A stretch of DNA of 40,679 bases from an uncultured Alphaproteobacteria bacterium (lineage in GTDB: Bacteria > Pseudomonadota > Alphaproteobacteria > Parvibaculales > Parvibaculaceae), in NCBI GenBank assembly GCA_903889655.1, contig CAISYL010000081.1, forward strand, positions 1 to 40,679. Reading direction: 5' to 3'. This document shows positions 1-40,679 of the stretch, in pieces; position 1 is the first letter of the stretch, and each line of letters starts with the position of its first letter. The notes beneath the pieces were generated by a model, which ran no database searches, was not told the origin of the DNA, and saw nothing but the letters and a program-made list of their open reading frames with translations. The position numbers and the translations under genes were made by a program.

Positions 1-1322
1 CCGGCCGAGATGATCATGTCGTCGCTGCGGGCCTGGAACCAGAAATAGCCCTCTTGGTCCATCAGATAGGTGTCGCCGGTGAGATTCCAGCCGTGCTGGA
101 CATAGGTCGTCTGGCGAGGGTCGTCGAGATAGCGACAGCCGAGCGGGCCCTTGACGGCAAGACGGCCGATGGAACCCGGCGGCAGCTCCTTCCCATCCTC
201 ATCGAGAATGGCCGCGCGAAATCCGGGCACCGGCCTGCCCGTCGCTCCGGGCCGAATGGCGTCGTCTGCCGCGGAAATGAAAATGTGCAACATCTCCGTT
301 CCGCCAATGCCGTCGATCAGATCGATGCCGGTCGCCGATTTGAAATCGAGCCTCGTCTGCAGCGGCAGGGGCTCGCCGGCCGACACGCAGCGCCGGAGGC
401 TCGACATGTCGTATTTGTCCGCCAGACCGAGCATGGCGCGATAGGCGGTCGGAGCCGTGAAGCAGACGGTCACCTTGTGCCGCTCGATCGCTTTCAGCAG
501 CGTCTCCGGCGACGCCACTTCGGTCAGCACGGTCGCCGCCCCTACCCTCATCGGGAAGATCAGCAACCCGCCGAGACCGAAGGTGAAGGCAATCGGCGGG
601 CTTCCACAGAATATGTCATCCGCGACTGGCTTCAGCACATGCTTCGAGAATGTATCGGCAATCGCCAGCACGTCGCGATGAAAATGGATGCAACCCTTCG
701 GCTTTCCCGTGGAGCCGGATGTGAAAGCAATCAGCGCGATATCGTCCGCAGCCGTGTCGGCCGGCGAGGACACCGGCGACGCCTCTCTCATGGCGCGTTC
801 GAGGTCACCCTGCTCTTCGCCGAAGACAAGGATGGAAACGTCCGACGTCGCAATCTCGCCCGCGAGCCTCAATTCCTCGCACAGGCGATAGTCGCAGAGC
901 GCAAGATTGATCTCAGCCTGCTCCATGACGACCGCCAGCTCGCGCGCCCTGAGCAGCGGCATGGTCGCCACGGCAATCGCGCCGACCCGTTCGACAGCAA
1001 GCCAGCAAGCCATCATCATCGGATTGTTGGGGCCCCGCAGCAGAACGCGGCTTCCGGGCCCAATGCCTCGCGCCTTCAGGACATTCGAGATGCGCCCGAC
1101 GCGCTCCAGCACCTCGACATAGGTCCAGACGGCATCGTCGCTGATGAAACATGCCCGGTCGCCGGCCCCTGCGGCGATCATGTCGTCGAGCAGCGCGACC
1201 GCGCAGTTGAGCTTCGCCGGATAGTCGAGTTCCGGCAGATCGAAAATCAGCTCGGGCCAGAGTTCCTTCGGTGGAAGGCGGTCATAGGCGAAATTGTCCC
1301 GCTGGCGATCGGCCATGGCCAT
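1..1322 (-). CDS. Aryl-CoA ligase (2-aminobenzoate/benzoate-CoA ligase-like), 3' end cut
   Basis: Adenylate-forming enzyme that would activate an aromatic or other carboxylic acid to its CoA thioester with ATP. About 440 residues are visible and the family is usually about 540, so the C-terminal lid is missing only because the window ends. Seen: the N-terminal 'LPPKELWPE' and 'LDYPAKLNCA' segments characteristic of 2-aminobenzoate-CoA ligases, the ATP-binding loop TSGSTGKPKG at residues 201-210, an IGGTEML motif, and LTGDTY followed by RSDDMI close to the window edge. The ATG at 1322 follows a GAGTAGGG ribosome site and lies only 2 bases after the stop of the isochorismatase-like gene, so the two are surely co-transcribed; ATG 1316 is an alternative. 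The acyl substrate is inferred from resemblance only. Confidence 0.85.
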   Translation of the reverse strand, partial: MAMADRQRDNFAYDRLPPKELWPELIFDLPELDYPAKLNCAVALLDDMIAAGAGDRACFISDDAVWTYVEVLERVGRISNVLKARGIGPGSRVLLRGPNNPMMMACWLAVERVGAIAVATMPLLRARELAVVMEQAEINLALCDYRLCEELRLAGEIATSDVSILVFGEEQGDLERAMREASPVSSPADTAADDIALIAFTSGSTGKPKGCIHFHRDVLAIADTFSKHVLKPVADDIFCGSPPIAFTFGLGGLLIFPMRVGAATVLTEVASPETLLKAIERHKVTVCFTAPTAYRAMLGLADKYDMSSLRRCVSAGEPLPLQTRLDFKSATGIDLIDGIGGTEMLHIFISAADDAIRPGATGRPVPGFRAAILDEDGKELPPGSIGRLAVKGPLGCRYLDDPRQTTYVQHGWNLTGDTYLMDQEGYFWFQARSDDMIISA

Positions 1323-1324
1323 CC

Positions 1325-2014
1325 CTACTCGCCCATGATCTCGATGAGTTCATCGACGGGGCGCACATCCGCAAAGGTCTGCATCACCGAGCGCATCGAG
1401 GCGAGATGACCGTCTTCATAGGCAGCGACCACCGCGTCATGCGGCATGAAGGTCTTGAAGTCGAGCATCATCGCATCGCGTATCGTCGACTCACAGCCGA
1501 CATTGGTCGCCGTGCCGACCACGATCACCGTATCGATGCCGCGTTCCCTGAAGAGCTTCTCGACATCCACGGTGTTCTTGAGGAAAGCGCTGAAGCGATA
1601 TTTCGGCAGGACGAGGTCTTCCGCCCGGACGTCGAAGCCCGAATAAACGTCATGCGTCCAACTGCCCTCGAGAAGAGCCTCGATCGCCTCGCCCCGCTTG
1701 TCGGCACTGACGAAATTCTCGAAATAATGGCCCCAATATGTATCCGTTCCCGGCGCGCCTGTCGTATGTCGAAACCAGGCGACGAGACCGCCCCGGCTCC
1801 GGAGCGCGTCCACCAGACAGTTGATCGCGGGAACGATCGTCAGCGTCGGCGGCGTGTGGAAGGGCGCGCCGGGCACGAGCCAGGCATTCTGCATGTCGAT
1901 GACCATCAACGCGGTCTTCTTCGGCTCGATGCGATCGAAGACGGCAAGTGTTCCCCGGCGGTAGATCGAACGATCGATCAACTCCTGCGGCAAGGAAGCG
2001 GAAGCCTTGGTCAT
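1325..2014 (-). CDS. Isochorismatase-fold hydrolase with Gly at the nucleophile position
   Basis: A 229-residue alpha/beta hydrolase of the isochorismatase/cysteine-amidohydrolase superfamily. The general Asp (D40 in VIDMQNAW) and Lys (K138 in LPKYRF) are present. The motif that usually reads TNVC(V/C)EST is TNVGCEST, so Gly173 stands where amidases have the catalytic Cys, and a Cys follows at 174. Known isochorismatases such as EntB and PhzD also have Gly there and use Asp/Lys to cleave a vinyl ether, while ureidoacrylate, nicotinamide and carbamoyl amidases need the Cys. The gene lies between the M14 peptidase and the CoA ligase with short gaps (25 and 2 bases). The start is ATG 2014 with GGAG eight bases upstream. 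The fold is confident; the reaction is open: vinyl-ether hydrolysis, amide hydrolysis through the shifted Cys, or no catalysis. Confidence 0.88.
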   Translation of the reverse strand: MTKASASLPQELIDRSIYRRGTLAVFDRIEPKKTALMVIDMQNAWLVPGAPFHTPPTLTIVPAINCLVDALRSRGGLVAWFRHTTGAPGTDTYWGHYFENFVSADKRGEAIEALLEGSWTHDVYSGFDVRAEDLVLPKYRFSAFLKNTVDVEKLFRERGIDTVIVVGTATNVGCESTIRDAMMLDFKTFMPHDAVVAAYEDGHLASMRSVMQTFADVRPVDELIEIMGE

Positions 2015-2039
2015 CGTCTTAGCTCCGGTATGCGGACAT

Positions 2040-3200
2040 CTATCTCAACTGGTCGAGCACGTTGTTGACGGCCGTCGGCAATGTCGTTCCGAAACGCAGG
2101 GCCCGTTCCGGCGACCAACCCTGAACGGGGTCCTCTCTCCATGACGTATCCTTGAAAGGCTGTTCGAGCAGGATCGACAGGCAGTCGAAACGCTCGGCAA
2201 TCCAGTTCCATGCCATGGTGAGATCGGCTTCGGCCGGCGAACCGCCCGGATAGGGATGGCCCAGTTCGTATTCAGGAGACGCCGCCGCCCAGCTTCGTTC
2301 GAAGGCATTGAAGAGCGATTTCAACCGCTCCGACCGCGACGGGATTTCGAGCGGGCCGCCGAGAAAATTGCATCGCAACTCCTCGTCGCCGTGGCAATCC
2401 ATGGCGAAATCGACGCCCGTCTTCTCCATGAGCGCGCGCACATGAAAGACTTCGGGGCTGCGTTCAAGGCCCGGGCTTACCCATTCGCGATTGAGGTTGG
2501 CGCCGGCCGCATTGGCACGCGTATTGCCGCGGCGCGAGCCGTCCGGATTCATGTTGGGCACGACATGAAAGACGGCCCTGTCCAGAAGATCGAGCACCAC
2601 CGGATCGTGCGGATCGAGCATGCGTTCGAGAAAGCCTTCGACGAAAAAGCCACCCATCGTCTCCGACGGATGCTGCCGTGCAATGATCCAGCAGACCCTC
2701 TTGCCGTCGCCCGGCTTGCCGATCGTCAGCATGTCGAGATCGGCGCCTTCGACGGTATGGCCGATGGTGGAAAGCATCATGCGCGGTGACATCTGGCAGC
2801 GTCCCAGCAGCTCCAGTTCGCGCTCCAGCGGATAAGGCGCCCATGTCGCGTAATAGCAGCTGTCATATTCCGGCGTGTGCTCGAAAACATAGTCGGGACC
2901 GACGAGCCGGCCTGGCACACGGAACCACCACTTGCGATCGTAGGAAACGAGAGGCCCCGTATTCGTCCAGGCGTTTTCGTAATCGTCCCGCCCGGCCAGC
3001 CGGTTCACCGCGCTCTCGCCTGCATTGACGATCCGGAACGTGCACGGGACGCCCCGGACGCCGGACGCGCGGAAGTGGTAATAGCCGAAGAAATCGGTTC
3101 CCTGATCCTTCCGAAGCGAGAGCTTGATGTCGGAGGAATTTACAGCGCTGACGACCTCTATGCTGCCGTTGGGAATATTGCCATTGATCGAAATCGTCAT
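2040..3200 (-). CDS. M14 zinc carboxypeptidase, cytosolic (CCP-like) type
   Basis: Predicted zinc metallocarboxypeptidase of 386 residues. An N-terminal beta domain (about 1-150, as in cytosolic carboxypeptidases) precedes the M14 catalytic domain. Zinc ligands are visible as HPSE (H177, E180) and H270 in DCHGDEE. The substrate-binding stretch MNPDGS...NLNREW lies at 217-240, and the probable catalytic Glu is E346 in LLEQPF. No signal peptide is seen, so it should act in the cytoplasm. Bacterial CCP-like proteins are poorly characterised; eukaryotic relatives trim C-terminal Glu or Asp. Here it sits within a catabolic operon, which suggests removal of an amino-acid moiety from an imported conjugate (inference). 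The start is ATG 3200 with GGAG upstream, 40 bases after the aldo/keto reductase stop. Confidence 0.87.
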   Translation of the reverse strand: MTISINGNIPNGSIEVVSAVNSSDIKLSLRKDQGTDFFGYYHFRASGVRGVPCTFRIVNAGESAVNRLAGRDDYENAWTNTGPLVSYDRKWWFRVPGRLVGPDYVFEHTPEYDSCYYATWAPYPLERELELLGRCQMSPRMMLSTIGHTVEGADLDMLTIGKPGDGKRVCWIIARQHPSETMGGFFVEGFLERMLDPHDPVVLDLLDRAVFHVVPNMNPDGSRRGNTRANAAGANLNREWVSPGLERSPEVFHVRALMEKTGVDFAMDCHGDEELRCNFLGGPLEIPSRSERLKSLFNAFERSWAAASPEYELGHPYPGGSPAEADLTMAWNWIAERFDCLSILLEQPFKDTSWREDPVQGWSPERALRFGTTLPTAVNNVLDQLR

Positions 3201-3240
3201 GTCGTATCTCCGCGGCGGAAGGACCGAACCCAGTCTGAAC

Positions 3241-4269
3241 CTACTTGTTCAGCTCATACTTCATGATCCGCCCATGAGGTCCCTTGATGTCTCGCTCGAG
3301 TTCATAGACATCGCCCAGTGGCCCCACGCGATCTCTCAGTGCTTCTTCGATTGCGACGATGTCCTGGGCGTCCAGAGCGAGTTTACTGATCAGTCCGTGA
3401 GCGGGGAGATGGCGCGTATTTGTGGCACCCACGATTGCCGCCGCAACGCCTTCACGATCCAGAATGGCCCGCGTCGCAACCGTCGCGATATCGCAACCAT
3501 GCTTCCCGGCAATACCACGGAGCGTTTCCAGCAGTCGCTGGAAAAGTCCCCAGCCGCCGAGATCATCTATGATCAGCTTGTATTTGATCAGCGATCTATT
3601 CGCGAATGTATTGGCCGGCTCCGCGTGCCCAAGCCAGCGCTCGGAGAGGAAACCACCGGCTACCGTCCCATAACAAAGGAGCGCGATATTATTCTTGCGA
3701 CAAAAATCCACCATCTTCCGCCGCGGCCGGTCGTCGAGCAGAGAATATTGAATCTGATGCGAAACGATGGGAACCCCTGCTTCGACGATCTCCGCCAGAT
3801 GCGGAACGTCGAAATTGGTCGCACCGACACGCGCGATCTTTCCCGCTTTCCGCTGGCGTTCGAGTTCAAGCGCGATGTCGACGTAACGCGGCACCGAATA
3901 GTCCCACCAGTGAAACTGCACGATGTCGATCTGTTCGACACGGAGCCGCCGCAACGAGCGATCGACGATACGTTCTACAAGACCGCGATCGGCGCGGGCG
4001 AGGTCCGACAGATCGGGAACGAACTTCGTATGGATTTGCACCCGGCGCGCATGATCGGGATATTTCGTACGAAACTCTCCGATAAGTGCTTCGACATCGG
4101 TGTAGATGTCGGCGCAATCGAATGTCGTAATCCCGGCTTCGACGAAGGTCGCCATGTCGTCAACGGCTTGCGTCCGGTCGATCGGCCCGTGATCGCCGGC
4201 AAGATGCCAACCACCCTTGATCAATCGCGAAATGCTATAGTCGGTTGAAATAGTGACGCGGGGAATCAT
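3241..4269 (-). CDS. Aldo/keto reductase family oxidoreductase
   Basis: NAD(P)H-dependent carbonyl reductase or alcohol dehydrogenase of the AKR superfamily, 342 residues, cytosolic. The catalytic tetrad can be placed at D51 (FDCAD), Y56 (DIYT), K82 (HTKF) and H120 (QFHWW). Later (beta/alpha)8 elements include GATNFDV, the SHQIQYSLLD strand and the cofactor-binding region AIVGATN. It resembles the uncharacterised L-fucose/D-threo-aldose dehydrogenase-like AKRs, but the substrate cannot be read. The ribosome site upstream of ATG 4269 is weak (TAGG), and the gene begins 11 bases after the TIGR04076-like stop, so translation may be coupled. Its likely job is oxidation or reduction of an intermediate in this cluster. 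Confidence 0.88.
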   Translation of the reverse strand: MIPRVTISTDYSISRLIKGGWHLAGDHGPIDRTQAVDDMATFVEAGITTFDCADIYTDVEALIGEFRTKYPDHARRVQIHTKFVPDLSDLARADRGLVERIVDRSLRRLRVEQIDIVQFHWWDYSVPRYVDIALELERQRKAGKIARVGATNFDVPHLAEIVEAGVPIVSHQIQYSLLDDRPRRKMVDFCRKNNIALLCYGTVAGGFLSERWLGHAEPANTFANRSLIKYKLIIDDLGGWGLFQRLLETLRGIAGKHGCDIATVATRAILDREGVAAAIVGATNTRHLPAHGLISKLALDAQDIVAIEEALRDRVGPLGDVYELERDIKGPHGRIMKYELNK

Positions 4270-4280
4270 ACTTAACTAAC

Positions 4281-4643
4281 CTACGAGAGAACGGTACCGG
4301 TGGTCTCCGACCGGCTGAATATGCGGCGTCCGGTTCGAGTGATGCGAAACCGGGTTGGACACAGGGGGTCGGGGCAAGCGACATCCGCATCCGACGTCAT
4401 CCAGTCGTTGGGATTCGTGTCGCGCTGCTTGGCCGCGAGCAGGGGCAAGACCGCCGCGAGCGAATAGATCGAGAACCCTTGGTCCGGTGGCAGATAAAGC
4501 ATCTCGCCGCGCAGTTCGAAGTAATCGCCGGCTTTTGCATGGCAGTAGATTTTCGCGTCTGCCGGGGCGACGACCTCCACACGTAGATCGTATAGCTCGA
4601 AAGTATCGCTGCCTGACCGGTCGGCGTTGTCCGATTCATTCAT
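4281..4643 (-). CDS. Small TIGR04076-like protein of unknown function
   Basis: A 120-residue soluble protein. From about residue 17 it reads like the TIGR04076 family: an initial beta strand (YDLRVEVV), a region naming a cysteine and GDYFEL, a central LPLLAAKQR helix, then DWM..DA..ACPDP.C and a closing FRITR strand. Cys residues in ACPDPLC are family-typical and could bind metal or take part in redox, but no function has been established for the family to my knowledge. The start is ATG 4643 with GGAGGCG upstream. A 242-base gap with a promoter-like sequence separates it from HyuB, so it probably opens a second transcription unit running through the aldo/keto reductase, M14, isochorismatase-like and CoA ligase genes. 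Confidence 0.7.
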   Translation of the reverse strand: MNESDNADRSGSDTFELYDLRVEVVAPADAKIYCHAKAGDYFELRGEMLYLPPDQGFSIYSLAAVLPLLAAKQRDTNPNDWMTSDADVACPDPLCPTRFRITRTGRRIFSRSETTGTVLS

Positions 4644-4698
4644 GAGAGCACGTCGCCTCCTTGTCCGCGAAAGACTCCATTTTCGGCGGGCCGTCTGT

Positions 4699-4727
4699 CA
4701 TATTCCGGTTATTGACTGTTCGATCAA
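4699..4727 (-). promoter_or_regulatory. Candidate promoter with TTGA/TCAA dyad before the TIGR04076-AKR-M14 operon
   Basis: On the minus strand TTGATC (4727-4722) is followed after 17 bases by AATATG (4704-4699), or after 18 by ATATGA. The -35 box overlaps an imperfect dyad TTGA-N8-TCAA (4712-4727), a shape that LysR- or GntR-type regulators could use. It lies 56-84 bases upstream of the ATG at 4643. Found by eye only. Confidence 0.35.
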
Positions 4728-4885
4728 TCACAAGCATCGGCGGTTATTTTGCGTCGGCTGCAAACTTCAAGCCCCCCACATTTCCGGAATTTCACTTGCG
4801 AGGCTTTCGCCGGAGATACGCGGCGATGCGTGATGGGTATGGTCCCGCTCCGTCCTCTCAAATTCCTTCCCGATACATGGAAGCT

Positions 4886-6601
4886 CTAACGTCTGCCTTC
4901 GCGCAGTTCTTCCGTCGCGCGCTCGTCGACACGTCCATCGCTTATGATCACTCCATAGACATCGCGGGCGGCATCGAGCGAGACATACCCCTCCAGAACG
5001 TCCTCGAGCACTTCAACGGGAGCCCGCTCAAACGGCCGTCCATAACCGGCGCCGCCGCCGGTGAGACACACGGCGACATCGCCGGCTTCCACGGCCGCGC
5101 GATAGGTCCCGACCCGCTTTTCTTTCGGCGTACCCGGAAAGAGCAACATGGCATTCGGCTCGGCTTCGCATCCGCCGGCGAGCCCCCAGGGCCGCGTCTT
5201 CGTCTTTTTCGTGACCGACAGAAATTCGCCGGGCGACCGGAACCGGATACGGCGCGTCAGAGCGACGCCGCCGCGATGCATGCCGGCACCGCCGCTATCC
5301 GCTCGCAGTTCAAGTGCCTCGATGAACATGCCCGTCTTCATTTCCATCACTTCGATGGGCGTATTGCGCACGAGGCTGCCAGAAAGATGATTGGTGGCGT
5401 TCGCTCCGTCGTGCGCGGCACCGCCGCCCCAGCCGACCGGATCGTTGTTGCTGACGGCGTAGAGCTGCCCGGTTTCCGGATTTGTGCCCACCATCATGAA
5501 GCCCGGCACATCGCCCCCTGAAGAAGCCACAAGACGATCCGGCATAGCTTGCGCAAGCGCCTTGTAGACGAGTTCGAGCGCCAGATGCGACGTCCAGAGC
5601 GTGAAGGTCGCCGAGGGATAGATCGCGTGGAAAAGATTACCGGGCGGCGCGATCACCTTGAGCGGCCGGAAGTTCCCGGCATTGCTCGGACTATGCGGCG
5701 TCGTCAGGGATTTCAGGACGAATTTGCAGATCGTCTCGGTCAGGCCGAAGGGGACGTTGATGGGCCCCCGCACGGCCGGCGACGAAGCGCTGAAGTCGCA
5801 TGTCATCCCCTCGCCATCGATCGTGACCGTCACTTTGATGGGCACCGGCGTATCGCTGATGCCGTCATCGTCGACGAGATCTTCCGCCGAATACGTTCCA
5901 TGCGGCAGTGACTCCAGCGCGCGTCGCGTCGTCATCTCGCCATGCTTCAGGATTCTCTGCGTCGCTTCCTCGAAACGCTCAGCGCCGAACTTCGCATAGA
6001 TCTCCTGCAGCCGGCGCTCGCCTGTCCGGGTGCTCGCGACCTGCGCCTCGAGATCGCCGATGACGAGGTCCGGCATCCGGGAGTTAAAACGAATGAGTTC
6101 GACGATCTCCCTGTCGAGCTTGCCCTTCTTATAAATCTTCGTGCCCGGAAAGATCAGGCCCTCCTGATGCATGTCCGTCGAATCGAGGACATAGCCCGGA
6201 TCCTTCGCCCCGAGATCCATCCAGTGGGCGCGCAAACAGGTATAGGCGAAGGGCCTCGCTTCATCCGGCGCGAAGACCGGCGCGAACAGCGTGACATCCA
6301 TCGCATGCGCCGAATTCCAGTAGGGATAGTTCATCAGGACGATGTCGCCGGGGAAGAGATTTTCCTCGCCCACATATTCGACGCCCTTGCGAATGGCGTA
6401 GTCATTCGCCCCGAGGAAGAGAGCCAGACCCGGCGCATCCGCGATCAGCTCCAGATCGCGATTATAAAGAGAGATGCCGAAATCCAGCACCTCGTAAATG
6501 ACGGGGTTGAAGGCAGTGCGGATCAACGTCCGCCGCATCTCCTCCGCGGCCGACAGGAGATAGCTGCGGATGACTTCCGTCGTGGCTCCATCCAGTGTCA
6601 T
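4886..6601 (-). CDS. hyuB: Hydantoinase B/oxoprolinase-family subunit
   Basis: Beta subunit (571 residues) of an ATP-dependent cyclic-amide hydrolase of the HyuAB/5-oxoprolinase/caprolactamase family, whose wider members also include acetone and acetophenone carboxylases. Family stretches visible: RTLIRTAFNPVIYEVLDFG near the N-terminus, PGDIVLMNYPYWN and AHWMDLG in the first third, and a Gly-rich SGGAGMHRGG segment near residue 450. The ATG at 6601 overlaps the hyuA stop as ATGA, so the two subunits are translationally coupled. The open frame extends 142 codons further upstream, but that part lies inside hyuA and is not the real N-terminus. The family is certain; the choice between ring hydrolysis and carboxylation is not settled. 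The permease, peptidase and ligase around it favour opening of an N-heterocycle. Confidence 0.93.
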   Translation of the reverse strand: MTLDGATTEVIRSYLLSAAEEMRRTLIRTAFNPVIYEVLDFGISLYNRDLELIADAPGLALFLGANDYAIRKGVEYVGEENLFPGDIVLMNYPYWNSAHAMDVTLFAPVFAPDEARPFAYTCLRAHWMDLGAKDPGYVLDSTDMHQEGLIFPGTKIYKKGKLDREIVELIRFNSRMPDLVIGDLEAQVASTRTGERRLQEIYAKFGAERFEEATQRILKHGEMTTRRALESLPHGTYSAEDLVDDDGISDTPVPIKVTVTIDGEGMTCDFSASSPAVRGPINVPFGLTETICKFVLKSLTTPHSPSNAGNFRPLKVIAPPGNLFHAIYPSATFTLWTSHLALELVYKALAQAMPDRLVASSGGDVPGFMMVGTNPETGQLYAVSNNDPVGWGGGAAHDGANATNHLSGSLVRNTPIEVMEMKTGMFIEALELRADSGGAGMHRGGVALTRRIRFRSPGEFLSVTKKTKTRPWGLAGGCEAEPNAMLLFPGTPKEKRVGTYRAAVEAGDVAVCLTGGGAGYGRPFERAPVEVLEDVLEGYVSLDAARDVYGVIISDGRVDERATEELREGRR

Positions 6602-8649
6602 GCCGCGTGCCTCCGAATGATCAGATGTCCATACTCGTCGACGGTCATTCGCTGGTCGGAGTGAATGACCGTTGTCGAGGTCCCTTCGTCGATGATGGCC
6701 GGCCCTTGAATGACATGCCCGGGGGCGAGGCGCTCGCGCGCATAGATTCCAAACGGCACCATCTGTCTCCGCGCGAAGCAATAGGCGTCTCGCACCTTGA
6801 CCAGCGCCGTGTCGGCCGGGTCCGTCGCGGGCGGCAGCTTCCGCAAGCTGGGTTTGGCGAGCTGCCCGATCGCTCTGAGGCGCAAGGTCACGACCTGCAC
6901 CGGATCGGCGATGGCGTGACCATACCGCTCGGCGTGGAGCGTATTGAAGCGCTCGACGATATCCGCCGTCTCCATATCCATCGCGATCGGAACTTCGAGC
7001 GCATGCTCCTGACCGAAGTAGCGGCATTCCAGAAAATGTTCGAGAACCTGTTCATCCGGTCGAACGCCCTGTTGATCCAGTGCCGCTCTTCCCTTTTCTT
7101 CAAGAACCGAGAAACCCGCCTCGATCGCGGGCCGTTCCGCATCGGAGAGCCGGCGGATATCCGTCTGGGAAAATTCGGACACGAGGTCGGACATCACCAT
7201 GCCCCAGGCTGAAAAAGCCGCCGGCACGTTCGGAACGATCAGGTCCACGACATCGATCTCGCGCGCGAGAAGAGGTGCGATCATCGGCCCGGCGCCGCCA
7301 AAGGCAAGCAGCGAGAAGTCGCGCGGATCCTTTCCGCGTTCGACGGTGATCTCTCGTATGGCGCCGACGGTCCGCGCGATCAGCACATCGAAGACGCCGG
7401 CCGATGCCGTCAGCACATCGGTGCCGAGAACTCTAGCGATCCGCTCTTCCATACCGCGGCGCGCGGCGGCGGCGTCGAGAGACAGGGCGCCACCGAGAAA
7501 AGCCTCCGCGTCGAGATACCCGAGAACAAGCGCCGCATCGGTCGTCGTCGGTTCGACGCCCCCTTTGCCATAGGCAATGGGCCCCGGAACGGCGCCGGCG
7601 CTTTGTGGGCCGACCTGCAGCAATCCTTCCTGAACCCAGGCGATGGAACCGCCGCCCGTGCCGATGCAGCGAATGTCGAAGATCGGGATCAGTGCCGGAA
7701 AATGCTCGAGCGTCGCCTCATGCATCACCAGTGGATCCATATTCTCGATCACGCTGGCATCGAGGCTCGTTCCGCCATAATCGAGCGAAAGCAGATGGTC
7801 CCGCCCAAGGAGGCGCGCGATGTAGGCCGCGCCAACGATACCGCCCGACGGCCCGGACATCACCGTGAAGATCGGCGCCCGTGTCGCCACCTCCGAGGTC
7901 ATCGCACCGCCGCTCGACCTCATGATCAGGAAGCGGCCGCCCAGCCCTTTGTCCAGCAGCGCCTGTTTCAGCTTGCCGACATAGGCTTCGAAGATCGGCC
8001 TGATATAGGCATCGAGAACCGTCGTTGCCGTCCTCTCGTATTCGCGATATTCGCGCGTGATCTCGCTCGATATGGAGACGGGCAATTGCGGAAAATGCTC
8101 ACGCACGATCTCTGCCGCGCGTTCCTCATGAACCGGATTCTTGTAGGAATGCAGAAACGAAATGGCGAGCGCTTGCACGCCGGCTCCGGCGAGCTCGGCC
8201 GCCGCCGCGCGGACGGCGTCCTCATCAAGCGGGGTGACGATGTCGCCCGCCGCGTCCAGGCGCCCCGGAACGCCGATCCTGTGTCGACGTTTGACGACAG
8301 GCGCCGGCCGCTCGTATGCGAAATTATACATCTGCAGGGGTGGCACGTCGGCGCGACCGATCTCGAAAACGTCACGCATGCCCTCGTTGGTGAGGATACC
8401 CGTTATGGCGCCCTTGCGTTCGAGGATCGCGTTGAGGCCCAGCGTCGTGCCGTGAACGAAAATGTCCGTTTCCTCAAGCGGCGTCCCGAGCCGTCTTATG
8501 GCTTCCAGAACCCCCTCATAAGGTTGGCCGGGCGTCGTCGGCGCCTTGGCAAGCCTTACCGACCCCTCGACACCATCAAACTGAATGGCATCGACGAAAG
8601 TGCCGCCGATGTCGACCGCGATACGAAAACGTTTCTTTGTCTCAGCCAT
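6598..8649 (-). CDS. hyuA: Hydantoinase A/oxoprolinase-family ATPase subunit
   Basis: Alpha subunit (683 residues) of the HyuAB enzyme. It has the ASKHA (sugar kinase/Hsp70) ATP-binding fold: phosphate-1 motif VDIGGTFVDA at residues 11-20, HGTTLGLNAIL, a phosphate-2-like LSLDYGGTSLDASV stretch, SGPSGG, and the LLAFGGAGPM segment in the second half. In this family ATP phosphorylates the cyclic amide or carbonyl substrate and HyuB completes turnover. Length matches single-module HyuA (about 690) rather than the fused 1,290-residue 5-oxoprolinases. The start is ATG 8649; the ribosome site is weak. It is the first gene after a 149-base gap from the TonB receptor and is coupled to hyuB by a 4-base overlap. 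Confidence 0.94.
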   Translation of the reverse strand: MAETKKRFRIAVDIGGTFVDAIQFDGVEGSVRLAKAPTTPGQPYEGVLEAIRRLGTPLEETDIFVHGTTLGLNAILERKGAITGILTNEGMRDVFEIGRADVPPLQMYNFAYERPAPVVKRRHRIGVPGRLDAAGDIVTPLDEDAVRAAAAELAGAGVQALAISFLHSYKNPVHEERAAEIVREHFPQLPVSISSEITREYREYERTATTVLDAYIRPIFEAYVGKLKQALLDKGLGGRFLIMRSSGGAMTSEVATRAPIFTVMSGPSGGIVGAAYIARLLGRDHLLSLDYGGTSLDASVIENMDPLVMHEATLEHFPALIPIFDIRCIGTGGGSIAWVQEGLLQVGPQSAGAVPGPIAYGKGGVEPTTTDAALVLGYLDAEAFLGGALSLDAAAARRGMEERIARVLGTDVLTASAGVFDVLIARTVGAIREITVERGKDPRDFSLLAFGGAGPMIAPLLAREIDVVDLIVPNVPAAFSAWGMVMSDLVSEFSQTDIRRLSDAERPAIEAGFSVLEEKGRAALDQQGVRPDEQVLEHFLECRYFGQEHALEVPIAMDMETADIVERFNTLHAERYGHAIADPVQVVTLRLRAIGQLAKPSLRKLPPATDPADTALVKVRDAYCFARRQMVPFGIYARERLAPGHVIQGPAIIDEGTSTTVIHSDQRMTVDEYGHLIIRRHAA

Positions 8650-8675
8650 GTGCCGCTTTTTCTGTCAGTGAATGA

Positions 8676-8702
8676 GCCGGACCTTCGCGGGGAAGGCCCG
8701 GC
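8676..8702 (-). other. Stem-loop between the TonB receptor and hyuA
   Basis: An 11-pair stem with one A/C mismatch (8676-8686 with 8692-8702) and a 5-base loop lies in the gap between the receptor stop and hyuA. No T-run follows on the minus strand, so it is not a classic terminator. It could stabilise or partly attenuate the message between receptor and enzyme genes. Confidence 0.4.
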
Positions 8703-8798
8703 CCACCGCCTCACTCGGAATACTGAGCCGATACTCGCGGTCAGCTTCCCATACAACTTTTCATACGCCCCTCGACCTTTCGGCGAGGCACACCCGTG

Positions 8799-10898
8799 TC
8801 AGAGAGAGAACGGGATCGTCAGCTCCGCGCCGACCTGGCGCGGTTCGTTTGCACTCCGGAGCGATTGTGTTCCGAAGGCATAGGCGCCCACGGCAGCCGG
8901 GGTCCGCTCGTCGGTCAGATTCCGGCCGACAAGGGCAAGCGTCCATGCCGCATCCTTCTCCAGCGCGATGCGTCCATCGATGAAGTCTTTCGCCGGAGTC
9001 TTGAGGGTGTTGTTGAGATCCCAATAGACATCGCCGCGATGCTCGAGGCTGAGACGCGTCGAAAGAGAGATGTCTTCGTAGACGGAACGCGTGTACTCGA
9101 CGGCAAGTCCCGAGGTCAGACCATAGACCTGTGGTGTGCGATTGCCGCTGTAGTCGCCGACGGCGTCCTTGAATCCCCGCATCCGCGTGTTGTTGTATCC
9201 GACCTGACCATGGAGCGTGAGGCCGGGAACAAGGATGTACTGCGCCTCGAGTTCGACACCGTTCACCTCCGTCTTCGGGATGTTCTGGATCGCGGTCTCG
9301 ATGCCGGAGGAGCTCGCCACCGAAAAGAAGAATTGCTGGTTCTTGAAATCGGTATGGAAAAGCGCCCCGTTGAGCTGCAGACGGTTGTCCAGGAATGTCG
9401 TCTTCAGACCCGTCTCGAAGGTGTCGGACACCTCGTTCTGATATTCGCGCGCCGCTATCGAACTCGTCGGATTAAAGCCGCCGGTCCGGAAGCCTTTTGC
9501 ATAGGTGACATAGCTCATCACATCCGGCGTCCACTTGTAGGACAACGTCGCCTTGGGCTGTGCCTGCGAGAAGGTCTTGCTGTCGTTATCTCCGTTTGCC
9601 CGGTTATCGGCCGTCTTCTTGTCCTGATCGTAGCGCGCGCCGAGCGTCAGCGAGAGCGCATCCGTCAGGTCGTACACAGCCTGGCCGAAGAGCGCCCAGC
9701 TCTTGCTCTTATATTCGTCGTCGTGCCCCGTGCCGGCGCCGCTGCTGCCGACAGCTGCGAACTCGGTGATGTCGTCCACCGTGTTGTCCTGCAGATAAAG
9801 GCCGGTCACCCAGCGCAGACGCTGCTCGTTCGGCGAGGTCAGTCGGATTTCCTCGCTGTAGGTACGCGAATTGTTGATCCACGTCTGCCAGTAGTTCGGC
9901 GCGGTCGAGAAATCGCCGTCGGCATAGAGACTCTGATTGGCGACGTTGTAGGCGGAAATCGAAGTCAGGGTGAAAGGTTCGAACTGATAGTCGATCTTGG
10001 CCGAATAGGTCTGCAATCCGCGCGTGTCGACGCCGGCAATGTCTGTTGCCGGGCCCTTGGAAAAATCGTCGAAGGCGTCATTGTCGACCGGAACGAGCCA
10101 CAACGCACCATCGCGACCATGCATGTAATGCGCACGCAGATCGATCGACAGTTTGTCGGTCGGTGTCATCATGAGTTCGCCCTGGAAGGCCTGTTCCTGC
10201 ATGAAGTCGACATCCTTGCCGCCGCCGCCATTGGAAATCAGGCCGTCGAAATCGGTGCCCCAGGCGGAGGCCCGGAAGTAGACCTTGTCTTTCACCAGCG
10301 GGCCGCTCAGCGTCACCGTTCCGGTCTTCTGATTGCCCTCGTAATAGCCGACCTTGGCGCTTCCTTCGAACTCGTCGGTCGGCTTCTTGGTCGTGATATT
10401 GATCGCACCGGCGATTGCGCCCGCGCCGTATAGCGTACCTTGCGGTCCTCGCAGCACTTCGATCTGTTCGATGTCGATAAGCTGCTGCTTGAGAAACTCC
10501 TGCCCGGGCTCCTGCACACCGTCGACGATGGTCGTGAAAGGCGATTGCCCTCCCTGCACGGTCGTGAAGCCGCGGAAAGAGACGGTTTGGATGCCGGGAC
10601 GAAGCTGATCGATGATGACGAGGTTCGGCGTCATCTTCGCCACGTCCTGAACCGTGTTGACGCCGGCCTGCTCCAGTTGATCGGCGGTCAGCGCCGTCAC
10701 GGCGACAGGCACGTCCTGAAGCTTCTCAGACCGCTTCTGTGCGGTCACCACGATCTCTTCGATCTGGTCCTTGTCTTTCGTCGTATCGTCCGCCGCGTGA
10801 GAGACGTTCTGCGCGCTGTCGTAAACGGCCAAGTAGCCGAGCGGCAACATCGTCCACATCAATCGCCGACCGAAGGTCCCCCAATTCACTGCAACCAT
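8799..10898 (-). CDS. TonB-dependent outer-membrane receptor (cluster 1)
   Basis: A 699-residue outer-membrane active transporter, energised by TonB-ExbBD encoded elsewhere. An N-terminal export signal (about 1-35, ending near VSHA) is followed by a TonB box-like EEIVVTAQKRSE (about 46-57) and a plug domain with LQDVPVAVTAL and IEVLRGPQGTLYGAGAIAGAIN. The 22-strand barrel follows, with the late YVTYAKGFRTGGFNP motif and a C-terminal IPFSL strand suited to BAM insertion. The start is ATG 10898 with AGGGG six bases upstream. Codirectional with hyuAB and the NCS1 permease, it is the probable outer-membrane port for the substrate of that cluster. It resembles the broad 'iron complex receptor' group, but no siderophore genes are nearby. 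Confidence 0.94.
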   Translation of the reverse strand: MVAVNWGTFGRRLMWTMLPLGYLAVYDSAQNVSHAADDTTKDKDQIEEIVVTAQKRSEKLQDVPVAVTALTADQLEQAGVNTVQDVAKMTPNLVIIDQLRPGIQTVSFRGFTTVQGGQSPFTTIVDGVQEPGQEFLKQQLIDIEQIEVLRGPQGTLYGAGAIAGAINITTKKPTDEFEGSAKVGYYEGNQKTGTVTLSGPLVKDKVYFRASAWGTDFDGLISNGGGGKDVDFMQEQAFQGELMMTPTDKLSIDLRAHYMHGRDGALWLVPVDNDAFDDFSKGPATDIAGVDTRGLQTYSAKIDYQFEPFTLTSISAYNVANQSLYADGDFSTAPNYWQTWINNSRTYSEEIRLTSPNEQRLRWVTGLYLQDNTVDDITEFAAVGSSGAGTGHDDEYKSKSWALFGQAVYDLTDALSLTLGARYDQDKKTADNRANGDNDSKTFSQAQPKATLSYKWTPDVMSYVTYAKGFRTGGFNPTSSIAAREYQNEVSDTFETGLKTTFLDNRLQLNGALFHTDFKNQQFFFSVASSSGIETAIQNIPKTEVNGVELEAQYILVPGLTLHGQVGYNNTRMRGFKDAVGDYSGNRTPQVYGLTSGLAVEYTRSVYEDISLSTRLSLEHRGDVYWDLNNTLKTPAKDFIDGRIALEKDAAWTLALVGRNLTDERTPAAVGAYAFGTQSLRSANEPRQVGAELTIPFSL

Positions 10899-11109
10899 GA
10901 CTAACCCCTGCCGAAATGCTCCGTCACCAAGACCAGAGTAAAAGCATCATCAAAATGTCACCCCCGAGGATCAATCACATGCCGCGGCGATTAACTTGCA
11001 CGAAGCGCAAACTACGAACGAAGTCGTTGCGCCGGAATGCACACGTGCTGAGCATGGCTGTACAAAAACCGTGCAACGTGTCAGCCAATGGCGCGCCCTG
11101 GGTACGCCT

Positions 11110-12429
11110 TCAGGATGCCTGGCTACGGTAAAATCTCGGCTTCAGAAAGCCGCAGAAGATGGTATGCACCAGCGCCGCACAGAGGATCGCGTCCACCGTC
11201 GGGATCGACGTCAGCGTCAGGAAGCCGAGGCCATATGAGCTCGCCGGCAAGGTCATGATCCCCACGCCCGACCCGATGATCCAAGCCACAAAAGGCGCTG
11301 GCCGCAGCCCTTCGGAAGGCATGCCTTGCCGATACCGATCCGCGTCGAAGGCAAAGTCGACCACGTATACGCCCGCGACGGGCGCGATGACGATGCCGAG
11401 GAAAATGAGCGCCGGCAGGAAATATTCGAAGATGTTCGCTGCGGCGAGCGCGGTGCCCAGAACCGCGGCAACGGCGGTGAGCTTCCAGCGTTCCACCTGC
11501 GGAAACAGCGCCGAGAGCGACAACGCGGATTCGTAGAGATTCTTGTCGTTGCTCGTCCACGTCGCGAGGATGATGACGGCAAGCGCGGGAAGCCCCACAC
11601 CAGCGGAGATCATAATTGCGATCAGGTCGCCGCTTCCATAGATGACCGCCAGCATTGAAGAGAGAAGAAGAAGCACGGGATATGCGATCCCGAAACTGAC
11701 GAACATGCCAATCAGATTGTCGCGCGAAGACGACAGAAAACGCGTGACATCCGGCGCGATGGCGACCGCAACCATATATCCGCCGCTGACGATCGAGACG
11801 ACCAGGCCGAAGCTGTAGGGGACATCGGTCGAGGGCGCGCGCATGATCGGCCCGACATCATGTGTCGTGACGGCTATCCATGATGGCACCGCGATGACGC
11901 AAAGAAGCAGCGGAACGGCAACATAGGCAAGCTTGCCCAGCGCCCGGAATCCTATGATGGCGGTGGAACTCATCAATATTCCCGCAAGCACCGTCATCAT
12001 GGTCGAGTTGAGCGTTATGCCAAGCTCAGGCTGCAGCAACGCCTGGACGCTATGGGCCAGCACTTCGGTTTGTATGCCGAACCAGCCGAAAAGCGTGAAA
12101 ATGAGAATCGCCGCGACCAGTTTCGCGCCCATATCGCCAAAAGTCTGGCGCACGAGGATGGCCGTCGGAACGCGTGCCTTCATCCCGACGTATCCCGTAA
12201 GCGAAGCAAGCGCGAAAACGATCGAGGCCCCAAACAAAACTGCGGGAATGAGATCGAGAAATCGCTGGTGGCTACCCAATTGACCACCGAGCGCAAAAAG
12301 CGGAACGCAAATCGTGGTGCCGATCTGAATGGCCGCTACGAAGGTCCAGCTCCGAAGGTCGCTCTCGGCGACACGCTGATGCGGATTACGTTCAACCGCA
12401 CGCGCCACGACATTTACGAGTTTACGCAC
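11110..12429 (-). CDS. NCS1-family permease (CodB-like)
   Basis: Inner-membrane cation symporter of the nucleobase-cation-symport-1 family, predicted 439 residues and about 12 transmembrane helices. Family marks are the TM1 region SWTFVAAIQIGTTICVP, GWFGIQTEVLA in TM3, and TWTSNDKNLYESALSLS, very like the TTND.NLYSASL segment of CodB cytosine permeases. Known NCS1 substrates are cytosine, allantoin, hydantoins and other small N-heterocycles, which fits the HyuAB neighbours. I choose GTG 12429, preceded by ACAGG about eight bases upstream. The frame stays open to 12630, but that extension is Cys/Arg-rich, unlike any NCS1 N-terminus, and probably untranslated. Substrate specificity is inferred. 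Confidence 0.9.
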   Translation of the reverse strand: MRKLVNVVARAVERNPHQRVAESDLRSWTFVAAIQIGTTICVPLFALGGQLGSHQRFLDLIPAVLFGASIVFALASLTGYVGMKARVPTAILVRQTFGDMGAKLVAAILIFTLFGWFGIQTEVLAHSVQALLQPELGITLNSTMMTVLAGILMSSTAIIGFRALGKLAYVAVPLLLCVIAVPSWIAVTTHDVGPIMRAPSTDVPYSFGLVVSIVSGGYMVAVAIAPDVTRFLSSSRDNLIGMFVSFGIAYPVLLLLSSMLAVIYGSGDLIAIMISAGVGLPALAVIILATWTSNDKNLYESALSLSALFPQVERWKLTAVAAVLGTALAAANIFEYFLPALIFLGIVIAPVAGVYVVDFAFDADRYRQGMPSEGLRPAPFVAWIIGSGVGIMTLPASSYGLGFLTLTSIPTVDAILCAALVHTIFCGFLKPRFYRSQAS

Positions 12430-12633
12430 AATAGATACCTGTTCCCTGCATTGCCGGATACATCTGCGCTTCAGAACGCGGTTCGCCCGCGCATCGATCG
12501 CGAAGCCGCTGCAAACACCTTCCTGAAGATCATGGAAACGCGGCGGACAGGCAATGCATCCGGCGGAAGCACCATTGCCGTTGGCGTAAACTTCGTTGCG
12601 CTTGCTGGAATGCTGCGGTTGCCCGCACAACCG

Positions 12634-13566
12634 TCATTCGGCGGCGACGAATTGATGATCTTCCAGACGCGCGCTTCTGTTGAGATGTGCTTCCAGAACG
12701 GAAAGAAGTCGCGTGGGAGCCGGCGGCAACTGACGTCCGAGGCGACTGATCAGATTGACCGACGTTCCCTGCAATACGGGATTGCTCATGGGAACCGAAA
12801 CCAGCTCTCCGCTCGCAACCTCGTTGACGACCGCGAGAACCGGCATCAGCGTTACGAATTCCGCCGATCTGAGCATATCCTTGAGCAGGCTGACCGAATT
12901 CGACGTAAAGCAGGGAACGACCGCAATATGCTCGCTTTCTTCCGCCAACCTCAGAAGCTGGCGGGTGCTCAGTGAAGCTTCGGGCAGACAGATCCGATAG
13001 GGCATCAGATCCGCGAGATTGAGTTGCGCTCGTCGCGCCAATGGATGTTCCGGCCGCATGATGGCGCGCAAAGGCTGAGGAATCGAAACACGGGCGCGAA
13101 CTTTTGGCTCGCTCACAGCATTGAAGGCGAGGCCCAGATGAGCGTCATCCTCGACCACGACCCGCGTTACTTCATTGGAAGACGCGACCATCCGAACCTG
13201 CAACAGGATACCGGGATGGCTTTCCATGAACCGGCTCAGGACGCCGGATAGTGCCTGACTGATAAAGCCTTCGCCGATCACGAGATCGATACGACCCGAA
13301 CGAAGCCCCTTGAGATCGGAAAGGCGCGACTCGAAGGCCTCCTTCTGCGCCAGCTGCTCCCCGTAATAATCGAGCGTCAGCACGCCAGCTTCGGTCAGCT
13401 TGATGCTTCGCCGGCCGTGTTCGATCAGAGGCACACCGACGTCGGCCTCCAACTGAGCAATCTGTCGGCTGATGGAGGAAACCGCGATGCCGAGCTTATC
13501 GGCCGCCGCGCGCATCGAACCGAGTCTTGCCGCTTCGTAAAAGTAACGTAGATTCAAGTCCGACAT
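12634..13566 (-). CDS. LysR-family transcriptional regulator
   Basis: A 310-residue LTTR with an N-terminal winged helix-turn-helix (residues about 3-60, LNLRYFYEAARLGSMRAAAD followed by SSISRQIAQLEADVG) and a C-terminal periplasmic-binding-like effector domain from about 90. It starts at ATG 13566, with GAGG six bases upstream; a GTG lies immediately before it. Unlike most LysR genes it is not divergent from its presumed target. It heads a 13-kb run of codirectional genes and lies 204 bases upstream of the permease, so it may regulate that run or be part of its transcript. Its effector is unknown. Confidence 0.92.
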   Translation of the reverse strand: MSDLNLRYFYEAARLGSMRAAADKLGIAVSSISRQIAQLEADVGVPLIEHGRRSIKLTEAGVLTLDYYGEQLAQKEAFESRLSDLKGLRSGRIDLVIGEGFISQALSGVLSRFMESHPGILLQVRMVASSNEVTRVVVEDDAHLGLAFNAVSEPKVRARVSIPQPLRAIMRPEHPLARRAQLNLADLMPYRICLPEASLSTRQLLRLAEESEHIAVVPCFTSNSVSLLKDMLRSAEFVTLMPVLAVVNEVASGELVSVPMSNPVLQGTSVNLISRLGRQLPPAPTRLLSVLEAHLNRSARLEDHQFVAAE

Positions 13567-13727
13567 CACCGACCTCGTGGCTCACATACTGACAGGCAGA
13601 CCAAAATCCGTTCTGGAGATCATGTAGGCCATCCAGCCCGCACAATTTTCAAACCGGACTGCCCGCACGCTGACAGAAAGCAGATCGTTTCATTGCCCTG
13701 AAATCTGCCCTGCCGAACGCAACTCGC

Positions 13728-13925
13728 CTATAGTCGCGTCGACAACAAATATGCATAAGCAAAGTCCATGCCAAATGCGAGCTCGTGCATTATCGGCTTC
13801 TGATGGAATAATCTGGCCGCCAAGATCGTCCGAATGAGCGTTTCGTTCAGGCCCACACAGCTCGGGCCCTGGTACTGGACGTCGCGCATGACCGGCAAGT
13901 CGACGTGAAGATCGCCAAACCGCAT
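13728..13925 (-). CDS. Doubtful small ORF, unrecognised
   Basis: A 65-codon frame from ATG 13925 to TAG. The first half has GC-rich third positions like the neighbouring genes, while the second half turns AT-rich (TTA, ATA, CTA, TTG). It could be the N-terminal remnant of a lost gene or chance. It matches no family I recognise, has no clear Shine-Dalgarno, and lies just beyond the terminator of the receptor gene, so any transcript would need its own promoter. Confidence 0.2.
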   Translation of the reverse strand: MRFGDLHVDLPVMRDVQYQGPSCVGLNETLIRTILAARLFHQKPIMHELAFGMDFAYAYLLSTRL

Positions 13926-13970
13926 GCGGGACTACCATCGGCGATGGCTTGCCCTGATCTGAGTAGCGCC

Positions 13971-14006
13971 AAAAAAAGCAATCCCCGTCCGGCGAACCGG
14001 ACGGGG
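13971..14006 (-). terminator. Rho-independent terminator of the cluster-2 TonB receptor
   Basis: A perfect 10-bp GC stem (13983-13992 with 13997-14006) closed by a loop that reads TTCG on the minus strand, flanked C...G as in an extra-stable UUCG tetraloop. After a 5-base gap comes a run of seven T on the same strand (13977-13971). It lies 41 bases after the receptor stop codon. Confidence 0.88.
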
Positions 14007-14047
14007 ACGATGAATGCAAGGAGCCGAACCGGTGAACAACCGGCGTC

Positions 14048-16396
14048 CTAGAAACTCAGGTCGGCCGTTACACCCACCGTTCTGTAGGCATCGGAGGTCA
14101 GGAACTGGCTGTAGCCGGATCCGCTGTTGTAAGTCGGCGGAACAACCGAAGGCACGGGCGTTCCGAGGATGAGCGCGGCAAAGCGCTTGTCGAGGATGTT
14201 CTTGGCGAACAACGACACGCGCCAGTCGCCATCGTCGCTTCCGATACCGATGCTGCCGCCGAGCAGCCCATAAGCTGACTGATAGGTCTTCGCGGCCGCG
14301 ACCGGATCCTTCGGCGTGCCGAACTGAACCCCGCTGCGCCAGTACCAGTTGAGCGAGACGAAGCCGGTCAACGCATCGAAAACCGGTTGCTCATAGGTCC
14401 CGGAGACCGAATAGGCCCAACGTGGCGCACCAGGAAGACGCATACCCGACGCATCGTCGCCGACGCCACCGCCGCAGCTCGTGCAGCCATCGCCGAAATA
14501 GGCGTCCACATAGCTGACGCCGCCCGTCAGCGTCAGCCCTTCCAGAGGACGCGCCATTGTGTCGACCTCGACGCCTCGCGTTTTGAGACTGCTCGCGTTG
14601 ATGACTTTCGCCGAAACGCCGCCGCCGAGCAGCGTCGAGGCGTCGATGACCTGCGTCTGATACCCCTTGAACGTCGTATCGAAGAGCGCAACGTTGAACA
14701 TCAGACGATGGTCGAGCAGAAGGCTCTTCAATCCGATTTCGTAACTCGTCGGAATTTCCGGCTTCACGAGTGGATCTTCGCCCGGCTCGATGTAGAGCAC
14801 ACCTCCGATACCGGGGCCCTTATAACCGCGCGACACGGTGGCATAGCTCATGATATCGCGCGTCACGTCGTACTGGGCTCCGAACTTCCACGACAGGTTC
14901 GTGTTGCTGGTGTTCGCCGAAAAGGCACAGGGCGACGTGTCGACGAAAGGAATCCCCAGCACCGTGAAGCTGCCGTGCGACGTGCGATCGTAGTCGAACG
15001 AGAGGACGTCGCGCGTGACGCGCGCTCCGGCGATGAGGCGCAACTCGTCGTTCAGGTGCACCGTCCCCTGGCCGAAAGCCGCGTAGCTGTCGGTCTTCAT
15101 CGTGTCGAGCATCGTGACGTCGGCATGGGTGCCGGTCGGCACACCGGTCAGCGCGCCGCTATCGCCTGACTGATAGGACATTCCATCGATCTGCTGATGC
15201 CAGTAATAGAGGCCGGCAACATAATCGATGAGCCCTCCGGTCGGCGACGTCAGACGCAGTTCCTGAGAGAACTGCTTCTGCCTCTGCGTGCCGATATTTT
15301 CGTCGAGATAATCCTGCGGCGTCTGGTCGGAATCGAGCCCGTCTTCCTGCCGCCATTGTCGGTACGCGGTGATCGACGTGAAAGTATAGGCGCCTGGCGA
15401 CCAATTGAGTTCCACCTGCGCGCCGCCGCCAGTCGACCGTGAGAACACGGGGCCGTCGAGAGAAACCTTATCGTTCTTCGGTCCCGGCGTGATGCCATCC
15501 GCGTGTTGTGCCGTGTCCACGTAGGTGCCGGGCACGTTCTCGCGCGTCGTCCAGATACAGCAATCCGAATGCGTGTGCGACCAGTCCGCGATCGCATAGA
15601 CGCTGAGGTCGTTGGTCGGCTTCCAGAGATATTTGGCTTTCATGCCGTACTGATTGCTGTCGTTCAGATCCTCGCCGGTATGCACATTCTCGATATAGCC
15701 GTCGCGGTGACTGCCATAACCGACGACGCGCAGCGCCGAATCCTTCGACACGGGCAGATTGGCAATACCCGTCAGCATCGTGTCGTTGTCCGTGCCGTAG
15801 GAAGCATGCATCGAGCCCGAATACTCGCCGAGCACCGGCTGGTTGCCGACGACGGAAATAAGGCCGGCCGAAGCGTTCTTGCCGAACAGCATGCCCTGCG
15901 GTCCACGCAGAATTTCCACGCGCTCGACATCGGCGAAGTTGCCGAGGCTCTGCCCGGACCGTCCCATGACCACGCCATCGACGACGGTCGCAACGCTCTG
16001 CTCAAGTCCCTCCGCGAATGAAACGGTTCCGATGCCGCGAACTGAGAACCCTTCCGTCCGGTTCGAATTGGCATTGGTGAATTGCACGCTGGGCGCGACG
16101 TATTTGAGCGATTCCATGTCGTTCAGATTGCGTGCCGCGAGCTCTTCGCCGCTCACGGCCGTGACCGCGACCGGCACCTTCTGGATATTTTCCGAGCGCT
16201 TTTGCGCCGTCACAACGACCGCCTTGATACCCTCGGATGCCTCCGGTTCTGCAGGCGCCCCTTCATTCGGCGATGGCTGCTCGGCGCCCTCGACCGGAAC
16301 TCCCGCCGCTGGCGCATCCGCCGAAGCGCCATAGGCCGCAGGCAGACTGAAGCTGAGCGCGGCCAGAGCCGCACCCGAAAATAACCACGATCTCAC
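14048..16396 (-). CDS. TonB-dependent outer-membrane receptor (LacI-regulated cluster 2)
   Basis: Outer-membrane TonB-dependent transporter, 782 residues from GTG 16396. That start has GGGGAGGG six bases upstream and gives a clean signal peptide (VRSWLFSGAALAALSFSLPAAYGASA). The frame continues 16 codons upstream without a ribosome site. A Pro/Glu/Ala-rich linker precedes the TonB-box-like KAVVVTAQKRSE; the plug has VEILRGPQGMLFGKNASAG; the barrel includes YATVSRGYKGPGIGG and ends in the BAM-type strand VGVTADLSF. A LacI-type operator/promoter lies 59-88 bases upstream of the start, shared in sequence with the transporter/glycosidase and oxygenase/esterase units. It is therefore the likely entry port for a glycoside rather than a siderophore. 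A strong terminator follows. Confidence 0.94.
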   Translation of the reverse strand: MRSWLFSGAALAALSFSLPAAYGASADAPAAGVPVEGAEQPSPNEGAPAEPEASEGIKAVVVTAQKRSENIQKVPVAVTAVSGEELAARNLNDMESLKYVAPSVQFTNANSNRTEGFSVRGIGTVSFAEGLEQSVATVVDGVVMGRSGQSLGNFADVERVEILRGPQGMLFGKNASAGLISVVGNQPVLGEYSGSMHASYGTDNDTMLTGIANLPVSKDSALRVVGYGSHRDGYIENVHTGEDLNDSNQYGMKAKYLWKPTNDLSVYAIADWSHTHSDCCIWTTRENVPGTYVDTAQHADGITPGPKNDKVSLDGPVFSRSTGGGAQVELNWSPGAYTFTSITAYRQWRQEDGLDSDQTPQDYLDENIGTQRQKQFSQELRLTSPTGGLIDYVAGLYYWHQQIDGMSYQSGDSGALTGVPTGTHADVTMLDTMKTDSYAAFGQGTVHLNDELRLIAGARVTRDVLSFDYDRTSHGSFTVLGIPFVDTSPCAFSANTSNTNLSWKFGAQYDVTRDIMSYATVSRGYKGPGIGGVLYIEPGEDPLVKPEIPTSYEIGLKSLLLDHRLMFNVALFDTTFKGYQTQVIDASTLLGGGVSAKVINASSLKTRGVEVDTMARPLEGLTLTGGVSYVDAYFGDGCTSCGGGVGDDASGMRLPGAPRWAYSVSGTYEQPVFDALTGFVSLNWYWRSGVQFGTPKDPVAAAKTYQSAYGLLGGSIGIGSDDGDWRVSLFAKNILDKRFAALILGTPVPSVVPPTYNSGSGYSQFLTSDAYRTVGVTADLSF

Positions 16397-16454
16397 TTGA
16401 AACCCTCCCCCTGACGCAAACGACGTCGAGGCCCTCCCGGCCACGAATGCAACC

Positions 16455-16484
16455 CTATTAAGCCATGAATGACACCGTTGTCAA
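16455..16484 (-). promoter_or_regulatory. LacI-type operator/promoter for the cluster-2 TonB receptor
   Basis: On the minus strand TTGACA (16484-16479) is the -35 and TAATAG (16460-16455) the -10, with an 18-base spacer. The palindrome TGACACCGTTGTCA (16470-16483, plus-strand reading) overlaps the -35. It is one of three copies of the same element in this locus. Confidence 0.8.
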
Positions 16485-16531
16485 TTCGGAGTGCCGAAAT
16501 CGCGGCATGCACTCGATCCCGGTGTGACGGG

Positions 16532-17659
16532 TTATTTTGCCCGACCGGCAGATTCGCGGATGATGAGTTCGAGCGGGAGCAGACGGCGAGCGGCCTCCCC
16601 GCTACCCGCCTCCTGGCGCAGCGAAGAAATAAGCAACGCCGAAGCCTCCGATGCAAGTTCGCGCACCGGCTGCCTGACCGTCGTCAGCGCAGGCCAGAGC
16701 TTGCGCGCGATGTCGGCATCGTCGAAGCCGACAATGGAAATATCGTCCGGAATGGCGAGCTTGCGCTCATGCGCGATACGCAACGCACCGGCCGCCATAT
16801 CGTCATTGCTGGCGAAAATGGCGGTCACGCCGGCCGCGCTATCGAGCAGAGTGCGTGCACCGGCCTCTCCGGAAACGAAACTGTAATCGCCCTGCACAAC
16901 GAGATCTGGCGAGAGCGGAAGTTGTTCTGCCTCCATCGCCGCCACATAGCCGGCATGTCGCTGCGTCGCGGAGTTATGACGGAGGTGTCCCTTGATGAAG
17001 CCGATCCGCTTGTGGCCAAGCGCGATGAGATATTTGGTCATCCGGAAAGCCGCATCGAAGTCGTCGCAGGAAACGAATGGCGAGCGATAATCGTTCGGCA
17101 CCGATGTTACACGGGCATAAGGAAGGCCGGTGCCGTCAAAAAAATCGAGAAGCTGCGTCCACTCCGAAAAATAGGGCGTCAGGATAACGCCATCGAGATT
17201 CGACCTCTGCACCACCTTCTCGATTTCCGGCAGCACGCTCTCGTTGCCGCGCCCGAACGGATGGATGAGCAACTCGTAGCCTTCCTGCCTGCAATAGGCG
17301 AGGACGCCCGCCTGAATGCGCGTGATATAGCTCGAGTTCTGCCGCTCATAAAAAAGACCGATCAGGAAGGATCGGCGGCCGGCCAGACTGCGCGCCGACC
17401 GGTTCGGTACATAGTCGCAGCGGCGCACGGCATCCAGCACCTTCCTGCGCATTGCATCGGTGACGTTCGGCTCGTGGTTGATGACCCGGGAAACGGTCTT
17501 GATCGAGACGCCGGCAATCCGTGCGACATCCTTGATCGTCGAGTTGACCTCCCCGCCGGACGTCGCTGCCCCACTCTTGTATCCGGCCTTCGCCTTGCTC
17601 ATCGCCTGAACGTCCATTCTCGCCGCAGACCGGCGCCGCAAACGGTCGAGACGTCGCAT
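16532..17659 (-). CDS. LacI-family transcriptional repressor
   Basis: A 375-residue regulator. The LacI helix-turn-helix and hinge are seen at about residues 40-95 (STIKDVARIAGVSIKTVSRVIN, then YVPNRSARSLAGRRS), followed by the ribose-binding-protein-like effector domain with IGLFYERQ and a FASNDDMAAGAL stretch. The ATG at 17659 is preceded by GAGGT five bases before a second GAGG; ATG 17617 or 17602 would remove part of an unusual Arg-rich N-terminal extension. The gene lies divergent from the GPH transporter, and its product almost certainly binds the three TGACAnCG(T)TGTCA sites here, since central-CG palindromes are standard for the family. The inducer is presumably a sugar or glycoside from the locus's substrate. 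Confidence 0.94.
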   Translation of the reverse strand: MRRLDRLRRRSAARMDVQAMSKAKAGYKSGAATSGGEVNSTIKDVARIAGVSIKTVSRVINHEPNVTDAMRRKVLDAVRRCDYVPNRSARSLAGRRSFLIGLFYERQNSSYITRIQAGVLAYCRQEGYELLIHPFGRGNESVLPEIEKVVQRSNLDGVILTPYFSEWTQLLDFFDGTGLPYARVTSVPNDYRSPFVSCDDFDAAFRMTKYLIALGHKRIGFIKGHLRHNSATQRHAGYVAAMEAEQLPLSPDLVVQGDYSFVSGEAGARTLLDSAAGVTAIFASNDDMAAGALRIAHERKLAIPDDISIVGFDDADIARKLWPALTTVRQPVRELASEASALLISSLRQEAGSGEAARRLLPLELIIRESAGRAK

Positions 17660-17730
17660 CCTCGACCTCGTTCACTTTATGCCTATCGCCATCATTCCAG
17701 GCAATGAAAGCCGCGAATGCCACACGGAGA

Positions 17731-17760
17731 TTGACATCGTTGTCACTCGCTCTCTATTTT
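17731..17760 (+). promoter_or_regulatory. LacI-type operator/promoter for the GPH transporter-GH5 operon
   Basis: TTGACA (17731-17736) is followed after 18 bases by TATTTT (17755-17760). The palindrome TGACATCGTTGTCA (17732-17745) covers the -35. It lies 78-107 bases upstream of the transporter start and 72 bases from the divergent lacI start, so it could also give autoregulation. Confidence 0.82.
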
Positions 17761-17837
17761 CGCCGCTGATGGCAGAGGGAAGACCCGGAATCGGCTCCGA
17801 CACGAGAGCCCGGCCGACAAAATTGGGGGAATGTCGA

Positions 17838-19247
17838 GTGACACGAGTTGTGGCCGGCGAAGGACGACTCCGTTGGAAAGTCAGGCTGGGCTATTCGGTC
17901 GGCGATTTCGGCCTGAACCTCTTCTGGCAGGCTATCGGCCTCTTTCTCTACTTCTTCTATACCGACGTGATGGGTATCTCGCCCGTCTGGGCAGGCATCG
18001 CCTATTCGATCGCCTCGGTCTGGGACGGCATTTCCGACCCGATCATGGGCGCCATCGCCGACCGGACGCGGACGCGCCTCGGGCGCTACCGTCCCTACCT
18101 GCTGGCCGGCGCCATTCCCTGCGCCATCTGTTTCGCTCTCGCCTTTTGGGCCCCGCCGCTCAAGGGCGCCGCTCTGGTCGCTTACGCGATCCTCACGCAT
18201 GTGGCGCTGCGCACGGCTTACACCATCATGTCGATTCCCTATTCCTCGCTTTCGGCAAGGATCACCAGCGACAGCAACGAGCGCGCGGTCATTGCCGGAT
18301 GCCGCGTCTTCTTTGCCGCCATCGGCGGCTTGTCGGTCGCCATCGTATTTCCGCTTCTCGTCGCCGCACTCGGAAAGGGCCATGAGGATATCGGCTATGC
18401 GCTGTCGGCCGCCATTCTCGGTGCATTGTCGGTCGTCGTCATCACCGTCACCTTCTTCACCACCCGGGAGCCGGCGGAGCCACCCTCGCTCGAAGGCGGC
18501 ATTTCGGTCGCCGATGCGGCGACCGGCTTCGTCCGCGACATCGGCCAGTTCTGGAGCATGCTGAAGTCGAACGGACCGCTCGCGCAGGTCTTCGGGGCAA
18601 TCACGGTGATCTCCATTGCCCTCACCATGTTCGGCAAGTGCATTCTCTACTGGTTCAAATACGGGCTGAACGACATGAATGCGGTCAAGCTCGCGCTGCC
18701 CATCCCGGCCTTCGTCGTTATCCTGACATTGCCACTCTGGATCGCCTTCGCTCGCCGCACCTCGAAGCGCGCGGCCTGGATGCTCGGCAGCGTCATTGCG
18801 GCGGTCGGCTACATCGCCTTCTTCTTCAATCCCGTCGAAACCGTGCCGCTCACGATCCTGCTGATGCTCGTCATCACCGCCGGGCAGTCGAGCTATGCCG
18901 TGATGTTCTGGTCGATGGTGCCGGACACCGTCGAATACAATGAATGGAAAATCGGCAGCCGCGAGGAAGCGAAGATATTCGGTTTCGCCGCCTTCGCGCA
19001 GAAAGTTGCCCTTGGCATCAACGCGATCCTTCTCGGGCAGATGTTGAGCTTCGTGGGCTTTGTCGCAAACCAGCCCCAGTCGCCCGAGGCCGTGCTCGGC
19101 ATCAAGGCGATCATGTCGCTCGTACCGCTCGCCGGTATTGTTCTTTCCGTTCTCTGTCTCTGGCGCTACCCGATCGACGCGAGTTTCCATCGCGGAATGC
19201 TCGACGATATCGCCATTCGCAAGGAGGAAGCCGTATTCCATGCCTGA
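17838..19247 (+). CDS. GPH-family sugar/glycoside:cation symporter
   Basis: Inner-membrane major-facilitator relative of the glycoside-pentoside-hexuronide family (MelB/XynB/UidB type), 469 residues with about 12 transmembrane segments. Family marks: LGYSVGDFGLNLFWQ at the start, FYTDVMGISPVWAG, WDGISDPIMGAIADRTRTRLGRYRPYLL (TM2-3 loop with the Asp used in cation/sugar binding), and the central DTVEYNEWKIGSREE motif. GTG 17838 follows GGGGGA by seven bases. The frame extends upstream across the promoter, which shows that part is not coding. Its end overlaps the GH5 start by 8 bases. It probably brings the glycoside into the cytoplasm, where the signal-less GH5 enzyme acts. Confidence 0.93.
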   Translation: MTRVVAGEGRLRWKVRLGYSVGDFGLNLFWQAIGLFLYFFYTDVMGISPVWAGIAYSIASVWDGISDPIMGAIADRTRTRLGRYRPYLLAGAIPCAICFALAFWAPPLKGAALVAYAILTHVALRTAYTIMSIPYSSLSARITSDSNERAVIAGCRVFFAAIGGLSVAIVFPLLVAALGKGHEDIGYALSAAILGALSVVVITVTFFTTREPAEPPSLEGGISVADAATGFVRDIGQFWSMLKSNGPLAQVFGAITVISIALTMFGKCILYWFKYGLNDMNAVKLALPIPAFVVILTLPLWIAFARRTSKRAAWMLGSVIAAVGYIAFFFNPVETVPLTILLMLVITAGQSSYAVMFWSMVPDTVEYNEWKIGSREEAKIFGFAAFAQKVALGINAILLGQMLSFVGFVANQPQSPEAVLGIKAIMSLVPLAGIVLSVLCLWRYPIDASFHRGMLDDIAIRKEEAVFHA

Positions 19248-21249
19248 TCAGGACATAGCCCCCCGTGGGAAGATAACCTCGCCCACGCGTCTTCGCATCG
19301 AGGGGGATCGCTTCGTCGACGAGGACGGGCGGCAAGTCATACTGCGCGGCGTCAATCTCGGCGGCGACAGCAAGGTGCCCTACCCCGACGGCGGCACCTA
19401 TCGCCAGACCGACTTTTCCGATCATCGTACCGTCTCGTTCATCGGCCGCCCTTTTCCGCTGGATGAGGCAGACGAGCATTTCGCCCGCCTCGCGGCGTGG
19501 GGTTTTAATTGCATCCGCCTGCTGACGAGCTGGGAAGCCGTCGAACATGCGGGGCCTGAGATATTCGACGAAGCCTATCTCGATTATTTCGCGGCCATCT
19601 GCGCCAAGGCGGGCGAGCACGGCCATTATGTCTTCATCGATTTCCATCAGGATGTCTGGAGCCGCATGACGGGTGGCGACGGCGCGCCGGCATGGCTCTT
19701 CGAAAAGGTCGGGCTCGACTTCACCCGCTTCCACGAAGCCGGCGTCGCTCATGTGATGCAGCACAAGTATGATTTCGCGCGCGGCGGCCGTCAGCCCGAT
19801 CGCTATCCCGTAATGAGCTGGGCGCAGAACTATCGTTTTCCCGTCAACGGCATCATGTGGACGCTGTTCTTCGCAGGACACGACTTCGCACCCGATCTCA
19901 TGATCGACGGCCTCAACGTGCAGGACTATCTGCAGGGGCATTATCTTGCCAGCGTCCGCGCCGTTGCCGAACGCGTCCGCGACCTGCCCAACGTCATCGG
20001 TTTCGATTCACTCAATGAGCCGAGCACGGGCTATATCGGCCTCGAGCTCAGCTATCAGCATCTCAAATGGACGCCGGAAAAGCCGGGCCTCGTGCGTCCC
20101 GGACTTGCATGGTCACCTCTCGATGGGCTGGCAGCGAGCCGCGGCATCACACGACAGGTTCCGCGTCTCGACTTCTCCGCCGAGGAGAAGACTGTCGTAC
20201 CGGTGCAGGACGAAACCATAAATCCCGGTCAGATCTCGATCTGGAAAGACGGAGCGATCGATCCTTTCGAGCGAGCGGGCGCTTATCGCATCACGCATAA
20301 CGGCGATGTCGTGATATTGCGCGAGGACTTTTTCCGGGTCGTGCGAGGACGCCCCGTGAACGTCAAGCAGGACTATATGGCGCCCTTCTTCAAGGAGATG
20401 GCGCGGACCATTCGCACCGAATGCGCCGATTGGCTTCTCTTCGTCGAACTCGATCCCTTCGCGATCATGCTCGGACATTCCTTTCCGGACGACACGCCGG
20501 AGAACGCCGTCAACGCGAGCCATTGGTATGACTTCGTCACCCTGTCGACCAAGCATTTCGGCTATCCGAAATATTACAATCCCTATTCCGGCACGTTTCT
20601 GGAGGGCGGCGCAGAAATAGAAAAAAGCTATGTCGAGCAGCTCGCCTTCCTGCGCAACGCGAGCCACAATCTCAACGGCGGTCGGGGCGCGCCGACCCTC
20701 GTTGGCGAATGCGGCATTCCCTTCGATCTCGATCAGGGTGCCGCCTACAAGGCCTTTGCCGATGGCGATCGTTCGGACGCACCGTGGGAAAAGCACATTC
20801 TCGCGCTCGATTTCATGTACAACGCCTTCGACAGGTTGTTGCTGAATTCGACGCATTGGAACTACACCGCCTCCAACCGGAACGATCCGGCGATCGGCGA
20901 TTGCTGGAACCAGGAAGACCTGTCGATCTTCAGCCGCGATCAGCAGACCGATGCCGGCGACCTCGATAGCGGCGGACGGGCGCTCAAAGGCTTCGTGCGC
21001 CCCTATGTCCGGAAAGCAGGTGGAAAACTACGGCAGGTCTCCTTCAATCGCCACGAAGGAACTTTCATCGCCGAGATCGAAAGCCATGCCGGCAGGCCCA
21101 CGGAGGTCTTCGTACCTCGCCTGCAATACCCCGAAGGTTTCGTCCTCGATGTAGAGGGTGCCAGAGTGTCACGCGACGATGCCCGGCAACTGGTCGAGAT
21201 CACGCCGGACGAACCCGGCACACTGACGATCAGGATTTCGCGCCACTAG
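19240..21249 (+). CDS. GH5 glycoside hydrolase (subfamily 12-like; steryl/ceramide glucosidase type)
   Basis: Retaining beta-glycosidase, 669 residues from ATG 19240 with AGGAGG upstream and an 8-base overlap with the transporter gene. The (beta/alpha)8 domain begins with VILRGVNLGGDSKVP (34-47), very like the RGVNLGGSSK signature of fungal EGCrP-type GH5_12 enzymes that cleave steryl glucosides and glucosylceramide. The acid/base Glu is E260 in SLNEPSTG and the nucleophile E490 in LVGECGIPFD; HQDVW lies at 136-140. From about 595 a beta-sandwich C-terminal domain follows. No signal peptide is seen, so it acts in the cytosol on imported substrate. The subfamily call comes from motif recognition; a flavonoid or terpenoid glucoside is an alternative substrate. 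Confidence 0.88.
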   Translation: MPDQDIAPRGKITSPTRLRIEGDRFVDEDGRQVILRGVNLGGDSKVPYPDGGTYRQTDFSDHRTVSFIGRPFPLDEADEHFARLAAWGFNCIRLLTSWEAVEHAGPEIFDEAYLDYFAAICAKAGEHGHYVFIDFHQDVWSRMTGGDGAPAWLFEKVGLDFTRFHEAGVAHVMQHKYDFARGGRQPDRYPVMSWAQNYRFPVNGIMWTLFFAGHDFAPDLMIDGLNVQDYLQGHYLASVRAVAERVRDLPNVIGFDSLNEPSTGYIGLELSYQHLKWTPEKPGLVRPGLAWSPLDGLAASRGITRQVPRLDFSAEEKTVVPVQDETINPGQISIWKDGAIDPFERAGAYRITHNGDVVILREDFFRVVRGRPVNVKQDYMAPFFKEMARTIRTECADWLLFVELDPFAIMLGHSFPDDTPENAVNASHWYDFVTLSTKHFGYPKYYNPYSGTFLEGGAEIEKSYVEQLAFLRNASHNLNGGRGAPTLVGECGIPFDLDQGAAYKAFADGDRSDAPWEKHILALDFMYNAFDRLLLNSTHWNYTASNRNDPAIGDCWNQEDLSIFSRDQQTDAGDLDSGGRALKGFVRPYVRKAGGKLRQVSFNRHEGTFIAEIESHAGRPTEVFVPRLQYPEGFVLDVEGARVSRDDARQLVEITPDEPGTLTIRISRH

Positions 21250-21253
21250 GCGG

Positions 21254-21272
21254 CGGCCGGCGGCGCCGGCCG
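21254..21272. terminator. GC hairpin between convergent GH5 and esterase genes
   Basis: A perfect 8-bp stem (21254-21261 with 21265-21272) and a GGC loop lie in the 30-base gap between the two converging stop codons. There is no T-run on either side, so it would need Rho or act as a weak bidirectional pause. Confidence 0.35.
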
Positions 21273-21279
21273 GGATCGC

Positions 21280-22932
21280 TCAATCGGCGGCGCCGAAAGG
21301 CTTCGCATTTGCCGCCAGGAAATCGAGACGGGCGCGATTGTAGTTTCGCAATACCACAGGACCGTCATTGGTGAAGGACATCTGGGCATCGTCCGAAGCC
21401 GAATAGGCCGGCCATTGCGGCAGTCCCCCGCCGTTCGGATTTCCGGTCCGGGCAAAATTGACCCAATAAGCCTGCACCTTCTCGCCGGCAGCCTCGTCCG
21501 CTTTCGAATAGGTGTCGCGCGGCACGACCGACAGCGTGTTGAAGACATAGGGCACTTCAGAAGCGTGAAGCGCGCCGGTCAGGTCTCCGCGCTTCTCCTC
21601 GGCCACATAGGCGAACTGGTAGAGATAGGTCGGCTGCCCCCCGTTCGACGCATACGAGGCGAGACTCCGCGCCGGCTCCACGAAGGCAGCATCGCTGACG
21701 ATTTCCGCGCCGATCTTGCCGAGACCGACTTGCGCCGCGCCTCCCTTGCTGGCAGCACGCGGCAGAGGCCCGTACAGCGCCAGCATCTGATCGCCCTTCT
21801 TGCCCATCCCCACGAGTTTTTTCCGGACGGCGCTCGACATCATTCCCATGAAGAGCGGGTGCCCGAATTCGAAACTGTTGGTTCCGATCAGATAGGGCAG
21901 CTTGTGCTGCTCACCGAGCGAGAATGCCTCCATGGCAGGCTTTGGCAGGATTTTTCCGTCGATCATCGCGCCGGTCCAGGTGTCCGGATCGTTGGACCAG
22001 AACTGGAGGTCGCCGAGGACGTCCTTCGCCGGGATGGCCCGTAGGGCCGCCGCGTCCTGCGTCTCGACTCCGAGGCTCTTTGCATAGTTCTCGCCTGCCG
22101 CTTCAGCCGACGGGCCCGCCTCCGGATGACCGTCGTGAATCCACGGCGTTCGCTCCCGCCCGCCGCCGGATTCGACGATCGCCTTGGCAAAGAGACCGGT
22201 CGTCGCCGGCGAAACCATCAGATTGTTGACCGAGGATCCGCCGGCGGATTCGCCGAATATCGTGACATTCGCGGGATCGCCGCCGAAAGCGGCAATATTG
22301 GCCTTTACCCATTTGAGCGCCGCGATCTGATCCATCAGCCCGTAATTGCCGAGCGGACCGTCGGGGTTTTCCTTCGTCAAAGCCGGATGCGCAAAGAAGC
22401 CGAAACGGCCCAGCCGATAATTGATCGTCACCAGGACGATACCCTTCCGGGCAAAGGACGATCCGTCGTAAACGCCGGAATTGCCCGATCCGGTGATGAG
22501 AGCGCCGCCATGAATCCAGACCATGACGGGGTGCTTCGCCGAGACGGTCGCAGACGGCGTCCAGACATTGAGATAGAGGCAGTCCTCGCTCAACGGCTGG
22601 GATGAAGGCGCGCTGTCGAAGATGAAGCGGTTCTGCATGCAATCATTGCCGTAGGAAGCCGCCGACCGTACACCGTCCCAACGCGCGGCGGGCTGCGGCG
22701 CGCGCCAGCGCAACGGCCCGACCGGCGGCGCGGCAAAGGGAATGCCCTTGAACGCCACGACGCCGTCGGCTGCAACACCTTGCAGCGTACCGTCCGTAGT
22801 TTGAATAATATTGCCACGAACGATATCGCTTTCCGCCGCCACGGCCCCACCCTCTCCCCGCGTCGAAGCCGGCACGAGAAGGCTCGCTCCGACCGTCACC
22901 ACCGACACGACAAATAACGCTGCTGCACGCAT
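21280..22932 (-). CDS. Type-B carboxylesterase, exported
   Basis: Serine ester hydrolase of the cholinesterase/para-nitrobenzyl esterase family, 550 residues. The first 33 or so residues form a signal peptide (AALFVVSVVTVGASLLVPAS), so a periplasmic site is likely. The oxyanion loop is WIHGGAL (139-145), the nucleophile S229 in FGESAGGSS, and the conserved SEDCLYLNVWTP lies at 115-126. A Glu in TNSFEFGHP and a His in LHASEVPYVF are good candidates for the rest of the triad. The ATG at 22932 follows GAAGAG; the frame continues far upstream into the oxygenase gene but is shadow there. It shares the LacI-regulated transcript of the oxygenase gene and probably removes acyl or ester groups from the glycoside before inner-membrane transport. 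Confidence 0.92.
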   Translation of the reverse strand: MRAAALFVVSVVTVGASLLVPASTRGEGGAVAAESDIVRGNIIQTTDGTLQGVAADGVVAFKGIPFAAPPVGPLRWRAPQPAARWDGVRSAASYGNDCMQNRFIFDSAPSSQPLSEDCLYLNVWTPSATVSAKHPVMVWIHGGALITGSGNSGVYDGSSFARKGIVLVTINYRLGRFGFFAHPALTKENPDGPLGNYGLMDQIAALKWVKANIAAFGGDPANVTIFGESAGGSSVNNLMVSPATTGLFAKAIVESGGGRERTPWIHDGHPEAGPSAEAAGENYAKSLGVETQDAAALRAIPAKDVLGDLQFWSNDPDTWTGAMIDGKILPKPAMEAFSLGEQHKLPYLIGTNSFEFGHPLFMGMMSSAVRKKLVGMGKKGDQMLALYGPLPRAASKGGAAQVGLGKIGAEIVSDAAFVEPARSLASYASNGGQPTYLYQFAYVAEEKRGDLTGALHASEVPYVFNTLSVVPRDTYSKADEAAGEKVQAYWVNFARTGNPNGGGLPQWPAYSASDDAQMSFTNDGPVVLRNYNRARLDFLAANAKPFGAAD

Positions 22933-22973
22933 CTCTTCAAAACCTCGATAAGAAAATGCTTCCGTGGACGCGA

Positions 22974-23819
22974 TCAGACCCGCTTGCCGTCTTTCATGAT
23001 CATGAACTGCCGCTTGTCGTCGGCGGCCAGGACACGTTGCCCTTCCGCACCGACAATCTCGGCCCCGTCTGGCGCAAATTGCACGATATAGGCCTTGCGC
23101 ACGGACTGCGTCAGGTTCGGGCCCGTGCTGTGCGGCGTCAGCGACGAGAAGACGACGATGTCGCCCACCGCCGCCGGCGCCGCGATGGCGCCTACCGGAA
23201 TGTCGCTCGAGTCGATGTCGAAACACTGCAGGCCCCAGGGGCGCTGCTGATGCACGAGCGTTCCCTCCCGGTGGAGGCCGGGCACGATCCAGGGACAGCC
23301 GTTTTCCAGCGTCGCATCGACCAGCGGCACCCAGCAGGTCAGATATTGCTGCGGCTCGACATAGGCGTAGCCATTGTCCTGATGCCAGGGAAAGACACGC
23401 GCCGCATCCGGCTTCTTGTAGACCGCCTGATCCCAATAAAGGCGCACATCCTGGCCGAGCGTGTCATGACAGAGATCGAGAAAGACCTGCGATTTGCAGA
23501 AGTCCCGGGCGATCTGCGATCGGCGCACGATATGCGTCGTGAAACTGATGGCACCGGCCTTCATGATGCTAAGTTCACCGCCCGCCTGCTCGCGGACGAA
23601 GTTCTCCGCTTCCACTTCGAACGGATCGATTTCCCGCATCAGTGTTTCAATCGCCTGACGCGGAATGGCGTCGCGAAGAATGAAAAATCCCCGCTCGTCA
23701 TACCGGCGCGCCTGCGCCTGCGTCAGCAGGCGAAACGGCCCGCGATGAGGTCGCCAGCAAAAGTCCGCATTGCGCTCGTCACGGCGGGCGCCCAGCGCCT
23801 CCAGCATCCCTGTAGACAT
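22974..23819 (-). CDS. Phytanoyl-CoA dioxygenase (PhyH)-family oxygenase
   Basis: Fe(II)/2-oxoglutarate-dependent hydroxylase, 281 residues from ATG 23819 with a strong GGAGGAG five bases upstream. Iron ligands fit H146 and D148 in WHQDNGY and H230 in LTPHSTGPN, with R241 (RKAYIVQF) for 2-oxoglutarate. The domain runs from about residue 33 (LTQAQARRYDERGFFILRDA) to the end. Bacterial PhyH relatives hydroxylate varied lipids, halogenated compounds and natural products. In this cluster it would oxidise the aglycone or a lipid part of the glycoside (inference). The operator/promoter lies 78-107 bases upstream. The esterase gene starts 42 bases after its stop and has no operator of its own. Confidence 0.9.
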   Translation of the reverse strand: MSTGMLEALGARRDERNADFCWRPHRGPFRLLTQAQARRYDERGFFILRDAIPRQAIETLMREIDPFEVEAENFVREQAGGELSIMKAGAISFTTHIVRRSQIARDFCKSQVFLDLCHDTLGQDVRLYWDQAVYKKPDAARVFPWHQDNGYAYVEPQQYLTCWVPLVDATLENGCPWIVPGLHREGTLVHQQRPWGLQCFDIDSSDIPVGAIAAPAAVGDIVVFSSLTPHSTGPNLTQSVRKAYIVQFAPDGAEIVGAEGQRVLAADDKRQFMIMKDGKRV

Positions 23820-24214
23820 CGAAACTCCTCCCTGCGCCACATCAGTGTGGAACCTGACCCGCGGCGGCGCAAACTCCCCGGCCCAGCCGACATCACCTTC
23901 TAACGAAAAAAAGACAACGTTGTCAATTTTAACGTCGATCCGCCACCGATACGGCGGCAATCGTCTCCGTTACCCGGCGTTGACCGCGCCCGGGAGTGTG
24001 CCATAGACGGAAAATCTCAGGCGCGCATGCGGGCCTGATTGTTTCGGAAAGCCGGTCGCGGTGGACACGCGACGAGATCGAATTCGCCCCGTCGCCGACA
24101 GGAATTTTCAGTTCGCGATCAGGCGAACATCGCCCATTCTCCAGCTATTTATCGGTCCATAAAGGTGCCACAATTCCCCATCATTCTATTTCATACACAC
24201 GGTTCGGGTTCAGG
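23820..24214. other. Divergent intergenic region
   Basis: 395 bases between the oxygenase gene (minus) and the SlyB-like lipoprotein gene (plus). It contains the third LacI-type operator/promoter (23897-23926), directed towards the oxygenase. I see no convincing promoter or reading frame for the plus-strand gene. Confidence 0.7.
23897..23926 (-). promoter_or_regulatory. LacI-type operator/promoter for the PhyH-esterase operon
   Basis: On the minus strand TTGACA (23926-23921), an 18-base spacer and TAGAAG (23902-23897). The core GACAACGTTGTC (23913-23924) is a perfect palindrome and is the best-conserved of the three operators. The -10 box is the weakest of the three. Confidence 0.78.
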
Positions 24215-25294
24215 ATGCGGGGACATAAGTTGCGGCGTGTAGTCGGCAATTGGAGGGGTGTTGGCCTTGTCGGGCTGCTGCCGCTGGCTTGCATTCTGGC
24301 GGCCTGTACTCCGGATTATTCCCCCGACACCTATGCAAGCAACGTCGTCCAGCAGGCCAACAAGGTCGAGTCGGGCGTCGTTGTCGGCGTCCGCACAATC
24401 TCGATCAGCTCCGATGCGACCGTTGGCACGGCGACCGGCGCCGCAGCCGGCGGCATTGCCGGATCGCAGACCGGCGCCGGCCCTGTCGGCGCACTGGGTG
24501 CGCTCGGGGGTTCGGTGGCCGGTGGTCTGATCGGCAACGTCGTCGGCCATGGCGCGCAAGACACGTTCGGCTTCGAATATATCGTCCGCAAGAAGAATGG
24601 CGACATGGTGTCGGTTACCCAGAAGGACACCACGCCGCTCAAGGTCGGACAGAACGTGCTGATCATCGAGGGACCGCAGGCGCGTGTCGTGACCGATTAT
24701 ACCGTGGCGATCGAATCCGAACCTCAACACGCTCCCGACGCGCCGCGCCACATCGTACCCGCGCCTGAGCCGGCCAAGCCGGCGGCGGCCGCACCGGCCG
24801 CCGTGGCCCAGGCTGGGAAACAGCCGTCATCCACTGCCACCGCACCCGCAACCACGACACCTGCCGCCGCGACAACACCCACCGCTGTTGCAACTGCCTC
24901 TCCCACGACCGCGACAGGCGACACTGGTACCAGGACTGAAACAGCAGCAACGACAACATCGGGGACGACTTCATCCACATCGACGGCAGCCCAGCCAGCG
25001 AGCGCCTCCACCGCCTCCGCGTCGAATACCAGTGCGCAATCCCCCACTTCCACGCCGGCAACTGCGACATCCACAGCCGGGACGAAAACACCCGCGAATT
25101 CCGCGTCCGCTTCCAATGTAGCCTCCGCTACGCCGCAACCCAGCGAACAGTCTGCATCGTCTTCGACCGCGACTGCGGCGCCGGCAACGACATCTGCCAG
25201 TAAGCCTGCTGCGGACACAACCGTGCCGACCGCAACCCAAGGCGGCGCGGAAAAATCGAACACGACGGCAACCGCCTCGACAGCTCAGCCGTAA
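24215..25294 (+). CDS. SlyB-like glycine-zipper lipoprotein with long Ser/Thr/Ala/Pro tail
   Basis: Predicted outer-membrane lipoprotein of 359 residues. A signal peptide ends in the lipobox LAAC (lipid-carrying C31). The SlyB-type core runs from about 36 to 168: VVQQANKVESGVVVGVR, then a glycine-zipper (TGAAAGGIAG to GGSVAGGLIGNVVGHG, about 72-113), then FEYIVRKKNGD..SVTQ and a terminal beta segment. This core equals the usual length of SlyB proteins (about 155). The remaining 190 residues are almost only A, T, S, P with few charges and no Cys, probably disordered and perhaps spanning to peptidoglycan or the surface. ATG 24215 is chosen for the signal peptide; its ribosome site is poor (CAGG), and the frame is open upstream to 23996. 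Confidence 0.8.
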   Translation: MRGHKLRRVVGNWRGVGLVGLLPLACILAACTPDYSPDTYASNVVQQANKVESGVVVGVRTISISSDATVGTATGAAAGGIAGSQTGAGPVGALGALGGSVAGGLIGNVVGHGAQDTFGFEYIVRKKNGDMVSVTQKDTTPLKVGQNVLIIEGPQARVVTDYTVAIESEPQHAPDAPRHIVPAPEPAKPAAAAPAAVAQAGKQPSSTATAPATTTPAAATTPTAVATASPTTATGDTGTRTETAATTTSGTTSSTSTAAQPASASTASASNTSAQSPTSTPATATSTAGTKTPANSASASNVASATPQPSEQSASSSTATAAPATTSASKPAADTTVPTATQGGAEKSNTTATASTAQP

Positions 25295-25349
25295 GGCGGT
25301 GAGGCCGTATTATCCGCATTTGAAATTTTTGACGGGAAGATGTCTCCGC

Positions 25350-26309
25350 TCACCGGCGCGTCACACGCGCCGCCCGCCGGTCCTCGCGCGATATCGGCCT
25401 GCCGTCGGCAAATGTCGAAAAATACCACCAGTTCTCTGGAATTCCCGGCACCGCATTCCGTTCGAGCTCGGACAGGTACCATTTCATGAGTTCCAGAACC
25501 GCGGGGGAATGACCGGCATGCTGCACGAGAGCCGGTCCACCAACCGTCGTCACCTTCGTGAAGTGAAAAAAAGTCAGGAGATCGCCGCCCACTCTGATGT
25601 CGCCCCGACCGTCGATAGAGAGCGGTCGCTCGAAGAGATTCCAGCACGCCGCATTATAACCCTTGTGTCTGAGGATCGCGGTGTCCGGGAAAAAGGCGGG
25701 CGCCAGATCCCACCATTTCTGATCGACGAAAATTCCGCTCGCAATCTCGTCAAAACAGTAGGAGAGCAACCGGTCGCGCCACCATCGCGCCGCCCTGTTC
25801 CCTTCCGCGCTGTTCGACACGGCGAGAAAGCCGAGATTGAAAACACCGTGCTTGAGCGCGGATATTTCGTTGTCCTCGATGCTCACGCCATGCTGCGGTT
25901 CAAGAAGGTGCGGCGTCAGGACGACGGGATGCCGGGCGAGGAGATTCTCGACCTCCTGCATCGGCCGGAACAGGGCCGTATCGGGATCCAGATAGATGAC
26001 CCGCTCATAGCCCGCATCGAGGAACCGGCAAAGCGCCGGCCCTTTGACGGCGGTGCATAGTTCGACGACATCATGTGCGAAGGCCCAATCCCCGAAATTC
26101 TCGATGCCAAGTTCTGAATAGCGGACGATGCGAAAATTTTCGTCAGATCGTGGTTCGAAGAGCAGTCCCTCCGGCAGCTCATCCACCGACACGAGGACAA
26201 GGTCCCAGTCCGGATGGAATTCCTGCACCGTGGAAAACAACGTCCGCGCGCGGCTCAGATATGAATAGGTCGCGCTTGTAAAGCAGCATGTCCTCGGTGC
26301 GCTAGCCAT
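25350..26309 (-). CDS. GT8-like glycosyltransferase (GT-A fold)
   Basis: A 319-residue cytosolic glycosyltransferase. It begins with CCFTSATYSYLSRARTLFST, typical of GT-A enzymes that open with a nucleotide-sugar-binding strand, and carries the metal-binding DPD (108-110) in VIYLDPDTALF. Later segments (GVFNLGFLAVSN; FVDQKWWDLAP; FFHFTK) resemble the acceptor-side motifs of the GT8-like group found in polysaccharide clusters. ATG 26309 overlaps the stop of the sulfotransferase-GT4 fusion by 8 bases, so translation is coupled and the two likely build the same glycan. Another 17 codons upstream are open but lie inside the fusion gene. Sugar donor and acceptor are unknown. Confidence 0.82.
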   Translation of the reverse strand: MASAPRTCCFTSATYSYLSRARTLFSTVQEFHPDWDLVLVSVDELPEGLLFEPRSDENFRIVRYSELGIENFGDWAFAHDVVELCTAVKGPALCRFLDAGYERVIYLDPDTALFRPMQEVENLLARHPVVLTPHLLEPQHGVSIEDNEISALKHGVFNLGFLAVSNSAEGNRAARWWRDRLLSYCFDEIASGIFVDQKWWDLAPAFFPDTAILRHKGYNAACWNLFERPLSIDGRGDIRVGGDLLTFFHFTKVTTVGGPALVQHAGHSPAVLELMKWYLSELERNAVPGIPENWWYFSTFADGRPISREDRRAARVTRR

Positions 26310-28869
26310 CGATAGCCTTCTGAAAGTCCGGGAAGGAGAATGTGCCGGCGCCCGAGACAAGAACTGCCCGATGGCGGACGTCCGACAGATGGCCCGTCAA
26401 TGCGCTTCCTTCCTCGAAGAATGCTCCCAATTGCGCCACGTCGGAGAAAAGTATGGAAGAATCCGGCGCGTATAATTGCAAAACATGAGGAACATTGCCG
26501 CTTCCTTCCCGCCCGATGACAAAGCAGCCCGCCGCAATCGCCTCATGCGTGGCAAAGCTGAATGTCTCATGACAGAGGGACCAGGAAAGCACGGCGTCCA
26601 CCTCCTCCTGTTCCAGAGCATGGATCATGGCGTGACGGGAGAAGCCGCCGGCCAGCACCTCGACGTTACGTATGTAATCCGGACACCGTCCGGGCCCGTC
26701 AAGACCGAGCTGTATAAATTCATATCGGGCATCATTCATGAAGCGTTCGGCGAGGGACTGAAACACCGCCCAACCCTTGCTATAACTGCGCGCGCCAAGA
26801 TGCGCGATCCGATATCGATCTTTCTTCCCCCCGCGCGCCGCGATGCCGACGGGCACCAGAAAAGCGAGTGGCTGGACCTGGCCGGCGTCCACGGAAGATC
26901 CAACGATCTTCTGCAGCATGCCAAGGGACGCCGACGACGGCGCCAACAGCTTCGGCTGCAATTTGTCCAGCATAGCAGTCAGTCGGCCGGTATGGCGCGC
27001 GCGCGCCTTCCCATAGACGCAGATCCGGCAAGCGCCGGAAGTCATATGAGGGGCCCCGCAGAATTCAACGTCGTTTCGCAGAAGCGCGAAACTTGGACAC
27101 GCAAGGAAATAGTCATGCGCCCAGACGAAGCTCTGCGTGATACCGGCCGCGGCGGCGAGTTCGGCGATCGCCTCGGGTGCATGACCCGCCAGATGATGCA
27201 CCACGAGAATGGCTTGCCATCCCAGCCCCCGGTGACGACGAACCTCGCGCGATATCTGCTCCAGCGTAAGCGTACCCAGCAACGTTCCGTTGAGGCGCGC
27301 CTGGAAAACGGCATGACCTTCTGGAGCGAGGCGCAATCCCGGACTTGTCGGCGCCAGATGGAGATAGTTCGCCCGCTCGAATCGTGCCCGGTCGGCCTCG
27401 TCCGTGATGACGTTCTGAATGCCGCCTGTGGACACCCGATAATCCGTATGGCTGACCGCGATGATAATTGGCCCGTCGTCCATCTCACGAAACGCACAGG
27501 CGACCAGATCGTCGCTTGCATCCAGCAATCCGTCGTGATCGGGCGCAGCTTCATCGAACCGCGCCGCATCGAGTGTGGCACGGAAGAGATCCGCCGGCGG
27601 CGCCGGCATGCGGCGCTCGTCCCGCCCGAAAAGAAGATAATGCACGAAGGGATTGATCCCCGCGGCGGCGACATCGGGGTAACGCGCGAGATAGAACGAC
27701 GTATCGAACCACATGGAGGGATCGCGCCCCTCCCTCCATCCCGTCTCGCAAAAATGTCGCAGCGGGTCGACCATCGCCGCGCCGATGTCCGGATAGGTTT
27801 TCAGATAAAAGGCTGGATCGAATTCTCGCCTTGCCACTTTGCTGTCTGGCGATTCTTCGTCGACCCGGGAGAGTATCTGTTGCCCTGTTTCCGCGAAAGC
27901 GGGGATAACGGGCGCAACTGGATTATCGTTCGCATCCGGCTGCACAGCAGGCGGCATTGCCGCCCGACGGACCGTTGGCATGAGCGCCTTTAGCTCTTCA
28001 GCGATCGTGTCGAGCTCCCTCTCCGCCCGGCTGGTTTCAGACGATACTTCCAGCGAGCACAGAGCTGCAAAGGCCCGTGAACATAAGGCCCCGGTTGCGC
28101 TGACCGGTTCGTCGACCTCGCCCGCAGACCAATGGTGCCGCCTTCGGGGATCGAGAAAAGCGTCGATCTTCCTCTCGGAGTCGGTGTCGGATGGCGGAAG
28201 ACGAAAGCCCGTTCGAACTTGAATGGCGTCCAATGTTCCCCGCCAATCCCGAAGTAACCTGTCGTAGCTGACGACGGCACGTCTGAACGAACGCGTTGCG
28301 GCTTCCGATTCAAGCACGTGACGTAGCCACAGGCTCTCCGCATCGCGGCGTGTATGCCTCGCCGGCCAGAATTTGCGCCGCCGGGCGAGCGAATGAGCGA
28401 CTTCCGTTGGGTGACGAAAAAGGAGCACCGGGGAGACGTTCATATCGGCTGCCGTCAGTGCCTCACTGACAATCGTGGCAAAGCGGCACATCCGTGGGTC
28501 CTTTACGACAATAGGACCTGAGCCGGGATAATTGCCGATGACGGCGGCCGCGATGTCGCGGCGGATGACCTTCAACCTCTCGGGGGAAAGCCGCGAGAAA
28601 TCAAGCTCACTCGGATCGTGCCACGACGCACCGATCTCAAACAGAACTTGTTCTAGATAGACAACGAGATCGAAAGGTTCCCAATGGCCAGCCTCATTTC
28701 CATCCGCTGGTTCCATGAGACGTAGAGGCAACTGCGCGCCCGCGAGACTCAATACCCGCGTCAGGGCGCTCGTGCCGGACCGATGCATGCCGAGCACCAG
28801 CAGACACGTGCGGCGACGATCGATATCCAGAGATTTGGCGCGCAAAACGCTACTCAAGAGGGGAATCAC
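26302..28869 (-). CDS. Sulfotransferase - tandem repeat - GT4 glycosyltransferase fusion
   Basis: An 855-residue cytosolic protein made of three parts. Residues 20-245 form a sulfotransferase-type P-loop domain: PAPS 5'-phosphate loop VLGMHRSGTSAL (25-36) and the VVKDPRM and LLFRHPTEVAHSLARR segments. Residues about 350-417 hold two copies of a roughly 35-residue repeat (FDPAFYLKTYPDI...GWREGRDPS, then FDTSFYLARYPDV...YLLFGRDERR), a module often found beside glycosyltransferases in polysaccharide loci. Residues about 465-855 are a GT-B, family-4-like transferase with the donor-loop STGGIQN and ETFSFATHEAIAAGCFVIG late in the domain. It may transfer sulfate and a sugar onto one glycan chain. 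The ATG at 28869 is divergent from the second sulfotransferase. The domain calls are motif-based. Confidence 0.82.
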   Translation of the reverse strand: MIPLLSSVLRAKSLDIDRRRTCLLVLGMHRSGTSALTRVLSLAGAQLPLRLMEPADGNEAGHWEPFDLVVYLEQVLFEIGASWHDPSELDFSRLSPERLKVIRRDIAAAVIGNYPGSGPIVVKDPRMCRFATIVSEALTAADMNVSPVLLFRHPTEVAHSLARRRKFWPARHTRRDAESLWLRHVLESEAATRSFRRAVVSYDRLLRDWRGTLDAIQVRTGFRLPPSDTDSERKIDAFLDPRRRHHWSAGEVDEPVSATGALCSRAFAALCSLEVSSETSRAERELDTIAEELKALMPTVRRAAMPPAVQPDANDNPVAPVIPAFAETGQQILSRVDEESPDSKVARREFDPAFYLKTYPDIGAAMVDPLRHFCETGWREGRDPSMWFDTSFYLARYPDVAAAGINPFVHYLLFGRDERRMPAPPADLFRATLDAARFDEAAPDHDGLLDASDDLVACAFREMDDGPIIIAVSHTDYRVSTGGIQNVITDEADRARFERANYLHLAPTSPGLRLAPEGHAVFQARLNGTLLGTLTLEQISREVRRHRGLGWQAILVVHHLAGHAPEAIAELAAAAGITQSFVWAHDYFLACPSFALLRNDVEFCGAPHMTSGACRICVYGKARARHTGRLTAMLDKLQPKLLAPSSASLGMLQKIVGSSVDAGQVQPLAFLVPVGIAARGGKKDRYRIAHLGARSYSKGWAVFQSLAERFMNDARYEFIQLGLDGPGRCPDYIRNVEVLAGGFSRHAMIHALEQEEVDAVLSWSLCHETFSFATHEAIAAGCFVIGREGSGNVPHVLQLYAPDSSILFSDVAQLGAFFEEGSALTGHLSDVRHRAVLVSGAGTFSFPDFQKAIDG

Positions 28870-29021
28870 GACTGATCACACCACATTTTGGGTTGCAATG
28901 GATCGTCCCAGGCGAATCCCGTGTCCCCGGCGCGATTTTCTCTGCTATCAAACGGTACCGCAATACACTAATCCATCCCGCCCGACTTAAAATCACCGGA
29001 CACCCGGCTAACATTGAACCA

Positions 29022-29846
29022 ATGGCGCACGCTTCGACAAGGAAAACATTCATTCTGGGCCTCGGCGCGCAAAAAAGTGGGACCACATGGCTCTATAATT
29101 ATATCCAAAATAGTCCGTATGCAGACTGTGGTATGACCAAGGAATATCACATATGGGACGCGGTCTTCATTCCGGAATGCCGCGAGTTCGTGGTACAGCC
29201 GGACCAGGCGTCGGGTTCCGAACTCCTCGCTCTGAGACAGCGCCTCCAGAACGATCTCGCCCGATATGCGGACTACTTTTGCGACTTGCTTGGCAGCCAT
29301 GGCGTCTCAATCACCGCCGATATCACACCTGCCTATGCGGGCCTCGGTCCGGAACACCTGACCAGAATATATGAGGATTTCGAACGTCGCGGCGTGGATT
29401 GCAAGTTCATATTTCTCATGCGCGATCCTGTAGAGCGCTGCTGGAGCGCAACCCGGATGAAGAAGAGCGTGGAATCGGATCTCTACGGGAAACGGCCGGA
29501 TGAGGAAATCCTGCCGACCTATTTCAAGACGACGGATGCGAGGTTTCGGACAGACTATCGGCAAACCATCATGGCGCTCGATGCGGCCGTTCCATCCGAA
29601 AACGTCTACTACGGCATTTACGAAGAGATGATGCAGCCGGAACAGATCGAAGCATTGTCCCGTTTTATCGGCATTAAGCCAGATCCGAAATTCTCCGGCA
29701 GAATATTCAACGCATTTCCGAAGACCGAGGTTATCTCGATGGCCACGCGTCGAGCTGTCGCTGCGGAGTACCGCCACGTTTACGAATTTTGCGCCGTTCG
29801 CTTTCCCCGGACGCGAACGCTCTGGAACAGCATGGACTCGGTATGA
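29022..29846 (+). CDS. Sulfotransferase family protein
   Basis: A 274-residue PAPS-dependent sulfotransferase. The 5'-phosphosulfate loop is ILGLGAQKSGTTWLYNYI (11-28) and the 3'-phosphate motif is FLMRDPVERCWSA (131-143, with R134 and S142 as expected PAPS contacts). TADITPAY at 98-105 matches the heparan N-sulfotransferase-like group. No signal peptide or membrane segment is seen from ATG 29022; the frame is open to 28893, but nothing there looks coding. The DNA is clearly AT-richer than its neighbours (43-48% GC in the first lines against about 62% in the mdt genes), which suggests recent acquisition. The probable acceptor is the surface glycan made by neighbouring glycosyltransferases. 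Confidence 0.87.
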   Translation: MAHASTRKTFILGLGAQKSGTTWLYNYIQNSPYADCGMTKEYHIWDAVFIPECREFVVQPDQASGSELLALRQRLQNDLARYADYFCDLLGSHGVSITADITPAYAGLGPEHLTRIYEDFERRGVDCKFIFLMRDPVERCWSATRMKKSVESDLYGKRPDEEILPTYFKTTDARFRTDYRQTIMALDAAVPSENVYYGIYEEMMQPEQIEALSRFIGIKPDPKFSGRIFNAFPKTEVISMATRRAVAAEYRHVYEFCAVRFPRTRTLWNSMDSV

Positions 29847-29849
29847 TAT

Positions 29850-31223
29850 CTATTCACCGGCTCTCATCGCCGGCCGCCTTGCGCAAAGCAGGAGAACCAG
29901 CAGCACGAGGCTCGTCAGCAGTATCGGTGCATAGAGATAACGAAAGTCGCTCGCGATCGTTGTCGGCAGAAACGAGATGTACATGAGCGCCACGCCGCTC
30001 AGAATGATTTTTGCACCCCTGCGGAGCCCGGGCGGCAGTTCCACATAGACAAGAGCCATTGCCGCCGCGGCAGCCAATGCGAGCCAGAACGCGTGTCTGT
30101 AGATCGGCCACCCCATAACCGCAGATGCAATCTCAAGGATCAGAAGGCTGCGACTATTGCGCCCCTCCTGAAGACCGACGGCCGCGAAATAGGCGGGATT
30201 TCCCTCTATTCCAACGTGAACCGGCAACGTTTTCCCGATACCCCGCAATCCCAGAAGAGTCGCGTAGCTGGTTGCTCTGTGAGCGAGATACGATTGCGGA
30301 TGGTGCAGGATCAGTGAACCCCAGACCCGACGGATGCCGGCCGGTCCAATCGAGCGGAACCATTGCTGCACCGATGGCGCGCCGCCCAGCGTGTCAATGC
30401 GTGCCGCATCGTAGGTCGCGTGGAGGGCATCGAACACCTGGGGGGGGACCGGCTCAGCCAGCCCTTCGGGGACCGCTGGCTCGCGTGCCAGAATGCCGGC
30501 GATGTCGAAGATCATAATGGAGCGAAGCCCGACCGCGCTGGAACGGTCTTCCGCATCCCTGATCGTTTCACCCACCATTTGGCTCAGAAGAAAAGAGAGA
30601 CACAGAAACAAGGCAACGAGCAATCCTCGTGCGCGCCAGGAAAGAACGGAGAGCGGCAGAAGCAACAGCAACGGAGCCATGAAAATTCCCTGTTGCCGGA
30701 CAAGCAAGGCAAAACTCAAAACGGCACAGCAAAGCAGAGCCGCCGTTGCTCGACGCTTGTTCCGATAGACAATGGCGGCGGTGCCGAACGCGGCACCGGC
30801 GGCAAGAAGCGCCGCGAAAAGCACATCCTTCCATACGATGCCGGAGTAAATGGCTATCAGCGGATTCAACATCAGAAGCAAGGCAAGCCCCACCCGCCAC
30901 GACGCGACGTATGCCCCATCCGCGTCGTCTCGTGCCTCAGCCGCCATAAGCGATATGGCCGCCATCGCGCCATAGGAGAGCAAAGTGCACAGGCAGACGA
31001 ATATGGTCGTCGCCTGCCGTCCGCCGCCGAACCAGCGCAGAAGAGCCGACATGGCGGGAGGATTCCAGCTTATCGAAACCCCGGTCTTCGCTTCGTAGAG
31101 CTGGACACTGGTATCCATCGACATCTGCCCCGGAACATGCAGCGCTATGACGGCGATCGCCAGCATCATTCCGACGATACCTACAAGGCCGGCGGCCAGG
31201 CGCGGGGATAATGTGTGTGCCAT
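29850..31223 (-). CDS. Polytopic membrane protein, glycan-locus type, function unknown
   Basis: A 457-residue integral membrane protein with about 10-12 hydrophobic segments. A first helix (LAAGLVGIVGMMLAIAVIALHV) is followed by a loop MSMDTSVQLYEAKTG...WNPPAMSALL, reminiscent of GT-C transferases, in which an acidic residue in the first extracytoplasmic loop is catalytic. The large loop around LGGAPSVQQWFRSIGPAG could hold a substrate site. It may be a polyprenyl-phosphate-sugar-dependent glycosyltransferase or another polysaccharide-assembly protein; I do not recognise a named family with certainty. ATG 31223 is chosen over the adjacent TTG because GGGGGAG lies six bases upstream. It converges on the sulfotransferase gene with a 3-base gap and is divergent from the GT2 gene. 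Confidence 0.75.
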   Translation of the reverse strand: MAHTLSPRLAAGLVGIVGMMLAIAVIALHVPGQMSMDTSVQLYEAKTGVSISWNPPAMSALLRWFGGGRQATTIFVCLCTLLSYGAMAAISLMAAEARDDADGAYVASWRVGLALLLMLNPLIAIYSGIVWKDVLFAALLAAGAAFGTAAIVYRNKRRATAALLCCAVLSFALLVRQQGIFMAPLLLLLPLSVLSWRARGLLVALFLCLSFLLSQMVGETIRDAEDRSSAVGLRSIMIFDIAGILAREPAVPEGLAEPVPPQVFDALHATYDAARIDTLGGAPSVQQWFRSIGPAGIRRVWGSLILHHPQSYLAHRATSYATLLGLRGIGKTLPVHVGIEGNPAYFAAVGLQEGRNSRSLLILEIASAVMGWPIYRHAFWLALAAAAAMALVYVELPPGLRRGAKIILSGVALMYISFLPTTIASDFRYLYAPILLTSLVLLVLLLCARRPAMRAGE

Positions 31224-31253
31224 CAATATCTCCCCCTGAATTCCTGGACAACC

Positions 31254-31277
31254 GGCCCGGCTCCCGAAGACCGGGCC
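31254..31277. other. Inverted repeat in the divergent glycan-gene intergenic
   Basis: GGCCCGG (31254-31260) and CCGGGCC (31271-31277) are exact inverted copies around a 10-base loop, between the divergent membrane-protein and GT2 genes. There is no T-run. It could be an operator or an mRNA stem. Confidence 0.3.
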
Positions 31278-31302
31278 TCAACTCGCGGCCGCATCGATTT
31301 GA

Positions 31303-31330
31303 TTTACACGGAGCGCTTTTGAGGCACTAT
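31303..31330 (+). promoter_or_regulatory. Candidate promoter for the GT2 gene
   Basis: TTTACA (31303-31308), a 16-base spacer and CACTAT (31325-31330), 39 bases before the GT2 start. Recognised by eye in an otherwise GC-rich region. Confidence 0.35.
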
Positions 31331-31368
31331 GTGTCCTAACCATAGCGTCCTCCCGATACCTCAGCTAC

Positions 31369-32352
31369 ATGTTCAAAAACCTGAAAATTGCGGCCGTCAT
31401 TCCGTGCTACCGCGTAGCCGATCAGATATTGAATCTGATTCGCACCATCCCGCCGGAAGTGGATCGAATTTATTGCGTCGACGACGCCTGCCCCGCCGGT
31501 TCAGGCAAACTCGTGATGGAGCGATGCGCGGACCCCCGGATCAGTGTTTTGTTCAACGAGCGGAATTTGGGCGTTGGCGGTGCCGTGAAAGCCGGCTATG
31601 TCGCCGCGCGCGCGGACGATTGTGATATCGCCGTCAAGCTCGATGGTGACGGGCAGATGGACCCGCGGCTCATTCCGGCATTCCTGCTTCCCATCGCACT
31701 CGGTCAGGCCGATTACACCAAGGGCAATCGTTTTTTCCATATCGAAGATGTGAACGCCATGCCCGTATCGCGGCTTCTGGGCAATGCGGCTCTGACGTTT
31801 CTCGCAAAGTTTTCGACAGGCTATTGGAATGTCGCGGACCCGACCAACGGTTACACCGCCGCTCATCTGGGCGTGCTCGACCTTGCATCTCTCGAAAAGG
31901 TATCGAATGGATATTTCTTCGAGACGGATCTGCTGTTCCGTCTCAACATCGCGCGTTGCGTGGTCCGCGATATTCCCATGACGGCGAGATACGGAACCGA
32001 ACGATCGAGCCTTCGGATTCAAAACGTCCTGTGGCAATTCCTCGCCGGACACATCCGTAATTTCGTCAAGCGCATTCTGTATGGATATTTTCTGCGGGAC
32101 TTCAACATCGCATCGGCCCAGATTTTACTTGGCGTGCCGCTGTTGGCAGCGGGTTTCGCCTTTGGCATTTATCATTGGCGGCTCTCCATCATGACCGGCA
32201 CGCCGGCCACCGCCGGTACCGTGATGATCGCAGCACTTATGATCCTGACCGGCATCCAATTCTGTCTCGGTGCACTGAACTACGACATTACAAGCGTGCC
32301 GAAGGAACCGCTTCATCCTCTATTGCAAAAGCCTTCCCACGAGGAGCGTTGA
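31369..32352 (+). CDS. GT2 glycosyltransferase (dolichyl/polyprenyl-phosphate mannosyltransferase-like)
   Basis: A 327-residue family-2 transferase. The GT-A domain has AAVIPCYRVADQIL at the N-terminus, the nucleotide-binding VDDACPAGSG, NLGVGGAVKAGY, and the metal-binding DGDGQMDP near residue 100, as in DPM1-like polyprenol-phosphate glycosyltransferases. The acceptor-side DPTNGYTAAH and a C-terminal pair of hydrophobic helices (about 245-268 and 283-305) fit anchoring of a lipid-linked sugar enzyme such as GtrB. It probably makes a polyprenyl-phosphate sugar used by a GT-C type enzyme, for which the divergent membrane protein is an obvious candidate partner (inference). ATG 31369 was taken; upstream codons do not extend the domain. 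Confidence 0.9.
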   Translation: MFKNLKIAAVIPCYRVADQILNLIRTIPPEVDRIYCVDDACPAGSGKLVMERCADPRISVLFNERNLGVGGAVKAGYVAARADDCDIAVKLDGDGQMDPRLIPAFLLPIALGQADYTKGNRFFHIEDVNAMPVSRLLGNAALTFLAKFSTGYWNVADPTNGYTAAHLGVLDLASLEKVSNGYFFETDLLFRLNIARCVVRDIPMTARYGTERSSLRIQNVLWQFLAGHIRNFVKRILYGYFLRDFNIASAQILLGVPLLAAGFAFGIYHWRLSIMTGTPATAGTVMIAALMILTGIQFCLGALNYDITSVPKEPLHPLLQKPSHEER

Positions 32353-32635
32353 AAGCCGGCTTTGGGAATCCAAAGCTGTCATCGTATCGACGCTCCAGCC
32401 ACCCTTGAGCTGCCAGCCATAACCGCTTCGGATATCCAGATGGCGATCGGGCGCGTACATGTTGATACGTGGCGCACCTTTTCCCTCGACACTCCGAAAC
32501 GGTATAACCATGCTTAATTGAGCATGCCGGGACGGCATATCCGGACGACGGATCATCGACGCTGGAGCGTTCAAGCGGTTGAGGGTCGGCGCAACGCTCC
32601 AGACTGAACATTACAAAGCAGAAAGTTTCATTGGC
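32353..32635. other. Leader region of the mdtABC operon
   Basis: 283 bases between the GT2 stop and mdtA. It contains an inverted repeat (32562-32602). A minus-strand frame (32320-32574, 84 codons) runs through it but has mixed third-position composition and no recognised homology, so it is not called as a gene. No regulator gene is present. Confidence 0.6.
32562..32602 (+). promoter_or_regulatory. 10-bp inverted repeat upstream of mdtA
   Basis: CTGGAGCGTT (32562-32571) and AACGCTCCAG (32593-32602) are exact inverted copies 21 bases apart, 34 bases before the mdtA start. The half-site CGACGCTCCAG is seen again at about 32388-32398. It could be a repressor-binding site or a 5'-leader stem. 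Confidence 0.4.
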
Positions 32636-33895
32636 ATGCTGGAAGCGTGGACGGGCCGGCTGAAGGCGGAAGCAGCGAAACACCCGCGCGTCGCCTGGAC
32701 CGCGACGGGATTGATTTTGCTGATATTTCTGGTCTGGGCATTGAAGCCCGGCACCAATCAGCACACGGGCCGTATGGGCATGAATGCCGCCGTACCCGTC
32801 GTCGTCGCGACCGTCGAGAAAGGCGATATCGACGTCGTCCTCAACGCGCTCGGAACCGTCACCCCCCCGGCGACCGTCACAGTCAAGCCGCAGGTGAGCG
32901 GTCAACTGACACAGATCGCTTTTTCGGAAGGCCAGACCGTCAAGAAGGGCGACTTTCTGGCGGAGATCGATCCGAGGCCCTTTCAGGCCGCACTCGATCA
33001 GGCGCGCGGCACGTTGCTGCGCGACCAGGCTGTGCTCCGGAATGCCGAACTCGACCTTGAGCGTTACCGGACGCTGATGGCTCAGGATTCGATTTCGCGT
33101 CAAACTCTCGACGCGCAGGCTTCGCTCGTTCGCCAGACGCAAGGCACCGTCAAGTCCGACGAAGCCACGGTCGAAACGGCAAGCCTCAATCTCGAATATT
33201 GCCACATCGTGTCGCCGATCGACGGCCGCGTCGGTCTGCGTCAGGTCGACCTCGGCAACTATGTCCAGGTCGGCGCGACCGCCGGGATTGTCGTCGTGAC
33301 GCAGCTTCAGCCCATCACGGTGCTGTTCGCGATTCCGGAAGACAGCCTGCCCGCCGTCATGAAGCGCCTGCAATCCGGCGCGGCGCTGCCCGCCATCGCC
33401 TATGATCGCAGCCAGACGACGAAACTCGCCACCGGCGTCCTCGCGACCGTCGACAACCAGATCGACACCACGACGGGAACGGTGAAACTCCGTGCGCAAT
33501 TCGCGAACGAAGACAACAGTCTCTTTCCCAACCAGTTCGTGAATATTGAGCTGACGGTCGACACCGAAGAGAACGCAACCATTGCCTCGACCGCCGCCAT
33601 CCAGCGCGGCGCCCCGGGAACATTCGTCTACGTGGTCGACAGCGAAAACACGGTGCATGTGCGCCCGATAAAGCTTGGCGTCACAGAGGGAGAGCGCGTC
33701 GCCATCGTCTCGGGCCTCGCTCCGGGTGAAAAAATCGTCATCGACGGAACGGACAAGCTGCGCGAGGGCGCGAAGGTAACGATCCCCACCGCTTCATCTT
33801 CGAAGACGGCGGCGCTCGGCACCGGCGACCAGCAAGCCCAGAAGAAGCATAAAGGCCGACATAAAAAGCCCACGACCGATCAGACCGAACAATGA
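32636..33895 (+). CDS. mdtA: RND efflux periplasmic adaptor (MdtA-like)
   Basis: Membrane-fusion protein of a tripartite efflux pump, 419 residues (E. coli MdtA is about 415). A short cytosolic N-terminus and one membrane anchor (about 20-36, TGLILLIFLVWAL) are followed by a lipoyl half-motif with VKPQVSGQLTQIAFSEGQTVKKGD, an alpha-hairpin, the second lipoyl half (SPIDGRVGLRQVDLGNYV), a beta-barrel and a membrane-proximal domain (VAIVSGLAPGEKIVIDG). The Lys/His-rich tail KKHKGRHKKP is unusual. ATG 32636 has only a weak purine tract; a TTG at 32579 would extend it. Two mdtBC-type pump genes follow after 32 bases. Confidence 0.92.
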   Translation: MLEAWTGRLKAEAAKHPRVAWTATGLILLIFLVWALKPGTNQHTGRMGMNAAVPVVVATVEKGDIDVVLNALGTVTPPATVTVKPQVSGQLTQIAFSEGQTVKKGDFLAEIDPRPFQAALDQARGTLLRDQAVLRNAELDLERYRTLMAQDSISRQTLDAQASLVRQTQGTVKSDEATVETASLNLEYCHIVSPIDGRVGLRQVDLGNYVQVGATAGIVVVTQLQPITVLFAIPEDSLPAVMKRLQSGAALPAIAYDRSQTTKLATGVLATVDNQIDTTTGTVKLRAQFANEDNSLFPNQFVNIELTVDTEENATIASTAAIQRGAPGTFVYVVDSENTVHVRPIKLGVTEGERVAIVSGLAPGEKIVIDGTDKLREGAKVTIPTASSSKTAALGTGDQQAQKKHKGRHKKPTTDQTEQ

Positions 33896-33927
33896 CGACG
33901 GCGCTCCGGCACAAGGTCTTATAACGC

Positions 33928-36900
33928 ATGAACCCGTCGCGTCCGTTCATCCTGCGTCCCGTCGCCACGTCGCTCCTGATGACGGCGATCCTGCTCGTCG
34001 GCATCGCCGCCTTCAAATATCTGCCTCTATCCGCATTGCCGGAGGTCGACTATCCGACCATTCAGGTGCAGACGTTCCTGCCCGGTGCGAGCCCCGAGGT
34101 CATGACGTCGTCGGTCACCGCGCCGCTCGAACGTCAATTCGGCCAGATGGCGAGCCTCACGCAGATGTCGTCGACGAGCTCGGCCGGCGCGTCCGTCGTG
34201 ACGCTGCAGTTCGGCCTCGACCTCAACATCGATATCGCCGAGCAGGAGGTGCAGGCGGCCATCAACGCGGCCGGCAATCTCCTCCCGTCGAGCCTCCCGG
34301 CGCCGCCGATCTACGCCAAGGTAAACCCAGCCGATGCGCCGATCCTGACGCTTGCCCTGACATCGGCCACGCTGCCGCTGACGCAGGTCGAGGACCTCGC
34401 CGACACGCGGCTCGCACAGAAGATCTCCCAGCTTCCAGGCGTCGGTCTCGTTAGCATCAACGGCGCGCAACGTCCCGCCGTCCGCGTGCAGGCGAACATG
34501 CAGGCCCTGTCGGCCTACGGGCTCAACATCGACGATCTCCGCACGACGATCGGTAATGCCAATGTCAACGGGCCCAAGGGGAACTTCGATGGCCCGACCC
34601 GCGCCTATTCGGTCAATGCGAACGACCAGCTCCAGAGCCCGGACGAATACAAGAAAATCGTCATCGCCTACAAGAACGGCGCTCCGGTCTATCTGTCCGA
34701 CGTCGCCACCGTCGCCGAAAGCGCGGAAAACACAAAGCTTTCGAGCTGGCTCAACACGACACCCGCCGTATTGCTGAATATACAGCGTCAGCCCGGTGCC
34801 AATGTCATTCAGGTTGTCGACAGCGTGAAGGCACTTTTGCCTGAACTGCGCACGACCCTGCCCGGCTCGGTCGATGTCAGCATCGTCACGGACAGGACGA
34901 CGACGATCCGCGCCTCCGTCAGCGACGTCGAGGTCGAGCTCACACTCGCCGTCGGCCTCGTCGTGCTCGTGATCTTTCTCTTTCTGCGTAACGTGCCGGC
35001 GACTTTCATCCCCAGCCTTTCGGTGCCTCTCTCGCTCGTGGGTACCTTCGCGGCCATGTATCTGCTCGGCTTCAGCCTGAACAATTTGTCGCTCATGGCG
35101 CTTACGATCTCCTCGGGCTTCGTCGTCGACGACGCAATCGTGATGATCGAGAACATCGCGCGCTATATCGAGGAGGGCCATTCGCCGCTCGAAGCGGCCC
35201 TCAAGGGTTCCGAGCAGATAGGTTTCACGATCGTTTCGCTGACCATCTCGCTCATCGCCGTTCTCATCCCGCTTCTCTTCATGGGCGATGTCGTCGGGCG
35301 GCTCTTTCGCGAATTCGCGGTGACGCTCGCCGTCACGATCCTGATTTCCGCCGTCGTTTCGCTGACCCTGGTGCCGATGCTCTGCGCCAAACTGCTGCGC
35401 CAGCATGACACGACGAAGGAAACGGCAATCGGCCGTCGCAGCCGTATCTGGTTCGACAATCTCATCGAACGATATGGCGCGGCGCTCACCTGGATTCTGG
35501 ACCACCAGCCCCTGACGCTGCTGGTCGCCATTGCGACGCTCGTGCTGACTGCCTTTCTCTACATCGTCATTCCGAAAGGCTTCTTTCCGGTTCAGGACAC
35601 CGGGCTGATCCAGGGCATTTCGCAGGCCGTGCCGTCGATCTCCTACAGCGCGATGGCCGAGCGGCAGGAAGCGATGGCGAACGCCATCCTGAAGGACCCC
35701 GACGTCGTCAGCCTCTCTTCCTTCATCGGCGTCGACGGCACGAACACGACGCTGAACAGCGGACGCTTCCTCATCAATCTGAAACCGAAAGACGAGCGCA
35801 GTTCGTCCGCGAGCGCGGTCATCCGACGGCTTCGTCGCGAGACGGCATCCGTCGCCGGCATCTCGGTCGACATGCAGGCGGTGCAGGACCTGACGATCGA
35901 CGCCTCGGTCAGTCGTGGCCAGTATCAGTTCATCCTGGAGGACGCCAATCCGGACGAGTTGGCGACCTGGGTCCCGAAGCTCGTCGACAAGCTTTCCACC
36001 CTCTCCGAGATCGAGGACGTCTCGACCAACCAGCAGCAGCAAGGGCTCGCGGCCTATATCACCATCGACCGGGATACGGCCGCCCGCTTCGGCATCACCG
36101 CTGCAACGATCGACAATGCGCTCTACGATGCTTTCGGCCAGCGCATCATCTCGACGATCTTCACTCAGTCGAACCAGTATCGCGTCATTCTCGAATCCGA
36201 CCCGGCCTTCCAGAAGTCGACGCAATCGCTTGGCTCGATCTATCTCCCGTCGTCGACGGGCTCTCAAGTTCCTCTGTCCGCCATCGCCAGGATCGACGAA
36301 CGGCCCGCACCGTTGCAGGTCAACCATCTCGGTCAGTTTCCAGCCGCCGTCATTTCCTTCAACCTGCCCTCCGGCGCCTCGCTCGGCGCCGCGGTCGATG
36401 CGATCTCGGCCGCCGAAGCGGAAATCGGCATGCCTGGAAGCGTGATGACGAGCTTCCAGGGCGCGGCGCTGGCTTTTCAGGCGGCGCTCAGCAACGAGCT
36501 TCTGCTGATCCTTGCCGCCATCGTCACCGTCTACATCGTTCTCGGCGTCCTCTATGAGAGCTTCATCCACCCGATCACAATTCTGTCGACACTCCCTTCG
36601 GCGGGTATCGGTGCGCTGCTCGCGCTCATCATCTCCGGCAATGACCTGGGCATCGTCTCCATCATCGGCATCATCCTCCTGATCGGCATCGTCAAGAAGA
36701 ACGCGATCATGATGATCGACTTTGCGCTCGATGCGGAGCGCAACGACGGCAAATCGCCACGCGATGCAATCTATGAAGCGTCGCTGCTGCGCTTCCGCCC
36801 CATCCTGATGACGACGGTCGCGGCGCTCTTCGGCGCGCTGCCGCTGATGCTCGGCACCGGCACGGGTTCGGAACTCCGCCATCCGCTCGGCATCGCCATC

Positions 36901-37020
36901 GTCGGCGGCCTCATCGTCAGTCAGGTTCTGACGCTCTTCACCACGCCGGTGATCTATCTCTATTTCGACCGTCTGGTTGCACGTTTCGACGGCCGCGCCG
37001 AAGCCGGGAGGCGCGCATGA
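33928..37020 (+). CDS. mdtB: RND multidrug efflux permease (MdtB-like)
   Basis: Inner-membrane proton/drug antiporter subunit, 1030 residues (MdtB is 1040). The N-terminus [20 protein letters not shown] is typical of MdtB. The first porter loop has [23 protein letters not shown]. The proton-relay helix carries [12 protein letters not shown] near residue 400, with [14 protein letters not shown] late in the protein, and duplicated porter domains lie between TM1-2 and TM7-8. MdtB works as a 2:1 heterotrimer with MdtC in E. coli and exports bile salts, novobiocin and similar compounds. Substrates here are unknown. The stop overlaps the mdtC ATG by 4 bases (ATGA). Confidence 0.95.
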
Positions 37021-40000
37021 ACGTCTCCGATATCTTCATCCACAGGCCGATCGCAACCACGCTTCTCACCGTCGGCGTCGCGCTCGCCGGCATCGTGGCC
37101 TTTTTTCTGCTGCCCGTATCGCCCCTGCCCCAGGTCGATTTTCCGACGATATCCGTGCAGGCGACGCTCCCCGGTGCCAGTCCTGAAACGGTTGCGACAA
37201 GCGTCGCCACGCCGCTCGAACGCCATCTCGGACAGATCGCCGACGTCGCCGAGATGACATCGTCGAGTTCGGTCGGCGCGGCGCGCATTACCCTGCAATT
37301 CGGCCTCGATCGCGACATCGACGGCGCTGCCCGCGACGTGCAGGCCGCCATCAACGCAGCGCGCGCCGATCTGCCGACCGCATTGCGCAGCAATCCGACC
37401 TATCGCAAGGTGAACCCGGCCGATGCGCCGATCATGATCCTGACCTTGACTTCCGACACGCTCAGCCAGGGGCAGATCTACGATTACGCTTCCACGGTTC
37501 TTGAGCAGAAACTCTCGCAGGTCGAAGGTATCGGTCAGGTGCAGATCGGCGGCAGCTCTCTCCCCGCCGTGCGCGTCGATCTCAATCCGCGCGCGCTTTT
37601 CAAATACGGCATCGGTCTCGAAGACGTCCGCGCGGCGCTCGCCGCCGCCAACGCGAACAGCCCAAAGGGCTCGATCGAATTCGGCGGTCAGCATTTCCAG
37701 ATATATACGAACGATCAGGCACGTACCGCCAAGGAATACGCGCCCTTGATCGTCGCCTACCGCAATGGAGTTGCGGTGCGGCTGTCGGATCTTGCCGAAG
37801 TCATGGACTCCGTCGAAGATCTTCGCAACCAGGGTCTCGCCAATGGCAAACCTTCGGTGCTGATCATCCTGTCGCGGCAGCCTGGCGCCAATATCATCGA
37901 AACCGTCGATCGTGTGCGGGCCCTCGTCCCCCAGCTTCAGGCGGCGATCCCCACCAGTATCGATCTCGCTGTCGCCAGCGACCAGACGACGACCATCCGC
38001 GCCTCCCTGCACGACGTCGAAAGCACGCTCGTCATTTCCGTGCTGCTCGTCATCGCCGTCGTCTTCGTTTTCCTGCGCGACGGCCGGGCGACCCTGATCC
38101 CGAGCGTTGCCGTACCCTTGTCGCTGATCGGCACCTTCGGCGCGATGTATCTTCTCGGGTATAGTCTCGACAATCTTTCGCTGATGGCCCTCACCGTCTC
38201 CACGGGCTTCGTCGTCGACGACGCCATCGTGATGCTCGAGAATATTTCCCGCCATATCGAAGGGGGCATGTCGCGTATGCAGGCGGCCCTTGTCGGTGCG
38301 CGGGAGGTCGGCTTCACCGTTTTGTCGATGAGCGTATCCCTCATCGCCGTCTTCCTGCCGATCCTGCTGATGGGCGGCATCGTCGGCCGCCTCTTCCGCG
38401 AATTCGCGCTCACCCTGTCGGCGGCGATTGCGGTGTCCCTCGTCGTATCGCTGACGACGACGCCAATGATGTGCGCGCATCTCGCACTTCACAAGCCGGA
38501 CCGGAAGCCCGGCCGCTTTCTCCGCGCCAGCGAGCGCCTCTTCGACACCATGTTGCGTTTCTACGATCGCACGCTCGGCTGGGCCCTTCGACATCCCCGC
38601 GCCATCATGCTGATCCTCCTCGGGACGGTCTGCCTCAACGTCTATCTCTTCATCATCGTGCCGAAAGGCTTCTTTCCCCAGCAGGACACCGGTCGCCTGA
38701 TGGGAGCCATCCGGGCCGACCAGAGCATCTCCTTCCAGCTCATGAAACAGAAGCTGACGAAGATCATGGAGATCGTCAGGACGGATCCCGACGTTCAGGA
38801 CGTCGTCGGCTTCACCGGCGGGCAGCAGACGAATTCGGGATTCATGTTCGTCGTGTTGAAGCCGCTCGGCCAGCGTCGTATCTCCGCCGACCAGGTCGTC
38901 GCGCGCCTCCGCACGAAACTCGCCAACGTGCCGGGCGCCACCCTATTCCTGCAGGCCGCGCAAGACATACGTGTCGGCGGACGGCAGAGCAACTCGCAGT
39001 ATCAATATACGTTGCAGGGCGACTCGCTGGAGGAGCTGCAGACCTGGACGCCGAAAATCGTGCAAGCACTGCAGGATGTCGATGCGCTCACCGACGTCAA
39101 TGCCGACCAGCAGAACAAGGGCCTCGAAACCGATCTGACCATCGATAGGGCGACGGCGGCACGCCTGGGCATCACGGCAAGCATGATCGACAATACGCTC
39201 TACGATGCCTTCGGCCAGCGTGAAGTGTCGACGATCTACAATCCGTTGAACCAGTATCATGTCGTCATGGAGCTTGCGCCGCGCTTCTGGCAGAACCCTG
39301 AAACGCTGAAGGACATTTACGTCAGCACATCGGGCGGCTCCGTCAGCGGCTCGCAGAGCACGGCCGCCGTGGCGGGAACGGTCTCGACAGGCGGCGGAAG
39401 CTCATCGGTATCGAGCGCGGCCCGAAACCAGGCAACCAACCAGATCGCCAATAGCGGTCGTGGCGGCACGTCGACGGGCGCGAGCGTCGCGACGACGGTC
39501 GAGTCGATGGTGCCGCTTTCGGCTTTCAGCCACTACGGTCCGGGAAATACGCCGCTCGCCGTCAACCATCAGGGGACCTTCGTCGCCTCGACGATTTCGT
39601 TCAACCTGCCCCCCGGCCGATCCCTCAGCGTCGCGACCGCCGCGATCGCGCAGACGATGACCCAGATCGGTGTCCCGAGTTCCATTCACGGCAGCTTTCA
39701 GGGGACGGCGAAAGTCTTTCAGCAGTCACTCGCAAGCGAGCCCTTGCTTATTCTGGCCGCGATCGTCGCCGTCTACATCGTGCTCGGTGTTCTTTATGAG
39801 AGCTATGTCCATCCGATCACCATTCTCTCCACCCTGCCCTCGGCCGGTGTCGGCGCCGTCTTCGCGCTGAAGCTCTTCAACATCGAGTTCAGCATCATTG
39901 CGCTGATCGGCGTCATCCTCCTCATCGGCATCGTCAAGAAGAACGCGATCATGATGATCGACTTCGCGCTCGCGGCCGAGCGCGCGGAAGGTCTTTCCCC

Positions 40001-40295
40001 CCGCGACGCGATCTACAAGGCCTGTCTGCTGCGCTTCCGCCCCATCATGATGACGACCATGGCGGCGCTTCTCGGCTCTCTCCCACTCGCCATCGGCTTC
40101 GGCAATGGCGCCGAACTGCGCCAGCCGCTGGGCATCTCCATTGTCGGTGGCCTGATCGTCAGCCAGACGCTTACGCTCTATACGACGCCGGTCATCTATC
40201 TCTATCTCGATCGCTTCCGGCTGCGCTCGCAAGGTTTCTGGCGCCGCTGGCGACGCAGCTCAACCGGCGACGCCGCAGCCGCGGGAGGCGCATGA
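37017..40295 (+). CDS. mdtC: RND multidrug efflux permease (MdtC-like) with Ser/Gly/Thr insert
   Basis: Partner permease of MdtB, 1092 residues, about 65 more than E. coli MdtC. N-terminal [21 protein letters not shown], the porter entrance [23 protein letters not shown] and the proton-relay [15 protein letters not shown] near residue 398 are all as expected. The extra length is a low-complexity stretch at about 770-832 ([16 protein letters not shown] onward, rich in S, G, T, A), placed in the periplasmic porter/docking region just before [13 protein letters not shown] 37017 sits in the mdtB stop (ATGA), and its own stop overlaps the lipoprotein start in the same way, so stoichiometry is likely set by coupling. 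Confidence 0.95.
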
Positions 40296-40679
40296 TGTCG
40301 CGCAGGACTGGAACAACGATGAAGCATCTTTCGACACTTTGCGCCTGCACGGTCTTGCTGCCGCTCCTCTCCGCCTGCGCGATCGGCCCCGACTATAAGA
40401 AGCCGGACGCGCCGGTTCCCCCCGCTTACAAGGAACTCAAGGGCTGGAAGATCGGTACGCCCAAGCAGGCCGCCAGCGATGCGTCCTGGTGGGCGATCTA
40501 CAACGACCCCGTGCTCGACGGGCTCGAGAAGCAGGTCAATATCTCCAACCAGAACCTGAAGGCCGCCGAAGCCGCTTATCGGGAAGCCGCCGCAACGGTG
40601 GACGTCGCACGCGCGAGCTTCTTTCCAACCGTCTCGGTCACCGCATCGGGGACGCGCTCCGGCGAAGGCAGCGGCAGCA
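40292..40679 (+). CDS. NodT-family outer-membrane efflux lipoprotein, 3' end cut
   Basis: Outer-membrane factor that would complete the MdtABC tripartite pump; 129 residues are visible of an expected 460-500. A signal peptide with lipobox LLSAC is followed by the family signature [18 protein letters not shown], then [19 protein letters not shown] and the first coiled-coil helix [32 protein letters not shown] 40292 overlaps the mdtC stop (ATGA). ATG 40319, with AGGA upstream, gives a tidier signal peptide starting [10 protein letters not shown] and may be the true start. The reading frame is intact up to the window end. Confidence 0.92.

Follow-up and report, generated by a model that had tools for sequence, protein, structure and literature searches.

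A single open frame in the genome of an uncultured member of the Parvibaculaceae raises the question of whether one polypeptide carries both a sulfotransferase and a glycosyltransferase, and what such a protein would make. The frame lies in a stretch of 40,679 nucleotides (contig CAISYL010000081.1; hereafter the window), and the features discussed are collected in Table 1. From its N- to its C-terminus, the predicted protein consists of a P-loop sulfotransferase domain (ST), two repeats of about 37 residues (REP), and a GT-B glycosyltransferase domain (GT). The frame is open throughout and each of the domains has homologues, in agreement with an earlier note on this DNA, which had described the three parts as one polypeptide. 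Hydropathy analysis of the fusion protein revealed no hydrophobic segment. A PDB sequence search with the whole protein returned 0 matches, and profile searches did better.

Table 1. Positions of the features in the window
Feature	Position	Strand	Characteristics and basis
Partner glycosyltransferase, GT-A fold, GT8-like, DPD motif	25350..26309	-	Model, Foldseek, linkage
ST-REP-GT fusion protein	26302..28869	-	855 aa, GTG start, one open frame
GT-B glycosyltransferase domain (aa 464-855)	26305..27480	-	Fold, EX7E
Tandem FDP-x-FYL...YPD repeats (aa 349-424)	27598..27825	-	Predicted helical
Sulfotransferase domain (aa 20-270; also given as ~20-250)	28060..28812	-	Motifs, Foldseek, profile to PDB
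Second sulfotransferase, P-loop GAQKSGTTW	29022..29846	+	Pfam PF13469, 36.6 bits; divergent
Membrane protein, ~ten hydrophobic segments	29850..31226	-	Hydropathy; homologues in 16/80 loci
GT2, two C-terminal hydrophobic segments	31369..32352	+	Pfam GT2, E 4e-13; hydropathy

The N-terminal domain contains the 5'-PSB motif GMHRSGTS (residues 27-34), KDPR (123-126), the 3'-PB motif R152-x-P154-x5-S160, and E64. We take a 5'-phosphosulfate loop with a 3'-phosphate-binding RxPx5S to be the motif of PAPS-dependent sulfotransferases. The GMHRSGTS, KDPR, and RxPx5S motifs and E64 were invariant in an alignment of 25 sequences including that of the window. The Pfam model PF13469 (Sulfotransfer_3) matched the fusion with E = 8.6e-4 and 20.1 bits and did not reach its curated cut-off of 27 bits, and the domain is therefore not filed as a PF13469 member; L033, a homologue whose ST is of this type (42% to that of the window), cleared the cut-off with 29.4 bits (L and G numbers denote loci and genomes, respectively). 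Foldseek searches with the model matched the sulfotransferase domains 4gox (E 1.9e-5) and 4gbm (E 3.1e-5) with probability 1.00, the TM-score to target of these whole-model matches being only 0.49-0.51 and the rmsd over 10. The ST profile reached sulfotransferases of the PDB with a best E of 0.0042. We call the domain sulfotransferase-like by fold and motif; of the PAPS-type P-loop domain claimed previously, the PAPS-site residues were all present, whereas the Pfam score stayed below the curated cut-off. The domain might instead be a former sulfotransferase whose P-loop was kept for structure or for another donor. The long branch of the window ST in the ST tree (1.38), a five-residue insert after the 3'-PB, and the weak Pfam score would fit such a history, but wherever the other 24 ST rows were invariant the window had the same residue, and we regard this reading as very improbable.

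The C-terminal domain carries an EX7E motif (E768/E776) that was invariant in 56 sequences, and the EX7E motif is known for its role in GT4-type retaining GT-B enzymes. C604, C614, and C617 were also invariant, and C591 and K698 were nearly so. In VIA, which is uninformative on the ST because its rows span residues 464-855 only, the GT domain matched PglA and MshA (Z 21.9); the comparison with 8dqd gave a Z of 21.9, 322 aligned residues, and an rmsd of 3.8, consistent with a GT-B fold. PF00534 was detected at E 1e-3 or better in 8 of the 56 family members, and the window protein gave no Glycos_transf_1-type match. The GT4 label given in the earlier note is thus upheld by fold and motif and not by a Pfam match in the fusion. 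In the alignment used for the fold model (A7; 45 balanced rows, chosen by trial), each of the 23 ST rows still placed 21-45 residues on REP and 13-24 on the GT region. With the motifs invariant and the model matching solved sulfotransferases and GT4-type enzymes, both sites look intact in a single polypeptide, as had been supposed.

The two repeat copies occupy residues ~349-385 and ~387-424 and matched no Pfam model. They were found in proteins bearing glycosyltransferase domains, which agrees with the previous statement that they travel with glycosyltransferases. By row count, the repeat was present in ~30 of 386 genomes of the class, and its absence from a genome is soft evidence because at most two candidates were scored per genome. 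In relatives, its position is taken by a coiled coil, an RgpF domain, or more repeats. The linker of the window protein was modeled as helices at 258-275 and 279-302 and disorder at 304-337 with no long coil, and its score of 0.70 on a home-made coil scale was matched by 7 of 200 shuffles. The corresponding scores were 1.02 for L092 (1/200 shuffles) and 1.45 for L185 (0/200), and four ST proteins of the genus (L032, L033, L034, and L035) did not score above shuffles.

The likely ATG of the gene encoding the GT-A partner overlaps the fusion stop codon by 8 nt; the listed ORF (25350-26360) starts at TTG. In a linkage survey of 80 public loci of the GT family, a homologue of this partner was located directly downstream of the GT in 79, and the 80th ends at a contig edge. 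This adjoining gene is missing from the earlier note. The partner was modeled with a pLDDT of 89.6, and its top Foldseek matches included LgtC and glycogenin, with TM-scores to target of ~0.4-0.6. In its DPD motif, D125 was invariant and P126 and D127 were nearly so (n = 44). A Pfam/NCBIfam scan yielded no family at E 1 or better; since no GT8 model matched, the protein is called GT8-like only. The partner family is strongly conserved, without any matching Pfam or NCBIfam model here.

An ST homologue was present in 46 of the 80 loci and was encoded by a separate gene in 43; 32 of the 46 were labelled Caulobacterales. This usual arrangement, a separate ST gene beside the GT, had also gone unmentioned. 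The fusion partner of the ST varied: in L092 it was the GT, and in L111 and L142 the GT-A partner, so that the ST and this pair of glycosyltransferases have become linked by more than one route. Among the 34 loci without ST, 15 were stretches of less than 12 kb. Within the genus of the window, the two GT relatives (L117 and L120) had no adjoining ST, and their genomes (G024 and G008) gave no match to the ST profile. The gene calls of the neighbour clusters were crude, and the N-termini of L096, L110, L118, L124, and L131 look overlong. No second ST-REP-GT fusion was found among the relatives; L092 encodes a separate ST-GT fusion, with the order ST-coiled coil-GT. The window and L092 fusions were grouped in the ST tree (SH-aLRT 94; a quick tree with a long branch) but not in the GT tree, where a grouping constraint was just unrejected (AU p = 0.051). 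In Paracoccus albus, an ST-GT2 fusion (WP_271073705.1) is annotated only as a glycosyltransferase, and no ST-GT fusion was reported within the literature searched. An assembly error joining two neighbouring genes would be conceivable in a draft genome of 294 contigs, the more so as L138 and L143 encode ST and REP-GT in two adjoining genes that overlap. This explanation can hardly be credited: no stop codon interrupts the ST, linker, REP, or GT, and the separate ST-GT fusion in L092, together with homology over each domain, disfavours a join by chance or assembly.

The partner and the fusion appear to belong to a cassette of about 25350-32352, which further comprises the second sulfotransferase, the membrane protein, and the GT2; this wider set is an addition to the earlier note. 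The second sulfotransferase, whose start is likely the ATG at 29022 and not the TTG at 28893, had already been recognized as a divergent neighbour, and a homologue with the same divergent placement next to the GT occurs in L111 and L142. The membrane protein matched no Pfam or NCBIfam model and, judging from its context, may be GT-C-like. The GT2 scored below the cut-off of NCBIfam AglJ/PpgS, had homologues at 44-54% in 8 of the 80 loci, and is putatively of the polyprenyl-phosphate-sugar-synthase type. Six flanking window genes were tested, of which five recurred in none of the 80 loci and an esterase gene in one.

These results suggest that the fusion is probably a cytosolic protein with two enzyme activities, adding sugar and sulfate, and part of a cassette for a surface polysaccharide. 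The C-terminal GT-B domain, with its translationally coupled GT-A partner, would add sugar to a lipid-linked chain, and the N-terminal domain, given its intact motifs and its fold, would move sulfate from PAPS to a sugar of the same chain. The repeat pair, at a guess, would hold the partners or the growing glycan. The second sulfotransferase, the membrane protein, and the GT2 would add further sulfate and sugar, with the latter two probably working at the opposite membrane face. Beyond the fusion and partner, L092 continues with an ABC-2 permease gene, four genes of dTDP-rhamnose type, and a Wzt that carries a Wzt_C domain. Citrobacter and Pandoraea plasmids encode an ABC permease and a Wzt_C ATPase in the vicinity of the GT-A partner, and on Ruegeria and Cereibacter plasmids the ST is located <=8 kb from genes annotated as ABC permease, sugar transporter, and ABC ATPase. 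No polysaccharide exporter was found among the 17 window proteins scanned. Of the sulfated surface glycan proposed in the earlier note, the polysaccharide part is backed by this context in relatives, and sulfation itself is suggested by motifs, fold, and PAPS genes.

The window genome encodes an APS kinase and, by eye, cysQ-cysD-cysN and a CysH with CC and CxxC; PF01507 matches mix CysD with CysH, and by eye L158 was CysD and CysH was on C229. PAPS supply was rejected as proof of sulfation: it is not specific evidence because APS kinase occurred in 27 of 27 genomes of the genus and this ST type in 8 of 27.

A type I secretion system lies downstream in many Phenylobacterium loci, which would suit protein glycosylation and speak against the polysaccharide reading. 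The cassette would then build the sulfated glycan of a surface protein (RTX) exported by type I secretion. HlyD homologues were detected in 24 of the 80 loci, but 23 of these were Caulobacteraceae or, once, L113, whose ST is identical to a Phenylobacterium one. RTX-type frames occurred in 5 of the 80 loci and none was found in the window. Type I secretion genes were also located ~3 kb from the ST-GT fusion in Paracoccus albus and ~6 kb from the GT-A partner in Azospirillum B510, whereas L092 is set in a run of ABC-exporter and dTDP-rhamnose genes. Overall, we consider protein glycosylation decidedly unlikely.

A parallel is provided by ORF6 of Klebsiella pneumoniae O7, which consists of a methyltransferase/kinase, a coiled coil, and two GT2 domains (PMC11231755); ORF6 and E. 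coli WbdD are polymerase/terminator proteins of ABC-dependent O antigens (PMC11231755, PMC3482155). Here and below, what is taken from cited papers refers to the parts of them that were available. Like ORF6, the fusion has a modifying enzyme at the N-terminus and a glycosyltransferase at the C-terminus of one protein, and the ORF6 layout, with ST replacing the methyltransferase/kinase, was seen in L092, L185, L186, L188, and G127. In L092, as in the ORF6 and WbdD systems, an exporter and rml-type genes lie alongside. Unlike ORF6 and WbdD, the window fusion has a sulfotransferase, repeats in place of the coiled coil, and a genome without Wzt_C. A count of the term "sulfotransferase" over the main text of PMC11231755 gave 0.

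By analogy with the methyl-phosphate or Kdo of ABC-exported O antigens, a sulfate at the non-reducing end could stop polymerisation, with the ST as terminator, the linker as spacer or ruler, and the GT as polymerase or part of it. The layout that the ST-coiled coil-GT relatives share with ORF6 (PMC11231755) argues for this, as does L089, in which a methyltransferase and a coil precede the same GT family, although its genome (G420) is without Wzt_C. The distance between the ST-GT fusion and a Wzt_C match was <=5 kb in three genomes (G127, G163, and G209), and in G419, the genome of L092, the match followed the fusion at 6.4 kb; overall, 4 of the 6 fusion-bearing genomes outside the genus had one within <=7 kb, whereas it was far from the fusion in G394 and G242. 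The Wzt and ST-coil-GT frames overlap by 4 nt in G127. On the other hand, Wzt_C had 0 matches in the window genome (G000), and none was found in the 5 other genus genomes tested of the 7 with this ST type or in the Paracoccus albus plasmid record with the ST-GT2 fusion; in G138 and G208, Wzt_C and ST were present without a detected GT and not near each other. The lack of a long coil in the window linker and the shuffle-like coil scores of the four ST proteins of the genus also speak against it. In the 80-locus survey, most of the 13 Wzt_Cb matches look like type I ABC ATPases, and a permease match was also present only in L092 and L107. Chain termination by the window protein is, in our estimate, unlikely. 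A bolder proposal, which we also consider rather unlikely, is that across the ST-GT family of Alphaproteobacteria sulfate would be the terminal cap that ends ABC-exported chains, the coil serving as a ruler and the Wzt carbohydrate-binding domain reading the sulfated end, and that the window protein would be a derived form with repeats replacing the ruler and another exporter. This proposal fits the relatives better than the window because the window genome is without Wzt_C and the linker without a long coil.

The cytosolic two-enzyme protein that we favour can be compared with further systems. In Paracoccus albus WP_271073705.1, the ST at the N-terminus belongs to the family of the window ST (profile iE 1e-76) and is joined to glycosyltransferase modules, which are two GT2 stretches and not REP and a GT-B domain with a GT-A partner. 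NDST, the heparan N-deacetylase/N-sulfotransferase, is of animal origin. In it, too, a sulfotransferase shares one polypeptide with a second glycan-modifying activity, which is a deacetylase in place of the glycosyltransferase (PMC10864358). In Cobetia marina KMM 1449 and Vibrio sp. KMM 8419, capsule clusters for a single sulfated polysaccharide combine sulfotransferases and glycosyltransferases with an ABC exporter and with both PAPS and rml genes; these clusters differ in that sulfotransferase and glycosyltransferase genes are listed as separate and in belonging to other bacterial classes (PMC11766843, PMC11641403). The synechan xss cluster of Synechocystis has two sulfotransferases of distinct subfamilies and several glycosyltransferases for one exopolysaccharide, but as separate genes and with a Wzx/Wzy pathway (PMC8205485).

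The available text of the 2021 synechan paper states that, cyanobacteria apart, sulfated polysaccharides were unreported in bacteria (PMC8205485); sulfated capsules of Cobetia and Vibrio followed in 2024-2025 (PMC11766843, PMC11641403), and the part available of a 2024 review gives six genera of bacteria (PMC11625862). The fusion may help make a sulfated bacterial coat, which is of a seldom described kind. A conserved glycosyltransferase pair repeatedly joined to a sulfotransferase would be a marker for sulfated glycans across Alphaproteobacteria, and it makes sulfate ending a polysaccharide chain a testable question.

The fusion gene is a single 855-aa frame with a GTG start, and the earlier note's claim that one polypeptide joins a sulfotransferase domain (ST), tandem FDP-x-FYL...YPD repeats, and a C-terminal GT-B domain (GT) was borne out: the ST motifs are kept, the repeats lie at aa 349–424 as two copies that are helical in the predicted model, and the C-terminal part has a GT-B fold. 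Hydropathy analysis gave no membrane segment in the 855-aa protein, and its model had a mean pLDDT of 83.3 and a pTM of 0.63. In the nucleotide sequence, the TAG stop codon of the fusion gene and the likely ATG of the gene encoding its GT8-like, GT-A partner overlap by 8 nt; the two are therefore probably translated together.

Positions of the features described
Feature	Record	Position	Strand
Cassette	window	about 25350–32352	
GT-A partner	window	25350–26309	-
ST-repeat-GT fusion	window	26302–28869	-
Second ST	window	29022–29846	+
Membrane protein	window	29850–31226	
GT2, polyprenyl-phosphate-sugar-synthase type (inferred)	window	31369–32352	
Short ST piece	G000:C79	14060–14287	
ST gene overlapping repeat-GT gene	L034	15227–17778	
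ST gene overlapping repeat-GT gene	L035	6425–10368	
Repeat frame, Azospirillum sp. B510 plasmid	L183	10682–15859	
ST-like stretch, Pseudomonas phage Y4	OQ572406.1	24935–25585	
Rejected open frame	G127:C31	from 140821	

For the ST domain, the Pfam model Sulfotransfer_3 scored 20.1 bits (E 8.6e-4) and did not reach its cut-off of 27. GMHRSGTS, G44, N58, G61, E64, L76, KDPR, R152, P154, S160, L161, and R164 were invariant in all 25 aligned ST rows, the window included, and no column common to the other 24 rows was altered in the window. A PDB search with the 25-row profile retrieved mainly sulfotransferases (best E 0.0042) and, with higher E values, some unrelated chains; a structure search with the predicted fusion model matched the sulfotransferase domains 4gox and 4gbm. 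Since the motifs are kept and both searches returned sulfotransferases, the donor site looks intact in sequence and predicted structure. The only phage record matched, from Pseudomonas phage Y4, carries an ST-like stretch with 33% identity over aa 22–245.

GT residues 464–855 matched PglA (Z 21.9, 322 residues, 3.8 Å) and MshA (Z 21.9, 331 residues, 3.8 Å). E768 and E776 of the EX7E motif were invariant across 56 GT sequences, as were C604, C614, and C617. In most relatives the repeats lie N-terminal to GT; an RgpF (rhamnan synthesis) domain takes their place in five of the 56 members scanned (L071, L072, L073, L080, and L081), a methyltransferase precedes GT in one of the 56 (L089), and ST does so in the window and in the relative L092. 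No Pfam model for the repeat was among the matches of the 56 proteins scanned. Among 386 genomes of the class, about 30 contained the repeat by row count, with at most two candidates scored per genome. In the Azospirillum plasmid frame, of 1,725 residues, the repeat part of the GT profile matches about eighteen times in a row, and type I secretion genes lie on the same stretch.

Patterns from a GT-domain alignment, run over 84,980 genomes, yielded 89 relatives; the 80 best were retained, and the repeats were present in 64 of these 80 GT genes. A partner homologue was the next gene after GT in 79 of the best 80 loci, its aligned start lying −72 to +32 nt from the GT stop, and the sole other locus, L143, has a record that stops within the GT gene. 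Mean column identity of the partner alignment was 55% (44 rows). The partner model (pLDDT 89.6) has the fold of a GT-A enzyme, with LgtC and glycogenin nearest among other GT-A enzymes. The partner represents a highly conserved GT8-like family, and searches of its window copy against Pfam and NCBIfam gave no match with an E of 1 or lower.

An ST homologue was found in 46 of the best 80 loci, as a separate gene in 43: divergent near GT in most Phenylobacterium loci, upstream of it and co-directional in L138 and L143, and downstream in L099, L116, L121, and L135. In the other three loci it was part of a fusion, joined to GT in L092 and to the partner's C-terminus in L111 and L142. By taxon label, ST was present in 32 of 34 Caulobacterales loci and 14 of 46 elsewhere, the latter a generous count, as some records of that group cluster with Phenylobacterium in the ST tree. 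Stretches shorter than 12 kb account for 15 of the 34 loci without ST. The 80 loci are mutually non-independent; the ST arrangements nevertheless differ. In L034 and L035, from the window's genus, ST genes ending in a repeat overlap a repeat-GT gene, and these pairs are the unfused counterpart of the window architecture.

Across the best 80 loci, homologues of the membrane protein occurred in 16, of the GT2 in eight, and of the second ST (by BLAST) in two, both divergent beside GT as in the window. Three 15-kb loci (L072, L080, and L081) each hold GT, partner, membrane protein, and GT2, together with an ST of the window's type and another gene that is ST-like. The flanking esterase had a homologue in one of the 80, and the flanking PhyH, lipoprotein, GH5, MFS, and RND adaptor genes had none. 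The approximate cassette limits were set because the inner neighbours recur across loci and the flanks almost never do.

No other single ST-repeat-GT frame was found in 60 other genomes or in 385 other genomes (overlapping sets, the larger with at most two candidates scored per genome), and L092 (943 aa), the only one of the best 80 loci joining ST to GT, does so via a coiled coil, with no repeat detected. Fusions of ST to other glycosyltransferases were commoner, as ST-GT2-GT-B (L033 and L187) or ST with GT2 (L179, L185, L186, L188, and, at 895 aa, L039 on contig C2 of the window's own genome). On contig C79 of the same genome, a short ST piece, perhaps a remnant, lies inside a 146-aa frame.

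In the ST tree, the window joins L092 (support 94) and then L033 (83); in the GT tree, it groups with Acetobacteraceae and Devosia forms and stands apart from L117 and L120, which belong to its own genus. This disagreement and the patchy presence suggest transfer between lineages. Short GTs with a partner, lacking repeats and ST, occur in a Gilliamella MAG and two bee-associated Bartonella records (L146–L148), with rml-type genes nearby, by eye, in L147 and L148; their close relationship across two Proteobacteria classes suggests transfer or a mixed bin.

Each of the 27 genomes of the window's genus carried APS kinase. In the window's genome, cysQ, cysD, and cysN (contig C91) and a CysH with CC and CxxC were recognized by eye; such a CysH presumably reduces APS, so PAPS would remain for transfer. 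Because ST of the window's type occurs in only 8 of the 27 genomes, the supply genes are permissive evidence.

The genome of L092 (G419) carries a head-to-tail run of ST-coil-GT, partner, Wzm-like ABC-2 permease, four dTDP-rhamnose-type genes, and an ABC ATPase with Wzt_C, the carbohydrate-binding domain of Wzt. G127 has an overlapping run of a Wzm-like frame (by eye), a Wzt with Wzt_C, and an ST-coil-GT2, beyond which the record is masked; a 25,156-aa open frame there was rejected as a candidate giant gene, as it crosses masked N (6,500 of 11,001 bases). Six genomes outside the genus with ST-glycosyltransferase fusions had one Wzt_C match each: G127, G163, and G209 have theirs less than 5 kb from the fusion, G419 has it 6.4 kb after the fusion, and in G394 and G242 the two are far apart. 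Wzt_C was present away from an unfused ST in G138 and G208, and was found neither on the Paracoccus albus plasmid carrying an ST-GT2 fusion nor in the L089 genome or G386. On Citrobacter and Pandoraea plasmids, the neighbourhood of the partner includes a methyltransferase protein, with a long coil in Pandoraea, as well as an ABC permease and a Wzt_C ATPase. The ST-coil-GT and exporter layout of these relatives agrees with that of O-antigen terminators, which end chain growth (PMC11231755), and with WbdD (PMC3482155). The window, however, is without two marks of such terminators: Wzt_C was found neither in its genome (scored 100% complete) nor in any of five genomes of its genus tested, and the fusion protein has no long coil. 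Its genome has an OPX-type protein and, on contig C242, a 257-aa Wzt-like ATPase adjoining a permease.

Gene linkage and intact motifs make it fairly likely that sulfate and sugar would be transferred to one surface glycan. The sulfate may decorate each repeat of the glycan or may end its chain, and termination is worth testing because ST-coil-GT relatives exist.
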